A DNA stretch of 64,000 nt from Methanomethylovorans hollandica DSM 15978 (GCF_000328665.1 NC_019977.1:62001-126000), one strand, 5' to 3'; counted from the first letter of the stretch, positions 1-64,000 are shown. The notes: generated from the letters alone by a model not told the origin. A program made the numbers and translations.

Positions 1-779
1 ACTATAACATCCTGCGGCTCCTTGTCCAGCCAGGTAAGCAATGTTGCAAATATTTCAGCACTCAGTACATGGTGAAAATTACAGATTATGAGGTCAGCAT
101 GTTTTAATTCCCTTTTAAGCAATTCGTAGCCACACATGCCTTTTTTTGTGGCATACTCGTTTATCTCCTCAGGGGTGCGTACATCAGCAAAAAGCCACTG
201 CCTGAATACTTCACTTTCAAAACGCAACACCTCGTAGAGATCGTTACATGCCCTTTCCCTTACACCACGAGTCTTTTGTTCGGCTGCCTCTATTTCATTA
301 AATAGAGCATCTCTTAAGGCTATAAGAGCTGGGTCCTTGGAACGTTTGTAGTTTTCTGAAGCTGACTTTAGCTCTTTTTTTTTAAGATCGAGTTCCTTTT
401 CCAGCTCTATCAGTTCAAAAGTATTTTCCCTTTTGAGCCGGCACTCCTCGTAATCTACTTCATGGGGACACATGGCAGCCTTACCCTTTACTACTGCCAC
501 CTTGACATCATTTCCCCGCTTTATCTCCTTAGCCTCGCTAATGAATTGCACCATCTGTTGATGCACATTAGTTGCAATTATCACAGTTTTTTCCAGCTGT
601 TTGCCCACAAAGAGGGCAGGAGCAAGAGAACTGAGGGTCTTGCCAGTACCACATGCCCCCTCAAAAAGTATGATCTCCTTTCTTAGAAGCGCAGAATATA
701 TCTTTTCCATAGCATCCTGTTGGTTAGGATAACAGTGTTCTTTGGGGAAATAGCGTAAGTATCCTCTCTGTCCGCTCAT
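1..779 (-). CDS. XPD/Rad3-like ATP-dependent DNA helicase (N-terminal part; runs off window)
   Basis: The reading frame opens with ATG at 779 and stays open to the window edge, giving about 259 residues. It starts MSGQRGYLRYFPKEHCYPNQ and has a Walker A motif, EGACGTGKTLSSLAP, at about residues 40-54, as in superfamily 2 DEAD_2 helicases of the XPD/Rad3/DinG group. Cysteines follow in MCPHE and EECRLK, then GMCGYELLKREL and LIICNFHHVL. They lie where the Fe-S cluster domain of XPD-type helicases sits, but I did not assign the four ligands. Proteins of this family unwind DNA 5'-3' in repair. The gene begins 37 nt after the stop of the upstream pilin on the same strand, so co-transcription is possible. 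The missing C-terminal half prevents separating XPD from DinG-like relatives. Confidence 0.85.
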   Translation of the reverse strand, partial: MSGQRGYLRYFPKEHCYPNQQDAMEKIYSALLRKEIILFEGACGTGKTLSSLAPALFVGKQLEKTVIIATNVHQQMVQFISEAKEIKRGNDVKVAVVKGKAAMCPHEVDYEECRLKRENTFELIELEKELDLKKKELKSASENYKRSKDPALIALRDALFNEIEAAEQKTRGVRERACNDLYEVLRFESEVFRQWLFADVRTPEEINEYATKKGMCGYELLKRELKHADLIICNFHHVLSAEIFATLLTWLDKEPQDVI

Positions 780-816
780 CGCACTACCTTATACCTTTCT
801 ATACTAATAATTTGGG

Positions 817-1467
817 TTAGCTCTTCTTTGCAGCCATAACATTTGTATTAAAGCTTGAGATCAGCCTGTTAGATGGACTTTCTATGATTTTCAAGATAAT
901 TTCTGTTCCCTTCTTCAAGCCGAAGTTGTTTGACGTATTTGTGATACTTCCCACTTGCACACTTACTGTTGAATTATGACCCAGACCATCGTCACCATTA
1001 AGGACAATAACTTCTCCTGCGGACCAATAACCATCTTCTATACAGGAGTTCCTTTTGGCGTAATGTGTTTCTTTTCCTGCAGGACATAGATCAATGTATG
1101 TTACCTGCACATCTCCATTGATAATTCTTCCTCCATGTGCCACCACTCCGGTATAACTGCTGCCCTGCCCAACAATAACTATCTTTATGTTTTCAAGGGG
1201 TAGGGGATCCCCTCCCTTATGTGCCAGAGTTATGACATTTTCCTTGTATCTGATCTCATTGGGCACTCCGCCTTCTATTAATTCTAGTTCTACATCTGCT
1301 GTTAATCCCTTTTTCAAAGGGTTAGGTAGATCGGCAAGTGAAACAGCAGTGATTCCTATAAGCAACATTGTAATAGCCAGCATCAACAAAGTCCCTACAA
1401 CAGGACTTATTCCCTGGTCTGTGCACCGGACTTGCATAAAGTAGGGAAAAGGTCGTTTTTGGCCCAT
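817..1467 (-). CDS. archaeal type IV pilin-like protein
   Basis: A 216-residue protein with the class III signal typical of archaeal pilins: a short charged N-terminus, then QGISPVVGTLLMLAITMLL around residues 18-36. The conserved SPVVG opens the hydrophobic helix, and prepilin peptidase should cut next to it. The rest is a beta-rich, threonine/asparagine-containing domain expected outside the cell. An ATG at 1437 (MQVRCTDQG) would give a more usual short prepeptide. However, a TATA-like element near 1487-1497 sits about 25 nt upstream of the 1467 ATG, which favours a leaderless message from there. The product should be a minor pilin or adhesin subunit. No pilus assembly ATPase or membrane platform gene is visible in the window. 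Confidence 0.85.
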   Translation of the reverse strand: MGQKRPFPYFMQVRCTDQGISPVVGTLLMLAITMLLIGITAVSLADLPNPLKKGLTADVELELIEGGVPNEIRYKENVITLAHKGGDPLPLENIKIVIVGQGSSYTGVVAHGGRIINGDVQVTYIDLCPAGKETHYAKRNSCIEDGYWSAGEVIVLNGDDGLGHNSTVSVQVGSITNTSNNFGLKKGTEIILKIIESPSNRLISSFNTNVMAAKKS

Positions 1468-1891
1468 ACCTCGAATTACAGATGACTAAATATATAAATT
1501 ATTCTAAAATAATTAAACACTTGTAATAATTAAGCTTTTGACAGCAATCACATTAAAAATGATCAGAAAAGAAGTAGTGAGAGAACAGAGACTTCGTTTT
1601 ATACACGCACATATATATCTATATCTATAGATATGTATATATATATATATATATATGTATAAAAAATAAATTTTGAGTTTCTGGTCGAAAAACGTATAAT
1701 CATCCAAAAATGATATTTTTAAGGCTGAATGAGTCCTATTCTATCAAAAAAACAAGAAGTCGCTTTACTTGACCCTAATCATCCCCTTTGGTCTGACAAC
1801 AATCATTTCTTCGACTCTTTTGTGTCACTCATATTAGTAGAGTTGATTTTATGTGCATAAGCCTTAGTGTAGGCATTACCTGCAGTGGCGC
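1468..1891. other. AT-rich intergenic region with a TA-dinucleotide run
   Basis: This non-coding stretch lies between the pilin promoter and the end of the TnpB element. It contains a low-complexity run of alternating TA at about 1610-1665. Short ORFs here are made of that repeat and are not credible. The part next to 1891 is the flank that a TnpB-associated RNA would read through as its guide. Confidence 0.6.
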
Positions 1892-1965
1892 GTCAATTAC
1901 CCCTCCCTGCCACGCTACAGCGTGTCGAGGAAGAGGCTTGCATGTCACTGATAATAATATCAGAT
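1892..1965 (-). ncRNA. putative omega (guide) RNA scaffold / right end of IS200/IS605-type element
   Basis: Immediately after the tnpB stop, on the tnpB strand, is a segment typical of the right end of IS605/IS1341-like elements. It has a GC-rich hairpin, CACGCT-AC-AGCGTG at 1911-1924, with pairing partly extended by flanking CCTCC and GAGG tracts. It is followed by GGGGTAATTGAC ending at 1892. In characterised TnpB systems the RNA covering the tnpB 3' end and this right end is the scaffold, and the adjacent host sequence (here from 1891 downward) is the guide. The exact ends and the processing are inferred. Confidence 0.65.
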
Positions 1966-3129
1966 CATCTCATGCGTATGGGTGATTGACTGACACCCCT
2001 GAGATTCTAAGGTATACCTAAAATCTCGTGTTCTATGCTCTAAGTTATTTGCAGCATTAAGATCAGCATTCACCTCATAACCACAAATTTCACAATGGAA
2101 TTTGAGGCTGTGTCGATTGTTCCTGCTAATATGATTACAGCGGAAACATGTCTGGGAAGTAAATGCAGGATCTACATATTCGGTAATAATTCCAGCTAAT
2201 TTCGCTTTATACGCTACAAATGATTGCAGTTGTCTGAAAGCCCAACTGCTGTGATGGTACCGATGTTTCTTTGATATATTGTGTTCAGTTCGTGTTCTTA
2301 TACCAGTCAGATCTTCAAACCCGATTACTGAAACATTGTTCTCTGCTGCAAATTTAACAATAGCTTTAGATATGCAATGGTTTACATCTTTCATTAGACG
2401 TTTCTCTTTACCAGCTAATTGTTTCATCACACTTTTAGCCGATGAAGTTCCCTTAGACTGTAACCTTGCTCTCATGTTCTTGTAGATATTTCTCTGGTTC
2501 TTAATCTCTCCACCAGCAAAAAACTTACATTTTTTATCGGTGGTAGATGCAACAGCCAGATAGTTCATACCAACATCAATTCCCATGAATGTAGAAGCAT
2601 CTTCAATTCGTTTATCGGGTATTTCTTGAGATACGGTCAGATGGAAGTAATATGATCCATCATCATGTTTGACTACTTTCGATGCTCCAAACTTCCAGGG
2701 AGACTTAAATAACTGCATTGCATAAGGGTAATTAACAAGTTGGTAGGTCTTCCTTCCACTGCTAAAAGTAGTTATACTAACTGAGTTTTCAGTTATAGTA
2801 TAATCTCTCTTATACGACAATATCATCGATGTAGGAGAATATACTATCTTTTGCCAATAACTCAAACCTTGTTTAGCAAGTTCTACAATTGTTTTATAGG
2901 TACCAGCTACTTGTCTGGGTATATTACAACTAACCTGAGATTTCAAACCAAGTTCTTCTCTTAAGTGGTTATAAACTAAAGGTTGCAACTTCCTGGCAGG
3001 TATTACTTTCTCATTATCAAAAACAATTTCAGAAACGTAGTTCATACCTTGTGCATATTTCTTTATGGTTTCTACTAGATCAAAATCAGGATCAACTATT
3101 TTCAGTTGGATAGTTCTAGTAGATTCCAT
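1960..3129 (-). CDS. tnpB: RNA-guided endonuclease TnpB
   Basis: A full-length TnpB of 389 residues with an apparently intact RuvC active site. It has D185 in FMGIDVGMNYLAV, E272 in VIGFEDLTG and D356 in NADLNAANN. A zinc ribbon formed by C328-x2-C331 and C346-x2-C349 sits between the second and third acidic residues. The N-terminal about 170 residues match the beta-barrel/REC region. TnpB proteins are RNA-guided DNA nucleases, ancestors of Cas12, that cut at a target next to a short TAM and help retain IS200/IS605 elements. Nothing in the sequence suggests inactivation. The gene sits directly downstream of a pilin-like gene that ends early (see 3205-3771). Confidence 0.93.
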   Translation of the reverse strand: MESTRTIQLKIVDPDFDLVETIKKYAQGMNYVSEIVFDNEKVIPARKLQPLVYNHLREELGLKSQVSCNIPRQVAGTYKTIVELAKQGLSYWQKIVYSPTSMILSYKRDYTITENSVSITTFSSGRKTYQLVNYPYAMQLFKSPWKFGASKVVKHDDGSYYFHLTVSQEIPDKRIEDASTFMGIDVGMNYLAVASTTDKKCKFFAGGEIKNQRNIYKNMRARLQSKGTSSAKSVMKQLAGKEKRLMKDVNHCISKAIVKFAAENNVSVIGFEDLTGIRTRTEHNISKKHRYHHSSWAFRQLQSFVAYKAKLAGIITEYVDPAFTSQTCFRCNHISRNNRHSLKFHCEICGYEVNADLNAANNLEHRTRDFRYTLESQGCQSITHTHEMI

Positions 3130-3204
3130 GCATAGTAATTCACACGCAAGTATTTATAGATAACATGTGAATAGTTAGTTGTAATCGGTTAATATGCACG
3201 GCAT

Positions 3205-3771
3205 TCATCCCCCAGCTTTCGCAAGGGGACTCCTGCCTGTAGATGTTGAAGAGCCAGATAACATAACTGCAGGGATCATTAACAGATCATCACCAACTGC
3301 AAAATTGGGTTTCGAGATCATCACTACCTTTTCTCTTTCATGTTTTGCCCAGGAGCCAGTATTCTCATAACCAATAGACCTTTCATTGTAACGATTTTCT
3401 ATTACCCTTAACTGTCTGTCAAAAGACTCTGTATCCATTTCGCTGGTGGAAGAATTCCATACCTGCATATCAACATTGATGGAACTGGTGCCTGTAACAG
3501 CTGCAGTGCTTTCATGAAGCTTTATTTCCACTGACTGAGAAGGTGAACTGCCGAATGCAACCTTATTGATGTTCGAAGTCAGCACGGTAAAACTTTGCTT
3601 TATGTTCTCTGTATGTTGGGCTTCCTGCATATATCTCACCAGAGAAAAACCGGCAGTGACTATGATAGATATTGCAAGAAGCATTATTCCCATGATGATA
3701 CTGAAGTCAACGATCTCTGAAAATGCTTCCTCAGCAATCTTTAAACCATCCAGAGTATTTTTGGAGCTCAT
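3205..3771 (-). CDS. pilin-like membrane-anchored protein, cluster A (C-terminally shortened)
   Basis: 188 residues with an N-terminal hydrophobic helix (about 23-47) following EEAFSEIVDFS. It is clearly paralogous to the 258-residue protein at 62626-63402: both have YMQEAQHTENIKQ-type, SPSQSVE-type and WAK-type segments in the same order. This copy stops about 70 residues earlier, right after LAKAGG, where the paralogue continues with GGKKTIHNYEN. The stop lies at the edge of the TnpB element, so truncation by insertion is likely. The start has an AAGGTG ribosome-binding site and follows the previous gene by 1 nt. The family may match the haloarchaeal DUF7289 group (number from memory). Function is unknown; a role in surface or pilus-like structures is inferred. 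Confidence 0.75.
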   Translation of the reverse strand: MSSKNTLDGLKIAEEAFSEIVDFSIIMGIMLLAISIIVTAGFSLVRYMQEAQHTENIKQSFTVLTSNINKVAFGSSPSQSVEIKLHESTAAVTGTSSINVDMQVWNSSTSEMDTESFDRQLRVIENRYNERSIGYENTGSWAKHEREKVVMISKPNFAVGDDLLMIPAVMLSGSSTSTGRSPLAKAGG

Positions 3772-3772
3772 A

Positions 3773-4243
3773 TCACCTTATCTCCAAAGTCCTGTTAATT
3801 GGACCATAGGCCATATAGTGTGTGCCAGCTTCGCTGAAAACAGTGCTCTCAATAACTCTCATGTTTTGCGCACTGTAGGGTATCATTACCTTTGTTTCTT
3901 CCTTGTCCCTGGATTGCAGCACGATCTCATGACTGCTATCAACTATGCTTACAGAATAATGCTCTCCTGCTATTTTATCAGGAAGATTGAGATCATATTC
4001 CATCAAGTCTATGTATGCTCCGGAATTATTCATAACAGCTACCAGAGTATCTATGCTGGAGATATGCATCGAAATATCATTTCCATGGATTTCGAACTCG
4101 CTTCTCATAACAGTCTGTTCTGCTTTGTCCATGAGCGTGTAGAAAGCAGTAAGCACAGTAACAAGCGCCACAACACTTATAACAAAAGTAAGGATGAAAC
4201 CAATAGAAATAGAAACCGCAGTCTCATCTTTAAGAAGTTTCAT
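3773..4243 (-). CDS. pilin-like membrane-anchored protein, cluster A
   Basis: 156 residues starting MKLLKDETAVSISIGFILTF, with one N-terminal hydrophobic helix (about 9-35) and a predicted external domain. It is paralogous to the protein at 63421-63894. Both share the start (DExAVSxSxGFILTF), FEIHGN after the helix, LPDKIA/MPDKIA and YSV in the same spacing. A strong GGAGGT site precedes the ATG, and the start overlaps the upstream stop in an ATGA. The N-terminus resembles type IV pilin or minor pilin prepeptides, but the canonical SPVVG is replaced by SISIG. It may correspond to the DUF7266 group of haloarchaea (not verified). No function is known. Confidence 0.8.
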   Translation of the reverse strand: MKLLKDETAVSISIGFILTFVISVVALVTVLTAFYTLMDKAEQTVMRSEFEIHGNDISMHISSIDTLVAVMNNSGAYIDLMEYDLNLPDKIAGEHYSVSIVDSSHEIVLQSRDKEETKVMIPYSAQNMRVIESTVFSEAGTHYMAYGPINRTLEIR

Positions 4244-5106
4244 GTTCTACCTCCAGGAACAGGTATGGGATATGAAATGAACATTTCTTTATCAAAGGAC
4301 ACTACAGTAATATTTGCAAGCACTACTGCATGCCTTGCGATATTAAATGAATGACCATCGGCAAGGTTTCCTGCTATACTGAACATACCTTCGCCTGCTG
4401 TACCATTGATCACATTTATCTGGTAATTGTGAGAATAAGTCAGGTCATTAAAATGGAAATTAAAGTAGCTTGTCCCGTTGATATAGTTTCCTGTGACATT
4501 CAGATAAGTGTAACCTGATGCAGAGGTGGCGGTACTCAGTGTGGAATTACTGTCCATGACCTTCACGTTCACATTGCCTCTGGAATCATAGATGTCCATA
4601 GCCCAGAGCATATTGCCACTGGTTTCGACAGCTTCAATGCGTAAACAACTGGAATTATTAAAAAGGGTTCCAGCATCTGGTATTTCCAGCATGAAGGTAT
4701 CTGTCAAGTTCACATTGCTTATCAATGTCCAGTTAGCCACACCATTTACCATGCCATTTTTTGAGAAATGGGACTCAATAAGCGAACTATTTTCTATTGT
4801 CAGACTTGTTCCAGAAAAAGCAAACATCTTAACTAATTGGTTCTCGTATGATGAAATATAATTTATGAACTCATTACTATCAAAAGTACCGGAATTCATT
4901 GCACTCTTATAGGAATCCTCATAAGCCTGCGAAGTTAATGCAAGTAGATTCCCTATCTCAAAAGAACTAGTTTCGATACTGGAATCAGATGCCATGTTGC
5001 TTGCATATATGACATTATTGAGCATGACGGTGAATACGACGATACCCACGCCTATAGCAAAACCAGCAATAAGTAACATCTGTGCTGAATCATCATCTGC
5101 TCTCAT
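4240..5106 (-). CDS. pilin-like membrane-anchored protein, cluster A
   Basis: About 288 residues from the ATG at 5106, which has an AGGAG site 8 nt upstream. A GTG at 5127 overlaps the previous stop and is an alternative start. The N-terminus MRADDDSAQMLLIAGFAIGVGIVVF is a short acidic prepeptide followed by a hydrophobic helix. The remainder is rich in Ser, Asn and Thr, with many possible N-glycosylation sequons, as expected of an external protein. The C-terminal YPIPVPGG matches the end of the partial gene at 63894-64000 (IPIILPGD), so cluster B has a counterpart. It may match haloarchaeal DUF7261. Function unknown. Confidence 0.8.
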   Translation of the reverse strand: MRADDDSAQMLLIAGFAIGVGIVVFTVMLNNVIYASNMASDSSIETSSFEIGNLLALTSQAYEDSYKSAMNSGTFDSNEFINYISSYENQLVKMFAFSGTSLTIENSSLIESHFSKNGMVNGVANWTLISNVNLTDTFMLEIPDAGTLFNNSSCLRIEAVETSGNMLWAMDIYDSRGNVNVKVMDSNSTLSTATSASGYTYLNVTGNYINGTSYFNFHFNDLTYSHNYQINVINGTAGEGMFSIAGNLADGHSFNIARHAVVLANITVVSFDKEMFISYPIPVPGGRT

Positions 5107-5123
5107 TGCTTTTTCTCCTGTTA

Positions 5124-5744
5124 TCACATTCTCCAGAAGGTCAGCCTTACATCAACGATGTTATAAAAATCAGAAGATAGGGATGTGTCAGGTATACCGG
5201 TGTTTGCCAGGAAAGCAACAGGTTCAGAGATGTAGTGGTCAGAGAGAAGCACTTTTCTGGAAACTGAAACTGCGTTGTCGGAGGGATCACCATTGTATAT
5301 ATATGCTTTTCCTCGGGGAAGGCCGGAGCTATCTATACACATAAATAGAACATTGTGTGCGATCCCGCGGGGAACTGCAATGTCTCTAAGCATCTTTGCA
5401 GTGGAGCTATTCAAACGATCATATTCCATGGCATTGACTGAACAATATGCAGCACCGTTCCAGGAAAAATCCTGGCCGTTCCAGGAAACAATATCCTGCT
5501 TAAGAGGTGAAATATATCCGTAAGAACCACGGTCCAGTACATTGAGCATGTCCTGCCCCATGGTTTGCATCTGGACTTCAATGTGGGCATTGGCCGTTGA
5601 TGATGTAAGAGGTGTAAGGGATGTGGCCTGAACAGTAAACACAATTACTGAAACCATTATCATAGTCGCAGTAACTGCTTCCAGAGTGTGTATTTGGCCA
5701 AACGGGTCTTTATCAAGATCATAGTTGCCATTGGACCGAACCAT
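5124..5744 (-). CDS. pilin-like membrane-anchored protein, cluster A
   Basis: 206 residues. A short charged N-terminus with FGQIHTLEAVTATMIMVSVIVF gives a single N-terminal membrane helix (about 18-40). The external part contains a predicted beta domain with RGSYGYISPLKQDI and NVLFMCIDSSG. The order of genes in this cluster recalls haloarchaeal strings of DUF7287/7288/7266/7261/7289 proteins, in which this would be the DUF7288 member (numbering from memory). It lies 1 nt after the preceding broken gene and its stop overlaps the next start. Function unknown; assembly into a surface structure with its neighbours is an inference. Confidence 0.78.
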   Translation of the reverse strand: MVRSNGNYDLDKDPFGQIHTLEAVTATMIMVSVIVFTVQATSLTPLTSSTANAHIEVQMQTMGQDMLNVLDRGSYGYISPLKQDIVSWNGQDFSWNGAAYCSVNAMEYDRLNSSTAKMLRDIAVPRGIAHNVLFMCIDSSGLPRGKAYIYNGDPSDNAVSVSRKVLLSDHYISEPVAFLANTGIPDTSLSSDFYNIVDVRLTFWRM

Positions 5745-5745
5745 T

Positions 5746-6209
5746 TCACCACACTCTGAACGACAGGATAGCAGTCTGCGTGTTACCGCTGCTATCCTCT
5801 AATAAGACTATTCTTTTGGTCTGCCCTATGCTTCCCACTTGTGGAAGAGTTCTTCCCGCACATGAGATGATCGTTGTGCTATTTTCCAAGAAAACGTTAA
5901 GATCGTAGCAGAAAAAAGTGCCATTGAGCCCCAGCGAGTTTTGAGTACTTATATAGTTTGTATCGAGTTGTCTGAAGAGATCCGCCATAAGACTACCAGA
6001 CACCATGTTGGATGTATGGGATCACCTGTGCTAATCCTATCTTCTACAACAGTTGTAGCTACTCTATCAGCTATCATAGTTACTTCATCTGAACTTGATT
6101 CAAATGGTGTGAATAGTCCATTGGTATATTGGAAAACAAACACGAGAGATAACAAGAATATTGTAATGCCTACAAGATAATCTACTGTTATCTGCCCATT
6201 ATTATCCAT
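5746..6209 (-). pseudogene. first gene of pilin-like cluster A, split by a frameshift
   Basis: Two overlapping frames together read as one protein of about 154 residues. The first begins at 6209 (MDNNGQITVDYLVGITIFLL) and carries the N-terminal membrane helix. The second becomes coding around 6006 (VSGSLMADLFRQLDTNYIS) and ends at 5746 with ILSFRVW. The join near 6000-6010 is offset by one base, consistent with a single-nucleotide deletion (or an assembly error). No homopolymer is present at the join, so simple slippage is not obvious. Intact, it would be a pilin-like protein of the DUF7287 type (name unverified). It is the promoter-proximal gene of cluster A. Confidence 0.7.
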
Positions 6210-6297
6210 AAGAAAAATCTATATTTATAACTTATATAAACTTCACATAAACATTTTTTAGATTAAGTGGGCTGAATCCATAATTCGGAATATTAAA
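6210..6297. promoter_or_regulatory. divergent promoter region, pilin-like cluster A / mre11
   Basis: This 88-nt AT-rich spacer has an archaeal TATA-like element CTTATATAAAC at about 6230-6240, suited to plus-strand transcription into mre11. On the minus strand, TTATAAATATAG at about 6219-6230 lies close to the 6209 start. No operator repeat is evident. Confidence 0.55.
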
Positions 6298-7680
6298 ATG
6301 CAGTTGGGTCATAGTGTATTCAAGATGGAACGAGAGATCAAGATAATCCATACTGCAGACACTCATATAGGCTACAGGCAATACCACAGTGATGTACGCA
6401 GGAAGGATTTCCTGCAGGCGTTTTCAAATGTCATCGATGGTGCCATTGAAATGAAGGCAGATGCTGTTGTACATGCCGGGGACCTTTTCGATTCAAGGAC
6501 CCCTTCACTGGAAGATATCCTGGACACCATGAAACTTTTTTCCCGGCTCAAAGAAGCAGATATCCCGCTTCTGGCTATTGTAGGGAATCATGAAAGCAAA
6601 CAAAGTACACAGTGGCTTGATCTTTTTGAAAGCATGGGACTTGCAACAAGGTTAGGGGCTACTCCATATATGCTTGAAAACATAGCTTTCTATGGAATTG
6701 ACAGTGTTCCCAAATCCAAGATACCACTTTTCGATTTTTCGGTCTTTGAAGAACCTCTGGAGTCTTCATGTAATGTGCTTGTGATGCACCAGCTTATGAG
6801 TCCCATTACCATTGGTGAGTGGGACTGTGCTTCAGTGTTAGGATCTGTGCCTTTCCATGTGGATGTGCTGCTGCTGGGAGATTATCACAAGTATGAGAAG
6901 ATCACTGTAGGTGATACCTGGGTGACATATTGCGGCAGCACTGAGCGTAACAGTCTTGCAGAAGAAGAGAATCGGTCTTATAACATCATAACTGTTTCAG
7001 AAAATGATATTGATATCAGCAGGAGGACTATACTTACGCGGGAATTCCTTAAGATACCAGTGACAATCAGGGACCCTGCAAGGATATATGAAGACGTGCT
7101 CTCTGCTGTGAAGGAACAGGATGTAGCAGGTAAAGTAGTCTTCGTGGAGATTAATGGAGATACAGATGTATCTATTTCCCATGCTGAAATAGAAGAGATG
7201 CTGCTTTCCCGAAATGTATTGATTCCTGGTGTGAGGGACTTAAGGAAAGTCGCTGCAGATGGACTTGAACTTTCTGTTTCTATATCCTTCTATGATCCGG
7301 ACGAGGCGATAAAAAACGAGATAAGGAATATGCATCTTTCGGAAGGTGGCCTGCTGGTGGATGAGATCGTAAGGGATCTGTCTCTTCCTAAAACCAAGGT
7401 TAGCGATGAGGCAGAGAACCGTCTTGGTAATCTTTTGGATAGTATGGACTTTTCAAACCCAAGACCTATAGTACCTGTTCATGAAAAAGTGTCGTCTCAT
7501 TCACCTGGAACAGAGAATGGTCCCAATCTTTCCTCGCCTCCTGAAGCAGAGATCCCGGAGCCTGAAAAAGAGAGTTATAGAATAGTATCAGAAAAACAAA
7601 AAGAAAAGCATGATGATAACAAACAAAAAGCACCTGCTCATGCAAAGCCGAAACAGTACAATCTGGGTGATTACTTTTGA
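6298..7680 (+). CDS. mre11: DNA double-strand break repair nuclease Mre11
   Basis: 460 residues with the five calcineurin-like phosphoesterase motifs in order: HTADTHIGY (about 18-26), GDLFDSR (about 62), GNHES (about 97), MHQL and GDYHKYE. These residues bind the two Mn ions of the nuclease. A cap domain follows, and the C-terminal about 100 residues are charged, proline-rich and likely disordered, ending KQYNLGDYF, probably the Rad50-binding tail. Mre11 with Rad50 resects double-strand breaks. The ATG at 6325 (MEREIKIIHTADTH) is the alternative start and fits the family length better. The stop overlaps the rad50 ATG by one base, so the two are translationally coupled. Confidence 0.95.
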   Translation: MQLGHSVFKMEREIKIIHTADTHIGYRQYHSDVRRKDFLQAFSNVIDGAIEMKADAVVHAGDLFDSRTPSLEDILDTMKLFSRLKEADIPLLAIVGNHESKQSTQWLDLFESMGLATRLGATPYMLENIAFYGIDSVPKSKIPLFDFSVFEEPLESSCNVLVMHQLMSPITIGEWDCASVLGSVPFHVDVLLLGDYHKYEKITVGDTWVTYCGSTERNSLAEEENRSYNIITVSENDIDISRRTILTREFLKIPVTIRDPARIYEDVLSAVKEQDVAGKVVFVEINGDTDVSISHAEIEEMLLSRNVLIPGVRDLRKVAADGLELSVSISFYDPDEAIKNEIRNMHLSEGGLLVDEIVRDLSLPKTKVSDEAENRLGNLLDSMDFSNPRPIVPVHEKVSSHSPGTENGPNLSSPPEAEIPEPEKESYRIVSEKQKEKHDDNKQKAPAHAKPKQYNLGDYF

Positions 7681-10340
7681 TGCTTAAGCACCTGAAAGTA
7701 GAGAATATCCGCAGTTACCAAGATCTTGAGATCCATTTCAAAGAAGGTGTAACTGTGATCTCAGGAGTTAATGGCAGTGGCAAATCCAGTTTATTGGAAG
7801 CCTGCTTTACAGGTCTTTTTGGAAGCAAAACTCTCCAAAAAGATTTTACTATTGCGGATATTGTGCGCAAGGGGGCTACAAAAGCTTCTACTGTGTTGGA
7901 GTTTGAACAGAAAGGTAACATCTATTCTATGGAACAGTTCTTCCGCAATGACCCGGAATCTGGAAGAGCCTCTAATACACGTTCAGTGCTTAAGGTCAAC
8001 GGACAGATCTTTACAGATCAGGCAAAGAGGACTTATGATAGCATCCTTTCTCTGTTGAGAATGGATGAAGAGGCTTTCAGGAACTGTGTTTACATAAGAC
8101 AGGGGGAAATAGATGTACTTATTAACGCAAAATCGACAGACAGGCAGAAGATGATCGATGATCTCCTACAGATCGGAAAACTTGAGGACTATAGAGAGCG
8201 TGCTGGAAATGCCAGGATAGGAGTGGGGAGGCATCAGCGTGATGCAGAAAGACGCATAAAGGAAGTAAAGAGCGAGGCTGTGGAGATCGAAGGTAGAGAT
8301 CCTGTTGGGAATTTGAACCGCTTGCTGACCGAAGCTGCACAAATTAAAGAAAAACACGTGTCAGTTAGTGAAATAAGGGATAAGACAAGATCAGGAATCG
8401 AAGAGAGGCGTTCAAAGCTTGGAGAATATGAACAACTTGCAATCCAAAAACAGTCAATTGGTGCCCAGATACTGGGCTTCAATAGCAAGAATACAGAGCT
8501 ATTTGAAATTATTAAAAATAGTACTTCTTCTATCCGGTCACTGCTCCTACATGTAAATGAACTTAAGCAAAGTGTTTCCAGTATCAAGGGACAAATGGGG
8601 TGGAATGGGGATGTGGAGCAAATGCTTGCACATGCTGAAGAGCAGGAGCGGGGACAAAGAGATAAACTTAATGAGTCCAGGCAAAAAAAAGCCTTGCATG
8701 AGCAGAACATCGAAAATGCATCCAGGACCTTACAGCAGCTTTCTGATCAGATCAAAGACATAAACCAATCGATTGAAAGTAATGTGAAAAAAAAGGATGA
8801 AACAACGATACAAATTGAAAAATTAGAATCTTCTCTCAAAGATAGACAGACAGAAAAACTATCCCTCGCTGGTGAAATAGAAGCTCTGGGGTTTACCGCT
8901 AAGAAACTATCAGGGCTTGAGGACATAGCGGAACTCGTACAAACACAACAAAAGAGTTTGCATGGGGATAAAATGAAATTGTTCACCCGCAGAGAAGAGA
9001 TATTGAAGCAAATAGAGAAAAGCAAAGACCTTATGAGCAAGGGCAAGTGCCCTACCTGCGGTCAGGAACTGCATGGTTCTACAATGCATGAAACAATTCA
9101 GTCTGATGAGGAACATTTGTCTTCATTGGCAAAAGACCTGGCTGCTATCAGTAAGAAAGAAGAAGATTTCGTCCTGAAGATGGAACAAATAAAGCAGGTA
9201 AAAGCAGTTTCTAAAAAGATTGAAGATTGTGATAACCATATCAACTCATTTAATGAGAGAATATATCTTTTACAAAAAATACGTGAAGACCATGTTTCCA
9301 GAATGGAAGAAGATGCTAAAAGATTGAATGAGGCGATTTCCCGCAGGCAAGAAATGGAAGATACAATTGTCCAACTGAAAGATAAGGAACAATTGCTGCA
9401 AGAAGTTCTTGTTTTTGAAACAAAAAAGCATGCTGAAGCTATTGAAAAATTAAATATTGCTAAAAAAGCACAACAAAATCTTATTGAAAGTGAAGCTAAG
9501 GGAAAGGATATAGAGAATCTGGAAGAGCGGATACGCAGTGACCAGGAAAAAATAGGACTTCTGCAACAGCAGATAAAGGATAGTAAGCAACGTTTATCCG
9601 AGATTGATGAAAAGATGGGGGGAATAGATGCCCAATCACTGCAAGACAATCTCCAAAAATATGAGATCGCTCTTAAGAATATTGAAGTTGAGATAAAGAA
9701 ATTAGAAGAGCAAAGAGCTGAACTGATGAAGCAAATAGGAATGACTGAAAAGGAAATCGAAAGGCTTTCTCATCTTCAGAATCAGTTACGCTCTCTACAG
9801 CACCGGTCAGATTTCCTTGGAGCCGTGTACAGAGATGCAGAAGAGCTTGAAAGTATGTATATACGCATCAGAGCTGAGTTGCGATCCCGCAATGTGGGGG
9901 CTCTTGATGCCCTTATAAATGAGATATTTGCATTTATGTATTCGAATAATGCATATTCACATGTGCAGCTCGATCCGGAATATAATTTGACAATTTATGG
10001 GAAAGATGGTACTCCTCTGGAACCAAAGTTGCTTAGCGGTGGAGAAAGAGCTATCTTCAACCTTGTATTACGATGCGCTATCTATAGACTATTGTCCATG
10101 GCAATAGGCGGACCTGCAAAAGGTTCAAGTCTGCCCCCTTTAATAATGGACGAGCCGACAGTATTTCTGGACAGAGGGCACGTACAGCAGCTCATAAAGC
10201 TCATCGACCTTATGAGAGATTTCGGTGTGGGGCAGATAATCATTGTCTCACATGATGAGTCGCTTATTGATTCTGCGGATCATTTATTCTATGTGGAGAA
10301 AGATCCTATCACAAACACTTCCTCAATAACAGCGCGCTGA
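7680..10340 (+). CDS. rad50: DNA double-strand break repair ATPase Rad50
   Basis: 886 residues from ATG 7680, which shares its A with the mre11 TGA. The Walker A motif is GVNGSGKSSLLEA near residue 30. Long coiled coils flank a zinc hook CPTC at C457/C460. The C-terminal lobe has the signature LLSGGERAIFNL, Walker B PLIMDEPTVFLD and the H-loop IIIVSHDESL. Rad50 is an SMC-like ATPase that dimerises through the hook and controls Mre11 nuclease access to DNA ends. The length is usual for archaeal Rad50. No herA or nurA genes, the common archaeal partners, are in the window. Confidence 0.96.
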   Translation: MLKHLKVENIRSYQDLEIHFKEGVTVISGVNGSGKSSLLEACFTGLFGSKTLQKDFTIADIVRKGATKASTVLEFEQKGNIYSMEQFFRNDPESGRASNTRSVLKVNGQIFTDQAKRTYDSILSLLRMDEEAFRNCVYIRQGEIDVLINAKSTDRQKMIDDLLQIGKLEDYRERAGNARIGVGRHQRDAERRIKEVKSEAVEIEGRDPVGNLNRLLTEAAQIKEKHVSVSEIRDKTRSGIEERRSKLGEYEQLAIQKQSIGAQILGFNSKNTELFEIIKNSTSSIRSLLLHVNELKQSVSSIKGQMGWNGDVEQMLAHAEEQERGQRDKLNESRQKKALHEQNIENASRTLQQLSDQIKDINQSIESNVKKKDETTIQIEKLESSLKDRQTEKLSLAGEIEALGFTAKKLSGLEDIAELVQTQQKSLHGDKMKLFTRREEILKQIEKSKDLMSKGKCPTCGQELHGSTMHETIQSDEEHLSSLAKDLAAISKKEEDFVLKMEQIKQVKAVSKKIEDCDNHINSFNERIYLLQKIREDHVSRMEEDAKRLNEAISRRQEMEDTIVQLKDKEQLLQEVLVFETKKHAEAIEKLNIAKKAQQNLIESEAKGKDIENLEERIRSDQEKIGLLQQQIKDSKQRLSEIDEKMGGIDAQSLQDNLQKYEIALKNIEVEIKKLEEQRAELMKQIGMTEKEIERLSHLQNQLRSLQHRSDFLGAVYRDAEELESMYIRIRAELRSRNVGALDALINEIFAFMYSNNAYSHVQLDPEYNLTIYGKDGTPLEPKLLSGGERAIFNLVLRCAIYRLLSMAIGGPAKGSSLPPLIMDEPTVFLDRGHVQQLIKLIDLMRDFGVGQIIIVSHDESLIDSADHLFYVEKDPITNTSSITAR

Positions 10341-10445
10341 GCGAGAGAATATATATACATATTTATATAAAGGGACCATAAGTTATATTATACTTTATCA
10401 TATAATTCGCCACAGAAGGGATAGAATGGTCTTGCGAGGTATCAC
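10341..10445 (+). promoter_or_regulatory. promoter region upstream of the coiled-coil gene
   Basis: This 105-nt spacer contains TATA-rich elements (TTTATATAAAGG at about 10361-10372, and another AT tract near 10385-10405) that could start a transcript through the coiled-coil gene and smc. A GAGGT site at about 10436 precedes the ATG at 10446. Confidence 0.5.
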
Positions 10446-11213
10446 ATGAATGGTGAGAACAGGGATTTCATCATTGACAGGCTTGAAAGGAAACTTCGGG
10501 AAAAAGAAACGGAAATAGATGAGATCAAAAAGTCTCTCCGGGATTCCATCCTGATGGAGCTGCGCAGTGAATTTAAAAATGATCTTGATATCAATAACCG
10601 TCTTTCAAAAGCTGAGAACAGGATACAGGAACTGGCAAATAATCTCAATGGGATAATGGATGAGCTGTTAGATCAAAAGTCATTGATCCGTTCATTCAAA
10701 AAGTCGGCATTTGAGAGGAGAGAACAAGATGTTCCCACACCTGTACACCCTTCTGTACCTGTCCCTCCAAGGGAGACACCAGCGATAAAAGAACCAGAAG
10801 CAAGAATATTCCGGGATGAGAATAAAAGAGTAGCACCACAAACTGAAATTCCAAGACCTCCTCAGTCACCTGTCAAAACTCCATCCTTTTCCATCAGGCC
10901 GACTGATCTACCGCGGGGACCAATAGGGCAGACAGCCTCAGTGAGCCAGCGCTTTAACATAAGGGATGCACAGCCAGAACCTGCTCCAGTGAAAAAACAG
11001 GAGATCGAGCAAAGAAAAACGGAGTACATTATTGCAGAAAACGATGATGCACGCGGTTCCAGAAGGAAAGAGAGAAACGCTCCTCAGGCTTCCAGCTGTG
11101 AGTTTATCGTTGCCAAGGACAATGTTTCCAGAAAGAGATCAGATACGGACTACGAAAGCGTAGAGACACGTGATGATGAAGATGCGGTCGTAACTGTCAC
11201 CCGCAGGAAATGA
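10446..11213 (+). CDS. coiled-coil / proline-rich protein of unknown function between rad50 and smc
   Basis: 255 residues, not recognised. Residues about 5-90 are highly charged and heptad-like, predicting a coiled coil. Residues about 95-190 are rich in proline and likely disordered. Near the end, two similar short motifs occur 25 residues apart: EYIIAEND at 194-201 and EFIVAKDN at 219-226, each followed by a basic cluster. No signal peptide or membrane segment is present, so it should be cytoplasmic. It lies just before smc (about 40 nt) with mre11-rad50 upstream, suggesting a role in chromosome organisation or repair. That role is inferred from position only. A GAGGT ribosome-binding site supports the start. 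Confidence 0.8.
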   Translation: MNGENRDFIIDRLERKLREKETEIDEIKKSLRDSILMELRSEFKNDLDINNRLSKAENRIQELANNLNGIMDELLDQKSLIRSFKKSAFERREQDVPTPVHPSVPVPPRETPAIKEPEARIFRDENKRVAPQTEIPRPPQSPVKTPSFSIRPTDLPRGPIGQTASVSQRFNIRDAQPEPAPVKKQEIEQRKTEYIIAENDDARGSRRKERNAPQASSCEFIVAKDNVSRKRSDTDYESVETRDDEDAVVTVTRRK

Positions 11214-11253
11214 CCACCTTTCATAGAAAGTATTTGAGCACAGAGGGGTCCAC

Positions 11254-14200
11254 TTGTACATAAAGGAAATAGAGTTCATTAATTTCAAGTCCTTCGGAAA
11301 AAAGGTAAAGATACCGTTCTATGATGATTTCACCACTATCTCGGGACCAAATGGCAGTGGTAAATCCAATATAATTGACGGTATACTTTTTGTGCTGGGT
11401 CTTTCCAGTTCGCGCACCATGAGGGCCGAGAAACTTACGGACCTCATATACAATGGCGATAAGGCCAAAAAACCTGATTTTGCGCAGGTGACCATCAAGT
11501 TCGATAACACAGATAGAGAAATGCCTGTGGATACCGAAGAAGTTGTTATCACCAGAAAAATAAGGGAAACTGATACGGGCTATTACAGTTATTTCTACTT
11601 CAATGGCAAAGCTGTGAGCCTTACAGATGTGCATAATTATCTTGCAAAAGCAAGGGTGACACCTGAGGGTTATAATGTGGTAATGCAGGGTGATGTAACC
11701 CGCATAATCACCATGACCCCAGTTGAAAGACGCAAGATCATCGATGAGATAGCGGGAGTTGCCGAGTTTGACAACAAAAAGGACAGAGCTCTCAGTGAGC
11801 TCGAGATCGTTCGGGAAAGGGTTGAAAGAGTCGACATTATTCTGGAAGAAGTTGCTGCTCAGCTAGAAAAACTGAAAGGTGAAAGAGATCAGGCACTCAA
11901 ATATCAGGCATTGAAAGGGGAAAAGGTACAATTTGAGGGCTTCATGATTCTTGCAAGACTCAAGGATGCAAGAAAAGAGCTTGTATCAATTGATAATGAC
12001 ATGGGGTCACGAAAATCTTCCATGAAAGAACTAGAAGCAACCCTTGAAGAAAGACGCCAGCTTATGGAAGAGTTGGAAAGATCGCTGGAAGACCTCACGC
12101 TCCAGATACAGCGTATGGGAGAGGATGAACAGATCCAGATAAAGAAAGATATCGAGTCTACCAGGGGCGAGATATCACGATGCAAGGACAGCATTCAACT
12201 TGCTGACAGAGAACTTGCAGATGTCGATTCCAGACGCAGGAAAGCTTTTGTGGATATCGATGAGATCAAAGGCAAAGTAACTGAGCTGGATACCAAAATA
12301 TCTGAAGAAAAAGTGCGTCTTGAAAGTACCAAATCCGAGCATTCAGAAAAGCGGACCCAGAGAATGATCCTGCAAAGCCGGATAGCTGATGTGGATGCTA
12401 AATTTGCCAAGACCCGGGATGACCTGACCCAGCTTAAAAACGGCCTGGAAAGCACAAGGAATGAGAAGAATGAACTCATGCGCCAGGAAGACCGCCTGCT
12501 GGATGCCCTGAGGCGCAAATCGGCGGAGGTGCGGGACATTGAGAGCGAGATGGAGGATGCCCGTTCTAAAGCCGCTTCTTCTGACAGTGATATAAGTTCT
12601 GTGAAATATGATCTTGATAAGCTCAACGAGAAAATAAATTCACTCACAAAGGACATAGACGACCTGGAAAGCAACCGCGCTCAACTTAAAGGTGTGATAA
12701 AGGATCTAGAGGAATCACTGCGCAAATACCAGGATGATTATGCCCGCATCGAAGCACGGGTTAGGGCTGCAGAGGACCACAGTAAATATTCCAAAGCTGT
12801 GGATATGATAATCAATGAAAAGAAACACCACGGACTTCCCGGAATATACGGTACTATCGCAGAGCTTGGAAGTGTGGACCAGAAGTATGCAACTGCTCTT
12901 GGCATAGCTGCTGGTGGAAAAATGCAGGCAGTAGTAGTGGATACTGATGAAGATGCTGCTAGGGCAATCGATTTTCTCAAACGCAGACAGGCTGGCCGAG
13001 CTACATTCCTTCCCCTTAACAAGATGGAAGAGCGCAGACCATACAAAAGTCTCAGTGACAGAAATGGGGTAATTGGCTATGCGATAGACCTTGTGGACTT
13101 TGAACCGAGGTTCGAGCCTGCTTTCTGGTATGTTTTCAGAGACACTCTTGTGGTAGATACATTGCAGAACGCCCGCAGACTCATGGGTGGCTTAAGAATG
13201 GTAACGCTTGAAGGCGAACTTATCGAAAAGAGCGGTGCTATGGTAGGAGGTTCGGCGCAGAATTCTGGTCTTTCCTTTGCTGCCTCAGAGAAAGACAAGT
13301 TGATAAAGGTCGCAGAGAAGATCACTGAGTTTGATTCAAGGCGCAGTGCATCCATTAAGAAACTGGATGCTGTTGAAGGGCATATTGCTGATGTGAACCG
13401 GGAAATAAATGAGCATGACAAAGAAATATCCCGTAAACAAATGCAGGTTGAGGAGATTGCTGGTAGAGGAGAGCGTTTAGCACAGTTGCTGGAAGTAAAG
13501 AATGGAGAACTTAATGAGATCGAAGAATCCCGAAAGCAACTGAGAAATGAGATGGAGGCTGTAACTGCTCAGAAGAAAGAAAAGGATGAATATGCTGGTT
13601 CACTTGAAGAAAAGATAGATGAACTGGAGGGTGAGCTTGCCGGATCTGAAGTGCCTGAGCTGAACAGACAAGCTGAGGGCATTGACGAGGAGATGAGACG
13701 TCTGGAAGGACGTATTCGTGATGTTGAAGCGCAGATAAATGCCCTTAACCTTGACAGGGAATATGCTATCGGCAAGATTGAAGAGAACCGGGAGCTAATA
13801 AAGTCCTTGGATGAAAAGAAAGCCAGCCACAGGCAGCGGGTAGACGAACTCACAGCCAAGATAAAGGAGCTTGAGATTGTGCTTACCGAGAAGCAAGCTC
13901 GTGAGTCAGAGCTTGTTAAAGAGTTAAAGGATATGCAACAGCAGCGTCTTGGCATGCAGAACGAGTATGCTCTCTCCAAAAAACAGTTCGAGTCAGCAAG
14001 AACAAGATTTGAGGAGAGCAGTAGGCAATTAATGGCAATAGAAGCTACTCAGGCAGTTCTGGTGGAACAGGTAACCGAACTGTCTTCAGAACTTTTACGG
14101 AGAGGCATCGAAGAGACAGATGATGTTCCTGGTTCTGAGGCTGTACGTATTAGGATAGCCTCCATTGAAAAAGCAATGGAACGTCTCGAGCCTGTCAACA

Positions 14201-14775
14201 TGAGGGCTATAGATGAATTCAATGAAGTGGGGGCAAGATTGGAGGACCTCAGGTCAAGAAGGGACACTCTGTTCAATGAAAGGGAACAGATCCTGGAGAG
14301 GATCAAGCAGTATGAAGTGCTCAAAAAAGATGCTTTTATGGAAACGTATAATGGGATCAATACGGCCTTCCAGGAAATCTTCAATGAACTTTCGGATGGT
14401 ATTGGAGAGCTTGTACTGGATGACCCGGCGGAACCGTTCAACGGAGGCCTGACCCTGAGGGCTCAGCCCAAGGAAAAAACTTTGCAACGCCTTGAAGCTA
14501 TGTCAGGCGGGGAAAAAAGTCTTACTGCATTATCATTTGTGTTCTCCATTCAGAAATACAGGCCGGCACCATTCTATGCTTTTGATGAGATAGACATGTT
14601 CCTGGATGGTGCAAATGCAGCCAGGGTAGCCGAGAGGGTCAAAAAGTCTGTGGAAAATGCCCAGTTCATTGTTGTATCATTGAGAAAACCAATGATCGAA
14701 GCAGCTTCAAGGACTATAGGGGTAGCAATGCAGGAAAACAATATTACGAGTATAACAGGTGTGAAGTTCAGATGA
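11254..14775 (+). CDS. smc: chromosome segregation protein SMC
   Basis: 1173 residues, the usual SMC length. It starts at TTG 11254, giving LYIKEIEFINFKSFGKK, with GAGGGG 9 nt upstream; no ATG fits the conserved N-terminus. Walker A is GPNGSGKSNIIDGI (about 32-45). Two long coiled coils flank a hinge at about 510-670 (GLPGIYGTIAELG ... GAMVGGSA). The C-terminal lobe has the signature AMSGGEKSLTALS and Walker B FYAFDEIDMFLDGAN. SMC dimers with ScpA and ScpB form the prokaryotic condensin that compacts and segregates chromosomes. The stop overlaps scpA in an ATGA, so smc-scpA-scpB is a tight operon. Confidence 0.97.
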   Translation: MYIKEIEFINFKSFGKKVKIPFYDDFTTISGPNGSGKSNIIDGILFVLGLSSSRTMRAEKLTDLIYNGDKAKKPDFAQVTIKFDNTDREMPVDTEEVVITRKIRETDTGYYSYFYFNGKAVSLTDVHNYLAKARVTPEGYNVVMQGDVTRIITMTPVERRKIIDEIAGVAEFDNKKDRALSELEIVRERVERVDIILEEVAAQLEKLKGERDQALKYQALKGEKVQFEGFMILARLKDARKELVSIDNDMGSRKSSMKELEATLEERRQLMEELERSLEDLTLQIQRMGEDEQIQIKKDIESTRGEISRCKDSIQLADRELADVDSRRRKAFVDIDEIKGKVTELDTKISEEKVRLESTKSEHSEKRTQRMILQSRIADVDAKFAKTRDDLTQLKNGLESTRNEKNELMRQEDRLLDALRRKSAEVRDIESEMEDARSKAASSDSDISSVKYDLDKLNEKINSLTKDIDDLESNRAQLKGVIKDLEESLRKYQDDYARIEARVRAAEDHSKYSKAVDMIINEKKHHGLPGIYGTIAELGSVDQKYATALGIAAGGKMQAVVVDTDEDAARAIDFLKRRQAGRATFLPLNKMEERRPYKSLSDRNGVIGYAIDLVDFEPRFEPAFWYVFRDTLVVDTLQNARRLMGGLRMVTLEGELIEKSGAMVGGSAQNSGLSFAASEKDKLIKVAEKITEFDSRRSASIKKLDAVEGHIADVNREINEHDKEISRKQMQVEEIAGRGERLAQLLEVKNGELNEIEESRKQLRNEMEAVTAQKKEKDEYAGSLEEKIDELEGELAGSEVPELNRQAEGIDEEMRRLEGRIRDVEAQINALNLDREYAIGKIEENRELIKSLDEKKASHRQRVDELTAKIKELEIVLTEKQARESELVKELKDMQQQRLGMQNEYALSKKQFESARTRFEESSRQLMAIEATQAVLVEQVTELSSELLRRGIEETDDVPGSEAVRIRIASIEKAMERLEPVNMRAIDEFNEVGARLEDLRSRRDTLFNEREQILERIKQYEVLKKDAFMETYNGINTAFQEIFNELSDGIGELVLDDPAEPFNGGLTLRAQPKEKTLQRLEAMSGGEKSLTALSFVFSIQKYRPAPFYAFDEIDMFLDGANAARVAERVKKSVENAQFIVVSLRKPMIEAASRTIGVAMQENNITSITGVKFR

Positions 14776-15638
14776 CTGGTATTATAGAGGAATTTGATAC
14801 ACCTCCTATTGTTGAACCTCTTGCAGAGAACTGTACTTTGCTACCCGGAGCCATAGACCCCGAATTCCTGGAAACACTGCGTGCTCTGGGAGTAGATGAG
14901 AACCTGCTTGAATTTTCTGATGATGTGATGAACGAACCTGTGGAAATATTGGTAAACCTTGCCAAAAGTGGAGAAATAGATCCATGGGATATTGATATTG
15001 TCAGTGTCACCGACAAATTCCTTGCACGGATAGAAGACATTGAGATGATGGACCTGCGCATTTCGGGAAGGACACTGCTTTATGCTTCCATACTCTTACG
15101 TATGAAATCTAACTGGGTGGATATGGATGAGCAGGAAGAAGATGACATATTCGACGACGGAATAGACTTCTTTGAAGTTGATGATTATCCTGTGCCCAAG
15201 TTGCCTGTGAGAAGGATTGCCACAAGGCCTGTGACACTGCAGGAACTTATAGCTGAACTGAAGAAAGCCGAAAGAGTCGAACACAGGAAAAAGGAAAAAA
15301 AACTGCTTCGCAAACTTGAAGAAAGAGTTGCAATAACCACTGATGAGGTTCTGGGTATAGCCCATGAAGAGGACATTCTGGGACGTGTTGCCAGACTTAA
15401 CCATGTGCTAGATTCTGTTTTTGAAGAGCATGAGTCTGTTGTGTTCTCAGAATTGATGGGTGAAGATAGGTCAGAGAATATCATGACCTATGTTTCCCTG
15501 CTTTTCCTTGCTACTGAGAAGAAGATATGGCTTCAGCAGGAAGAATTGTTTGGGGAGCTGTTCATATATCCCTCTAATATTTCTGATGATGGACCCAGAG
15601 AGGTTATGACTGGTAATGAACGAGAAGGAAACTATTGA
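14772..15638 (+). CDS. scpA: segregation and condensation protein A (kleisin)
   Basis: 288 residues, starting at an ATG inside the smc stop (ATGA). ScpA is the kleisin that bridges the two SMC heads. The sequence shows the family pattern: an N-terminal region EPVEILVNLAKSGEIDPWDIDIVSVTDKFL (about 55-85), then DLRISGRTLLYASILLRMKS. An acidic linker and a C-terminal winged-helix region follow (YVSLLFLATEKKIWLQQEELFGELFI). The length is normal for the family. It overlaps scpB by 23 nt, so the complex is probably made in fixed ratio through translational coupling. Confidence 0.94.
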   Translation: MTGIIEEFDTPPIVEPLAENCTLLPGAIDPEFLETLRALGVDENLLEFSDDVMNEPVEILVNLAKSGEIDPWDIDIVSVTDKFLARIEDIEMMDLRISGRTLLYASILLRMKSNWVDMDEQEEDDIFDDGIDFFEVDDYPVPKLPVRRIATRPVTLQELIAELKKAERVEHRKKEKKLLRKLEERVAITTDEVLGIAHEEDILGRVARLNHVLDSVFEEHESVVFSELMGEDRSENIMTYVSLLFLATEKKIWLQQEELFGELFIYPSNISDDGPREVMTGNEREGNY

Positions 15639-16731
15639 AGCAGCACTTTTTGCTGCCGGTGGGGCACTGGATGCCCATACACTGGGCAAGATCATAGGCA
15701 AGCCTGTAAACAAAGCTGTTGCAGTAGTTGAAGCACTCATGAAAGAATACTCAGCGAGGGAATCTGGCATAGAAATAATAGATCTGGGACAGCGTTACGT
15801 GATGCAGGTGAAACCCATGTTCACAGACCTTGTTAGGCCGGTAGCTCCCAAGGAACTGAGCGCACCTATGTTGCGTACTCTTGCAATGATAGCGTATCAT
15901 CAGCCTGTTGTGCAGTCTGATCTGGTGGATATGAGGGGTAACACTGTATATGATCACATAAAAGAACTTATAGGCCGTGGTCTTATCATGTCTTTGCCTT
16001 ACGGCAGAACGAAAAAACTGCAGACTACTTCACTTTTTGCCGACTATTTCGGGCTGAGTTCCAATGATCCTGAAGCCATTAGACTGAAAATTGTTGAACT
16101 TTCCCGCCAGCAGAGCGGTGATCAGGGGCTCAATAAGTGGCTTGGGTGCAAGGTTGTGGCATTCACTCCTATGTATCAATCCCTGGCAATATTGTGTGGC
16201 GTAGAGGATTATAAAGTGATCAATGCCTATGATCCCACAGAGGAAGAAATAGAGGAACTTGCAGATGTTTCCAAACTGGTAATATCCAAAGGATATCTGG
16301 AAAAAGTGAGTAGGTACTATGACGGTGAGATCATCGAGGTCAGTTCCACTACTTTTGATGATCTTATTGAAGCAGTGAAAGCTTTGGAAAATGTAGGTAA
16401 TCAGCAGAAAATAGGACTTACTCTCTTAAATCTGCAGGAACTTAAGGAAAGGTATGTTTCAAAGGCGCTTCTGATTGACAGAAAAGTCAAACCTGCAACT
16501 GATATGGTGGCCAGGATCGTGAACGACCTGAGACTTGGAGTATCAGCAGAAGGTGTGGTTATAGCTCCTGATTATGGCCTCTCGAGCAGCAATATACACG
16601 TGAGTGAAGGAGCTAACATACTTATACCAACCCATGGTAGTTCAGAAGCTGACCTCATCGAAAGGGTTTGCAGAAAATATGATGCTATAATAGATGGATT
16701 GAAAACTCAGGAAAAAGATGCTTCTGATTAG
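15616..16731 (+). CDS. scpB: segregation and condensation protein B with long C-terminal extension
   Basis: 371 residues. The first about 150 carry the ScpB tandem winged-helix domain: ETIEAALFAAGGALDAHTLGKIIG, ELSAPMLRTLAMIAYHQPVVQSDLVDMRG and GRTKKLQTTSLFADYFGLS. ScpB binds ScpA and the SMC heads. Most ScpB proteins are about 170-250 residues; here about 200 further residues follow, starting near 160. They include ITTFDDLIEAVKALENVGNQQK-like helical stretches and a conserved-looking VVIAPDYGLSSSNIHVSEG segment. I do not recognise this extension. It is in frame without interruption and shares codon use with the rest. Confidence 0.9.
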   Translation: MNEKETIEAALFAAGGALDAHTLGKIIGKPVNKAVAVVEALMKEYSARESGIEIIDLGQRYVMQVKPMFTDLVRPVAPKELSAPMLRTLAMIAYHQPVVQSDLVDMRGNTVYDHIKELIGRGLIMSLPYGRTKKLQTTSLFADYFGLSSNDPEAIRLKIVELSRQQSGDQGLNKWLGCKVVAFTPMYQSLAILCGVEDYKVINAYDPTEEEIEELADVSKLVISKGYLEKVSRYYDGEIIEVSSTTFDDLIEAVKALENVGNQQKIGLTLLNLQELKERYVSKALLIDRKVKPATDMVARIVNDLRLGVSAEGVVIAPDYGLSSSNIHVSEGANILIPTHGSSEADLIERVCRKYDAIIDGLKTQEKDASD

Positions 16732-16789
16732 CTTCATTTAATTAGATCTCATCTCACAAAACACAACTTTTATTTTTACACCCGGTGAG

Positions 16790-16870
16790 TTTAAATACCT
16801 ATATAAATATCAAGCTATAGCTCTATATAAAGGATTACAGATACAAAACATGCTTTTAATACTGAGGATT
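16790..16870 (+). promoter_or_regulatory. tbp promoter
   Basis: Two TATA-like elements precede tbp: CCTATATAAATA near 16798-16809 and CTCTATATAAAGG at 16821-16833. The second is about 45 nt upstream of the ATG and would give a short leader containing a GAGG site at about 16864. The double TATA arrangement could allow autoregulation, but no repeat-type operator is visible. Confidence 0.6.
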
Positions 16871-16874
16871 TTCA

Positions 16875-17426
16875 ATGACCGATTATAATATTAAGATCGA
16901 GAATGTGGTTGCTTCTACAAAACTTGCTGATGAATTTGATTTAACCAAGATAGAGGCGGAATTCGAAGGTGCTGAGTATAATAAACAGAAATTCCCTGGT
17001 CTGGTATACCGGGTCTCTGAACCAAAGGCTGCATTCCTGGTCTTCACCTCTGGAAAGGTTGTATGTACCGGTGCCAAGAATGTGGCTGATGTTCATACAG
17101 TAATAAGCAACATGGCCAAGAAGCTCAATGAAATTGGTATAAAGACCATAAAGGAACCTGAGATCACCGTACAGAATATTGTAGCATCTGCAGATCTTCA
17201 CGCTGTCCTTAACCTTAATGCAATAGCTATAGGTCTTGGTCTTGAGAATATAGAATACGAGCCTGAGCAGTTCCCCGGACTTGTATACCGTATAGATAAA
17301 CCAAAAGTGGTTGTTCTTATTTTCAGTTCCGGAAAGCTTGTGGTAACTGGCGGGAAAACACCTGAGAACTGTGCGGAAGGTGTTGAAGTAGTGAAGCAGC
17401 AGCTTGATAGTATGGGACTTCTCTAA
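16875..17426 (+). CDS. tbp: TATA-box-binding protein
   Basis: 183 residues made of two direct repeats of about 90 residues, the saddle fold of TBP. The first repeat has [41 protein letters not shown] and DVHTVISNM. The second has [41 protein letters not shown]. Paired intercalating phenylalanines are present in both halves. TBP recognises the archaeal TATA box and recruits TFB and RNA polymerase. The length is typical, with a short hydrophobic C-terminus (MGLL) and no acidic tail. Methanosarcinaceae often have several tbp genes; this looks like a standard copy. Confidence 0.97.
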
Positions 17427-17437
17427 AGGGTAGCATC

Positions 17438-18358
17438 TTGCAGGAAAAAGACGTCTGTATACTGATTCCTACACTTAACGAAGGAGCCACTATAGCTCAG
17501 CTAATAAGGGATTTCAGATATGAAGGTTTCAATAACATAGTTGTCATAGACGGACATAGTACCGACAATACACAGGAACTTGCAGAAACTGAAGCTGCCC
17601 GGGTGATCGTACAGAAGGGAAAAGGGAAAGGCCAGGCTGTCCAACAAGCCTTTGAAACGCTAGATGCTGAGTATCTCGTAATGCTGGATGGGGACGGTAC
17701 TTATCTTGCCTCGGATATTCATGCAATGCTGGCTCCTCTGTTAGAGGGCCGGGCAGATCATGTGATAGGGAACAGGCTCGCTGACTTCGAAAAAGGGGCT
17801 TTTCCAGGCCTGAACTTGATAGGGAACAAACTCATTAATACTCTATTCAGTATAGCATACAGGAAAAATCTTACAGATATATTGACCGGATACAGAGCTT
17901 TTACAAGAGATGCTTACAAATCTTTTGATCTCAAAGAAATGGGATTTGAAGTTGAGTCCGAAATGACTATACAGAGCATTAAACTTGACCACCTGATAGA
18001 AGTAGTACCCATTTCTTATTTTTCCCGCAAGTCTGATGCGGCAACCAAGCTGAATCCTATTAAAGATGGTTTTAGAATAGGTAAAACGATCTATCTTTTA
18101 GCCAGGTTCCATAACCCTATGTTCTATTTTGGCATAATTGGCACTATTTTGATCCTTTCAGGTTTTGTAACAGGCACTTACGTAGTTGACCAGTGGTTCA
18201 AAGGTATCACACGTATACCTATGACAGTTCTTACTGCTTTGCTTATCATGTCTGGCTTTCAAATATTCGTTCTGGGGATGCTAAGCGATCTTATGGTTTC
18301 TATGCATATGGAGATCATGCGCGTGCTGAGACAGAAGGATAAGTCCGGCAAACAATAA
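17438..18358 (+). CDS. GT2 glycosyltransferase, AglJ/dolichol-phosphate sugar synthase-like
   Basis: 306 residues starting at TTG 17438, 11 nt after tbp, with AAAGGG as ribosome-binding site. The N-terminal GT-A domain has ILIPTLNEGATIAQLI, VVIDGHSTDNT and the metal-binding LDGDGTY. Two C-terminal membrane helices follow (about 228-250 and 258-285). This layout matches archaeal enzymes that load the first sugar onto dolichol phosphate in N-glycosylation, such as AglJ of Haloferax. The donor sugar cannot be read from the sequence. The cis-prenyltransferase subunit at 51353 would contribute to making the same lipid carrier. Confidence 0.85.
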   Translation: MQEKDVCILIPTLNEGATIAQLIRDFRYEGFNNIVVIDGHSTDNTQELAETEAARVIVQKGKGKGQAVQQAFETLDAEYLVMLDGDGTYLASDIHAMLAPLLEGRADHVIGNRLADFEKGAFPGLNLIGNKLINTLFSIAYRKNLTDILTGYRAFTRDAYKSFDLKEMGFEVESEMTIQSIKLDHLIEVVPISYFSRKSDAATKLNPIKDGFRIGKTIYLLARFHNPMFYFGIIGTILILSGFVTGTYVVDQWFKGITRIPMTVLTALLIMSGFQIFVLGMLSDLMVSMHMEIMRVLRQKDKSGKQ

Positions 18359-18416
18359 CCTGCATTAAACCGTTTTTTTCTTTCAAGACTATCATATTTA
18401 CTTTACAATAAATAAG

Positions 18417-18574
18417 ATCAACTTGATTTACTTTCATGTAGCTTCATTTTGTTTATATACTCAAGGTCACACTTGAGCTCTAGATATTAAAAAAGGCAGC
18501 AAGAATGTGAAAAATAGCTGGCAATCTTTATTGGCATAATAATTCATGGAATTAAGTAAAGTCAACTTGATTTA
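18417..18574 (+). promoter_or_regulatory. palindromic sites upstream of the thiC-family gene
   Basis: Three related palindromes occur in the 293-nt spacer before the gene. TCAACTTGATTTA occurs twice as a direct repeat (18418-18430 and 18562-18574), and its core TCAA-C-TTGA is itself palindromic. CTCAAG-N6-CTTGAG lies between them at 18460-18477. The downstream copy ends 27 nt before the TATA box. Such spaced copies look like binding sites for a repressor or activator; which protein binds is unknown. Confidence 0.55.
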
Positions 18575-18600
18575 AACAAAAGTTAATTTTTTAAAAAGTC

Positions 18601-18648
18601 TTATATAAGAGCTGTACTGTGTAGGATATAGTAACCATTGAGGTATCG
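18601..18648 (+). promoter_or_regulatory. thiC-family gene TATA box and ribosome-binding site
   Basis: TTATATAAG at 18601-18609 is a good archaeal TATA box. Transcription should start near 18630, leaving a leader of about 20 nt with GAGGT at 18640 before the ATG at 18652. This leader is too short to hold a TPP riboswitch. Confidence 0.65.
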
Positions 18649-18651
18649 ATC

Positions 18652-19941
18652 ATGACAATAGTAACAGATGCAAAGAATGGAAAGATCACAGAAGAGATGA
18701 AGATTGTAGCCAAGGACGAAGGCAAAGATCCTGAGTTCATAAGAAGGGGAATTGCTGCAGGCAGAATAGTTATCCCTATGACTCCCTACAGGAACATTAA
18801 GCTTTGTGGTATTGGTGAAGGTCTCAGGACCAAGGTAAATGCATCTATAGGCGCATCATCAGACATTATAGATGAGGAAATGGAAGTAAAGAAAGCAAAA
18901 GCAGCAGAAGCAGCTGGTGCTGACACACTGATGGAGCTAGGTACTGGCGGCGACTTCCTTAAAATGAGAAAGCTTGTATGTGATGCAATTTCACTCTCCG
19001 TAGGCTCTGTGCCACTCTACCAGGCATTCATTACAGCAGCAAAGAGGGATGGTTCCATTGTCCACATGACAGAGGACGACCTCTGGTATGCAACTGAGGA
19101 ACAGGCAAAGCTCGGTACAAACTTCATGGCAATTCACACTGGTATCAATAACATTGTTCTTGACAGGTTGAAGGCACACGGCAGATATGGTGGTCTCTGC
19201 TCCCGTGGCGGTGCATTCATGAGCACATGGATGCTCCACAACCAGAAGGAAAACCCACTTTACAAAGACTTCGATTACCTTTGTGAGATTCTCAAGGAAC
19301 ACGAAGTCACACTGTCCACAGGTAACGGAATGCGTGCAGGTGCAGTTCACGATGCAACCGACAGGGCACAGGTCCAGGAACTCATTATCAACTCCGAATG
19401 CGCAGATAAAGCACACGACAAATACGATCTGCAGGTCATAGTCGAAGGTCCAGGCCACGTACCACTTGACCAGGTAGAAATGAATGTCAAGCTCATGAAG
19501 GCAATGAGCAATGGAAAGCCATTCTACATGCTCGGTCCGCTCGTATCTGACATCGGTGCAGGCCGGGATCATATAGTAACAGCAATCGGTGCAGCAACAT
19601 CCGCAGCAGCTGGCTGTGACTTCCTCTGTTACGTAACACCTGCAGAGCACCTTGCACTTCCAAACCTCCAGGATGTCATTGAAGGTGTCAAGACCTCAAA
19701 GATCGCAGCTCACGTCGGTGACATGGTTAAGTATCCGGAAACCGCTCGTGAAGTTGACCTTGCAATGGGCAGAGCACGTGCAAAACTCGACTGGAAGGGG
19801 ATGTACAATCTGGCACTCGATCCGGAGCTTGCAAAGAGCGTCAGGGACAGTAGAGCACCCGGCGATGAAGATGCATGTACCATGTGCGGTGACTTCTGCG
19901 CACTCAAGATTGTCAACCAGAACTACGACCTTTGCAAGTAA
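18652..19941 (+). CDS. thiC: phosphomethylpyrimidine synthase ThiC family (possibly BzaF-like)
   Basis: 429 residues, the length of archaeal ThiC. Family hallmarks are GAGADTLMELGTGGD (about 88), the RGG-type CSRGGAFMSTWM, VIVEGPGHVPLDQ, and LGPLVSDIGAGRDHI. The C-terminal cluster motif is CTMCGDFC, spaced CX2CX3C, one residue shorter than the CX2CX4C of E. coli-type ThiC. ThiC is a radical SAM enzyme that turns aminoimidazole ribotide into the thiamine pyrimidine. The close relative BzaF instead makes 5-hydroxybenzimidazole, the lower ligand of the methanogen cobamide, and cannot be excluded by eye. The gene is strongly codon-biased, suggesting high expression, and has palindromic sites upstream. 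Confidence 0.88.
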   Translation: MTIVTDAKNGKITEEMKIVAKDEGKDPEFIRRGIAAGRIVIPMTPYRNIKLCGIGEGLRTKVNASIGASSDIIDEEMEVKKAKAAEAAGADTLMELGTGGDFLKMRKLVCDAISLSVGSVPLYQAFITAAKRDGSIVHMTEDDLWYATEEQAKLGTNFMAIHTGINNIVLDRLKAHGRYGGLCSRGGAFMSTWMLHNQKENPLYKDFDYLCEILKEHEVTLSTGNGMRAGAVHDATDRAQVQELIINSECADKAHDKYDLQVIVEGPGHVPLDQVEMNVKLMKAMSNGKPFYMLGPLVSDIGAGRDHIVTAIGAATSAAAGCDFLCYVTPAEHLALPNLQDVIEGVKTSKIAAHVGDMVKYPETAREVDLAMGRARAKLDWKGMYNLALDPELAKSVRDSRAPGDEDACTMCGDFCALKIVNQNYDLCK

Positions 19942-19954
19942 TGCCCTTTGCATT

Positions 19955-20005
19955 ACTTCTTACCCTCTTTTTTCTATCTTATACTTATTTTAATTTTTTC
20001 TTCAA
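19955..20005 (+). terminator. T-rich terminator after the thiC-family gene
   Basis: Successive T-runs downstream of the stop (TTTTTTC near 19970, TTTT near 19990, TTTTTTC near 19998) have no strong hairpin. This is the usual form of an archaeal terminator. Confidence 0.5.
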
Positions 20006-20078
20006 AAATTAAATACATCTTTACGGCTGGTTTTATGTACTGTGCTGCAAATGTTCTGGTTGTGGATAGTTGAACATC

Positions 20079-20705
20079 ATGGAAGAAGACTACTACTTAT
20101 ACACAAGGAAATTATTTCACAGATTGTCTTATGTGTATGATTTGACAGAAATAGTTCTCTCTGGCACCAGGACTAAAGTCGCAGATTTCATCGATGCAAA
20201 AGAAGGTTCTAAGATACTGGATGTAGCTACAGGCACTGGAAAGCAAGTCTTTGAATTTGCAAAAAGGGGCTACGAAGTTGTTGGTATCGATCTTTCAGAA
20301 TCTATGTTAAGGCTGGCTGTCAGGAACAACAGATATAATAATGCAAATTTTATTCTCGTTGATGCGACAAAACTTCCATTCAAGGAAGAGTATTTCGATA
20401 TCAGTTATATTTCACTTGCTTTACATGAAATGCCTTTGAGTATAAGGCAAGAAGTTTTGCAGGAAATGGGTAGAGTTACAAGAACTGATGGCACTATATT
20501 CATCATAGACTATGCTACTTCCCCCAAAAGCAGGCTTGCAAGGTATTTTGTCCATTACATTGCCAGAGTATTCGAAAGCAAGTACTATCCTGAATTTATA
20601 CATTCTGATCTTGGATCCTTGCTTAAAAGACAAGAAATGGAAGTGGTTGAAGAACTATCTGTTATATACGGTATATTCAAGATAATCAAATGTGTCAGGA
20701 GATAG
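20079..20705 (+). CDS. class I SAM-dependent methyltransferase
   Basis: About 208 residues from ATG 20079; an upstream in-frame TTG at 20070 is possible. The Rossmann-fold SAM site is visible: ILDVATGTGKQVFEFAKRG (motif I), VVGIDLSESMLRLA, then ANFILVDATKLPF and FDISYISLALHEM. It resembles UbiE/MenG-type enzymes. The substrate is unknown. It follows the ThiC-family gene on the same strand after about 130 nt with T-runs, so co-transcription is doubtful. If the upstream gene is BzaF-like, a role in cobamide lower-ligand methylation could be considered, but nothing in the sequence shows it. Confidence 0.85.
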   Translation: MEEDYYLYTRKLFHRLSYVYDLTEIVLSGTRTKVADFIDAKEGSKILDVATGTGKQVFEFAKRGYEVVGIDLSESMLRLAVRNNRYNNANFILVDATKLPFKEEYFDISYISLALHEMPLSIRQEVLQEMGRVTRTDGTIFIIDYATSPKSRLARYFVHYIARVFESKYYPEFIHSDLGSLLKRQEMEVVEELSVIYGIFKIIKCVRR

Positions 20706-21105
20706 AATCTTGTGCAAATGGGATCTGCATGATTATATGAATAAAATGGAATATGAGTTGCAGAGATGTTGTATAAATTCTGTATTGCAACCAGTATAAT
20801 ACTCAGTTTTGGTGATTTGGTGGCTTAAAAGCACAATATTTATATAATTATGTTAGTATATGGTATTCAGAGGGTATCACAATTGTATCTTCCAGATAAG
20901 TATAGTCATCATCAAATTCTGGGGAGGACAGCAGTCTTCCCCGGAAAGATACCCTTCATCTTCCAATTTTACTGAGGTTTTCACTAATATCACTTCCGAT
21001 ACGTCACTACAGATCATCATGTTAATTTTCGACCGACAGGTACAATCCACATCCTCGTAAATGCACCCCTTTCGTTAACTTCCTGAACCACAATCATACA
21101 CCTGA
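20706..21105. other. intergenic region with TATA-like element and a stable hairpin
   Basis: 400 nt without a convincing gene. ATATTTATATAATTATG near 20835-20850 resembles a promoter. Downstream, GGGGAGGAC-AGCA-GTCTTCCCC (20921-20942) forms a nine-pair hairpin with one G-U. A 66-codon ORF starting at 20860 has no recognisable features. A small RNA is possible. Confidence 0.4.
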
Positions 21106-21510
21106 ATGCATAAAATTAAATCTTTTCCCGTAGAATCATTACTGATGATCATGAACAAAGAGATACAAGAAGCAAAAGATGTAAAGGGTTTTAAGCCAAG
21201 GTCTGTGGTCTATGCCACTCAGATAGATGAAGAGTTCGGCGAAGCCCTTGCAGGATATTATAAAGCTGTATGGAAGGAGCGGGAAAACGGGTTGAACATG
21301 AAGCAAAAGCATCTTTTGGTTTTTACTATAGCATGCTCAAAACTCAATGTAGAAAGTGCACTCAAGATCCTGGAAAGACTTAAAAAATTTGAGGCAACCT
21401 CTCAGGAGATAAAAGATGCTATGATGATTGCAGCCTGGACCGGCGGAATACAGAACTTCACTGATTTCAGTCCAAAGATACTTAAAGAAATGGAAAGATT
21501 GGGTTTCTGA
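21106..21510 (+). CDS. carboxymuconolactone decarboxylase (AhpD-like) family protein without CxxC
   Basis: 134 residues, helical, fitting the CMD/AhpD-like fold: FGEALAGYYKAVWKERENGLNMKQKHLLVFTIACSKLN, then ERLKKFEATSQEIKDAMMIAAWTGG. In AhpD and related peroxidase partners a CxxC motif sits in the middle helix. Here that region reads ACSKLN with one cysteine only, so thiol-disulfide activity in the AhpD manner is unlikely. ATG codons at 21145 and 21151 are alternative starts, because the first about 13 residues are not family-like. The gene is monocistronic and convergent with the DUF1294 gene. Confidence 0.75.
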   Translation: MHKIKSFPVESLLMIMNKEIQEAKDVKGFKPRSVVYATQIDEEFGEALAGYYKAVWKERENGLNMKQKHLLVFTIACSKLNVESALKILERLKKFEATSQEIKDAMMIAAWTGGIQNFTDFSPKILKEMERLGF

Positions 21511-21529
21511 AACCCTTTATGTTATGATT

Positions 21530-21829
21530 TCAGGTTAAAGGCAAGACCCTGAACCTTAAGAACCCTATCATAACTAAATGGAAAAACAGGATCAGAGGAA
21601 AACCGAATTTGAACTGAGGATGCTTGGTTTTGTGTTTGAAAACATGCATTCCCATAAAGCCGCCTAAGCTGCCTCCTAGAATGACCCATGTGAACAGTTG
21701 TTTTTCAGATATCCTGTATTTTTGATCTCTTGATCTTTTTTTATCCAGGCCCATAAGGCTGAAAGATACGATATTAACCACTGTAAGATATGCCAACAAA
21801 AAATTAATTAAAAAATACTCAGGTTGCAT
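21530..21829 (-). CDS. DUF1294 small membrane protein
   Basis: 99 residues with hydrophobic segments at about 7-27, 47-62 and 75-95. The family signature is GLDKKRSRDQKYRISEKQLFTWVILGGSLGGFMGMHVFKHKTKHPQF. DUF1294 proteins occur in bacteria and archaea and their role is unknown. The strong, common motif makes the call secure, though the function is open. It ends 19 nt from the convergent gene at 21106-21510. Confidence 0.88.
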   Translation of the reverse strand: MQPEYFLINFLLAYLTVVNIVSFSLMGLDKKRSRDQKYRISEKQLFTWVILGGSLGGFMGMHVFKHKTKHPQFKFGFPLILFFHLVMIGFLRFRVLPLT

Positions 21830-21918
21830 ATTGTCATATAATGTACAACAATGTATTTATTTTATTTTGATAATGGCAGTGGTGATACAAAAAAAGAATA
21901 AAAAAGATTTAAATCGAT

Positions 21919-22803
21919 TTATTTGCCAAAATCCCACACATTCAGCTTTCCATCACCTGTGGCGGCAACAAGATTCTTCCCATCTGATGTAAAGGCTATA
22001 CTGGTCACGGTTCTGACTATGAGAGGTATATTTGACACAATTTCCCCTGAACAGAAATCATACAGGACAATATCATAATCCATTCCCACTGCAAAAGTCT
22101 TGCCATTTGAAGATATTGCAAGAGGAAAATGACCTGTTCCCTCAAGTCCTATGGAACGTTCTTGTTCTAAGTCTTTCAGAGACCATATACGCAGCTTCCG
22201 ATCGTATCCGGAACTAATGAAATACTTCCCATCCGGGGTCAGCACCATCGACATTAAGGCAACCTCATGGCCTGGTAGTATTTGTTCAAGTTTACGTTCA
22301 GATAAAGACCAGACATATATATCGCCACCTATGCCTCCACTTAGAAGCTTTTCGCCGTCTGGAGTGAAAAGAACACAGGAAATGTTGTCGGGACTGCCTT
22401 TAAGGACCAATAGTTCTTCACCTTCAGGTAAGCCCCATAACCGTACAGTTCCATCGTAAGAACCCGAAGCTAGCAATTTCCCATCTGGTGAAATACATAC
22501 AGATGATACAATATTGCGATGTCCGGTAAGAACTTTCAAAGGAAGATTTTCAGTACAGGACCAAAGTCTGATAGTATGATCCGATGAACCTGTAGCAATT
22601 ATACTGTGCTGATTGGAAATCGAGATACTTTTCACACTTTTAGTATGACCTTTAAACTCTCTTATCAGCTTCCAGGAAGGGAACGACCAGAGTTTTACCA
22701 CTGCATCTGTACCAGCAGATAATGTTTTTTTTCCGGCATCTGTAATACATATATTATTAACATGACCTTTATGAGCATTGAATCTGATATAGTCTCTCTT
22801 CAT
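21919..22803 (-). CDS. WD40-repeat beta-propeller protein
   Basis: 294 residues from the ATG at 22803, which has an AGGGCGAG site. A longer frame from 22878 would overlap msrB by 43 nt. About seven WD40 repeats are visible, each ending in variants such as VKLWSF, IRLWSC, VRLWGL, IYVWSL, LRIWSL and LNVWDF with internal GH or DG turns. The whole protein is one propeller with no signal peptide, so it is probably a cytoplasmic scaffold or binding protein. WD40 proteins are less common in archaea than in eukaryotes. It lies directly downstream of msrB on the same strand; a functional link is unproven. Confidence 0.9.
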   Translation of the reverse strand: MKRDYIRFNAHKGHVNNICITDAGKKTLSAGTDAVVKLWSFPSWKLIREFKGHTKSVKSISISNQHSIIATGSSDHTIRLWSCTENLPLKVLTGHRNIVSSVCISPDGKLLASGSYDGTVRLWGLPEGEELLVLKGSPDNISCVLFTPDGEKLLSGGIGGDIYVWSLSERKLEQILPGHEVALMSMVLTPDGKYFISSGYDRKLRIWSLKDLEQERSIGLEGTGHFPLAISSNGKTFAVGMDYDIVLYDFCSGEIVSNIPLIVRTVTSIAFTSDGKNLVAATGDGKLNVWDFGK

Positions 22804-22835
22804 ATTCTCGCCCTGAAGTAAAAAGCATTCTGAGG

Positions 22836-23234
22836 TCATGATTCTTCCCTGAACTCCAATGAAATGGAATTCATACAAAACCTTTCACCTGTGGGAGCCG
22901 GGCCATCATCAAAAATATGCCCAAGATGACTACCACATCTGCTGCAAAGCACTTCTGTTCTTTGCATGGAATAACTGTTATCTGGTTTTCTGATAACTTT
23001 ATCCTCAGATACAGGTGCCCAGAAACTTGGCCATCCTGTACCGGAATCGAACTTCGTCTTCGAATCGAACAATTCCTGACCACATGCAGCACACAGGTAG
23101 ATACCTTTCTTTTCATTTTGGTAATATTTGCCGGTAAAAGCAGGTTCGGTTCCCTTTTCTCGCAACACATAATACTGTTGAGGTGTTAAGATTTTTTTCC
23201 AGTCCTCTTCTGATTTTTTTTCACATAATGACAT
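22836..23234 (-). CDS. msrB: peptide-methionine (R)-S-oxide reductase MsrB
   Basis: 132 residues from the ATG at 23234, preceded by GGGAGG; an upstream ATG at 23252 lacks such a site. MsrB motifs are [67 protein letters not shown]. Two CxxC pairs bind structural zinc, and the catalytic cysteine is in RFCMNS. The enzyme reduces methionine-R-sulfoxide and protects from oxidative damage. The length is standard for a single-domain MsrB. Confidence 0.96.
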
Positions 23235-23498
23235 ACAATTCCCCCCTCCCATTCAAAAAAAAGTGAGGCAAAATTTCTTGACGTAATTTTCCTTATTAAG
23301 GCTTGATATATTCTATCTTAAATAGTTTACGCAAACAGTATAAAATCAAAAAGTAACAATGGTTTTAGGGCATTATCAACTAAATATATCACAATATAAA
23401 TCTAAATAGTATAATAAATATGAATGGTATACAATATATAAATAGTATCATGCCAGATTATATGGTAGGGAATTATCCATTGGATCAGGGGTGATATT
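23235..23498. other. AT-rich spacer with repeated TAAATAGT elements
   Basis: 264 nt between divergent genes. TAAATAGT-type octamers recur (about 23319, 23403 and 23441), the last two continuing as TAAATAGTAT. They probably include the TATA elements of the flanking genes. No gene is seen. Confidence 0.4.
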
Positions 23499-23846
23499 GT
23501 GGCATGCTCTGCTGAAATGTGTATGGATCAGAAAGAACACGCTTTTTGTGTAATAAATCATATGGCATTCTCAGAAAAATATACTGATGCCCTCCGAAGT
23601 TGGACAGAGAAGTATCTTGATGTAAGAAATCTGGAAAGAATCGTGTGGGAGGGAATTGCTTCATCTGAAGATCCTTATCGCAATGTGCAGATGGAAGCAG
23701 AAAAGGACCTGGAATTCACTGTGCTATTTGCATCAAAATTGGATCGCAGCAACAGTGCTGTGTTTTTCCTTGAGGGGAAGTTGCTGCTGCTTTTCAATAT
23801 TGTACTGCAAAGCCTGAAAGAAAGCAGTGTATCGTATACATTATAA
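23499..23846 (+). CDS. hypothetical protein (115 residues)
   Basis: Not recognised. The frame begins at GTG 23499 behind GGGGTGAT, with TATA-like sequence further upstream. It encodes a mixed, soluble helical protein with several cysteines near the N-terminus (MACSAEMCMD, FCVINHM) and a leucine-rich C-terminal stretch (FFLEGKLLLLFNIVLQSL). It ends just beside an insertion-sequence remnant on the other strand, so its native C-terminus may have been altered by that insertion. No neighbour suggests a function. Confidence 0.5.
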   Translation: MACSAEMCMDQKEHAFCVINHMAFSEKYTDALRSWTEKYLDVRNLERIVWEGIASSEDPYRNVQMEAEKDLEFTVLFASKLDRSNSAVFFLEGKLLLLFNIVLQSLKESSVSYTL

Positions 23847-23851
23847 AAAAA

Positions 23852-24013
23852 TTCAAGACTGAGTTGCAAAGCCGGTCTTTTAATATAAGAAGAGCGGGCA
23901 GTTGATTTGATCTCTACTGAATAGTTTCCACAATCATGGCATTTGTATCGTTGACGTCCATTGACTATAAAATTCTTTTTGTGGCTGGAACTCTCACATC
24001 TTGGGCAATTCAT
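23852..24013 (-). pseudogene. remnant of an IS1-type transposase (N-terminal zinc-finger end)
   Basis: The first about 54 codons from the ATG at 24013 read MNCPRCESSSHKKNF, RQRYKCHDCGNYSVE and YIKRPALQLSLE. This is the CxxC...CxxC zinc finger and following helix of IS1-family transposases. After LSLE the similarity stops and the frame only reads the antisense of the neighbouring gene. The DDE catalytic part is missing, so this is a decayed fragment. Confidence 0.7.
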
Positions 24014-24064
24014 TCTTTTGCCTAGTCACTTTGTAACTTCCGAATCCCATCGATACGTTTATTA

Positions 24065-24093
24065 GTTGCATACGCAATTATTGCGCACGCAAC
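24065..24093 (+). promoter_or_regulatory. palindromic operator in front of marR
   Basis: A 29-bp near-perfect palindrome with arms GTTGCATACGCAA and TTGCGCACGCAAC (11 of 13 positions pair) around a 3-bp centre. It ends 15 nt before the marR start. Its position and symmetry fit a MarR-family dimer binding its own promoter. Confidence 0.7.
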
Positions 24094-24108
24094 AAATAGG
24101 AAGCTACA

Positions 24109-24573
24109 ATGATGGACAAACTAAGGGGACAGGAATCTATTGGTAGGGATGTATCCCACCTTTTCAGGTCCATTAGGAACTTCATGGGAAGACGGCTCGA
24201 GCCATATGGGATAGGTGATGCCCAGTTCCCTTTCTTGATGCTTTTACTTCACGAGGATGGTATCAGCCAGGAAAGGCTTGCAGCTTATTTAAAATGCGAC
24301 CGAGCAACGAGTGCAAGGTCAATAGCCCGGCTGGAAAGTGCCGGATATGTGCGCAGGCTTGTAGATCCTGAAGACAGAAGGGCATACAAAGTATTCCTTA
24401 CGGAACAGGGTCAGGAGCTAGGTGATATATTGTGTTCTGTTCTAAAAGAACTTAACAGCATTTTGCTGGAAGATTTTAGCTATGAGGAAAAAATATCTTT
24501 CAGAAACATGATTCAGAGGGCTGGCACGAATATATCTAAATGGGAACAGATCAGGAAGACCACAGATGAATGA
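24109..24573 (+). CDS. MarR-family transcriptional regulator
   Basis: 154 residues with the MarR winged helix-turn-helix: ISQERLAAYLKCDRATSARSIARLESAGYVRRLVDPEDRRAYKVFLTEQG (about 60-110). The wing carries the conserved DxRRA motif. N- and C-terminal helices form the dimer interface. MarR proteins usually repress efflux genes and are released by small ligands. The gene overlaps the MATE transporter start by 8 nt, and a strong palindrome lies just upstream. Autoregulated control of the exporter is therefore the simplest reading. The tandem ATGATG leaves the start uncertain by one codon. Confidence 0.93.
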   Translation: MMDKLRGQESIGRDVSHLFRSIRNFMGRRLEPYGIGDAQFPFLMLLLHEDGISQERLAAYLKCDRATSARSIARLESAGYVRRLVDPEDRRAYKVFLTEQGQELGDILCSVLKELNSILLEDFSYEEKISFRNMIQRAGTNISKWEQIRKTTDE

Positions 24574-25996
24574 AAGTTCACATACAGGTGAAAAACACAA
24601 GCCCGGTCATATGACCACAGGGATGAAGACCTTAATGGGTGATCCCAGAAAGGCTATCTTAAAATTAGGCATGCCTATGATGCTTGCCATGTCAGTGCAG
24701 ATGGTCTACAATCTGGTGGATACTTTTTGGGTTTCAGGTCTTGGTGCCGATGCACTCGCAGCGATTGGTTTTGTTTTCCCTTTTTTCATGGCCATGATTG
24801 CACTTTCCACAGGACTTGGCCTGGGTGGGGGGTCTGCCATATCCAGAAAACTTGGTTCCAGAGACAAGAAAGCTGCTGACAATGTTGCAGTGCATACCAT
24901 GTTCCTCATGCTGTTACTTACATTTCTGGTCAGTGTGCCGCTATTCATTTTTGCAAAACCTATCTTTATTGCTGCAGGAGCAGGTAAGACAGTAGATCTC
25001 TCCATGGATTATGGGCGTATAGTATTTGCGGGAGGTATTCTCATTTTCTTCACTAATGTGGCCAGTGCCATACTGCGGAGTGAGGGCGATGCTAAACGCT
25101 CTATGTATGCAATGATATTCGGAGCTGTGCTCAACATCATCTTAGATCCTTTGTTCATTTACACCTTTGGTATGGGGATCAAAGGAGCAGCATGGGCGAC
25201 TGTACTCTCATTAGGCATAACCGCTGCTATGATCTTCAAATGGTTGTTCCTGAAAAACGACACATACGTTTCTTTCAAATTCCGTGATTTCATTCCGGAC
25301 ATTGGTATAATCAAGGAGATATCCAAGGTAGGCTTGCCATCAGCTATGCAGCAATTATCTATGGCATTCACTATGGTCATTATGAACCTAGTTATCATCG
25401 CAGTAAATAATACTGATGGTGTTGCTGTCTATGCCGTGGGGTGGCGTGTAGTAATGATAGCCATAGCACCTCTGGTAGGTATCGGAACTGCAGTAATGAC
25501 AGTATCCGGTTTTGTATATGGTGGGCGTTCCTACAAAAAACTCATGCCGTTACTTCTATATTCAATAAAATTGGGTATTATCATCGAAACTGGCATTGCC
25601 ATATTTACTTTCTATCTTGCACCTTATATTGCTACGGTTTTCACGCAGGCTGAATCATCTGCTCATATAACTGAGGACATAACCTCTTTCCTTAAGATCG
25701 CGTTTCTTTTCTATCCCACGACTGCGATGGGATTGCTTTCTTCATCGTTGTTCCAGGGCACTGGTAAAGGCACAAGTTCACTTATTGCAACTATCATCCG
25801 GTCACTTATAATGACACCCCTTTTTGCCTTCTTGTTCTCTTATTACCTGGGGATGGGGCTTACAGGCGTCTGGTGGGGATTGGTCTTTGGAAATGTATTA
25901 GGATCCATCATGACGTTTGGATGGGTATACCTGTATGTTCGTAAACTGCAGGCGCATGTTCCTGAAAAGCTATCTGTGGTACATGGAGAGTTTTGA
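24566..25996 (+). CDS. MATE family multidrug/sodium antiporter
   Basis: 476 residues with twelve predicted membrane helices, the MATE size. The opening region MGDPRKAILKLGMPMMLAMSVQMVYNLVDTFWVSGLGADALAAIGFVFP and the second half starting EISKVGLPSAMQQLSMAFTMVIMNLVI repeat the family half-domain pattern. A short hydrophilic N-terminus precedes helix 1. MATE proteins export drugs or metabolites in exchange for sodium or protons; the substrate is not predictable here. It is co-transcribed with the marR regulator. Confidence 0.93.
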   Translation: MNESSHTGEKHKPGHMTTGMKTLMGDPRKAILKLGMPMMLAMSVQMVYNLVDTFWVSGLGADALAAIGFVFPFFMAMIALSTGLGLGGGSAISRKLGSRDKKAADNVAVHTMFLMLLLTFLVSVPLFIFAKPIFIAAGAGKTVDLSMDYGRIVFAGGILIFFTNVASAILRSEGDAKRSMYAMIFGAVLNIILDPLFIYTFGMGIKGAAWATVLSLGITAAMIFKWLFLKNDTYVSFKFRDFIPDIGIIKEISKVGLPSAMQQLSMAFTMVIMNLVIIAVNNTDGVAVYAVGWRVVMIAIAPLVGIGTAVMTVSGFVYGGRSYKKLMPLLLYSIKLGIIIETGIAIFTFYLAPYIATVFTQAESSAHITEDITSFLKIAFLFYPTTAMGLLSSSLFQGTGKGTSSLIATIIRSLIMTPLFAFLFSYYLGMGLTGVWWGLVFGNVLGSIMTFGWVYLYVRKLQAHVPEKLSVVHGEF

Positions 25997-26089
25997 AGTA
26001 ACTATCAGGCCCTTTTCTCTTCATTTCCTTTCTTTCTTCTCACTTTTTTTATTTTTATTGAACTTTCTTATATACAAGATATACTCTTG

Positions 26090-27360
26090 AGAATCTCAAA
26101 TTAGGATTTTGATTTAAAAACCTATTCCTTTTTTCGTTGATACTGCTATTCTCTTTTTTTTGGTCAGTGGTAGCTATAAATATAAAAAATTTTGCTTCTT
26201 TATGGATAAAAAATCTATCGAGTATAGAGGAGTCCTCTTCGAGGACTCCATAGAAAACTATCTTTACAGAGAAACTGCCTCTATTTGCCAATTTCTTCAT
26301 TTTCTCTGTATAGAAGACATTTCACAATACGTTGAACGTACTGTGTATACCAACAAACGTTGGCATTTTAAATATAACGTTTCCTCAATGATAAAGCTCT
26401 TTATTGTAAAGTGCTTCAGGAATCTCTCTTATGAAAAAACAGTATCCAGTTTAACAGAAGAAGAAGCTATTATGCTATCGTTCTGTGATAAAAATGGGCA
26501 AATAAGACTTCCTTCAGCTGGAACCCTCCATCATTTTGTAAAATATAGACTTGGAGAAGATGGGGATCAATGAACTAATAATAATGGTAGGCGAAAAGAT
26601 TCTTAAAAGCTCAAAGTTAAAAGACGCCAAGATAGATTCAACACCTCTTGAAGCTTCACGATATGACAAATATGCGGATTATAATCCGCATTATAAATGT
26701 AAAATGGACAAAGCTCACATTACAATGATTGGAACTTATCCGGTATTTATGACATATACTAATGGCCTTAGTTCTGATTCTACGGAACTTATCAAACACA
26801 TACACGCATTAAAGAAAATGGAAGCTAATATTGAATTTTATGCTGCGGATGGAGCTTATGACTCATTCCAAAACAATGCAGATATATGGTATCATCTGAA
26901 TGCAAAACCAATTATTTCCTACTCTTGTGATGCAGTATTGCACAAAGAAGGTGAAGTAGAGAGGATTGATCATTGGGTGAACAAAATGTGGAAACTTGGT
27001 GGAGAGGTTCATACCAAAATAGAAAATAAGCTGAAGTTTCTGTATGAAAATGGAAGACAAGAACAAGTTGGGATGTACCTAAGAAATCAAAACATCCTCG
27101 ATGAATTATTTTGGGAGTTATACAAGAAAAGAGTAGAATGCGAAAAAGTACATGGCCACATGAAAGATACGATGAACTTCGATGTCAGAAGAATAAGAGT
27201 AGAGAGCAGAGCTCTCTACTCTCTGCTAAATTTCGTTTCCTATCAACTATTAGTGCTTACTGAATTGCAAAATAAAGTTAAACTCAGGAATTCGTTTGGG
27301 AGGCTATTCTAAAAAAGTACATCAAATTAGAATAGAAATATAAGGAGCTAATTTGATGGC
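26090..27360 (+). mobile_element. insertion sequence with DDE transposase
   Basis: An IS surrounds the frameshifted transposase at 26202-27312. Near-terminal inverted matches are TCAAATTAG at 26096-26104 and CTAATTTGA at 27348-27356. Just after the transposase, CATCAAATTAG (27320-27330) and CTAATTTGATG (27348-27358) form an 11-bp inverted repeat, which may be a terminator hairpin or part of the end. Exact ends and target duplication could not be fixed. Confidence 0.6.
26202..27312 (+). pseudogene. DDE transposase (IS5/IS1182-like), split by a frameshift
   Basis: The N-terminal part starts at ATG 26202 (MDKKSIEYRG), right after a TATA-like stretch, and stops at 26573. The C-terminal part continues in another frame to 27312. 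The acidic triad is likely the D in KIDSTPLEASRYDKY, the D in YAADGAYDS and the E in RVECEKVHGHMKD. The break lies at GGGG 26562-26565. With GGG the reading would join smoothly as GEDGINELIIMVG. One extra G in the run explains the split. It could be an inactivating slip, a sequencing error or a programmed frameshift. Confidence 0.8.
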
Positions 27361-27503
27361 CTCCTCTTATTTTAGGCTCTCATGCACTATCTATTTATAG
27401 TTAATAGTCACAACTTTTGTACAGGTTCTTTTTTCTGTTCGGATATGCAAGTGTATTTTCAGGAACAGTAAAAGACGTATTTTATTTTGTAAGGTGGGTA
27501 ACC

Positions 27504-28670
27504 ATGGACATTACATGCTCTCCTGAAAAAAACAGCCCAGAAAATCTTAATAGCGAGGAAGAGCCTGCTCTGCAGATGTTATTGGAGCTTCCTGGCGGAG
27601 AAAAGGTATACAGGCAGGATTGCTCCATAGTCATAAAACTTCCCTCTGGCAGGAGTGCTCTTACTACTTCATGGCTTAACGGAGGTTATCGCGAAGACCT
27701 GGAATGTATTATCAATAACCAGATTCCACGTGGAGTAAAAAAAGGTGAGGAACTGGAAGGTGGAGACGTATCTGCTTACCTTTCCCTGCTGGCTTCAAAA
27801 TTAGGATTCGATCCATTAAAGAGCTCTGGCATGCTAACTGCTGCGAACATGAATAATGTCGCTGTAGTCAGCAAGGGTTTCAGAGGTCTTGAGGTTACTG
27901 CAATAGTAACCGGAGGTGTTGAAATAAATGGGGGTAGAGCAGGGGATCCAGCTTCATACTATCAGGAGAACGGAAACCATTTCCCCATAAACGGGACCAT
28001 AAATACCATTATTGTAATAAATGCGCACCTTCCGGAATATACGATGTCTCGTGTCACTATGACTGCTACTGAAGCAAAGGCAGTGGCTCTGCAGGAGTTG
28101 ATGGTCCCAAGCAGATATTCCCAGGGAATAGCCACAGGCTCAGGCACGGATATGATCGCTGTTATTTGCAATATGACAAGTTCTCTGAAGCTTACGGATG
28201 GAGGAACGCATTCCAAGCTAGGGGAACTTATAGGGAAGTGTGTGATAGAAGCCACTAAGAAAGCACTTGAGAAGCAGTCGGAACTTACGCCTATTTCCCA
28301 GCTTAATATGTTATTGAGGCTGGAAAGGTTCGGGGTGGATGAAGCATATTACTGGAAAGTGGCTTCCCATATGGCAGGTGAGAATCGTAAAATGCGTTTC
28401 CTGAAAGACCTGAGGGAAATAGCAGCTAATCCTTTATTGGTAACAACCACTTCTGCCATTATACACATAGTTGATGAAGTTTCCTGGGGTCTACTACCTG
28501 AAACTTCAGCACGGACAATGGCACTTGCTCTTCTTCAGCAGCTTCCGATCCTGTTAGGAAGCAACAAAAAGCCACCAGAGGACTTACTGAACGGTTATGA
28601 TAGTATTGTTGATAATCTGGTATACATGACAGCCTGGCTGGTGAAAAACAGTATCATGGTAGAAAAATGA
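27504..28670 (+). CDS. cbiZ: adenosylcobinamide amidohydrolase CbiZ with C-terminal extension
   Basis: 388 residues from ATG 27504 (MDITCSPEK), which has GGTGGG upstream. The CbiZ domain covers about residues 30-260: SALTTSWLNGGYREDLECIINNQIP, GMLTAANMNNVAVVSKGFRGLEVTAIVTGGVEINGGRAGDPA, INTIIVINAHLPEYTMSRVTMTATEAK and GIATGSGTDMIAVICN. CbiZ removes the aminopropanol side chain from adenosylcobinamide so that it can be reused for cobamide synthesis, a salvage route known in methanogens. About 125 further residues (helical, from SQLNMLLRLERFG) follow the domain and are not recognised. It is followed by a TIM-barrel gene 64 nt downstream. Confidence 0.93.
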   Translation: MDITCSPEKNSPENLNSEEEPALQMLLELPGGEKVYRQDCSIVIKLPSGRSALTTSWLNGGYREDLECIINNQIPRGVKKGEELEGGDVSAYLSLLASKLGFDPLKSSGMLTAANMNNVAVVSKGFRGLEVTAIVTGGVEINGGRAGDPASYYQENGNHFPINGTINTIIVINAHLPEYTMSRVTMTATEAKAVALQELMVPSRYSQGIATGSGTDMIAVICNMTSSLKLTDGGTHSKLGELIGKCVIEATKKALEKQSELTPISQLNMLLRLERFGVDEAYYWKVASHMAGENRKMRFLKDLREIAANPLLVTTTSAIIHIVDEVSWGLLPETSARTMALALLQQLPILLGSNKKPPEDLLNGYDSIVDNLVYMTAWLVKNSIMVEK

Positions 28671-28734
28671 TTCTTGATCATTTTATACACTATAGATGTA
28701 TACAAAATTGTGAGGTTTTAACATTAAAAGTTTA

Positions 28735-29712
28735 ATGAACTTCTCTCTTCATGAGAGTGACCTGTCACGTTTTGAAAATGACTGGAACAAAGTGAAGTCT
28801 TTCGTGAGGTCTCATGGACTTGATGGTGTAGAGCTTTTCATTGATCATAATCTTCTTCCAGATATTCCTTCCGGGATAGTTAAAGGTGTACATTTACCTT
28901 ACTGGATGGGAAGGCATCGTGCATGGGTGGATGAAAAATCTTTCAATGGAAATATGGATGAAAATGAGAAGTTTTTCCTGTTCGGAGGTCATGATCGCCA
29001 GGATATGATTTCGAACTTTAGGAGTGCTCTTGAGAATGCTGCATCTATAGATGCAGAATATGGAGTTTTTCATGTTGCTTATGTGGAGCTGGACCATGTG
29101 TTCACCCGGAATTTTGGGGTTTCTGATACAGAGGTCATGGATTCAACTGCAGATTTTCTCAATGGGTCTTTATCGTTTTTTCCAAATGGAGAGCCACCAG
29201 TAAGGCTCTTTTTAGAGAACCTGTGGTGGCCTGGCCTAAACTTGCTGGACACTGCTGCAACAATTCATTTTATAGAATCCCTTGAATTTGATAACTGGGC
29301 TTTTACACTTGATACAGGCCATTTAATGAATGCAATAATGAATTGCACTGATCAAAGGACTGCAATTGATTCGGTACTGGATCTGCTGGCAAGGTATCCG
29401 GAAGATATTATTGACAGGATAGAAGGAATGCACTTGCATTGCAGTCTATCGGGTGACTATCAGATGCAAGTGGCAAGAAATGGTGCACCTGAGGGTTACT
29501 ATGACCTCTCTTTCCATGAGCGTCTCATTGCTGTCATGGAGCATGTTTCAAAAATAGATCAGCACATGCCTTTTACTGAAGAAGGTTGCAGGAAGATCGT
29601 GGACTTCGTGAGGCCGCGGTTCCTTACTCATGAATTTGAAACCAACAGCCTGCCTGAACTTGACTGGAAGCTTCGAACACAGATACAAGCATTGTATGGG
29701 AACGAAATATAA
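28735..29712 (+). CDS. TIM-barrel sugar phosphate isomerase/epimerase-like protein
   Basis: 325 residues resembling the AP endonuclease family 2/xylose isomerase-like barrel. Metal-binding-type positions are plausible in LFLENLWWPGL (E), FTLDTGHLMNA (D and H), GMHLHCSLSGDY (H) and FLTHEFET (E). The family includes endonuclease IV, sugar isomerases and uncharacterised enzymes; the substrate is not evident. A stretch of tryptophan and phenylalanine residues, including YWMGRHRAWVDEKSF, is unusual for endonuclease IV, which argues against DNA repair. It follows cbiZ on the same strand, so a role in cobamide salvage (for example on the nucleotide loop) is an inference from position. Confidence 0.75.
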   Translation: MNFSLHESDLSRFENDWNKVKSFVRSHGLDGVELFIDHNLLPDIPSGIVKGVHLPYWMGRHRAWVDEKSFNGNMDENEKFFLFGGHDRQDMISNFRSALENAASIDAEYGVFHVAYVELDHVFTRNFGVSDTEVMDSTADFLNGSLSFFPNGEPPVRLFLENLWWPGLNLLDTAATIHFIESLEFDNWAFTLDTGHLMNAIMNCTDQRTAIDSVLDLLARYPEDIIDRIEGMHLHCSLSGDYQMQVARNGAPEGYYDLSFHERLIAVMEHVSKIDQHMPFTEEGCRKIVDFVRPRFLTHEFETNSLPELDWKLRTQIQALYGNEI

Positions 29713-29850
29713 AAAGAATATATCTCTAGTATATTTGATTCATTGCACAAATATATGTTTTATATACATTACTAATTTAGATGAGGTATATGTCTTATAG
29801 AATATTAACGGGGAATGTTTTATATATGTATAAATAATACTTTGCTATAT
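29713..29850 (+). promoter_or_regulatory. promoter of the ArsR-type regulator gene
   Basis: The spacer has TTTATATATGTATAAATAA at about 29819-29837, close upstream of the ATG at 29851. The message would start at or just before the ATG and be leaderless. This supports 29851 rather than the longer in-frame start at 29815. Confidence 0.55.
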
Positions 29851-30408
29851 ATGAGCCCATTTGATAACAATCCCCCTCAAGACCTTAACAACACTGAACG
29901 TCTTAAAGTATTCAGTGCTTTGGGCAGTGATACACGCTTGAAAATGCTGCAAAAGCTGTGCGAGGGTGAGGTTCACATCTCCGAACTGGCAAGGGAGCTT
30001 GATATATCTGTTCCGGTTGCAGCGAAGCATGCGACCATTCTCGAGGGCGCTCAACTGATAGAGCGCAAGGTGTACGGGAAAACCCATGTTTTGAAACTAA
30101 ATAATAAGAACATTGTTTCAGCTTTGGATATACTTGCACCCACTAAAACTATAGAAGTACCAAAAGGTACAACTCTTCTGGAAGCCCTGAAAAAGGTTGC
30201 TGTAGTGGAAGTACGGCAGGACTATGACTTTGAGAATATTGTGTCCACCAATGGTGAAGAAGGTTTCTTTGTGTATGAAGTGGACGGCAAACTCCTTGAT
30301 AAGACAGTTAAGAACTGTACGTTTGAAAAGGATGCAACAGTCGAATGGAAGAAACTGGAAGCCGTTACTAAATTGAAGATCAATATCAAAGTAAAGGATG
30401 AAGAGTGA
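29851..30408 (+). CDS. ArsR-type HTH regulator with C-terminal beta-rich domain
   Basis: 185 residues from ATG 29851. The N-terminal winged helix is ArsR-like: RLKVFSALGSDTRLKMLQKLCEGEVHISELARELDISVPVAAKHATILEGAQLIERKVYGKTHVLKLN. After a linker with KTIEVPKGTTLLEALKKV, a C-terminal small domain reads YDFENIVSTNGEEGFFVYEVDGKL ... ATVEWKKLEAVTKLKI. It resembles the beta-grasp-like DUF4430 fold by eye, but this is not certain. No cysteine metal site of classical ArsR is present. It probably senses a ligand through the C-terminal domain. The neighbouring cobinamide salvage gene suggests, without proof, a corrinoid-related signal. Confidence 0.85.
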   Translation: MSPFDNNPPQDLNNTERLKVFSALGSDTRLKMLQKLCEGEVHISELARELDISVPVAAKHATILEGAQLIERKVYGKTHVLKLNNKNIVSALDILAPTKTIEVPKGTTLLEALKKVAVVEVRQDYDFENIVSTNGEEGFFVYEVDGKLLDKTVKNCTFEKDATVEWKKLEAVTKLKINIKVKDEE

Positions 30409-30508
30409 TAATTCACACTTTAGTGGATCGTTAAGTTCTCTCATACCTTTTTAATACTTTCACATCGCTTACATTTCTGTTTTATATTCAATCATCAGTC
30501 ATTGCATT

Positions 30509-31642
30509 GTGAGAACTCTCCATGAAGCCCATAAGTCCCTCACGGAGCGTATGCGCTATCTAGCATCAGGTACTAAATATGATAGCTGCAACCAAAGTGC
30601 CTTATGCCATGCTTTTGCTCCCGATGGCAGATGTATCCAGCTTTATAAGACGCTGCTTACAAATTATTGTTCAGGGGAGTGTACCTACTGTCCCAACAGA
30701 TGTGAAAGGGATACTCCCCGCGTATCACTATCCCCGGATGAGATCGTAAAGATCACATGGTCCTTTTACAGAAGAAATGCTGTAGAGGGCTTGTTCCTGT
30801 CTTCCGGTGTAATAGGGGATGCTGAGAATACTTCCGAAAAACAGCTTGAAGTGGCCAGAAAATTGCGTGCTCAGGGTTTTGAAGGATACATACACATGAG
30901 GCTTATGCCAGGTACTCCAAAGTATCTTCTGGAAGAGATCGCGGATGTGGCAAATAAGTTCGGAGTCAATGCTGAAACAACAAGTAGTATCAACTATTCT
31001 GAGGTCTGTCCAAACTTCAATTACAATACTGATGTGCTACAGCGTCTAAAATGGACAAAGGAACTCATAATCCAGAAAAGGAAAGAAGTTGGCTATGGGG
31101 GTCGTATCATCGGTGCCAACGACACTCAGTTCGTTGTAGGTGCTGCTAATGAGTCTGACCAGGATATTGTGCACACTGTGACAAAGTTCATGGACAAATA
31201 CGATCTCAGAAGGCCTTATTTTATGAGTTTTGATCCTGTACCGAACACACCTCTTGAACACAACGAACCCTCGCCCCAATGGCGTGAGGCAAGGCTTTAT
31301 CAGACATCTTACCTACTTAAGGACTACGGACTGAAGGCAAGGGATCTTGATGGAATATATACAGATACAGGTTTTCTGAAAGATCAGGATCCAAAGATCC
31401 TGCTTGCCCAATCTAACCCTGAAATATTTCCTATAGATGTCAACAATGCTAGCCTGCAGGAATTGTTGCTGGTTCCGGGGATCGGCCCTGTAAGTGCCAG
31501 TCGTATAATGCAATCCAGACCTATTAACTGTGAGCAGGAACTTGCACGCATGGGTGTGGTCATTACGCGGGCAAGACCTTACATTAAACTCAAAGGCCAT
31601 TTTCAGACAAACCTCTCTGCTTTTATGGAGGTATGTTCATGA
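30509..31642 (+). CDS. radical SAM putative DNA modification/repair protein (UDG-linked family) with C-terminal HhH
   Basis: 377 residues from GTG 30509. The radical SAM cluster motif is CSGECTYC (CX3CX2C) at about residues 54-61, preceded by KYDSCNQSALCHAF with two more cysteines. The barrel continues with GLFLSSGVIGDAENTSEKQLE and FEGYIHMRLMPGT. The C-terminus has a helix-hairpin-helix, VNNASLQELLLVPGIGPVSASRIM, for DNA binding. This is the family described in bacteria as a radical SAM protein linked to uracil-DNA glycosylase (TIGR03916-like), assigned from memory. The reaction is unknown. The gene shares an ATGA overlap with its usual partner downstream. No UDG gene is nearby. Confidence 0.9.
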   Translation: MRTLHEAHKSLTERMRYLASGTKYDSCNQSALCHAFAPDGRCIQLYKTLLTNYCSGECTYCPNRCERDTPRVSLSPDEIVKITWSFYRRNAVEGLFLSSGVIGDAENTSEKQLEVARKLRAQGFEGYIHMRLMPGTPKYLLEEIADVANKFGVNAETTSSINYSEVCPNFNYNTDVLQRLKWTKELIIQKRKEVGYGGRIIGANDTQFVVGAANESDQDIVHTVTKFMDKYDLRRPYFMSFDPVPNTPLEHNEPSPQWREARLYQTSYLLKDYGLKARDLDGIYTDTGFLKDQDPKILLAQSNPEIFPIDVNNASLQELLLVPGIGPVSASRIMQSRPINCEQELARMGVVITRARPYIKLKGHFQTNLSAFMEVCS

Positions 31643-32487
31643 TAATCGGCTTCAGAACAACTGTAGAAGGTGTGTTGCTTGCCTGCCTGAAACTACGGCA
31701 GTCGCCTGATGCACACCTTATGTTTGCTGAGGATCTGGAAGAACTTCGAAGAAAGATCGATTTTACAGGAACAGACAATGATCTTGAGCTTGCTGGCTTC
31801 GGATCGAAGCTCTCAGCAATGGAACTTGCAGCACTTGCTTTTGGCAAGCACTGGGATCGTCATTTGAAATTATCTTACAGGAAAGAACCCGATCTCATCC
31901 ATTTTATAGATATGGTGCTCAGACATTCAAATTGTAACCCCTCAGAGCTTGTAAGAGCTTTGAGCTTATCAGAGGATATAATCTCCCTTTTTTCAGGTAA
32001 GAACCAATTGCAAAAGCGATGCTACAGATGCATGCGTGAAGTGAATCTTTTCCATCACAGGTTATGTATGTTTGCAAGGCCTGTTTTTGTAAGAGGGATA
32101 CTTATAGCGAATGTCAAAACGGAACACAGGATCGAAGATATGTTCTGCAGATGGCTGGCTAGAAAAAATCCGGACCTTCCGGTAGCTGTGGTCAATGGGC
32201 ATAAAGCGTGGATAGGTAACGGTCATTTTGTAGGTCTTGACAGCTTCATAGTCGTTAATTCTTCTCTCCTGGGTAGTCTTAAAACCATGAATGCATCGGA
32301 TGAGGTTGAGGAACTATGGGATGTTTATTATGATTCTCAGATGATAGATAGCAGGAGGAACAAGAATCAGGCTAAGAAGTTTCAGCCTAAGGTTGCTTCT
32401 TCTGTAAGTAGCATGTCTATGAAAGACAGGTACAAGGTGGAAAGGGGGATATCTCCCTGTAAATTGGGGGATTTTTTTGAAGTGTGA
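31639..32487 (+). CDS. DUF4130-type protein, partner of the radical SAM DNA repair protein
   Basis: 282 residues. ATG 31639 overlaps the rSAM stop in ATGA and has GGAGGT 6 nt upstream, which decides against ATG 31633. The C-terminal half shows the family pattern: KRCYRCMREVNLFHHRLCMFARP, DMFCRWLARKNPDLPVAVVNGHKAWIGNG and EELWDVYYDSQMIDSRRNKNQAKKFQPK. The TIGR03915/DUF4130 family is found next to the radical SAM protein and, in many bacteria, fused to a uracil-DNA glycosylase-like domain. No such fusion is seen here. Its molecular role is unknown; a DNA metabolism role is inferred from the conserved pairing. Its stop overlaps the MutS-like gene start (GTGA). Confidence 0.85.
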   Translation: MIIGFRTTVEGVLLACLKLRQSPDAHLMFAEDLEELRRKIDFTGTDNDLELAGFGSKLSAMELAALAFGKHWDRHLKLSYRKEPDLIHFIDMVLRHSNCNPSELVRALSLSEDIISLFSGKNQLQKRCYRCMREVNLFHHRLCMFARPVFVRGILIANVKTEHRIEDMFCRWLARKNPDLPVAVVNGHKAWIGNGHFVGLDSFIVVNSSLLGSLKTMNASDEVEELWDVYYDSQMIDSRRNKNQAKKFQPKVASSVSSMSMKDRYKVERGISPCKLGDFFEV

Positions 32488-34616
32488 GAAGTGAAAGTAT
32501 GAAACGCAAAGAAAGCATATGTTCTTTAAATGACATCCCAGGCATCGGGGAAAAAATGGCCAGACGTTTCATAGAACACTTTGGAACCGAACAGAATGCT
32601 CTTGAAGCTATCCTAAATGGTGATGTGGCAAGCATATCATGCATAGAAGGTGTAGGTCAGAGATATGCGATATCCTTGGTGCAGGAGGTAAACTCCAGGA
32701 TAGAAGGTGTTAGAGTACAGGATTTCCTGAAAACACGCGAGTCCATGGATATCTATGAGAGGTTGCTGGATATTATCAAGACCTTTGCACACACAGGTTA
32801 TGCAAGAGAGAAGATGCATACTTTTTTTCCTTATCCGGCATCCAGTCGGGACAGGATAGAATCGATACGGATTTCGATGGCACAACATATTGAACATGCT
32901 GATATGCTCAGAGGGAATGAAGTTTTTCTATCTTTACTAAGTGGTGTGAAACCACTCAATCTGAATCAAAAATCGATGAAAGTGCGGGACCGGGTGGTCC
33001 TTACCACTGATCCAAAAAAGCTTGAAAAGATAAAGAAACGGTTTGGAGAATATGTGGATGTGCACCTTGTAAGTTCCCTTACCGATGTAGTGGATTCAGC
33101 ACGGGGTTATTCTCATGTCATAACCGCAGATGACGATCTATTTTCCTGTGAGTTGCCCGAGGATGTAGAGGTAGAGATAGTTCCTGACCTGGAAGCCTGT
33201 GAAGAATGGAAGATAGTTCCTGATAATGAGATCAATCAGGTTTCACGTAATCTGCAGGTGATAGATTGTTCCCTTCAGGTTACCCGAATTATCAGAGAGG
33301 CTGGAATGGCCTTCCTTCAGGAAGTGGACAATGTAACTCTGGATAAACTGGAAAAAACCATCTGCATGATAGACGAGAATGGGGATGTGAGGGCAGGTAC
33401 AGACCCCGAGATAGATCGTCTTGCATTAATACTTGGAGGAATTGATACTGCTGTGGGAAGTGCAAACACCTTTGCCAATGAGGAACTCAACAATGCTCTC
33501 AAAGAAAGCCAGCTTGTTCTCAGTGGTCAGGATATGTTAAGGATGATGCATGATAATACTGAACTACAGTCAGTTCTGGAAAACCAATTGCGTCATAATT
33601 ATGTTTCAGTGGTTGAGAAAGCCAGGAAACATATTTGTACAACTCTCTGTCTGCAAAAGAAAGAGATCTTTTTCCTGGATAACTTATTCCCTCAAACCAT
33701 TAACCATCCTGTGGAGGCGGACAGGACACAGGTAACTGTCCTGAAACAGTATATTAAAGAGAGGATCGCGAAAAGAAAGATAGAACATAAGAGGCAAGTG
33801 GCGCGCTCTCTTGTGGATATGCGCGATACTATCCGAGAAATCGTGAAAGAAGTATTGAATTTCGATGTTGGTTTTACTATTGGTTGTTTTTCTTCAGAGT
33901 ATGGTCTTTCTCTTCCCAGGATTATAGAAGGAACCGGAGTGGGTTTGAAAAATGCAGAGAACCTCTTCCTCAGATCTAGGCATGGTACAGTTGTACCAAT
34001 TGATTATGCAGTTGGTGAGACATCTTTCAGCCATAAGCAAGATGTGAGCAGAATAGTCCTCCTCAGCGGAGTAAACTCGGGGGGTAAGACCTCACTTCTT
34101 GAATTGCTGGCACAATGTATTATCCTTGCCCACATGGGCTTTCCCGTACCTGCGGCAGCCATGGAGGTAGGACTGACTGATGGGTTGTACTATTTTGCCA
34201 AATCCAAGGGCACTCTCGATGCAGGAGCCTTCGAGACAACACTGATCGATTTTTCAGTGGTTGCTGATAGTTCAGGAAAGATCGTGCTTGTGGATGAGCT
34301 GGAGTCGATCACAGAACCAGGTGCTTCTGCCAAAATCATTTCCGGTATTCTGGAAATGCTTTCAGAGAACGAGAAAAGCCTGGCAGTGTTCGTGTCGCAT
34401 CTTTCAGGGCTCATTATGGAAAATACACAAAGTAATGTAAGGGTGGACGGTATCGAAGCAAGCGGTCTGGACAGTGACCTTAATCTAATTGTGAATCGGA
34501 CTCCCCGTTACAATTATGTAGCAAGAAGTACACCGGAACTAATAGTAGAAAGGCTGCTGCGCAAAACAAGTGGCAATGATCATCTCTTTTATGAGAGGCT
34601 GAAAAGTAAGTTTTGA
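32484..34616 (+). CDS. MutS-family ATPase with N-terminal helix-hairpin-helix domain
   Basis: 710 residues from GTG 32484 (overlap with the previous stop), or 705 from ATG 32499. Two HhH motifs open the protein: LNDIPGIGEKMARRFIEHFG and ISCIEGVGQRYAISLVQ. A long helical middle region corresponds to the MutS core/clamp. The ATPase has Walker A LLSGVNSGGKTSLLELL, the DAGAFETTLIDF segment and Walker B IVLVDELESITEPG, then FVSHLSG. No N-terminal mismatch-recognition domain (FxE motif) and no C-terminal Smr nuclease are present, so it is neither canonical MutS nor MutS2. Its operon with the rSAM/DUF4130 pair suggests joint action in DNA repair or branched-DNA handling. Confidence 0.88.
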   Translation: MRSESMKRKESICSLNDIPGIGEKMARRFIEHFGTEQNALEAILNGDVASISCIEGVGQRYAISLVQEVNSRIEGVRVQDFLKTRESMDIYERLLDIIKTFAHTGYAREKMHTFFPYPASSRDRIESIRISMAQHIEHADMLRGNEVFLSLLSGVKPLNLNQKSMKVRDRVVLTTDPKKLEKIKKRFGEYVDVHLVSSLTDVVDSARGYSHVITADDDLFSCELPEDVEVEIVPDLEACEEWKIVPDNEINQVSRNLQVIDCSLQVTRIIREAGMAFLQEVDNVTLDKLEKTICMIDENGDVRAGTDPEIDRLALILGGIDTAVGSANTFANEELNNALKESQLVLSGQDMLRMMHDNTELQSVLENQLRHNYVSVVEKARKHICTTLCLQKKEIFFLDNLFPQTINHPVEADRTQVTVLKQYIKERIAKRKIEHKRQVARSLVDMRDTIREIVKEVLNFDVGFTIGCFSSEYGLSLPRIIEGTGVGLKNAENLFLRSRHGTVVPIDYAVGETSFSHKQDVSRIVLLSGVNSGGKTSLLELLAQCIILAHMGFPVPAAAMEVGLTDGLYYFAKSKGTLDAGAFETTLIDFSVVADSSGKIVLVDELESITEPGASAKIISGILEMLSENEKSLAVFVSHLSGLIMENTQSNVRVDGIEASGLDSDLNLIVNRTPRYNYVARSTPELIVERLLRKTSGNDHLFYERLKSKF

Positions 34617-34627
34617 GGGAAATGCAA

Positions 34628-35203
34628 TCAAAGCACACCTTTTGTGCTCTTGATCCCCTCGCCTTCCACAACTATTGCTCTGCGCAGAGCATAAGCAAAG
34701 CCCTTAAAAAGTGCCTCTATTTTGTGATGGTCATTGTCCCCGTATACACTCGCATGCATATTGATCTTAGCATTGTTCACTATGGATTCAAAGAAGTGTT
34801 TAACCATCTGGGTGCTGAACTCTCCCACTTTAGGAGCGGCGAAAGCAGCATCCAGTATTAGATAGCTACGCCCTCCAATGTCAAGGGCTACTGAAGCAAG
34901 GGCTTCGTCCATTGGGATCCTTGCCTCCCCAAACCGGGCTATACCTGCACAGTTTCCTAAGGCTTGAGCTATTGCCTGTCCCAATACAATACCTATGTCT
35001 TCTATGAGGTGGTGATCATCTACGATGAGGTCTCCTTCGGCTTTGATCGTAAGATCAAAATTACCATGTTTTGAGAATGCATGCAGCATGTGATCAAAAA
35101 AACCTATACCTGTGGAAATGTCGGAAATACCATTTCCTTCCAGGTTAAGCTCTATTTGTATGTCGGTTTCTTTGGTCTTGCGGGAAATATTTGCTTTTCT
35201 CAT
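34628..35203 (-). CDS. hisB: imidazoleglycerol-phosphate dehydratase HisB
   Basis: 191 residues from ATG 35203; an in-frame GTG at 35212 is an alternative start. The enzyme removes water from imidazoleglycerol phosphate in histidine synthesis. Its metal-binding histidines are visible in [33 protein letters not shown] and [13 protein letters not shown]. The length is that of the single-domain enzyme. It is the last gene of hisG-hisA-hisB and ends 11 nt from the convergent MutS-like gene. Confidence 0.97.
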
Positions 35204-35279
35204 AAGTTTCACTTGCCTATTTTTACCTGTTCTAACTATTTATGTTAGACTATATCAGACAACCGATGTCAGACCATGT

Positions 35280-36026
35280 TCAGCTATCTTTATTCTGTTT
35301 CAGAATGTTAAGAGCTTCTAGGTAAGTGAACTTGCCTGTGTACAATGCGCTGCCTACTACCACTCCGCATGCACCGGTTGCTCTGATGGTGAGTATATCC
35401 TGGAGGGTGGTGATGCCTCCTGAAGCTATTACTGGTATGTTTACAGCTTTAACCAGCTCGGCAGTTGGTGTTGCATCTACTCCACGCATGAGTCCTTCGT
35501 TATCAATGTTGGTAAAAAGCAGAGTGCCTGCTCCCAGGTTCTCAAACTTTTGTCCCATCTCCACTGCAGTGAATTCAGAAAGTTTCTTCCAGCCTTCTAT
35601 GGCCACTTTTCCATTCTTTGAATCCAGAGCTACATTTATGTGTTCGCTTCCGAACTCACGGGCCAGCTTTTTAACAAGTTCTGGTTCACGCAGGGCCGCT
35701 GTGCTCAATATAACCCTGTCAGCACCAAGCTTAAGAAGATGTGCTGCATCTTCAAAGGAGCGTATGCCTCCTCCTATCTGGATCATTACTCCTCTGTTTT
35801 TACCTTCATATACTATCTTTTCGATAATAGGTGCGTTGATCCTTGTTCCATCCAGTGCACCGTCCAGATCTATAAGGTGCAGGGTCTTTGCTCCTTGGGC
35901 TATCCAATCCAAGGCAACAGCTATCGGATCATCCAGGGAGATCATTTCACTTCCGGGAACTCCCTGAACCAGTTGCACACATTTGCCGCCTCTCATATCT
36001 ACTGCGGGGATAACTTCAAATTGCAT
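35280..36026 (-). CDS. hisA: ProFAR isomerase HisA
   Basis: 248 residues, a half-barrel-duplicated TIM barrel. Typical segments are VIPAVDMRGGKCVQLVQG at the start (catalytic Asp in AVDMRGG), MIQIGGGIRS, ADRVILSTAAL, LLFTNIDNEGLMRG, and IPVIASGGITTLQDIL. HisA isomerises the ProFAR intermediate of histidine synthesis. The gene starts 12 nt after hisG and is followed by hisB about 70 nt downstream. Confidence 0.97.
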   Translation of the reverse strand: MQFEVIPAVDMRGGKCVQLVQGVPGSEMISLDDPIAVALDWIAQGAKTLHLIDLDGALDGTRINAPIIEKIVYEGKNRGVMIQIGGGIRSFEDAAHLLKLGADRVILSTAALREPELVKKLAREFGSEHINVALDSKNGKVAIEGWKKLSEFTAVEMGQKFENLGAGTLLFTNIDNEGLMRGVDATPTAELVKAVNIPVIASGGITTLQDILTIRATGACGVVVGSALYTGKFTYLEALNILKQNKDS

Positions 36027-36038
36027 CGGATGATCACC

Positions 36039-36893
36039 TCAGGGCATGAGTCTTTCGATGGGTATCACCAGTACGTCCTTTGCACCTACAGATTTTAGCT
36101 TGTTGACCGTAGAGAAAATTAGGTCAGCATCTATTACAGCATGTACTGCAAGAATGGACTGTGAAGCTTCTACTTTCATGACGGTGGGCCCTGCAAGGCC
36201 AGGCAATACCTGCTTAACTGCTTCCAGGGATGATTCTGGTACGTTCATCATGAGGTAACGCTTGCCTTTTGCTCTGATTACGCTTTCTATGGAAGTGCTA
36301 ATCTGTTCTATCTTGGAGTTATTTGCGCTGGTTTTTTTGTTAGCGATGAGGTAGACGGAGGAGGAAAAGACATTCTCTATCATCTTCAAGTGGTTAGTTG
36401 CAAGTGTGGTTCCAGAACTTGAAATATCCACAATGGCATCTGCAATCCCAACATGTGGTGTAAGTTCGCAGGCACCGCTGACCTTGACGATCTCTACGTT
36501 AACTCCCAGGTTCTTGAAATACCTTGATGTGATGTTGGGGAATTCTGTGGCTATCCTTTTACCTTCAAGGCTCTGGGGTGTGTTAAGGTGCGATTCCTCG
36601 GGAACTGCGAGTACAAGGCTGGCACGTCCAAAACCCATGTCAAGTAACATTTCCACTTGTGCACCTGTTTCACTTATCAGGTCAAGGCCGGTAACACCGA
36701 CATCTGCTGCTCCGTCCTGTACATATTCAGGAATGTCCGAAGCTCTTGCGAAAAGGATGGTGATCTCAGGATCGTTAGTTTTTGCGAAAAGTTTCCTTGT
36801 TCCCCCTTCAAGCACTGGCAGACCTGCTTCCTTTAGCAGTTCCACGGTAGGGTCGTGCAGTCTTCCTTTATTGGGTATTGCAATACGTATCAT
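36039..36893 (-). CDS. hisG: ATP phosphoribosyltransferase HisG (long form)
   Basis: 284 residues from ATG 36893 (MIRIAIPNKGRL), preceded by GGAAGT. An in-frame ATG at 36914 is less likely. It catalyses the first committed step of histidine synthesis. Motifs are KLFAKTNDPEITILFARASDIPEYV, GAADVGVTGLDLI and the phosphoribosyl-binding DAIVDISSSGTTLATNHL. The C-terminal about 80 residues form the ACT-like regulatory domain for histidine feedback, so this is the long, HisZ-independent type. It is the first gene of the his cluster; minus-strand TATA-like sequence near 36950-36960 could drive it. Confidence 0.97.
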   Translation of the reverse strand: MIRIAIPNKGRLHDPTVELLKEAGLPVLEGGTRKLFAKTNDPEITILFARASDIPEYVQDGAADVGVTGLDLISETGAQVEMLLDMGFGRASLVLAVPEESHLNTPQSLEGKRIATEFPNITSRYFKNLGVNVEIVKVSGACELTPHVGIADAIVDISSSGTTLATNHLKMIENVFSSSVYLIANKKTSANNSKIEQISTSIESVIRAKGKRYLMMNVPESSLEAVKQVLPGLAGPTVMKVEASQSILAVHAVIDADLIFSTVNKLKSVGAKDVLVIPIERLMP

Positions 36894-37084
36894 AATTCTT
36901 ACTTCCGGATGCATTCTCTTGGTTCTAAATGACCTGAGGAATACTTTTCTGGCATATAAGCCTTCATATATTCACTATAGTATAAGTTGTCTTGTATAAG
37001 CCGTTGAAGTTGCTATTATGGTCTCTCTCTGATCTATAATGCATTTCAATAGTTCATTTTTACTATTTTTCTCCGTAGTTTTTT

Positions 37085-37101
37085 TATTACCAGTGGTAAT
37101 A
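37085..37101. promoter_or_regulatory. 17-bp perfect palindrome between hisG and metK
   Basis: TATTACCA-G-TGGTAATA is a perfect odd palindrome with 8-bp arms, in the 318-nt spacer between divergent hisG and metK. It lies about 60 nt upstream of the metK TATA-like AATATAAAAA (37161-37170). Its symmetry suggests a dimeric regulator, perhaps activating or repressing metK. Confidence 0.5.
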
Positions 37102-37211
37102 CAGGATATGGTTAGTATTAAATATGACTATGCATTAGTTATTATACAAATTCCCCAAGAAATATAAAAACATGTTAAAAATGGAATTTGTTTACTTTAA
37201 AGAGGATTAGA

Positions 37212-38408
37212 ATGATCAGGAACATCAAGGTCGAACCTTTGACGGAAACTCCTGTCAACAGACAGCAGATCGAACTTGTTGAGAGAAAGGGTATTGGACA
37301 CCCTGACAGCATTTCCGATGGTCTCTCTGAGGCAGTGAGCCGTGCTTTATGTGCTGAGTACATTAAAAAGTGTGGAGCTGTGCTACATCATAATACTGAT
37401 GAAACTCAGATAGTTGCAGGTCGCTCCTGCCCCGCATTCGGTGGCGGCGAGGTCATACAGCCCATATATACATTACTTGTGGGCAGGGCTACCAAAGAGT
37501 TTGAAGGTGTGGAGATCCCCACAGATGCTGTAGCACTTTCAGCCGCCAGGCAGTATCTGAGGAAGCACATTGTGGATATGGATCTGGAAAGGGATATCAT
37601 CATAGACTGTAAACTTGGTACAGGTTCTTCAGATCTGAGGGATGTGTTCAGGAAAGACAGTGTTCCTTTTGCAAATGACACTTCCTTTGGTGTTGGGCAT
37701 GCTCCTTTCTCAGAGCTTGAGAACATTGTCTACAATACTGAAAGGCAACTCATTAATGACTTGAAGAAAAAGGTTCCGGGCATAGGCACTGATATCAAGG
37801 TAATGGGTATGAGGGATGGAGATGAGATCACTGTTACTGTGGGCTGTGCTATGGTGGGCAGACACATTGACGATATGGACAGTTATATCAGTATCAAACA
37901 GCAGATGAACAACTATGTCCATGACCTCGCGCTGAAGTATACTGACAGGAAGGTCAATACCTATGTCAACACTGCAGATAATTATGACCATGGATCTGTG
38001 TTCCTGACCGTCACAGGTACTTCTGCAGAAATGGGTGACGATGGTTCTGTTGGAAGGGGTAACCGTTGCAATGGTCTGATCACTCCCAACAGGCCTATGA
38101 GCATGGAAGCAACAAGTGGTAAGAATCCCATCAATCACATTGGCAAACTTTACAACCTGCTTTCTACAAAGATGGCAATGCAGATCGTTCAGGAAATCCC
38201 TGATGTTGAGGACGTGTACATAAGGATACTTTCCCAGATAGGACAGCCCATAGACCAGCCATTGGTGGCAAGTGCTCAGATCATCCCGAAAAAGGGAACA
38301 CACTTCGAATCCATCAGGTCTGAAGCCAATGCCATCATTGATGAGGGCCTGGCCAACGTGGTAGACATCACTAAAATGATAATAAAGGGTGAATTGGACA
38401 CATTCTGA
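37212..38408 (+). CDS. archaeal S-adenosylmethionine synthetase
   Basis: 398 residues from ATG 37212, with AGAGG upstream; a TTG at 37188 is less likely. This is the archaeal MAT family, distinct from bacterial MetK. It has [87 protein letters not shown] and [14 protein letters not shown]. It makes SAM from methionine and ATP, needed by the radical SAM enzymes and methyltransferases of the cell. Length and motifs are complete. Confidence 0.97.
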
Positions 38409-38409
38409 T

Positions 38410-38430
38410 GTCCTTTTTGTGAAGAAGGAC
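38410..38430 (+). terminator. hairpin after the SAM synthetase gene
   Basis: GTCCTT and AAGGAC arms enclose a short T-rich loop directly after the stop, followed by more T-rich sequence. A terminator or mRNA 3'-end stabiliser is likely. Confidence 0.45.
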
Positions 38431-38554
38431 ACTCATTCCTTCTTTCCCTTCATTTTAAAGAGCCCTTAAATCAATTTTTCCGAAAAGGCTAAGTAGTATG
38501 ATGCTTATCAGTGTGATACTCGTGAGGTATGTCCTCAGTGATTTATCGCGTTGT

Positions 38555-38668
38555 CCCGCCTTAACTCAGTGGTAGAGTGCGCGGCTGTAGTATGGTCATG
38601 TGACGTCAGTCACACATTACCGCGCAGGCACCGCGATGCCCCCGGTTCGAGTCTGGGAGGCGGGACCA
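38555..38668 (+). tRNA. tRNA-Tyr (GTA) with a 39-nt intron
   Basis: Acceptor stem CCCGCCT/AGGCGGG, discriminator A and encoded CCA (38666-38668). The C1-G72 pair is the archaeal tRNA-Tyr identity pair. The D stem is ACTC/GAGT, anticodon stem CGCGG/CCGCG and T stem CCCGG/CTGGG around TTCGAGT. The anticodon GTA is at 38587-38589. Between G37 and nucleotide 38 an intron runs from about 38591 to 38629. An alternative CCGCG inside the intron (38620-38624) would leave an abnormally long variable arm, so I chose the downstream one. The intron has the usual position for tRNA endonuclease splicing. Confidence 0.9.
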
Positions 38669-38692
38669 AATCCCTAACGAAAGGTTTAAATG

Positions 38693-38715
38693 TAAAAACC
38701 CCCTTTTAGGGGTAC
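38693..38715 (+). terminator. short hairpin between the two tRNA genes
   Basis: ACCCC and GGGGT arms around a T-rich loop lie about 25 nt after tRNA-Tyr. This may end the tRNA-Tyr transcript. Confidence 0.35.
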
Positions 38716-38728
38716 TCGCGATCACAGC

Positions 38729-38801
38729 GTCCGAATAGTGTAGTGGCCTATCATGAAGCCCTGTCGAGGCTTCGACCCGGGTTCGAATCCCGGTTCGGGC
38801 G
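38729..38801 (+). tRNA. tRNA-Asp (GTC)
   Basis: Acceptor GTCCGAA/TTCGGGC with one T-G pair, discriminator G, and no encoded CCA. The anticodon arm AAGCC-CTGTCGA-GGCTT gives anticodon GTC at 38763-38765. The T arm is CCGGG/CCCGG around TTCGAAT. The G73 discriminator is the Asp identity element. The tRNA starts 60 nt after tRNA-Tyr, so both could come from one transcript. Confidence 0.95.
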
Positions 38802-38829
38802 TTATATTCTAAGTTTGATGCCTAAATTT

Positions 38830-38888
38830 CTTTCACTTCGCTTGGATAAGATCTTTTTAAGTATAAGCGGAGTGAAAGGGCATGACAC
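38830..38888 (+). repeat. inverted repeat 29 nt downstream of tRNA-Asp
   Basis: Arms CTTTCACTTCGCTT (38830-38843) and AAGCGGAGTGAAAG (38875-38888) pair over 14 positions with one G-U. The first arm shares TTCACTTCGCTT with the element that follows tRNA-Arg (49890-49922, read on the minus strand). Nothing else is visible between here and 39140. Confidence 0.6.
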
Positions 38889-39144
38889 TTTACAACATTG
38901 AGAGTAAGCTTGTTTCTCAAGGAAGAGAGAACCCGTACTGCAAAGTACAAGTAAATCTATAAGAAAGAATTGTTTTTTAAGCTTGGGTTTTTCATCCTTA
39001 CTATTTTTTAATCCTCTCGGAGATGTGATCATTGTATTGCTGATCATAATTCTGTCAATAATCAAGGTGAAAGAATACCAATTTAGGCAACAAAAGAAAA
39101 CAAAAAAGTGTGCTTGCTTTCAAGCAAGACCTCATTTTCTGGTA

Positions 39145-39665
39145 TTTATTCTACTTTTTTGTCATGGGGACAAGCGAGATTACATATCGTACATTCCATA
39201 AAGCCACGTTCTGTCATTCTGCGGATGTGCTTTTCTCATTTATTATATATATATTTTTCAAGTTGATGTGCTACCACACATTTATCGTATATCACTTTTT
39301 CACCTGGTGGAAATCCCTGAGATGGACCTGGAATAATTGCACCATAAGGACATGCTTTTACACAGAACGATTCTTCCTGGCACGGGGGCTGCTCTGCACA
39401 TAGGTTATGAGGGGAGGGCTTGTCTGGCATTAGTTCAGTTGTAGTTAGCAAAGCTATCCAACAATTCTTGGACCATATTCAGGAGTTATCACCCGGGTAT
39501 TGTGGCCTATCAAACCAAGATCTATAAGATACGCTGCCACTTTCACATGCACTGAATAGGGCGGGCGCTGCCTTGATATCTTTATCATCCCATAACCATT
39601 GAGCCAGTCTCCATGCACCTGTTTTCTCAGTTTCATAATATAGTATTATATTCGGCTTCTTCCTG
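39145..39665 (-). pseudogene. broken QueG-like (epoxyqueuosine reductase-type) 4Fe-4S protein
   Basis: Three minus-strand fragments in changing frames resemble the QueG/4Fe-4S double-cluster family. One has VKVAAYLIDLGLIGHNTRVITPEYGPRIVG, then after a one-base shift IALLTTTELMPDKP. The second contains CVKACPYGAI. The third, beyond an in-frame TGA, has ECTICNLACPHDKK. A further fragment with coding character (EKTGAWRLAQWLWDDKD) lies upstream in yet another frame. Two frameshifts, a nonsense codon and a missing N-terminus make it nonfunctional. Intact relatives reduce epoxyqueuosine or act as corrinoid-linked iron-sulfur proteins. Confidence 0.65.
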
Positions 39666-39984
39666 CTAAAATCACTGGTTCCAGGTGCACTGGATGAAAG
39701 CAGCCACTGTCACAGCAAGGCGGCGTTTTTACAGGTTAGTTGGAAAATTTATTGGAAAAGGGTTATTAAGGGTAAAACGAGAAGAAGAGCAATTGAGACT
39801 TGGCATTGGGTTGTGAAAACGATTTTATATATAGTACAACACATTTCTTGAAAGTAAATGTGTTTAGTCCTCGAAAGGAAATTACCTCTACAGAGCCAAT
39901 AATTAAGTTTTCAGAAGATATTGTGTATCTTAAAATAAAAAAGCAGAGCGAAATTGTTTTTCGCCCTTAGTAGATCATATTTTT
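39666..39984. other. non-coding stretch between the QueG-like relic and the beta-helix gene
   Basis: About 320 nt of AT-rich sequence with no credible ORF on either strand. No clear repeat is visible. Confidence 0.4.
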
Positions 39985-42090
39985 TCAGGTGGTCACAGTT
40001 AACTTCGGCCTTTGAGCTGCATTGGACCATTCTGAGCTATAGAATGCAATGTAATTGCCGCTCTCTGTTCTGGCCTTCAGGAAGAATCCGGTGTTCTTGA
40101 ACTTACCGCTAACATATTCCTGCACCAGCTGAGTTACATCGAAGTCATAGTATCTGTTACCAGGTACTGTCTTGGCCGCGAATGTAAGAGATGCGTACGG
40201 TGTAGCACCCTGAGCCCTTCCGTTCTTGTCATACCAGTTTCCTCCTGCTGTGGTCCATTTTGTGCCAGATGCACGGTTGTTCCAGCTTACATACCTTGGA
40301 TCCCAGTCAGCTGCTGGTCTGTAGATCTCTACCACTGTGTTAGAAGTGCGGGTGGCACGTGCTGGGTAATACCAGTAAAGGGAGAGAGTAGCCTTGGATA
40401 TTTTATCTGTTTTTTTGTATTTACTCAGATCGAACATCATTAGATCCCTGCAACTAGCAGAATCCCTTCCAATGTCCATATAGTTGTTTTTGGAGAAAAC
40501 ACTAGTAGGAGATGAAGTCCGCAGGCCATTGTCATGGGTAGGGTATAAGACCGATCCTGCTGTGGATTTCGATGGTGTGCTGGTCTTAGATGTCGGAGTA
40601 GATGGTGTGGTCTTTGTTGCAGCTGGGGCAGTATTGGCCTTGTTGACAACCGTTGAACCACTCGAGGATGGGGCTACATTCGCGTTATTGCTCATTGTGA
40701 ACCCTCCGCCAGATGTATCCCCATTCTTATTGTTGGAAAAATCATTTTTCTGAACTATGAACGTCGCGTAGGATGGCTGTGTGTTCCATATACCCACTCC
40801 TGAGCCGCTGACTCCACTCATTCCATCATTGTTCTTTATGACATTGTTCCTCACATGGGTGGTAAACTTAGCCTTTTGCTGTGGAACTGAAGACCATGCA
40901 TACCATTTTATTGCAGCATTACCGCCATCATCGAATACATTATTCTCGATGATAGTGTTATCAAAGTTCTGCATTGTGATTGCTGCATTGGTATATCCGG
41001 TATTTGAAGCATGCTGTCCTACTTTTGTAAATGTATTGTGGTGTATATGGACGTTCTTTGCCCTTATGACATTATCACTATATGCTGCAAACATCCAGAT
41101 ACCTGAACCCCTTATGTTGTGTATCTTATTTTTATAGATCTCTATATTATTGAAGGACAAAGTACCTGATCTGCCGGTTTTATCTATCTCTATTGCCGGT
41201 CCTGTTGATGTGCCGCCCCCGTCAGAATAGAATGTATTGTCATGGACAGTAAAATCAGATACACCGCCGGATAATCTGCACGCACTATTTGTCCGTGTGA
41301 AGACCGTATTGTATGCAACTTCACCTTTACTAGAGTAAAGTATGTAAAAGGCATCATGCCCCATTTTGTATACATCATTATGGGTAAAATCGATGTTGCT
41401 GCCTCTCTTTATCTGTACACCATCATTGCAACCCCATTCAAGACGCATGTTGGATACTTCTATGTTATTTGAATTTTCAAAATCGATCAGATTATAATAT
41501 CCTCTTCCAAAAGAAACACCCTGACTTTCGCTGTTCCCATCTATAGTAAAACCAGTGATCACGATATTCTTTGCTCCGGTATCACCCCGGATCATTGGAA
41601 CACCGCTGGACCAACCTGCCTTTGGAACAAGTTTTATTTCAGCAGTGGAGTCACCTGTGAGTTTTGTGTTTGAGCCGATTTTAAGAGTGCTATCTATCCA
41701 GTATGTATTTGGACCCCTTAGATGTACAGTACCGCCACCAGTACTTTTTACGTATGCAAGTGCTTTATTTATTTCAACATGATCATTTGTTCCGTCACAA
41801 ATGTAATCGCCACTTCCGCTCGCAGCAACATTTGCATTTGCTGCTGAAGATAGACCGGATCCGGCTATTGAAAAACACAGGAAACAAAATACTAATCCAA
41901 GGACGGAAATAGATATTTTTTTAAAGGTGGTGTTGTTTTTATTTTTAGAGAAATTGTATTTTGTAGAGAAAGTAGCTGCTGTTGAGTATACATAATTGCT
42001 CAACCATAAAGCAATTAACAACACATGGCGTGATTTGGCCCATCTATGGGCGCTAAATTTTTCGAAACCCTTAAAACATATATTATCCAT
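39985..42090 (-). CDS. secreted beta-helix protein with C-terminal DNRLRE domain (disaggregatase-like)
   Basis: 701 residues. A hydrophobic signal helix (ISISVLGLVFCFLCFSIAG, about 59-77) ends near SSAANANVAASG. An unusual 55-residue stretch precedes it, so the true start may be a later codon. Residues about 90-470 form a right-handed parallel beta-helix with repeated N-x-x-I-xx-N turns (NIVITGFTIDGNS, NIEVSNMRLEWG, DFTVHDNTFYSDGG, NVHIHHNTFTKVG, NTIIENNVFDDGG). A Thr/Ser/Pro linker leads to a DNRLRE-type domain (LMMFDLSKYKKTDKISKATLSLYWY ... DFDVTQLVQEYVSG). This architecture matches Methanosarcina disaggregatase and relatives, which act on the methanochondroitin matrix. Polysaccharide binding or cleavage outside the cell is the likely role. 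Confidence 0.88.
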   Translation of the reverse strand: MDNICFKGFEKFSAHRWAKSRHVLLIALWLSNYVYSTAATFSTKYNFSKNKNNTTFKKISISVLGLVFCFLCFSIAGSGLSSAANANVAASGSGDYICDGTNDHVEINKALAYVKSTGGGTVHLRGPNTYWIDSTLKIGSNTKLTGDSTAEIKLVPKAGWSSGVPMIRGDTGAKNIVITGFTIDGNSESQGVSFGRGYYNLIDFENSNNIEVSNMRLEWGCNDGVQIKRGSNIDFTHNDVYKMGHDAFYILYSSKGEVAYNTVFTRTNSACRLSGGVSDFTVHDNTFYSDGGGTSTGPAIEIDKTGRSGTLSFNNIEIYKNKIHNIRGSGIWMFAAYSDNVIRAKNVHIHHNTFTKVGQHASNTGYTNAAITMQNFDNTIIENNVFDDGGNAAIKWYAWSSVPQQKAKFTTHVRNNVIKNNDGMSGVSGSGVGIWNTQPSYATFIVQKNDFSNNKNGDTSGGGFTMSNNANVAPSSSGSTVVNKANTAPAATKTTPSTPTSKTSTPSKSTAGSVLYPTHDNGLRTSSPTSVFSKNNYMDIGRDSASCRDLMMFDLSKYKKTDKISKATLSLYWYYPARATRTSNTVVEIYRPAADWDPRYVSWNNRASGTKWTTAGGNWYDKNGRAQGATPYASLTFAAKTVPGNRYYDFDVTQLVQEYVSGKFKNTGFFLKARTESGNYIAFYSSEWSNAAQRPKLTVTT

Positions 42091-42811
42091 ATTTACACCT
42101 CTGTTTTTTTATTGGAATTATTTTGTATAATCAGTAACAACTTATTTTTGAGAGAACAGATCCAAGCGTGAACAAATATCTATGATCATGATAGATGCAG
42201 TAATGAAATCCATTCTATCATTTATTATCCTATGAGAGCTGCAATTTGGGAAACTACAACTTACAGATATCAAATATTGTTGTGCTGATCATTCAATTAT
42301 CAACAAACGTTTTTGGAGTGAATTCGGATTAGGTTTGAGGTATATAAACATACTTATTCACAATAAATGCTAAAACACCTTATATTTTAAAATCATGCCT
42401 TAATAGGGGATTAAAGTAGATTCTAAATTGAAAAAAAGACTAAATGCCCTTAATTCTTTGATATACTTTCTTTCTGTTTGATTAAAATCATATGAATGAA
42501 GTATCTAACATTTACCATACCAAAAATAATGGAAAAAAGGAATCTTTGAAGCTGGGTAAGGAAACCCACATGAACTTATTAATACAAACAGTCTTACAAG
42601 GTATTTCAAATTGAATTTGATAGCTTTATATGAATCAATATGGGAAAATATTTGTTTTTAAAGTTTTATCAACTATAATAAAGCATTATAAAGTATTAAA
42701 TCAATGTTTATTCAACAATATATGTAGCAATTTAAATCATTTATACAAATTTATTCCATTAATAGTCACTAACATATTATTATATTTAATGGATAATGTA
42801 TACTAATTTTG
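42091..42811. other. AT-rich gene-poor region
   Basis: About 720 nt with no convincing ORF, RNA or repeat. It is upstream of the beta-helix gene and probably holds its promoter. Several TATA-like strings occur but none can be assigned. Confidence 0.4.
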
Positions 42812-42919
42812 GTGGAGCATCATCTTTCTTCAAAAGAATTGCTTAAATGGATTAAGTCATTAGAAAAAGACAAGATCATGCTTCAGCATCTCTATTTTTT
42901 TAATCATTTATATACAGGT
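42812..42919 (+). pseudogene. N-terminal scrap of an IS630-like transposase
   Basis: A plus-strand frame reads VEHHLSSKELLKWIKSLEKD and then KIMLQHLYFFNHLYTG. This resembles the helix-turn-helix start of IS630-type transposases. It loses similarity at about 42920 where an oppositely oriented relic begins. The catalytic part is absent. Confidence 0.4.
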
Positions 42920-42920
42920 C

Positions 42921-43060
42921 TCATATTGAAGATTCAAAACTTCGGTGACACTTTTTTCCAAACAACATAAGACATGCAATATCTAACAATCCTTTGAAAA
43001 TCATATTAAGACGTTCATATCTGTTCAAATCCTCGCAATAGCATTCAGGGCGACAGTACT
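42921..43060 (-). pseudogene. C-terminal scrap of a DDE transposase
   Basis: The minus-strand frame ends PECYCEDLNRYERLNMIF then KGLLDIACLMLFGKKCH before a stop at 42921. The NRYERLN...FKGLLDIACLM pattern looks like the tail of a methanogen IS transposase. The upstream part is missing. Together with the fragment at 42812 it marks this region as an IS graveyard. Confidence 0.4.
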
Positions 43061-43280
43061 ATAGTTTTGGTATAGGCTCACTGATTTCTTTGTAACAATA
43101 AATTCAATTAATAAGCCTTAAATACGACATAGTATTTTTACAATGGGTATGTGCTATTTGTTGGCGCAAACAGTTTCATTTTATCTATAAAAAGAATGCA
43201 AAAAGGTATGTACTGTTCCTCCTAAAACGAGATTGATACCTCAAACACATATTCTAGTGAGGTAGCAGGAGGTCATCTTA

Positions 43281-44692
43281 GTGTCTGCTTCAATGGTGGG
43301 AATGAGTTTTCTTGTACTTGGTGTGTTTTTGCTCCTCGGGAAATGGATACGAGTAATGTCTCTATCCCTTCAAAAACTCTTCATACCCAGTTCACTTATA
43401 GGGGGATTTCTTGCTTTGTTCCTTGGTCCTGAGGTTCTGGGCACCACTGTTTCATGGACTGGCTATTACGGTCCTTCTCTCTAACGGTATATTCCCACAG
43501 GAGATGCTTGATGTATGGAGAACCTTGCCAGGACTTTTTATCAATGTAATATTTGCTACGCTTTTTCTGGGAAAGAAGATACCCGGTATCCGCGAGATGT
43601 GGTTAATAGCAGGACCTCAGGTTGCCTACGGGCAAACCATAGCATGGGGACAATATGTATTTGGAATACTGGTAATCATCGTTGTCCTAAGCCCGGTGTT
43701 TGGAATAGATCCTATGGCAGGTGCACTTCTAGAAATATCTTTTGAAGGAGGGCACGGTACCGCAGCAGGCATGGCTGCGACTTTCGAGGAACTGGGATTT
43801 GCAGAAGCAGGTGATCTAGCACTCGGTCTTGCGACAGTGGGTATCCTTTTTGGTGTTGTGATGGGTATATTGATCCTTAACTATGGGGTAAGGACTGGTA
43901 AAACAGAAGTATTGCAAAGGACATCCTAGATAGCCTTTGATGAGAAAAAGCAGGCCGATATCATTGATTTTGCTGCAAGGGAATCTGCCGGGAAGATCAC
44001 TACGAGACCTGAATCAATTGAACCTCTATCTCTCCATTTTCCTTACGTTGGAGTTGCCATAGGTATCGGTTATATTATTCTGCAGCTTTTGATTCAGTTA
44101 GAAGAGATCACATGGGGAAAAATCACAGGTATACATTTGCTTACCTACGTTCCTCTCTTTCCTCTGGCAATGATTGGAGGTATCATCCTGCAGGTGTTCC
44201 TTGAAAGGTTTGATGTGTACCAGACTCTGGACAGAAATCTCATGATGAGGATACAGGGTCTCTCTCTGGATATATTGATAACCAGTGCCATTGCGACCTT
44301 GTCCCTTACAGTGATCGGTAATAATCTGATGCCTTCATCATACTTGCATTTGTAGGGATAATTTGGAATCTGGTAGGATTTATGTTCCTTGGACCTAGGA
44401 TGATGCCATCCTATTGGTTTGAAAGGAGCATAGGCAATTTCGGGCAGTCTATGGGAATGACAGCAAGCGGTCTTTTACTCATGAGGATTGCTGATCCTGA
44501 TAACAGATCTCCTGCTCTCGAAGGATTCGGATATAAACAACTCCTCTTTGAGCCAATGTGGGTGGTGGTGTATTTACTGCAGCTTCTGTTCCTTTAATAT
44601 TCTACTTTGGTCCGATGCCTATGCTTATTCTGACAGCTATCATCATGTTATTCTGGCTCTTATTGGGACTCTTCTACTTCGGGAAAAAATGA
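43281..44692 (+). pseudogene. broken glutamate:Na+ symporter (GltS/ESS family)
   Basis: Joined over frames, this reads as a multi-helix membrane transporter. Parts are MSASMVGMSFLVLGVFLLLG, SSLIGGFLALFLGPEVLG, then after a shift near 43486 LPGLFINVIFATLFLGKK. GPQVAYGQTIAWGQYV and EGGHGTAAGMAATFEELGF follow; both are typical of the ESS family. An in-frame TAG occurs at 43927-43929 between TEVLQRTS and IAFDEKKQADII. Further shifts lie near 44340 and 44575 before the final LGLFYFGKK and TGA at 44690. At least three frameshifts plus a stop mean it is not functional. The TAG is unlikely to be pyrrolysine because the frameshifts already break the gene. Confidence 0.8.
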
Positions 44693-45053
44693 CAATGATG
44701 ATCTACAGCGCGGTATGACCTCGAATACACCAATAGATGTTCCATCAATAATTTCGCACTGTGTTCAGTGTAAAGCTCACCAATATCCCTCACTACCCAA
44801 TCATTTCAAGGTTTTCATTGTGAAAACACTTTACCGTCTTGAAAAAGTGTTTCAGGGACAAATATTAGAAACATAGAATTCAACAGCAATGATTAGAATT
44901 ACAATTCCAATCTTTTGAGTCCAAAATTATGGCACTAAACTTTTTTGTGAATGACTGAGATAAAATGATCAAGGTTTATGCCAAGTCTAACTCTTAAAAA
45001 AAGTAAGTAGAAGTTTATTTTTGATCATAAACTTCTACATCTTTACATGGAAA
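44693..45053. other. intergenic region after the symporter relic
   Basis: About 360 nt without a recognisable gene. A loose inverted repeat, AAAACACTTTACC near 44823 with AAAAAGTGTTTC near 44840, is present. It may serve as transcription end for the convergent surface-protein gene. Confidence 0.35.
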
Positions 45054-47774
45054 TCAGTTCCATTTACCTGCAAACGGGGTCACGCCTTCCCAGCCAAGAC
45101 CGATCACTTCATATCCGGAATCTGTCTGGATCAGGAAATTATGTCCCAGTCTGTTATATATGCCAAGTTCAATGGTGTTGTCTCCATTCCAATCACCTAC
45201 GATTGGTTCGGTACCTGCCCAGCCAAATCCTGCAATGTCAGGAGAGTTGGTATTGGTGTTCCATAGAGCCCAGGTACCTTCATTGTTGTATACACCAACT
45301 TCTTCAGCACCGTCTCCGTTCCAGTCTCCAACTACATGGGAAACTCCCTGCCATCCCAGACCAATGACTTCGTATCCGGAGTCTGTCTGGATCAGGAAAT
45401 TATTACCGTCGGTGTTGTAGATACCCACTTCAGTAGCGCCGTCTCCATTCCAGTCACCTACAACGGGTACTGTATTTGCCCAGCCGAAACCAATGATCTT
45501 AGCACCATCAGCACTGTTGCTGGTTGTGTTCCATAGGGCCCAGGTGCCTGCGTTGTCATATACACCGACCTCATCGGTACCGTCTCCATTCCAGTCACCT
45601 ATGACAGGTGTCACTCCAGGCCAGCCAAGACCAAGAACTTCATATCCGGAGTCTGTCTGGATCAGGAAATTGTTTCCAGCTGTGTTGTACACACCTAGTT
45701 CTTTAACTCCATCTCCATCCCAGTCACCTACTATGGGTTCAGTACCTGCCCAGCCGAATCCCACAACATCTGCGGCATTAGTGTTAGTGTTCCATAGTGC
45801 CCATGTGCCCTCGTTGTTGTAAACTCCTACGGTATCGTTTGTTTCATTCGCCTCATCTGGATACAGTCTTAAAGTAACAAGACCATTGTTGAAATCGGCG
45901 ACATATACATAATTACCTTCTACAGCGACACTATATGCAAAACCAGGTGTGTTGTATCTTCCAGCCTCAGTTGGTGTTGCAGGGTTTGTGATATCCAGGA
46001 TTACAAGTCCGCTGCTATCATCTGCAATAAATGCATGATTTCCTGATATTACTACATCCTGTGCAAAACCGGTGTCATACCTGCCCACAAGTGTTGGAGA
46101 AGCAGGATTCACGACATTCAGGATTACAACTCCTTCACCGCCATCAGCAACATATACATAATTACCCTCTACAGCGACTCCGTATGCATGTCCAGTAGTG
46201 TTGTAACTGCCTATGGGTGTTGCTAAGATCGGATTAGTAACATCCATGATTACAAGACCAGCATCTCCGTCTGCTATGTATGCATAATTGCCTTCTACAG
46301 CAACATCTTCTGCATTTCCTGCAGTATCATAACTGTTTCTGGCCACTGGTGCAGCCGGATTTGAAATGTCTACAGTCACAAGTCCACTGCTATTAAGCGC
46401 AACGTATGCATAATTTCCTGATATTGCAATGCCAAATGCCTGACCAAATGTAGCAAGATTGCCTGCGAGCCTTGGTGTAGTCGGATCAGTTATGTCTACA
46501 ACTACAAGACCACTTCTTCCATCAGCAACATATGCATGGTTTCCTGAAATAGCGACATCGTGTCCATATCCCGTGGTAATATAACTGCCTGCGCTGGTTG
46601 GTGCAGCTGGATTACTTATATCTACTACCATAAGGCCCATGAAACCATTGGCCACGTATGCATGATTGCCCGATATGGCCACTCCATTTGCAAATCCTGA
46701 AGTGGTACTGTAAAGACCTACTCTGTTTGGACTTGATGGGCTTGTAACGTCCAGAACTGCAAGACCACTTCTACCGTAGGCTACATAAGCATAGTTTCCT
46801 GATACATCAACACAATAAGCATTTGAAGCGTCAATGTTATGTGTTCCTGTAGGAACTGGTGATTCCGGGTTCGTGATATCTACTATTACAAGTCCGTTTA
46901 TTCCGTCTGCTATGTATGTATGGTTACCTGATACGGTTACGTATGTTGCAAAACCATTGGTTTCATAAATTGTTGCAAGGCTTGGTGCTGCCTTATTTGC
47001 AACATTGATGATTGCAAGTCCATTTGTCCCGTCAGCTACGTATGCATAGTTTCCTGATACGGCAACGTCTGTTGCAACTCCGTCAGTATCCAAGGACCCT
47101 GCAAGTACTGGTATATTTGGATTTGTTATATCAATTATCACAAGGCCTGTGCTACCATCTGCAACATATGCATAGTTGTCTCTTATATCAACTTTATATG
47201 CATAACCAGAAGTATTATAGGTTCCTAAGCGGACCGGTTCTTCTGGATTTGTTATATCCACAACTACAAGGCCTCTGACGCCACTGGCTAAGTATGCATA
47301 ATTGCCTGATATCGCAACACCGGATCCGAATATGGAACCAGAAGTTCCTGAAATAGTTGGTGCTGCCGGGTTAGTGATATTCACTATTGTCAGGCCATTT
47401 TGTCCATTTGCCACATATGCATAATTTCCTGATATGACAATGTTGTTGACCAGTGATGGAGTGGTAACCCTTCCTACTTCTACAGGATTGGCAGTATCAG
47501 TCATATCCACTATCATCATGTCCTGTCCTTGACCGACATATGAATAATTACCGTTTACAACAGCTGTGGCAACGCTCCCTCCTCGGTGGGCGACGAAATC
47601 CTCTCCTTCTGGTGTCAGAAGGGAATTGGTTATAATATTAGTATCATAGGTATTTTCATTATATTGACTTACAAAATCTATTTTGAGTTCCTCAGCTGCA
47701 CTGATCCCCGGGATCATCAGCATTAAAATTACTGCGACTCCTAAATAGATCGATCCACTTAACTTGAGTTGCAT
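45054..47774 (-). CDS. secreted LVIVD-repeat protein with C-terminal FG-GAP/VCBS-like repeats
   Basis: 906 residues. Strong GGAGGG site before the ATG. The signal peptide covers about residues 1-27 (LGVAVILMLMIPGISAAEE). Thirteen LVIVD repeats of about 42 residues follow (for example LVVVDITNPEEP, LVIIDITNPNIP, LMVVDISNPAAP), each with SGNYAYVAxG, forming one or two beta-propellers. The last about 270 residues hold six modules of about 44 residues in an alternating A/B pattern: GTWALWNTNTN...GFGWAGTEP and NNFLIQTDSGYEVIGLGW. Each ends VGDWNGDGxxEVGVY, a calcium-binding DxDxDG-like loop. No membrane anchor or PGF-type sorting signal is present at the C-terminus. A secreted or cell-wall adhesion role is inferred. 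Confidence 0.9.
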   Translation of the reverse strand: MQLKLSGSIYLGVAVILMLMIPGISAAEELKIDFVSQYNENTYDTNIITNSLLTPEGEDFVAHRGGSVATAVVNGNYSYVGQGQDMMIVDMTDTANPVEVGRVTTPSLVNNIVISGNYAYVANGQNGLTIVNITNPAAPTISGTSGSIFGSGVAISGNYAYLASGVRGLVVVDITNPEEPVRLGTYNTSGYAYKVDIRDNYAYVADGSTGLVIIDITNPNIPVLAGSLDTDGVATDVAVSGNYAYVADGTNGLAIINVANKAAPSLATIYETNGFATYVTVSGNHTYIADGINGLVIVDITNPESPVPTGTHNIDASNAYCVDVSGNYAYVAYGRSGLAVLDVTSPSSPNRVGLYSTTSGFANGVAISGNHAYVANGFMGLMVVDISNPAAPTSAGSYITTGYGHDVAISGNHAYVADGRSGLVVVDITDPTTPRLAGNLATFGQAFGIAISGNYAYVALNSSGLVTVDISNPAAPVARNSYDTAGNAEDVAVEGNYAYIADGDAGLVIMDVTNPILATPIGSYNTTGHAYGVAVEGNYVYVADGGEGVVILNVVNPASPTLVGRYDTGFAQDVVISGNHAFIADDSSGLVILDITNPATPTEAGRYNTPGFAYSVAVEGNYVYVADFNNGLVTLRLYPDEANETNDTVGVYNNEGTWALWNTNTNAADVVGFGWAGTEPIVGDWDGDGVKELGVYNTAGNNFLIQTDSGYEVLGLGWPGVTPVIGDWNGDGTDEVGVYDNAGTWALWNTTSNSADGAKIIGFGWANTVPVVGDWNGDGATEVGIYNTDGNNFLIQTDSGYEVIGLGWQGVSHVVGDWNGDGAEEVGVYNNEGTWALWNTNTNSPDIAGFGWAGTEPIVGDWNGDNTIELGIYNRLGHNFLIQTDSGYEVIGLGWEGVTPFAGKWN

Positions 47775-48339
47775 TTTATCCCTCCAGGTTTATTGTTCTA
47801 TCAGCAAATTGATTTTCAGATACCTTTTTGTTATAGGTATTTTAGTTTATTATGGCATGCTTTCTTTAATAGAAAGCATAATGCTATCTCTCCTATGTGT
47901 GAGCATGGATCGAAAAGCTTCTTTGAAGCATTTCGTCCTTCTGAAAATGATACTTACGACCGCTTGAAACAATTATCGCTACGATCAGAAGTACAACAGG
48001 AATACAAAACCTGTTTTTGCATGATCGATTCCACTTTTATTTTTAATACTCCGCCTCTGAATGGAGCTTTACTCATATATAAGTATATGCCTTTTTTATA
48101 TGCCTGCCCTTAGTATTTAAAAAGAGTGGTGTGAATAAAGTATGTAAATATTACTAATTTTTGCTACCAGATCCACACTTTAATATAACTTTAATATATC
48201 TTGTATGTCTGTCATATGTCAAAAACAAGATATGGGTCTGTGATCCCAGTAATAAATTATTGTTGCTCAGATCTCACATAATTCTTTATAATTTCATGTA
48301 TAATTTCATGTGATAAAATAAATACATAGGTGATCATCT
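47775..48339. other. intergenic region with a perfect hairpin
   Basis: 565 nt between divergent genes with no recognisable ORF product. ATGCTTTCT-TTAAT-AGAAAGCAT (47857-47879) is a perfect 9-bp hairpin about 85 nt upstream of the surface-protein gene. TATA-like sequences near 48180-48200 and 48290 could serve the plus-strand gene. Confidence 0.4.
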
Positions 48340-49575
48340 TTGCTCAGATTGTACAATAGCATGACGCAGGTTCTTGAAGTATTTATACCACATGAGAATG
48401 GAAAAGTAAAGATGTTCACATGTGGTCCATCTATCTACCAGCCAGCACATCTGGGGAATTACCGTACATTTCTTTTTGAAGACATTCTTTTACGCTATCT
48501 GGAATTCTCCGGGTATAATGTGGAAAGGACTCTCAATTTCACAGATATCGAGGATAAGACTATAATTGAGGCAAAGAAGAACCTTACAGGTATTTTCACT
48601 CTTACTAACAGTTGTGCTGCCAAATTCTTTATGGATATTGCTGATCTTGAGATTAAAAAACCCACATACAATCCCAGATCTTCTACTTCAGTGGAGATGG
48701 CTGTAAAAATAATCGAAAGGTTACTGCAGAATGGACACGCTTATTGGCATAAAGGGAACGTTTATTTTGATATACGTTCCGTCAAAGATTTTGGAAAACT
48801 GAGCCATCTTAAAAGTTCTGACTGGCCTGCAAAGATAAGGCGTTTTCACAGAGACACCTATCCGGGTAATAACTGGAACATAGGTGATTTTATTCTCTGG
48901 CATGGGCATCGCACTGAAGAGGGTTTATCCTGGGAGTCACCTTTGGGAAGGGGCAGACCTTCGTGGAACATCCAGGACCCTGCAATGCTATGTGATACAC
49001 TCGGTCCCACAGTTGATATCTGGTGTGGCGGTGAAGATAATATTGTAAGGCATCACGATTACAATATAGCGGTAATGGAATCCGTTACTGGAAAAAAACT
49101 TTCCAGTTACTGGTTGCACGGTGCCCATTTATTAGTTGAAGGAAAGAAAATGTCCAAGAGCAGGGGTAATGTCATTTATCCGGAAAACTTGCTTACAAAT
49201 GGCTATTCCGGAAAAGAGATACGTTTTTTCCTTATATATGGTCATTATAGGGAGCGTTTGAACTTTACCTCAAAGTCTATGGAACAAAAGGCTCAGCGTT
49301 TAAGGGATCTTCTAGTGATCATAGACAAACTGAAGAAGACATCGCCACTTAAAAACCTGGAAAACAACACAGCCTCAGAAATAATAAAAGAAATGATTCC
49401 TATATTTAACAGCCACATGGATAATGATCTTGATGTGCTTTCGGCTTTTGACAGTCTGGAAGGTGCAATCGTAAAACTTGGTTATATGCAGGATCAAGGA
49501 AAGATAGGAAAAAGAAATATTGAAGATATCATGTTTTCTCTTGCACAGATCAATACAGTACTAAAAGTGTTGTGA
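48340..49575 (+). CDS. cysteinyl-tRNA synthetase paralogue lacking zinc ligands and anticodon domain
   Basis: 411 residues from TTG 48340, with AGGTGATC upstream. The catalytic core is CysRS-like: FTCGPSIYQPAHLGNYRTFLFEDILLRYL, LNFTDIEDKTI, DFILWHGHRTEEGLSWESPLGRGRPSWNIQD, and KMSKSRGN. The four zinc ligands of E. coli CysRS (C28, C209, H234, E238) correspond to C28, D213, H238 and N242 here, so two of four are changed. The zinc binds the thiol of the substrate cysteine, so another substrate or no aminoacylation is likely. The usual C-terminal anticodon-binding region is mostly absent. Relatives of this type include cysteine ligases acting on non-tRNA acceptors (for example MshC). No function is assigned. 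Confidence 0.85.
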   Translation: MLRLYNSMTQVLEVFIPHENGKVKMFTCGPSIYQPAHLGNYRTFLFEDILLRYLEFSGYNVERTLNFTDIEDKTIIEAKKNLTGIFTLTNSCAAKFFMDIADLEIKKPTYNPRSSTSVEMAVKIIERLLQNGHAYWHKGNVYFDIRSVKDFGKLSHLKSSDWPAKIRRFHRDTYPGNNWNIGDFILWHGHRTEEGLSWESPLGRGRPSWNIQDPAMLCDTLGPTVDIWCGGEDNIVRHHDYNIAVMESVTGKKLSSYWLHGAHLLVEGKKMSKSRGNVIYPENLLTNGYSGKEIRFFLIYGHYRERLNFTSKSMEQKAQRLRDLLVIIDKLKKTSPLKNLENNTASEIIKEMIPIFNSHMDNDLDVLSAFDSLEGAIVKLGYMQDQGKIGKRNIEDIMFSLAQINTVLKVL

Positions 49576-49889
49576 TATTGTATAGACCCGGGCTGTATCA
49601 AGTTCTTTCTTCGTGGGTGACTTCCCAAAAATGCATAAACATGAAAATGTACTTAACTCTTAACAAAATGTACTGAACATTAAACCCATTTTTTCAGATA
49701 TACTGTATAATATGTGTATATGTTGAATGATCTCGATAAATACTCTAACCATCGGTTTATCGCTAGAAATGTACTGCATCGAATGCACAAAGCGATATTT
49801 ATTTCAAAGATATATGGACCTGTAAGGAAGGAACCAGAATTCATTAAAATAATCGAATACAGGATTCTTTTAATCGGTGTGTTAAATTT
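49576..49889. other. intergenic region between the CysRS paralogue and tRNA-Arg
   Basis: About 310 nt. A plus-strand frame from 49714 to 49911 could encode a 65-residue basic peptide (MYMLNDLDKYSNHRFIARNV at the start). It has no recognised relatives and no clear ribosome-binding site, so I do not call it a gene. Confidence 0.35.
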
Positions 49890-49922
49890 CACTTCGCATC
49901 TTAATATATAAAGCGAAGTGAA
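49890..49922 (-). repeat. inverted repeat downstream of tRNA-Arg
   Basis: Read on the minus strand, TTCACTTCGCTT is followed after an AT-rich loop by GCGAAGTG. The arms CACTTCGC/GCGAAGTG (49913-49920 and 49890-49897 in plus coordinates) are a perfect 8-bp pair. It begins about 25 nt after the tRNA-Arg 3' end. The 12-nt TTCACTTCGCTT is identical to that in the element following tRNA-Asp. Confidence 0.6.
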
Positions 49923-49945
49923 TATACAACACATCAGTATTTTTA

Positions 49946-50017
49946 CGTCCCGACCGAGACTTGAACTCGAGTCTAAGGCTCCGCAGGCCTCAAGGATATC
50001 CACTACCCTATCGGGAC
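49946..50017 (-). tRNA. tRNA-Arg (GCG)
   Basis: On the minus strand the acceptor is GTCCCGA/TCGGGAC with discriminator G and no encoded CCA. The D stem is GGGT/ATCC. The anticodon arm GAGGC-CTGCGGA-GCCTT gives anticodon GCG (49982-49984), reading CGC and CGU. The T arm is TCGAG-TTCAAGT-CTCGG. No intron. Confidence 0.93.
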
Positions 50018-50138
50018 AACTGGTTTGATGTCTAATGTACTATTCAAATAAAAGTTTGTTGGTGGATATTGTGAAAGTGAAGTAATAGTCTGTTGTATTT
50101 AAAAAAAGTTAAATCCTGGCAAGTGAATTCAATAGATT

Positions 50139-51320
50139 ATGTCGATGACCATAGGACTTGCAGGAAAACCCAACTCAGGGAAATCCACTTTTTTCAAAGC
50201 TTCCACTCTTGCAGATGTGGAAATAGCAAATTACCCTTTTACCACCATTCATCCCAACAAGGGAGTCACTTATGTGAGGGTAAGATGTCCGTGCATGGAG
50301 CGAGATCACAGATGCGGTAACTGTGTTGAAGGAGTGCGCTATGTACCCATTGAACTCATAGATGTTGCTGGCCTTGTACCCGGCGCTCATATGGGCAAAG
50401 GTCTTGGAAATACTTTTCTGGATGATCTCAGGCAGGCTCAGGCAATCATACATGTAATAGATGCAGCAGGCTGCACAGATATAGAAGGAAACCCTATCGA
50501 TATTGGATGTCATGATCCTGTTGAAGATGTGGAGTTCCTCAACCATGAGATCACAATGTGGATGGTAGGTATACTCAAACGTAATTGGCAAAAGGTATCC
50601 CGCAAGGTCCAGGGAGAGAACCTGAAGATCGAAAGAGTGTTAGCAGAACAACTAGCTGGTGCAGGGGTCGAGGAGCCACAGGTAATTGAATCTCTTCTTA
50701 TGACAAAACTTGATCATAACATTAGCAAATGGACCGATGAAGAAATTATCGATCTGTGTGATAAGATAAGGATGATCAGCAAGCCAATGATCATTGCAGC
50801 CAATAAAGCTGATATTGCACCAGTTCAGAACTTAGAAAAATTAAAGGAGGCGGGAAGATTTGTTGTGTCTACAAGCGCGGCTGCCGAACTTGCCCTTAGG
50901 TCTGCTTCAAAGACCGGAGCTATCAAGTATGATCTTGGTGAAAGTGATTTCTCCATAATCACCCAGGACTTGAGCCCTGCCCAGCAGAAAGCTCTAGATA
51001 GCATTCGCAGCTTTCTGCATAAAATGCACAATACAGGTATTCAGGAATGCATTAACAAAGCGGTTTTCGAACTGCTTGATCTTATAGTTGTGTATCCAGT
51101 GGAAGATGAGGGGAAATGGACAGATAAACAAGGAAGGATGCTACCAGATGCATTTCTTATGAAAAGAGGGTCCAATGCCCATCAGCTTGCATTTAAGGTA
51201 CATTCTGATATAGGCGAAGGTTTTCTGTATGCAGTGGATGCAAAAACAAAGATGAGGCTGGGGGAAAAACACGAACTTGAAAATGGCTCAGTGGTAAAGA
51301 TCGTATCAACAGCAAAATAA
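50139..51320 (+). CDS. OLA1/YchF-type (Obg family) GTP-binding protein with TGS domain
   Basis: 393 residues. The P-loop is GLAGKPNSGKSTFFKAST (about 6-23), G3 is ELIDVAGLVPGAHMGKGLGNTFLDDLR and G4 is IIAANKADIAP. A helical insert separates G3 and G4. The C-terminus has the TGS domain: IVVYPVEDEGKWTDKQGRMLPDAFLMKRGSNAHQLAFKVHSDIGEGFLYAVDAKT. Cysteines in CPCMERDHRCGNC (about 50-62) form a possible zinc site, known in archaeal members. The protein probably binds the ribosome or tRNA and acts in translation quality control. The cis-prenyltransferase-like gene follows 32 nt downstream. Confidence 0.92.
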   Translation: MSMTIGLAGKPNSGKSTFFKASTLADVEIANYPFTTIHPNKGVTYVRVRCPCMERDHRCGNCVEGVRYVPIELIDVAGLVPGAHMGKGLGNTFLDDLRQAQAIIHVIDAAGCTDIEGNPIDIGCHDPVEDVEFLNHEITMWMVGILKRNWQKVSRKVQGENLKIERVLAEQLAGAGVEEPQVIESLLMTKLDHNISKWTDEEIIDLCDKIRMISKPMIIAANKADIAPVQNLEKLKEAGRFVVSTSAAAELALRSASKTGAIKYDLGESDFSIITQDLSPAQQKALDSIRSFLHKMHNTGIQECINKAVFELLDLIVVYPVEDEGKWTDKQGRMLPDAFLMKRGSNAHQLAFKVHSDIGEGFLYAVDAKTKMRLGEKHELENGSVVKIVSTAK

Positions 51321-51352
51321 CAACAAAAGAAAATAATACAAAAGCTGAGCAT

Positions 51353-52027
51353 ATGAAATATAGGAGCATACTAAATTCAGTGTACGAAAAGTATATATTA
51401 AGAGATCTTTCCTTGAATCCCGATTCTGTTCCTGGAAACCTCACTCTGGTAATATCAGAAAGTGATCTACTTTATGAGAATGGAATGGACAAGTTAGGGA
51501 TATATATTCTATGGTGTCTGGAGTTGCACATCAAAGTTATCAGCATATATGTGGATGTGCTGGACACCGAAGAAAACCTTCGGTCAGCAATGATGGTGAG
51601 TTTGTTGGAACCTCTTAGTTTGCTGATGGAGCAGCTTCCTAAAGAAATCGGCTTTGAGATATATAACGCTGCAGGCGAATCTGTTAAAACCAGAAGCGGT
51701 ATGAATCTCATGGTGTACATGGCGATTGATTTTGGTGGCCGCAGTGAGATCACAAAGGCTGTACGAACCATACTTGAAGATGTGAAAATGAAGAAGATCT
51801 CTCCGGAACAAATTGATGAAAAGGCCATAGAATCTCATCTAATGTTGAAACATGAACCTGACCTTGTTATAAGGGCAGGAGGTAAGCATCTGTCAGATTT
51901 CATGATATGGCAGTCTGTCTACTCCGAACTTTTCTTCACGGATGTTAACTGGAGTGGTTTCAGGAAAATAGATCTGCTAAGGATTCTTCGGGATTTCAGG
52001 AAAAGACAGAGAAGGTATGGGAAGTGA
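51353..52027 (+). CDS. NgBR/Nus1-like subunit of a heteromeric cis-prenyltransferase
   Basis: 224 residues of the UppS/cis-prenyltransferase family. The C-terminal half is well conserved: FGGRSEITKAVRTILED, DLVIRAGGKHLSDFMIWQSVYSELFFTDVNW and IDLLRILRDFRKRQRRYGK, with the RxG motif in IRAGG. The N-terminal catalytic motif (DGNGRWA in active enzymes) is missing: the region reads LVISESDLLYENGMDKLGIYIL. This is the pattern of the non-catalytic NgBR/Nus1 subunit, which activates a catalytic partner through its C-terminal RxG. A heteromeric enzyme of this kind has been reported for Methanosarcina mazei (from memory). It would make dolichol-type lipid carriers for glycosylation. The catalytic partner is not in the window. 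Confidence 0.85.
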   Translation: MKYRSILNSVYEKYILRDLSLNPDSVPGNLTLVISESDLLYENGMDKLGIYILWCLELHIKVISIYVDVLDTEENLRSAMMVSLLEPLSLLMEQLPKEIGFEIYNAAGESVKTRSGMNLMVYMAIDFGGRSEITKAVRTILEDVKMKKISPEQIDEKAIESHLMLKHEPDLVIRAGGKHLSDFMIWQSVYSELFFTDVNWSGFRKIDLLRILRDFRKRQRRYGK

Positions 52028-52453
52028 TCATATTTTGCGCTGCATTCTCACAGCGTTGTCATCAAGATAATAACCTTCAACACTCTCTTTTTCTTTGAAG
52101 CCATTTGCCTGGTAGAATCTCTGTCCATCTAAATTCTTTTCTCTTACCTCTAGGGTCATGCTCTTATATCCATAATATCGGGCAATGCTTATGCACTTCT
52201 GCAATAATAATGAACCGATTCCGTGTTTTCTTTGTGTGGGATGTACTGCAATACTGAGCAGATGAGCGTTGCTCTTGAATGTGCCTAATATGGCATACCC
52301 GATTATCTTCTTTTTGTCTTCGTATACAATAAAACCAGGATTTTCCAGATTAGACCTGAAAAGAAAATCTGGCCAGGGTACAGGAAATGACAGATCTTCT
52401 ATAGCAACTATTTCTAATATATCCTTCTCCTGAGCTTCACGTATAATATACAT
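52028..52453 (-). CDS. GNAT N-acetyltransferase, RimI-like
   Basis: 141 residues with the GNAT fold. IIREAQEKDILEIVAIEDLSFPVPW opens the family. The acetyl-CoA loop is LSIAVHPTQRKHGIGSLLLQKCI, followed by YGYKSMTLEVREKNLDGQRFYQANGFKEKESVEGYY. RimI/Ard1-type enzymes acetylate protein N-termini. The gene abuts the convergent gene with no space between stops. It is divergent from the zinc-ribbon gene at 52508. Confidence 0.9.
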   Translation of the reverse strand: MYIIREAQEKDILEIVAIEDLSFPVPWPDFLFRSNLENPGFIVYEDKKKIIGYAILGTFKSNAHLLSIAVHPTQRKHGIGSLLLQKCISIARYYGYKSMTLEVREKNLDGQRFYQANGFKEKESVEGYYLDDNAVRMQRKI

Positions 52454-52507
52454 CTTCAGTCTTTATGAACAGTACAGTATTTATAATTGGTATCAGAAGT
52501 GGTTACT

Positions 52508-52999
52508 ATGTATGGGGTAATAGTATGTAATAAATGCAGGATGCACGCACAGATCATAACAGTGGGTACTTCCAGGACTGTGCAATGTCAGAGATGTGGT
52601 GCACGACTGGAGGTGAGGAAGCTGCAATTGATCAGCACTTCTGAGAATCGTAATGAAGTTGTCAAAAACCGGACTTTAATGCAGGCAAAGTTAGAGGCAA
52701 ACGTTCCTGTTAATTCGATACATGCAGCAGTTCTTAACTGCCAGATATCTCAGAAAAATACTATTAATGGCAATGTATATTCATACATGCCGGATGATGG
52801 CAGAAATGTCCGTAGCAAAGATCCTGTTAAGATCATCCTTGACAATATTTCCGATCAGGCTGAAATAAGTCTAGATGAACTTGAAGAGAAATGTTCAGTA
52901 CTTGGCATAGAAAAAGATCTGATTGTGAAGGTGATTACAAGGTTATTGGAAACCGGAGATCTGTATTCTCCTGAAAGCGGAAAGGTTAAAAAAGTATGA
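52508..52999 (+). CDS. zinc-ribbon and winged-helix protein (DUF5817-like)
   Basis: 163 residues from ATG 52508 (MYGVIVCNKC); a TATA-like sequence about 28 nt upstream suggests a near-leaderless message. The N-terminus is a zinc ribbon, CNKC...CQRC (about 7-40), with KCRMHAQIITVGTSRTVQCQRCGARLEV. The C-terminal about 65 residues are a winged helix: DPVKIILDNISDQAEISLDELEEKC ... IVKVITRLLETGDLYSPESGKVKKV. Such proteins in archaea are probably DNA-binding or replication/transcription factors. The C-terminal winged helix resembles those that follow MCM-type helicases. No target is evident. Confidence 0.8.
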   Translation: MYGVIVCNKCRMHAQIITVGTSRTVQCQRCGARLEVRKLQLISTSENRNEVVKNRTLMQAKLEANVPVNSIHAAVLNCQISQKNTINGNVYSYMPDDGRNVRSKDPVKIILDNISDQAEISLDELEEKCSVLGIEKDLIVKVITRLLETGDLYSPESGKVKKV

Positions 53000-53119
53000 T
53001 TTTACATCTCTTGCAGCACATTCTTAATTATACAAAAGCTTATTTAAAAAGAGTACCTATATATGCTGCTTTAATAATGCACTTCTGAAATATACAGAAC
53101 ACTTTTGATTGGTTAGAAC

Positions 53120-54397
53120 ATGGCAGATATAACCCTTGATATAATTGAGCTTTTGCTTACCACTCATATATTCAATAAATATTCTGAATTGGAAATAAAT
53201 GATCTTCCAAAAAATATACGGAAGAATTACTGGAGCCGGGAAAAAAGGACAGTCCCGAGGCCGATATTAGTATCAAGTTCGGATGTCGAGAAGCTTTTTG
53301 AGGTAAAGGAGTTCAAGGGAGAGGTAAGATCACTGCCTTTCATAGATTTCAATGAACGCGATTTTCGCATTCGTCTCACGGCTTTTGAGGTAGCTGCAGA
53401 ATGGTTCGAGAAAAGGGAAGGGGCACTTGAAAAAATAGCACATAACCCATGTCTGGCATACTACTACGAGAAGAAGAAATTAGAGGGTGCAAATTATGCT
53501 GACGCCCGCAGCAAGATAGGGCCAAAGGAAGTTGACAGAGAGTGGATAGAGTCTCTGATAAATGCCATTGCTGCTGAGGAAGGGGGCGATGATATGCTTA
53601 AACTTGTCCAGATCAAGGCTCCTGAGGATATTGTTCAGCCTTTGAGAGACCTTGTCCTCTCAAAAGAACAGGAGGCAGAGGTGGAGAAGATAGTAAAGGC
53701 CATTCAATATAGGGATTACCTCAATAAAATAGGTCTTTATGATATAGGAAAGATCCTCATGGTGGGCCCACCGGGTACTGGCAAGACCAGTGTTGCAAGG
53801 GCAATGTCAGAACGCCTTGCAATACCCTTTGTTGAGGTCAAGCTCTCTATGATCACTGATCAGTATCTCGGAGAAACAGCAAAGAACATAGACAGAGTGT
53901 TCGCCCTTGCAAAAAGGTTGAATCCTTGCATCCTTTTTATAGATGAATTTGATTTTGTAGCCAAGACAAGAACATCTGATGAGCATGCAGCTTTGAAGAG
54001 AGCTGTAAATACTTTACTCAAGGCCATAGATGATATAAGCCTCACAAGGGATGGAGTGTTGCTTATGGCAGCTACGAACCACCCAAGAATGCTAGATTCT
54101 GCAGCCTGGAGAAGATTTGATGAGATCATGAATTTCCCGCTGCCAGACGAGGAAATGAGAAAACACATCCTTGATATCATCACCAAACCTATACCAGGTG
54201 AATTTGACAACTTTGAAATAGCAGCTCTCACTGAAGGATACAGCGGATCTGATCTGAGGATGGTCATAAGAGAAAGCGTACTCACTGCCCTTGTCGAGGA
54301 AAGGACTGAACTAACCCAGCAAGATATGCTCAATGCTGTCGATGCTTTTAATGAAAGGGCCGTTATAAAAACAGACGAATATTCCGATCAGGTCTAA
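53120..54397 (+). CDS. archaeal AAA ATPase (Cdc48/proteasome-ATPase-like)
   Basis: 425 residues. An N-terminal about 190-residue region without a recognised domain precedes one AAA module. The module has Walker A MVGPPGTGKTSVARAMSERL (about 214-233), the pore-loop region KLSMITDQYLGETAKNIDRVF, Walker B CILFIDEFDFVAK, sensor 1 LLMAATNHPRML and arginine fingers in AAWRRFDEIMNFPLP. The C-terminal lid is GYSGSDLRMVIRESVLTAL. It probably forms a hexameric unfoldase or remodeller. No HbYX motif for proteasome docking is at the C-terminus (DEYSDQV). The next gene starts 5 nt downstream, so the two are co-transcribed. Confidence 0.88.
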   Translation: MADITLDIIELLLTTHIFNKYSELEINDLPKNIRKNYWSREKRTVPRPILVSSSDVEKLFEVKEFKGEVRSLPFIDFNERDFRIRLTAFEVAAEWFEKREGALEKIAHNPCLAYYYEKKKLEGANYADARSKIGPKEVDREWIESLINAIAAEEGGDDMLKLVQIKAPEDIVQPLRDLVLSKEQEAEVEKIVKAIQYRDYLNKIGLYDIGKILMVGPPGTGKTSVARAMSERLAIPFVEVKLSMITDQYLGETAKNIDRVFALAKRLNPCILFIDEFDFVAKTRTSDEHAALKRAVNTLLKAIDDISLTRDGVLLMAATNHPRMLDSAAWRRFDEIMNFPLPDEEMRKHILDIITKPIPGEFDNFEIAALTEGYSGSDLRMVIRESVLTALVEERTELTQQDMLNAVDAFNERAVIKTDEYSDQV

Positions 54398-54402
54398 TAC
54401 AC

Positions 54403-55143
54403 ATGAAGATCACTCTTCTGGGAACAGGTGATGCTCCCGGCACTCCTGTAATAGGATGCACATGCCCGACCTGCATTGATGCTCAAAACGGTGGGCGCAG
54501 CAAGAGAACAAGGTTTTCTATACTCGTAGAGTCGCAAAACGGAAAGGTGCTTGTGGATACAGGTCCTGACCTACGTTCTCAGCTACTTGTTAATGGTGTA
54601 CACCATGTCGATGGTGTGATCTGGACACATACACATTATGATCATTTTGCAGGTTTTGCTGAATTCCACAGGGTGCAGTACAACGTTGATGTCTATGGAA
54701 TAAAAGAAACCCTGAATTACATTCTGGAATATCTGCATTATATGCACCCCAGGCACCATGAGGTAAAGATGTACAGTCCTTTTTTGCTTATAGGTCTGGA
54801 ATTCACACTTTTTGAAGTGGTGCATCCTCCCGCTAAAAGACCCGTTGGAGTAATGATCAAAGAAGGTAACAAAAAAGTAGTTATTACTGGGGACACACAG
54901 CGCAATATATCTGGCAGAAGCCTTGAGCTTATAGAGAACCCGGACCTTCTCATAGCCGATGCAATAGTGCCACCTACTGTGGAAGTGAAAAAGCACATGA
55001 ATTCGGAAGAGGCTTTGGACCTGGCCAGGTCAATTGGTGCAAAAAGAGTTGTTTTTACTCATCTGAGCCACTATTTTGCACCACATGAAATAGCCTCTAA
55101 AGAATTGCCTCTGGGGTTCGATGGAATGGAAATAAACGTATAG
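54403..55143 (+). CDS. metallo-beta-lactamase fold hydrolase, PhnP-like
   Basis: 246 residues. MKITLLGTGDAPGTPVIGCTCPTCIDA gives the PhnP-type start with CxCPxC, a structural zinc site. LVDTGPDLRSQLL and the active-site HTHYDHFAG (about 74-82) follow, then ITGDT and VFTHLSHYF supply later metal ligands. PhnP is a cyclic ribosyl phosphate phosphodiesterase of phosphonate breakdown. No phn genes are present here, so the actual substrate is open. Its tight pairing with the AAA ATPase suggests another role, perhaps RNA or nucleotide hydrolysis. Confidence 0.88.
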   Translation: MKITLLGTGDAPGTPVIGCTCPTCIDAQNGGRSKRTRFSILVESQNGKVLVDTGPDLRSQLLVNGVHHVDGVIWTHTHYDHFAGFAEFHRVQYNVDVYGIKETLNYILEYLHYMHPRHHEVKMYSPFLLIGLEFTLFEVVHPPAKRPVGVMIKEGNKKVVITGDTQRNISGRSLELIENPDLLIADAIVPPTVEVKKHMNSEEALDLARSIGAKRVVFTHLSHYFAPHEIASKELPLGFDGMEINV

Positions 55144-55162
55144 CCAGCTACAAGGATATAAA

Positions 55163-56071
55163 TCACGTCCTTCGCTTTTTTCCATTTGCTCCAGCTTCGA
55201 TCTGCTCCCGTAGTTCTCTTAATCTTCTTCTGTTTTTGAGATAATTTACAATGGTTATTATGGCCAGTGTACTCAAAATAGTTCCGGCAATAAGAAGGCC
55301 CTTAGGTGCCGATTTCGCATAAAATTTTACTCCTATGACCTTTAATGTATTGGATGGTGCTTGGATTTCCGTCTTGAATACGGTTTCGAACATATTTGCC
55401 AAGGAACTTTTCTCCGTACCCATATTATACCATACAATATTCATTCTTCCTCTGTCGTCAAAATATATCTGGTCTGCATCAGGTCTTGCTCTGCCTATAA
55501 AGGAATTACCTGTTGTATAGCCTTCAGGCAGTACAAAACGCACTACTGATGGTGTCTGAGCAACATGCAGAAAATTCCGGCCTGATGGAATGGTCATTGT
55601 ATATGCTACATAACCTCTGATGGGCTCACTGAAATTCAGATAGATATGTTTTTGTCCTTTTATCACCTCTTCAGAAATTGTGTAATTAAGGGATGATACT
55701 TTTTGTTCCTTTGCATAATTCTTAAAAAGGCTGACAGAGGAGTTAGTATTATTTGCATAGTCTGCTATGACTACTATGTTTGACAGTATCTCTGCATCTC
55801 TTTTCGTGAGATCTTCCAGGGGTATAATGTCCAATACAGATTCGTTGTCAATTATGTTCACAACTTTTGCACTGGAATTTGCAGACAGGTAAAAAGTACT
55901 GGTCCTTGCAAAACTATCGTTGAGCTGGCTTCCATTGAGAAACACATCAAATTCATAGATCGAAGGATCAGGTGTATTCGGATCATTTTCCAAAGGCACT
56001 AATTCGTCTATGCATCCGGACAGAGAAACTACTGCCAGGAAACAGGCAATCAGCAGAATATATCTATTCAT
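55163..56071 (-). CDS. DUF5803-like lipoprotein with C-terminal membrane helix
   Basis: 302 residues from ATG 56071 (MNRYILLIACFLAVVSLSGC); an earlier ATG at 56089 is possible. LSGC is a lipobox, so the N-terminal cysteine would be lipid-anchored. The external domain has many NxS/T sequons and a segment RNFLHVAQTPSVVRFVLPEGYTTGNSF. A membrane helix at about 263-283 (LLIAGTILSTLAIITIVNYL) is followed by a basic tail KNRRRLRELREQI. DUF5803 is an archaeal family without known function. The gene is downstream of the ABC transporter genes on the same strand, about 50 nt away. Confidence 0.8.
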   Translation of the reverse strand: MNRYILLIACFLAVVSLSGCIDELVPLENDPNTPDPSIYEFDVFLNGSQLNDSFARTSTFYLSANSSAKVVNIIDNESVLDIIPLEDLTKRDAEILSNIVVIADYANNTNSSVSLFKNYAKEQKVSSLNYTISEEVIKGQKHIYLNFSEPIRGYVAYTMTIPSGRNFLHVAQTPSVVRFVLPEGYTTGNSFIGRARPDADQIYFDDRGRMNIVWYNMGTEKSSLANMFETVFKTEIQAPSNTLKVIGVKFYAKSAPKGLLIAGTILSTLAIITIVNYLKNRRRLRELREQIEAGANGKKRRT

Positions 56072-56123
56072 TGTTCTATCAAAGATCATATTATTAATTC
56101 AATATATCGCTTTCAGTTAGTTA

Positions 56124-56921
56124 TCAAACTATGAGTTTTTTCTTCATGAGATTCATGGAAAGTATAAAAAAAAGTATAGATGCCAGCAATATCCATACCA
56201 CGTCTGACAGCAGAGATAATTCTAAAGAACCATAGGCAAGTGTCCTTATGACCCTTACTATATGTGTGAGTGGTAAGAAGGCCAAAGCAAGGTATTGGAT
56301 TGGCTCAGGCAGTACTTCCAGGGGGAAAAATGTTCCGCTAAACAGGAACATAGGTGTAATGAATAGCAGTGCAGGATAATTCAGAGCCATGATGTTCGGC
56401 GTCATTGCGGTAAAACACATGGCTATGCAGGCAAACAGCAATCCTCCTAGGAATGCAAAAGGAATAATTAAAAGTGCATATTTTAGATCGATCAGACCAA
56501 AGGCTGCGATCACAGGTACCATTACAAAGGCATTTATCGTACTGCGTGTGGCTCCCCACAACAACTCACCTGCGATGACATCCTCTATAATGAGGGGAGT
56601 AGCTATGATAGCATCGAATGTCTTTTGGTAATACATTCTCACATAAGAACCATAGGTGCACTCAAAGAAAGACGCATACATGACAGAAACTGCTATGAGG
56701 GCTGGGGCTATAAATTGTGCATAGGACATACCATTTATCTCATCCACAAATGTCCCAAGTCCGAGTCCCATTGCCAGCAGGTATAGTATGGGTTCTAAGA
56801 AAGGTGGCAGAAAATTAAGTTTAACGTTCTTCATGAAAACATCCTTGTTCCTTAACCAGACCTTTAATAGCCTTCTGTTCAGTTCGGGAATTTGGAAATA
56901 TTGCATATAGGACATGTTCAC
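56124..56921 (-). CDS. ABC-2 type transporter permease
   Basis: 265 residues with six predicted helices and the ABC-2 pattern. VWLRNKDVFMKNVKLNFLPPFLEPILYLLAMGLGLGTFV comes first. GMSYAQFIAPALIAVSVMYASFFECTYGSYVRMYYQKTFDAIIATPL follows, then the later MFLFSGTFFPLEVLPEPIQYLALAFLPLTHIVRVIR. It is the membrane partner of the ATPase encoded directly upstream; the genes overlap in ATGA. Such exporters (DrrAB/NodIJ type) move lipids, drugs or polysaccharides; the substrate is unknown. Confidence 0.92.
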   Translation of the reverse strand: MNMSYMQYFQIPELNRRLLKVWLRNKDVFMKNVKLNFLPPFLEPILYLLAMGLGLGTFVDEINGMSYAQFIAPALIAVSVMYASFFECTYGSYVRMYYQKTFDAIIATPLIIEDVIAGELLWGATRSTINAFVMVPVIAAFGLIDLKYALLIIPFAFLGGLLFACIAMCFTAMTPNIMALNYPALLFITPMFLFSGTFFPLEVLPEPIQYLALAFLPLTHIVRVIRTLAYGSLELSLLSDVVWILLASILFFILSMNLMKKKLIV

Positions 56922-57835
56922 TCCCTCAGTTTTCTGCCTGTGAGTTTAAGGAACACATCTTCAAGGGTTGCCTTTCGTGTGGTCATTTTATCCAAAGAGC
57001 ATTCCTTACTGAGCTGGTCTGTGATATGTGTTGGGTCATTTGTATATATCACTATGATATCTCCCATAACTTCATAGCTGGAATCACTTTTTTGCAGGCA
57101 CTCTACAATTTCCGAATGGTTGTTAACTTCCACCACACCACTGCCTATGTGATCATTTATTATCTGGCCAGGCTCGCCTTCTACGATTATTTTCCCATAG
57201 TCCATTACAACAAGCCTGTCACATAATTTTTCTGCTTCATCCAGATAATGGGTTGTAAGCACAATGGTGACCCCACTTTTTTTCAGAAAGCGTAGTTTAT
57301 CCCATATTAGATGCCTCGCCTGAGGATCAAGCCCCACAGTAGGTTCATCAAGTATTATCAAGCTAGGTTTGTTCAAGAGTGCCCTGGCAAGCACAAGACG
57401 GCGTTTCATGCCCCCTGACAGGGATTCTGGCATCGAGTTCTTTTTGTCACGAAGCTGCACGAAATCCAGGAGCTCTTCAATACGTTTATCTGCTTCTATT
57501 GGAGGAATATCAAAGTATCGGGAGTAATTCCTGAGGTTTTCATACACAGTAAAATCAGGGTCCAGATTGTTCTCCTGGGGTACGATTCCCATGTATTTTT
57601 TTATCTCTCGTTGATGGGCAGATACGTCCATACCAAAAACTTCAAGCTTGCCAGATGTTTTGGGTGAAACACACTGGATCATTTTCATAGTGGTAGTCTT
57701 TCCTGCACCATTGGGACCTAAAAATCCGAACATTTCCCCCTCTTTCACCTGAAAACTTACTCCATCAACGGCTGTGAGTTTACTGTATCTTTTGAAGAGA
57801 CCCTCTGCCTGGATTATAGTATTTATGGTCACCAT
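56918..57835 (-). CDS. ABC-2 type transporter ATP-binding protein
   Basis: 305 residues from ATG 57835 (MVTINTIIQAEGLFKRY); a longer frame reaches back to 57943 but lacks family similarity. Walker A is GFLGPNGAGKTTTMKMI, the Q-loop is IVPQENNLDPDFT, the signature is LSGGMKRRLVLARALLNKP and Walker B is SLIILDEPTVGLDPQ with the H-loop VLTTHYLDEAEKLCDRL. A C-terminal about 80-residue domain follows. It pairs with the adjacent permease as an exporter. It is divergent from the fasciclin gene. Confidence 0.95.
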   Translation of the reverse strand: MVTINTIIQAEGLFKRYSKLTAVDGVSFQVKEGEMFGFLGPNGAGKTTTMKMIQCVSPKTSGKLEVFGMDVSAHQREIKKYMGIVPQENNLDPDFTVYENLRNYSRYFDIPPIEADKRIEELLDFVQLRDKKNSMPESLSGGMKRRLVLARALLNKPSLIILDEPTVGLDPQARHLIWDKLRFLKKSGVTIVLTTHYLDEAEKLCDRLVVMDYGKIIVEGEPGQIINDHIGSGVVEVNNHSEIVECLQKSDSSYEVMGDIIVIYTNDPTHITDQLSKECSLDKMTTRKATLEDVFLKLTGRKLRE

Positions 57836-57934
57836 CTTGTTATATGGCGGGGGATGTGTTCTTATGCTTTTCGATGGGTGATCAATTACGCAAAGTTTAT
57901 GACAGAAGCTTTCCTCCTTATTATAGGAGCTTAT

Positions 57935-58342
57935 ATGGCACAACTACAGAACATAATACGGACAGCACAAGAAAAAAGGTCTTTTCAGACCCTCCTTAAA
58001 GCCGCAGAGATACTGGGTCTAATTGATAAATACAGCAATACAGGTCCTTTTACTGTGTTCGCACCAGTGGAGTCGGCCTTTGAGGTGATACCTGAAGAGG
58101 TCATAGAGGAGGCATTTGCTGATATTCCCTATTTGATGGGGATCATAAATTATCATATAGTTGAAGGCAAATATGTGTTGCAGGATCTTCAGAACATTGA
58201 TTTCCTCAAAACTATAAGTGGTAAAGAACTGAGAATAAAACATAATGGTACTATTGTGGTCGATACCGCCAATATAATAGAGCCAGATATTGAATGCAGT
58301 AATGGTGTCATCCATGCTATAAGTGATATCCTGGTTCCATAA
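57935..58342 (+). CDS. single fasciclin (FAS1) domain protein
   Basis: 135 residues from ATG 57935, with AGGAG 6 nt upstream. The entire protein is one FAS1 domain: IIRTAQEKRSFQTLLKAAEILGLIDKYSNTGPFTVFAPVESAFEVIP (H1), then YHIVEGKYVLQDLQ and the C-terminal NGVIHAISDILVP (H2). FAS1 domains mediate adhesion in many organisms. No signal peptide is present, so if it is exported the route is not visible; a cytoplasmic function is possible. It is monocistronic, divergent from the ABC transporter. Confidence 0.9.
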   Translation: MAQLQNIIRTAQEKRSFQTLLKAAEILGLIDKYSNTGPFTVFAPVESAFEVIPEEVIEEAFADIPYLMGIINYHIVEGKYVLQDLQNIDFLKTISGKELRIKHNGTIVVDTANIIEPDIECSNGVIHAISDILVP

Positions 58343-58911
58343 AGAGGATGAACTGAATATGCTTTTCAGATCCTATGTATACATTTTTACATCAAATTCC
58401 TTAATCAGAATAACTTCTTTGTATACACATAGTTCTCTTCAAAGAACACTTCATACTATCCAATAAGTGGGTATGGATTTAGTATCTCTACGTATCCATC
58501 GTGGCATAGCCTCTACTAATCAGCTACATCTCCTACATTACTCAAAGTGCGCTGTAGGATAAGTTTTTCATCACTCACTAGCAGTTGCAGCCAATCCGGT
58601 AAGCAGCACTAACTATGTTATGCGCCTATACGCTTGGTGGGGCATATTTTTATTAGAAGTTTACTTGAGAAATCAAGGCAGTATTACAAAGTATGTAAAA
58701 ATCAGTGACAAAATAACATTTTCACAAAAAGTAAAAAGCATCGCGGAATTCTCAACTTAGTAATAATTAGCTTTTCCAGGTATCAATATTTATATGCCTC
58801 ATATATGGGAGGCGCATGGATATTGTTCCACTCGGGACTCAATAAAATATCTACCCAGGGTACAACCTATTAACAGCTATGTATTTAGCAGAATAATTAA
58901 AATATGATTAA
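58343..58911. other. long intergenic region, higher GC in the middle
   Basis: About 570 nt without a convincing ORF. The part 58480-58640 is less AT-rich than the flanks and contains CCTACA (58547-58552) pairing with TGTAGG 16 nt later, plus TGTATACA-type palindromes near 58377 and 58421. It could be a decayed element or an unrecognised RNA. TATA-like sequence is present near 58785-58800. Confidence 0.35.
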
Positions 58912-58986
58912 TGGGGCCGTGGAGATTTGAACTCCAGTCACTAGACCCCCAGTCTAGTAGGATGGTCCAGGCTACCCTACGGCCCC
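58912..58986 (-). tRNA. tRNA-Pro (GGG)
   Basis: On the minus strand the acceptor is GGGGCCG/CGGCCCC with discriminator A and no encoded CCA. The anticodon arm CTAGA-CTGGGGG-TCTAG gives anticodon GGG (58948-58950). The D stem is GGGT/ATCC. The T arm is TGGAG/CTCCA around TTCAAAT. No intron. Confidence 0.95.
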
Positions 58987-59034
58987 ATCAGGGACGAACA
59001 TATCCTAATGTACATTGTAGTATATCTCTTTTTC

Positions 59035-59775
59035 CTATGATATCTGTATGTTTGTGGTCCAGATATTGTATGCCTCTATGACCTCAGAACCTTCGACAAA
59101 GACCATTCCATGTTCCTCTGCGTAGGCTATAGCATCCTCTTTAGACAAAGCTCTGCCTGTGTTATCGTCCAGCATCTCGCACACCACCATGGATGGTGTG
59201 ACATTGGCTATCCTGGCAAGTGCAATGGAGAGTTCGGTCTGGCCAAGTCTTTCATCTATCAGTCCTTTTGCTGCGCGAAGGGTTGCCACATGACCAGGGG
59301 TACGGAACTCAGAACCAAAGTTCACTTTATTGCCTGCAAGTACTTGCTCTACCATATCTCCTAATTTTTTTATGGTGATCGCTCTATCATTATCCGGGAT
59401 ACCCGTGCGAGTATCTCTGTGGTTTACCCAGATAGAGAACGAAGAACGTGAATCATATCGAAGGTCTCCTCCCTTTTCCACGGTAGTTCCAAGAGTAGTG
59501 CTATACTCATTTGCAGAACGGATTACATCTGCCATAAAAGGCAAGCCCATTTCTTCACAAGCTACGGGATCTAAGGCCACACATATCAGGCCGCCTCCGT
59601 CTTTACGCATCAGCTTCACATCTTCAGGCTTAATAGCCTGTGCAAGAATAGTGAGGTCCGTTTCGGCTTCCCTGCCCTCTGCATCAAAAAGTAGGAACAT
59701 CTTACCCTGCCTTATGGCATCTACAGCCTTTAGTATGTTCTTGCTGTATCCTTGCCTGCCTGTCATAACTGTCAT
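59035..59775 (-). CDS. ribB: 3,4-dihydroxy-2-butanone 4-phosphate synthase RibB
   Basis: 246 residues from ATG 59775, with GAGGG just upstream and 1 nt after the ribK stop. RibB turns ribulose 5-phosphate into the four-carbon precursor of riboflavin. Motifs are FLLFDAEGREAETDLTILAQAI (metal-binding acidic residues) and MRKDGGGLICVAL, NFGSEFRTPGHVATLRA, plus RLGQTELSIALARIA. It is single-domain, without the GTP cyclohydrolase half found in some bacteria. It is co-transcribed with the riboflavin kinase/regulator. Confidence 0.95.
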   Translation of the reverse strand: MTVMTGRQGYSKNILKAVDAIRQGKMFLLFDAEGREAETDLTILAQAIKPEDVKLMRKDGGGLICVALDPVACEEMGLPFMADVIRSANEYSTTLGTTVEKGGDLRYDSRSSFSIWVNHRDTRTGIPDNDRAITIKKLGDMVEQVLAGNKVNFGSEFRTPGHVATLRAAKGLIDERLGQTELSIALARIANVTPSMVVCEMLDDNTGRALSKEDAIAYAEEHGMVFVEGSEVIEAYNIWTTNIQIS

Positions 59776-59776
59776 T

Positions 59777-60451
59777 TTATCCCTCACGTTTGTCTTTTTT
59801 CTCTACTACTATTTTCACTTCGTCCCCATCTTTCAAATGAAGCTTCTCCCGAAGGTTTACGGGAGCTATTATCTCCAGCAGATTAGTTGGATAATGTGTT
59901 CTTTCCGGGACAATGATAGCGCTCTTCACCCCATCTATTTTGATAGGATAACATTTCCCTGCACCAAAGGTACGCTCTGCGTCATTGAAACCCTGTATGC
60001 AGACAGGTTGTATGCAATCCATTCGCTGGAGAATTGAAACACTATTCTCATTGAGTTTTATATTCAGAGTTCCGGGAAACGGTTGGAAACCCAGTTTTTC
60101 AGAAAATTGCAACATGTAGCTATTTTGTGAGATGTAGTACTGTCCCTCTCCCAGGCCTGCTACCACCTGTCCATATAGCTCGATATCTTCGCCATCACCA
60201 CAGAAGATACGCTGATATTCGTCATATTCCTTCCGCAACAGTTCTATTCCATTGCACGTGAGTATGATCTTCTGTCCTCCAGGGACAAGTCGGCGTTCAA
60301 TATATCTATCATCTTCGAGCTTTTTGAGCAACCTTGCTGCCGTTTTGGAACTGGTGGTAGTGTATTGTGCGAACTCAGCTGAAGATATCTTTATAAGATT
60401 TTTAGTAGCACCAAGAAGTGCCAATTTCTTTAAAGGTTCTGCAACATACAT
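59777..60451 (-). CDS. ribK: CTP-dependent riboflavin kinase with HTH domain (RbkR-type regulator)
   Basis: 224 residues. The N-terminal about 85 residues form a winged HTH (FAQYTTTSSKTAARLLKKLEDDRYIERRLVPGGQKIILT). The C-terminal about 130 are the archaeal DUF120 kinase: VVAGLGEGQYYISQNSYMLQFSEKLGFQPFPGTLNIKL and LLEIIAPVNLREKLHLKDGDEVKI. The kinase makes FMN using CTP. Family members with this fusion (RbkR) also repress riboflavin genes. Two similar sites, CTCATATTCGAG and CTCATATTTGAG, lie just upstream (60466-60495), fitting autoregulation. ribB follows directly, so enzyme, regulator and target are in one operon. Confidence 0.94.
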   Translation of the reverse strand: MYVAEPLKKLALLGATKNLIKISSAEFAQYTTTSSKTAARLLKKLEDDRYIERRLVPGGQKIILTCNGIELLRKEYDEYQRIFCGDGEDIELYGQVVAGLGEGQYYISQNSYMLQFSEKLGFQPFPGTLNIKLNENSVSILQRMDCIQPVCIQGFNDAERTFGAGKCYPIKIDGVKSAIIVPERTHYPTNLLEIIAPVNLREKLHLKDGDEVKIVVEKKDKREG

Positions 60452-60461
60452 AATATAACCC

Positions 60462-60495
60462 CCATCTCATATTCGAGATGGAGCTCATATTTGAG
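60462..60495 (-). promoter_or_regulatory. candidate RbkR operators in front of ribK-ribB
   Basis: The palindrome CCATCTC-ATATTC-GAGATGG (60462-60481) contains CTCATATTCGAG (60466-60477). A second copy, CTCATATTTGAG, is at 60484-60495, 18 nt away. They lie 11-44 nt upstream of ribK, downstream of a TATA-like ACCTTTATG near 60507-60515, where a bound repressor would block initiation. Confidence 0.65.
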
Positions 60496-60635
60496 AAGAA
60501 GACTACATAAAGGTTTTGATGTGCAAGATTCTTATCATCCTTTTAAAGGAAATATGAGTATATATCTAGCAAATAATGATCTTTAGAATAACATCTTCAG
60601 GCTACAAAAATAGAGGATAGGGATTAAACCCTATC

Positions 60636-61067
60636 TTATTCTTCAGAAATAGTGACCTTTTTCATCACATCTTTTGGTTTTATTTTATTGACTACGTCCA
60701 TGCCCTCAATTACCTGACCAAATACTGTATGAACTCCATCAAGGTGAGGCTGGGGCGAGTGAGTGATAAAGAACTGGCTGCCACCTGTGTCCTTACCGGC
60801 ATGTGCCATTGAAATAGCTCCTTTGCCATGTTTGCGGGGATTGCCTTTTGTCTCGCATTTGATAGTGTAACCGGGGCCACCTGTGCCATCTCCTTTTGGG
60901 CATCCTCCCTGGATGACGAAGTTAGGGATAACCCTGTGGAATGTCAATCCGTCATAGAACCCCTGTTTTATGAGCTTTTCAAAGTTTGCCACAGTTTTAG
61001 GGGCATCCTTTTCGAACAGTTCCAGTACGATATTACCTTTCTCGGTCTCAATGATAGCTTTCTTCAT
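60636..61067 (-). CDS. peptidyl-prolyl cis-trans isomerase (cyclophilin)
   Basis: 143 residues from ATG 61067, preceded by AAGGTGG. Cyclophilin motifs are [76 protein letters not shown] and [18 protein letters not shown]. The catalytic Arg in FHRVI and the substrate-pocket residues are conserved. No signal peptide; it folds cytoplasmic proteins. Confidence 0.96.
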
Positions 61068-61150
61068 TATTCCCACCTTATTTCATCTGGTTAAAGGATG
61101 GGATCGATTTAAGGGTTTCTCTATACCCACCTTTCCAGCAAATTCTATCT

Positions 61151-62608
61151 CTAACCAACCGTTGTATTTAGTTCGTTGTGCGTAATGTGCAAATAAGTAA
61201 GTATACCGCTTCCGGCATCATAGTTCAGTGTAAGGGCGGATTTACTAAGATCTACATGCTTATACTGTCCTCCCAGATAGAACACAAAAGGTCCGTTCAT
61301 TGCCATGAGTTTCATATAATGCTGCGTCACGTCGTTGACAGACTGGATCTCTCCTTTTGAAATTGTGAGATTTGGGGTCACAGTGGTAGAGCTGATCTCA
61401 TCCCATGAAAACTCGGTGTCTTTTGTGTCATATTTCAATCTGTAGGCGCCACTTACAAGATCAACGGTAGTGTTTGCCTTCTTATTATTATTTGCACTTG
61501 TGTTAACTCTAATTTCATCTATACCTGTCCATATTTCTTCCTTGTCCACAGATGCATCTTTGTAAGTCACAGTTATGAAAAGCTTATCTTTCTTTTTTAG
61601 CTCGTACCAGAAGGTCTTTGTACCTGACGTCGCAGTAAAGGTCATACCTGCCGGATTGAAATCTGCAGCATCATTTCCAGTGTTTTCCAGGAAGAATTCT
61701 AAATCGTAGATAGGTTCAGGATTAGATTGGTTCAGTTTTCCTACTTTGAACGAAGAACGCACCAATTGAAATGTACCCATCTGCGGCTTTGTATCTAGTT
61801 CTATTACAGCTGTCTGGTTCCTATGATCCAACATCACGGTGGTAGATGTGAGCGTTTGAGCATACTCTGCCCATACTTCATAAAACTCACTGTTGATGTA
61901 TATGATCAATTTATCGCAACTAAGCGGATTGACAAAATTGCTATTTATGCTGGTATTGGGGTAAAGGATAGCTGGAATGTTCGATGATCTTATGTTTATG
62001 TTAGCGTCCGTTCTCCCGGAAAGGGTGGTATTTCCATTGATCTTCATTATCGGAAGGTTAAGTGTCTCACCGTTATAATGGAACTCAGGAGGTGAAACCA
62101 TTGTAGTTCCTCCCCCAGGATACTTGGACCAGACACCTCCTCCCTCGTAGGCGATTGATCTATCTCCGGAATTGTACTGCACTTTTCCCATTGGTGTCAT
62201 AAAACCTGTAAAATCAGGTTCATGTTGGTAGCTTTCCCATGCATTCCACACTCCACGGCGTTGATAGAAACTATCATGCCAGGAGGAGTTCTCAGACAAG
62301 CTTATGATCATGATCCTGCTCTCTTTATAAGATCCAACATCTCCCAAAACCTTCAAATTGCCCCCCATCATGGAAAATTTCGTATTCTGCGTAGGTGATT
62401 CTCCCAGAGCTGTCTTACTGGTCCTCGAGTCGAATACGGTAAATGCCTGTTCCATCTTCTGGGACTTTGCCATATCCTGCATATCGGTAATTGCAGGAGT
62501 CATGTACAGGAGCATTATTCCTATGGACGCTAGAGTGATGGTAAGCAATATTGCAACATCAATAACCGATGAAACAGCTATTCCATCTTCTAACACATCA
62601 TTTTTCAT
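61151..62608 (-). CDS. large pilin-like membrane-anchored protein, cluster B
   Basis: 485 residues with an N-terminal helix (AVSSVIDVAILLTITLASIGIMLLYMTP, about 11-38). It is distantly related to the 258-residue neighbour: TKFSMMGGNLKVLGD parallels VELKMQGGSLSVTGD, and the WSKYPGGGTTMVSPPEF segment parallels the WAKYHGENAVMVSQP segment. The extra C-terminal half is a beta-rich domain (PIYDLEFFLENTGNDAADFNP, GTKTFWYELKKKDKLFITVTYK). Cluster A has no visible copy of this gene. It may be a structural subunit or tip protein of the same appendage; this is inferred. It lies 17 nt downstream of the next gene. Confidence 0.8.
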   Translation of the reverse strand: MKNDVLEDGIAVSSVIDVAILLTITLASIGIMLLYMTPAITDMQDMAKSQKMEQAFTVFDSRTSKTALGESPTQNTKFSMMGGNLKVLGDVGSYKESRIMIISLSENSSWHDSFYQRRGVWNAWESYQHEPDFTGFMTPMGKVQYNSGDRSIAYEGGGVWSKYPGGGTTMVSPPEFHYNGETLNLPIMKINGNTTLSGRTDANINIRSSNIPAILYPNTSINSNFVNPLSCDKLIIYINSEFYEVWAEYAQTLTSTTVMLDHRNQTAVIELDTKPQMGTFQLVRSSFKVGKLNQSNPEPIYDLEFFLENTGNDAADFNPAGMTFTATSGTKTFWYELKKKDKLFITVTYKDASVDKEEIWTGIDEIRVNTSANNNKKANTTVDLVSGAYRLKYDTKDTEFSWDEISSTTVTPNLTISKGEIQSVNDVTQHYMKLMAMNGPFVFYLGGQYKHVDLSKSALTLNYDAGSGILTYLHITHNELNTTVG

Positions 62609-62625
62609 GTTCCCCTTCCTTTTCC

Positions 62626-63402
62626 TTAGTCAATTCTTACATCCATGGGTGAATCGATTATGAATAAATCTATATTTTCTTGATAATTCCTGTATGCATA
62701 TACAGTGTTGTTGGAAGTATCAACTCTTGCTATCTGCATGTGCATGGTTTCGTGCAGGTACCTTTCCCATGCTTTGTAGAAGTCGCTGGTCAGTGTCAAG
62801 TTAACCTGGGAAACATTCTCATAATTATGGATCGTTTTTTTTCCACCATCTGCAGTAACGCGCTCAATTCCTTTTCCGGATGCTGAAGTTGTCCCAAACA
62901 GAGTTATAATGGGTATTATAAGCACATTGTTCTCAAAGATAAAACCTGGCTGGGACACCATTACAGCATTTTCTCCGTGGTATTTTGCCCAGACTCCAGC
63001 ATTTTCATAAGATATCAATGTACCACCTGATGAGTACTCTATTGTCCTCATTTGCTTCTCAAAATACCGTGGCTCGAAAGAAGGAGGTGTTGCTGAATAA
63101 TTCCATTCCTTAACAATTAATTCAATGCTGCTGTCTCCGGTTACAGATAGAGAACCCCCCTGCATCTTTAGTTCAACAGATTGAGAAGGAGCCATATCCA
63201 ATACAACCTTATTAATATTCAATGCAAGTATCTCAAAACCTTGCCTGATATTCTTGGTATGCTGTGTTTCCTGCATGTGCTCAAGAAGGGGAACAGCACC
63301 TACAATGACGATTGCCATTGCAAGAATTATGAGACTTAAAACAATGCCAAAATCCACCATTTCAGATACTGCATCATCGGATCTTCTAAAGCTTCCTTTC
63401 AT
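62626..63402 (-). CDS. pilin-like membrane-anchored protein, cluster B (full-length paralogue of 3205-3771)
   Basis: 258 residues, N-terminal helix VSEMVDFGIVLSLIILAMAIVIVGAVPLLEHMQETQHTKNIRQ. It aligns along its first about 185 residues with the cluster A protein that ends early at 3205. It continues with GGKKTIHNYENVSQVNLTLTSDFYKAWERYLHETMHMQIARVD, which the other copy lacks. This shows how much the cluster A gene has lost. The family may be DUF7289 (from memory). Function unknown. Confidence 0.83.
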   Translation of the reverse strand: MKGSFRRSDDAVSEMVDFGIVLSLIILAMAIVIVGAVPLLEHMQETQHTKNIRQGFEILALNINKVVLDMAPSQSVELKMQGGSLSVTGDSSIELIVKEWNYSATPPSFEPRYFEKQMRTIEYSSGGTLISYENAGVWAKYHGENAVMVSQPGFIFENNVLIIPIITLFGTTSASGKGIERVTADGGKKTIHNYENVSQVNLTLTSDFYKAWERYLHETMHMQIARVDTSNNTVYAYRNYQENIDLFIIDSPMDVRID

Positions 63403-63420
63403 TTTCTAAGCCTTCCTTAC

Positions 63421-63894
63421 TCAATCTATGCGTATCATATTCGAATCTTGATCATAGTACAGCCTGAAATTATCTGAATTGCTATACACTATTCCAGAGG
63501 CAACATTGGTATTCAATGCAACATAGGGTACCTTAACTCTTGTCTCATGCCTGCCTTCGGATTCAAATATGATCTCCGATGTTTGGTTTGATATTTTTAC
63601 GGAATATTGTTTGTCTGCAATTTTATCAGGCATAATTAACTTATAATCGATGCTTCTAATTTTTCCTCCCGATGTTTGCATTATCTGGACCGCTGTATCC
63701 ATGTTTGCTATCTGTAATGCTATCTCATTTCCATGTATCTCAAATTCATCTCTCATGGCAGTTTCTCTTGCTCTGTCAAGCATTGTGAAAATAGAACCTA
63801 TCAGAACGCTCATGCAGATAACTGTTATAGTGAAGGTCAATATGAATCCGACAGACATCGATACTGCCCTTTCATCATGAATAAATCCCTGCAT
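63421..63894 (-). CDS. pilin-like membrane-anchored protein, cluster B
   Basis: 157 residues, paralogue of the protein at 3773-4243. It has MQGFIHDERAVSMSVGFILTF with the hydrophobic helix to about 40, then MRDEFEIHGNEIALQIANMD and MPDKIADKQYSVKI. Its start overlaps the upstream gene's stop (TAATG). Spacing and order match cluster A. Function unknown; see the cluster entries. Confidence 0.83.
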   Translation of the reverse strand: MQGFIHDERAVSMSVGFILTFTITVICMSVLIGSIFTMLDRARETAMRDEFEIHGNEIALQIANMDTAVQIMQTSGGKIRSIDYKLIMPDKIADKQYSVKISNQTSEIIFESEGRHETRVKVPYVALNTNVASGIVYSNSDNFRLYYDQDSNMIRID

Positions 63895-64000
63895 TATATC
63901 TGATCCCCTGGTAGTATTATTGGAATTGTCGCATTCGTTTTCACATTTCCTCTTTTATTCATTACCAAGGTGCAGTTCATGACCTTAAGTCTCTCGATTT
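63894..64000 (-). CDS. C-terminal end of a pilin-like protein, cluster B (partial)
   Basis: Only the last 34 residues are inside the window, reading LKVMNCTLVMNKRGNV and then TIPIILPGDQI before TAA at 63896-63894. The end resembles the C-terminus of the cluster A protein 4240-5106 (ISYPIPVPGGRT), and the gene order agrees. The rest lies beyond the window edge. Confidence 0.65.
   Translation of the reverse strand, partial: IERLKVMNCTLVMNKRGNVKTNATIPIILPGDQI

Follow-up and report, generated by a model that had tools for sequence, protein, structure and literature searches.

Three genes that follow one another closely on the plus strand of Methanomethylovorans hollandica DSM 15978 raise the question of whether they encode one DNA repair machine or several independent activities. 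Within the window, the 64,000-nucleotide stretch of DNA analyzed here, they encode a radical SAM (rSAM) protein of the TIGR03916 (rSAM_link_UDG) group (30509-31642; 377 aa, GTG start), a DUF4130 protein (31639-32487; 282 aa) and an (HhH)2-MutS-like ATPase (32499-34616; 705 aa). The original prediction, made from the sequence of the window, described an overlapping operon encoding a plausible complete pathway for DNA lesions or base modification, and held that the chemistry of the first two genes was undescribed. On the latter point the literature that we searched agrees: it contains no description of the triad or of the chemistry of the pair, no text naming TIGR03916 and none pairing UdgX with radical SAM, and a single note from 2013, which records DUF4130 in the company of genes for radical SAM and UDG proteins and predicts a mutagenesis-related enzyme (Biol Direct 2013, PMC3765255). 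The explanation that we favor, with moderate confidence, is that the three-gene operon of the Methanosarcinaceae joins two separable things, an rSAM-DUF4130 unit and a MutS-like ATPase.

The three same-strand open reading frames are tightly coupled, as predicted, but the boundary of the third gene had to be moved. A TATA-like box read from the sequence, TTTTATATTC (30480-30489, plus strand), lies ~20-29 nt 5' of the rSAM GTG, a spacing that would be compatible with an operon transcript having no leader or almost none. A second in-frame ATG is present at 31633, but the most likely start of the DUF4130 gene is ATG 31639, which forms a 4 nt ATGA overlap with the rSAM stop, because a Shine-Dalgarno sequence (GGAGGT, 31627-31632, plus strand, read from the sequence) is situated 6 nt upstream and the same -4 arrangement is found in most relatives. 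For the MutS-like gene, initiation at GTG 32484 would give a protein of 710 aa and the GTGA overlap of the original prediction. That start codon was rejected, being absent from congeners: in L166, L168, and L209 the sole plausible start is an ATG 12 nt past the DUF4130 stop, and the alignments of four other congeners begin downstream of the GTG. Because the congeners start at an ATG matching 32499, the GTGA overlap is unconserved, and ATG 32499, about 11-12 nt past the DUF4130 stop, is the most likely start. Tight coupling of the two genes still stands, because many other genera have -4 or -1 overlaps, which recur in Methanolobus, Methanococcoides, and ANME-3; intergenic gaps within the triad range from about -4 to +44 nt across the Methanosarcinaceae. 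Upstream of the triad are cbiZ, an AP-endonuclease-2-fold gene, and a candidate ArsR-family regulator gene (29815-30408, plus strand) that is syntenic in most pair-bearing relatives; hisB, hisA, and hisG, identified by homology and reading, lie downstream on the opposite strand.

The arrangement is not specific to this species, and the original prediction thus passes its own refuting condition, that the MutS-like gene be linked to the pair here alone. Among 60 relatives, contig breaks apart, all 24 rSAM-bearing genomes have the DUF4130 and MutS-like genes directly downstream, and a scan of named genomes located the triad in Methanomethylovorans, Methanolobus, Methanococcoides, Methanohalophilus, Methanosalsum, and ANME-3. 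DUF4130 was detected in 51 genomes of a 393-genome phylum sample: 40 from the Methanosarcinaceae, which is the family of the window, seven from family f6, which is probably Methanotrichaceae, and four from family f14, the Methanocellaceae, with which the named Methanocella MAG L205 groups. Each of these 51 genomes also carries the rSAM gene and a full-length MutS-like gene, a co-occurrence that leaves room for a real dependence, although it comes from three related families only. According to the coordinates, the triad stands in a row in 39 of the 40 pair-bearing Methanosarcinaceae, the fortieth being split by a contig end, an order conserved beyond what chance would give. The f6 and f14 genomes have the MutS-like gene at a distance of 11 kb to >1 Mb from the pair. 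Linkage of the MutS-like gene to the pair is confined to the Methanosarcinaceae.

Every sampled Methanosarcinaceae genome has a single full-length MutS-like gene, although 22 of the 62 lack the pair, and the gene likewise occurs alone in families f2 and f5, in the pair-less f6 genomes, and in all sampled haloarchaea, a group with almost no rSAM pair in the phylum sample. Methanosarcina-type genomes, which lack the pair, have it amid unrelated genes. In genus g6, which we infer to be Methanohalobium, the locus reads arsR, MutS-like gene, hisB, and the pair is absent; there the pair was probably lost in place while the MutS-like gene was kept, because the tree nests the genus among pair-bearing ones. 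The tree of the MutS-like proteins follows families. The SAM synthetase gene was considered as a control for horizontal transfer and proved unusable, as the Methanocellaceae gave only a paralog. By its distribution and phylogeny, the MutS-like gene is an independent, old, vertically inherited, single-copy archaeal gene.

These distributions bear on two other explanations of the operon. A single pathway, with lesion chemistry by rSAM-DUF4130 and a MutS-like clamp that loads or positions the pair, would account for an overlapping or near-overlapping operon kept in five named genera and ANME-3, for the MutS-like gene accompanying the pair in every pair-bearing genome of the phylum sample, for the HhH domains that the rSAM and MutS-like proteins both carry, and for an intact triad in the ANME-3 genomes L180 and L191, where both flanks have been replaced. 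We nevertheless consider it unlikely, because the MutS-like gene is retained where the pair was lost or never found, and is unlinked to the pair in f6 and the Methanocellaceae. The arsR and his flanks are equally syntenic in most relatives, which makes adjacency weak evidence, and bacteria possess the pair, whereas the one near-complete bacterial record covered, from Fusobacterium (2.1 Mb), gave only a weak 57-bit ATPase match to the MutS-like query. The complete three-gene pathway thus found no support. Conversely, the pair might have landed by accident beside an unrelated housekeeping gene in a slow-changing block, since cbiZ, arsR, hisBAG, and a gene for SAM synthetase keep their places around the triad in most genera, and linkage is absent outside the Methanosarcinaceae. 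Such an accident is distinctly improbable given that the triad persists with both flanks replaced in L180 and L191, and that the start/stop overlaps of the DUF4130 and MutS-like genes recur across genera, unlike the gap before the rSAM gene. A common operon for two separable activities instead suggests a shared occasion, DNA damage, and not one machine.

The rSAM protein matches Pfam Radical_SAM and the TIGR03916 profile (3e-86, 290.1 bits), the latter under its cut-off of 343.5, which no genome in the 393-genome sample passes; the gene adjoins a DUF4130/TIGR03915-type gene, the genomic context that characterizes TIGR03916. Homologs in the Methanosarcinaceae are 71-93% identical, and the nearest named relatives are from Methanomethylovorans MAGs. 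Sequence and alignment place the radical SAM [4Fe-4S] motif at C54-x3-C58-x2-C61 (CX3CX2C; 30668-30691, plus strand). The protein ends, as originally predicted, in an HhH, VPGIGPVSASRI (31427-31513, plus strand; PF00633, 25.8 bits, cut-off 24). An extra N-terminal triple-cysteine motif, C27...C33-H34-x-F...G-R-C42 (30587-30634, plus strand), emerges from the alignment, and C27, C33-H34, and C42 precede CX3CX2C in the aligned archaeal and bacterial rSAM proteins.

It is this extra motif that ties the rSAM protein to DUF4130. The pattern C...CH.[FWY]...GRC is present in 58/58 rSAM proteins with DUF4130 alongside and in 0/30 of those without, a figure that is post hoc by one position (S for D), because the regular expression was initially tighter and was relaxed once three f6 members were seen to escape it. 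Four motif-bearing rSAM loci that lack DUF4130 are contig ends. When a tree was constructed without the motif region, the motif and DUF4130 changed together in three of three independent events (sign test, p 0.25; three pairs cannot give significance). Six f6 genomes have lost both DUF4130 and the cysteine motif and keep the MutS-like gene. As judged from the sequences, rSAM and DUF4130 form a genuine functional unit that is kept and lost together. The main result is this contrast: DUF4130 is tightly bound in evolution to the extra cysteines, and the MutS-like gene is free of both. Speculatively, C27, C33, and C42 could constitute a second metal site that is completed or guarded by DUF4130.

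The DUF4130 protein passes the Pfam gathering cut-off for PF13566 (31.7 bits, cut-off 27) and scores 18.1 bits against TIGR03915, under the cut-off of 112.25. Its AlphaFold2 model has a pLDDT of 75 overall, rising to about 85-95 for the greater part of residues 1-215. All 50 of the best structural matches to the model are DHH-superfamily proteins (RecJ, Cdc45, GdpP/NrnA), with Z scores of 10.9 for RecJ over 208 residues, 10.9 for a methanogen PAP phosphatase, and about 9 for Cdc45; the superpositions cover 203-209 residues at 3.8-4.6 Å, with modest TM-scores of 0.3-0.44. The likeness is one of predicted fold, without the DHH catalytic motif or profile support: neither the DHH triad nor D.D is conserved in the DUF4130 alignment, and hhalign comparison of two DUF4130 alignments with two archaeal DHH alignments gave no match, so that a sequence proof of the fold was rejected. 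Some bacterial DUF4130 members, and only these, contain a degenerate YDGSFEG reminiscent of DHH motif I. From the model, a shared DHH fold is likely, and constitutes a new lead that is unproven. The most conserved stretch in archaea and bacteria, W..YYdSQ.....RRN........P (32317-32388, plus strand), falls in a low-confidence part of the model, the C-terminal tail, which is disordered there and is a candidate docking tail. Some lineages can dispense with the body, because the f6 DUF4130 proteins lack the entire N-terminal half. A more elaborate scheme, which we regard as very unlikely, would have a catalytically dead Cdc45/RecJ-like DUF4130 complete an extra metal site of a DNA-acting rSAM enzyme and, in the Methanosarcinaceae, the MutS-like clamp deliver the complex to lesions for glycosylase-free repair.

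The MutS-like protein matches MutS_V (PF00488) with 37 bits, over the cut-off of 30.2. Its tandem HhH domain (32526-32687, plus strand; PF14520, HHH_5, 32.1 bits, cut-off 27) contains two motifs, DIPGIGEKMARRF and EGVGQRYAISLV, that are conserved in 24 homologs. The Walker A sequence GVNSGGKT (34068-34091, plus strand) is invariant in the same 24 proteins, as is the DE of the Walker B region VDELES (34287-34310, plus strand). A Pfam scan found no match to the MutS I-IV domains or to Smr, so that the predicted architecture, two HhH motifs with neither a mismatch-recognition domain nor an Smr nuclease, holds. The score against the MutS1 profile PRK05399 is 34.5 bits, under the cut-off of 480. 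In the AlphaFold2 model (pLDDT 83) the tandem HhH lies ahead of the core, and residues 82-710 fit the MutS2/MutS core (VIA Z 20-24), including that of bacterial MutS2 from B. subtilis, Thermus, and Thermotoga (VIA Z 22-24). Unlike bacterial MutS2, the protein has an N-terminal tandem HhH and no Smr, and it scores only 53.9 bits against TIGR01069 (cut-off 400). Haloarchaeal (HhH)2-MutS-like proteins, annotated as 'DNA mismatch repair protein', have the same length, full-length architecture and Walker motifs, at 35-37% identity from end to end; unlike the gene in the window, theirs are not linked to the rSAM pair. They are probably MutS3 of Halobacterium or MutS5 of Haloferax (PMC2816208, PMC11276520), and archaeal MutS5 is reported to be a Holliday-junction binder (PMC11276520).

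The best NCBIfam match of the MutS-like protein is KamC, the reactivase ATPase of lysine 5,6-aminomutase (78.5 bits vs 53.9 for MutS2), and the gene neighbors one for a radical enzyme, so the ATPase could be a KamC-like reactivase or chaperone-like motor with no role as a DNA clamp. Such a reactivase or motor is highly improbable: the KamC score is far under the cut-off of 300, the match begins at residue 358 and leaves the HhH and N-terminal half uncovered, the tandem HhH is conserved throughout the homologs, and the haloarchaeal ortholog, which lives without the rSAM pair, scores higher against MutS2 than KamC (91.7 vs 84.1). The sub-cut-off score and the conserved HhH ruled it out as the main reading. 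A defense system was rejected, as PADLOC gave only weak ATPase-type matches.

The first two genes had been recognized in the original prediction as a pair known in bacteria in association with uracil-DNA glycosylase (UDG), and this was borne out. The bacterial TIGR03916/TIGR03915-type loci encode the same rSAM protein, with the triple-cysteine motif, CX3CX2C, and HhH, and have DUF4130 directly downstream, with UdgX beside it or fused on plasmids. On a Parabacteroides plasmid the rSAM gene is followed by one for a stand-alone TIGR03915 protein, and on Azospirillum, Leisingera, and Paracoccus plasmids by a DUF4130-UdgX fusion. UdgX is reported to excise uracil and to crosslink itself to the AP site (PMC10359453). 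The archaeal pair differs from these in that both proteins score below the curated TIGR03916/TIGR03915 cut-offs, a UDG is neither fused nor adjacent, and the MutS-like gene follows. No UDG was found at the locus in the window, nor by tblastn in the archaeal pair loci, a search of limited sensitivity in which one of the three bacterial UdgX positive controls went undetected. The predicted absence of a glycosylase is true of the locus and does not extend to the genome, which holds a family-4 uracil-DNA glycosylase unlinked to the triad. The archaeal loci show that the pair does not need a linked glycosylase in order to work, so that UDG lies outside the core reaction.

For the two separable activities that we favor, family knowledge suggests that the rSAM [4Fe-4S] cluster and SAM would generate a 5'-deoxyadenosyl radical, and that the C-terminal HhH would hold DNA. 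The rSAM protein also carries the extra cysteine site, which exists only together with DUF4130. DUF4130 itself would be an accessory subunit: its conserved tail is probably what docks onto rSAM or DNA, and its body resembles, in the model, a DHH (RecJ/Cdc45-like) fold devoid of catalytic activity. An altered DNA base is the likely substrate, since in bacteria the corresponding proteins are fused to, or encoded beside, UDG-family (UdgX) domains; that it is a pyrimidine lesion is speculation. The old archaeal (HhH)2-MutS-like ATPase would clamp branched or distorted DNA independently and be merely co-expressed, the clamping of branched DNA being equally speculative.

The (HhH)2-MutS-like gene is old, nearly universal, and single-copy in these archaea, and the rSAM-DUF4130 pair is widespread and has so far been named only by its neighbors. 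The strict co-variation of DUF4130 with the three extra cysteines offers, for the first time, a way into their joint action at the level of sequence, and names the residues to mutate. If the DHH-like fold is confirmed, DUF4130 would join the RecJ/Cdc45 group of DNA proteins.

A gene for an ArsR-type regulator with an additional C-terminal region (window 29815-30408) lies 5' of the triad of rSAM, DUF4130 and (HhH)2-MutS-like ATPase genes, a synteny that is kept in most genera. Where the rSAM-DUF4130 pair has been lost (loci L069 and L074), the regulator gene immediately precedes the MutS-like gene. A SAM synthetase gene is found close to the pair both in the window, behind hisBAG (37188-38408), and, divergently oriented, in Azospirillum (L213 2529-3695), a shared proximity that is possibly due to chance.

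Upstream of the triad, at window 27417-29712, are cbiZ (PF01955, 198.6 bits) and then a gene encoding an AP_endonuc_2-fold protein, and the two genes are also side by side in Methanolobus. The match of the AP_endonuc_2-fold protein to the cobamide-remodelling enzyme CbiR is weak (18.4 bits versus a cut-off of 105). The two genes are a candidate archaeal cobamide-remodelling pair.

The DUF4130 proteins of family f6 (L146-L149; probably Methanotrichaceae) lack the N-terminal half and retain the C-terminal half and tail; the missing half would comprise much of the DHH-like body predicted by the AlphaFold2 model. The DUF4130 gene of one Methanosarcinaceae genome (G011, L022/L055) is interrupted by an in-frame TAG, possibly a pyrrolysine codon, and that of Methanohalophilus profundi (L202) is split between two frames. 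An rSAM relative in family f8 (L155 3993-5960) is encoded in a long ORF of 656 amino acids with approximately 300 additional N-terminal residues, and DUF4130 is not adjacent to it. The Fusobacterium record NZ_CP084075.1 (L214; 2.1 Mb) is classed as a plasmid but probably represents a chromosome.

Elsewhere in the host genome (contig C2, about 1836588-1838671), a family-4 UDG gene (L211 1363-1953) adjoins a convergent RecJ-like DHH gene (L211 2319-3407). This neighborhood is of interest because DUF4130 is linked to UDG in bacteria and has a predicted DHH-like fold.
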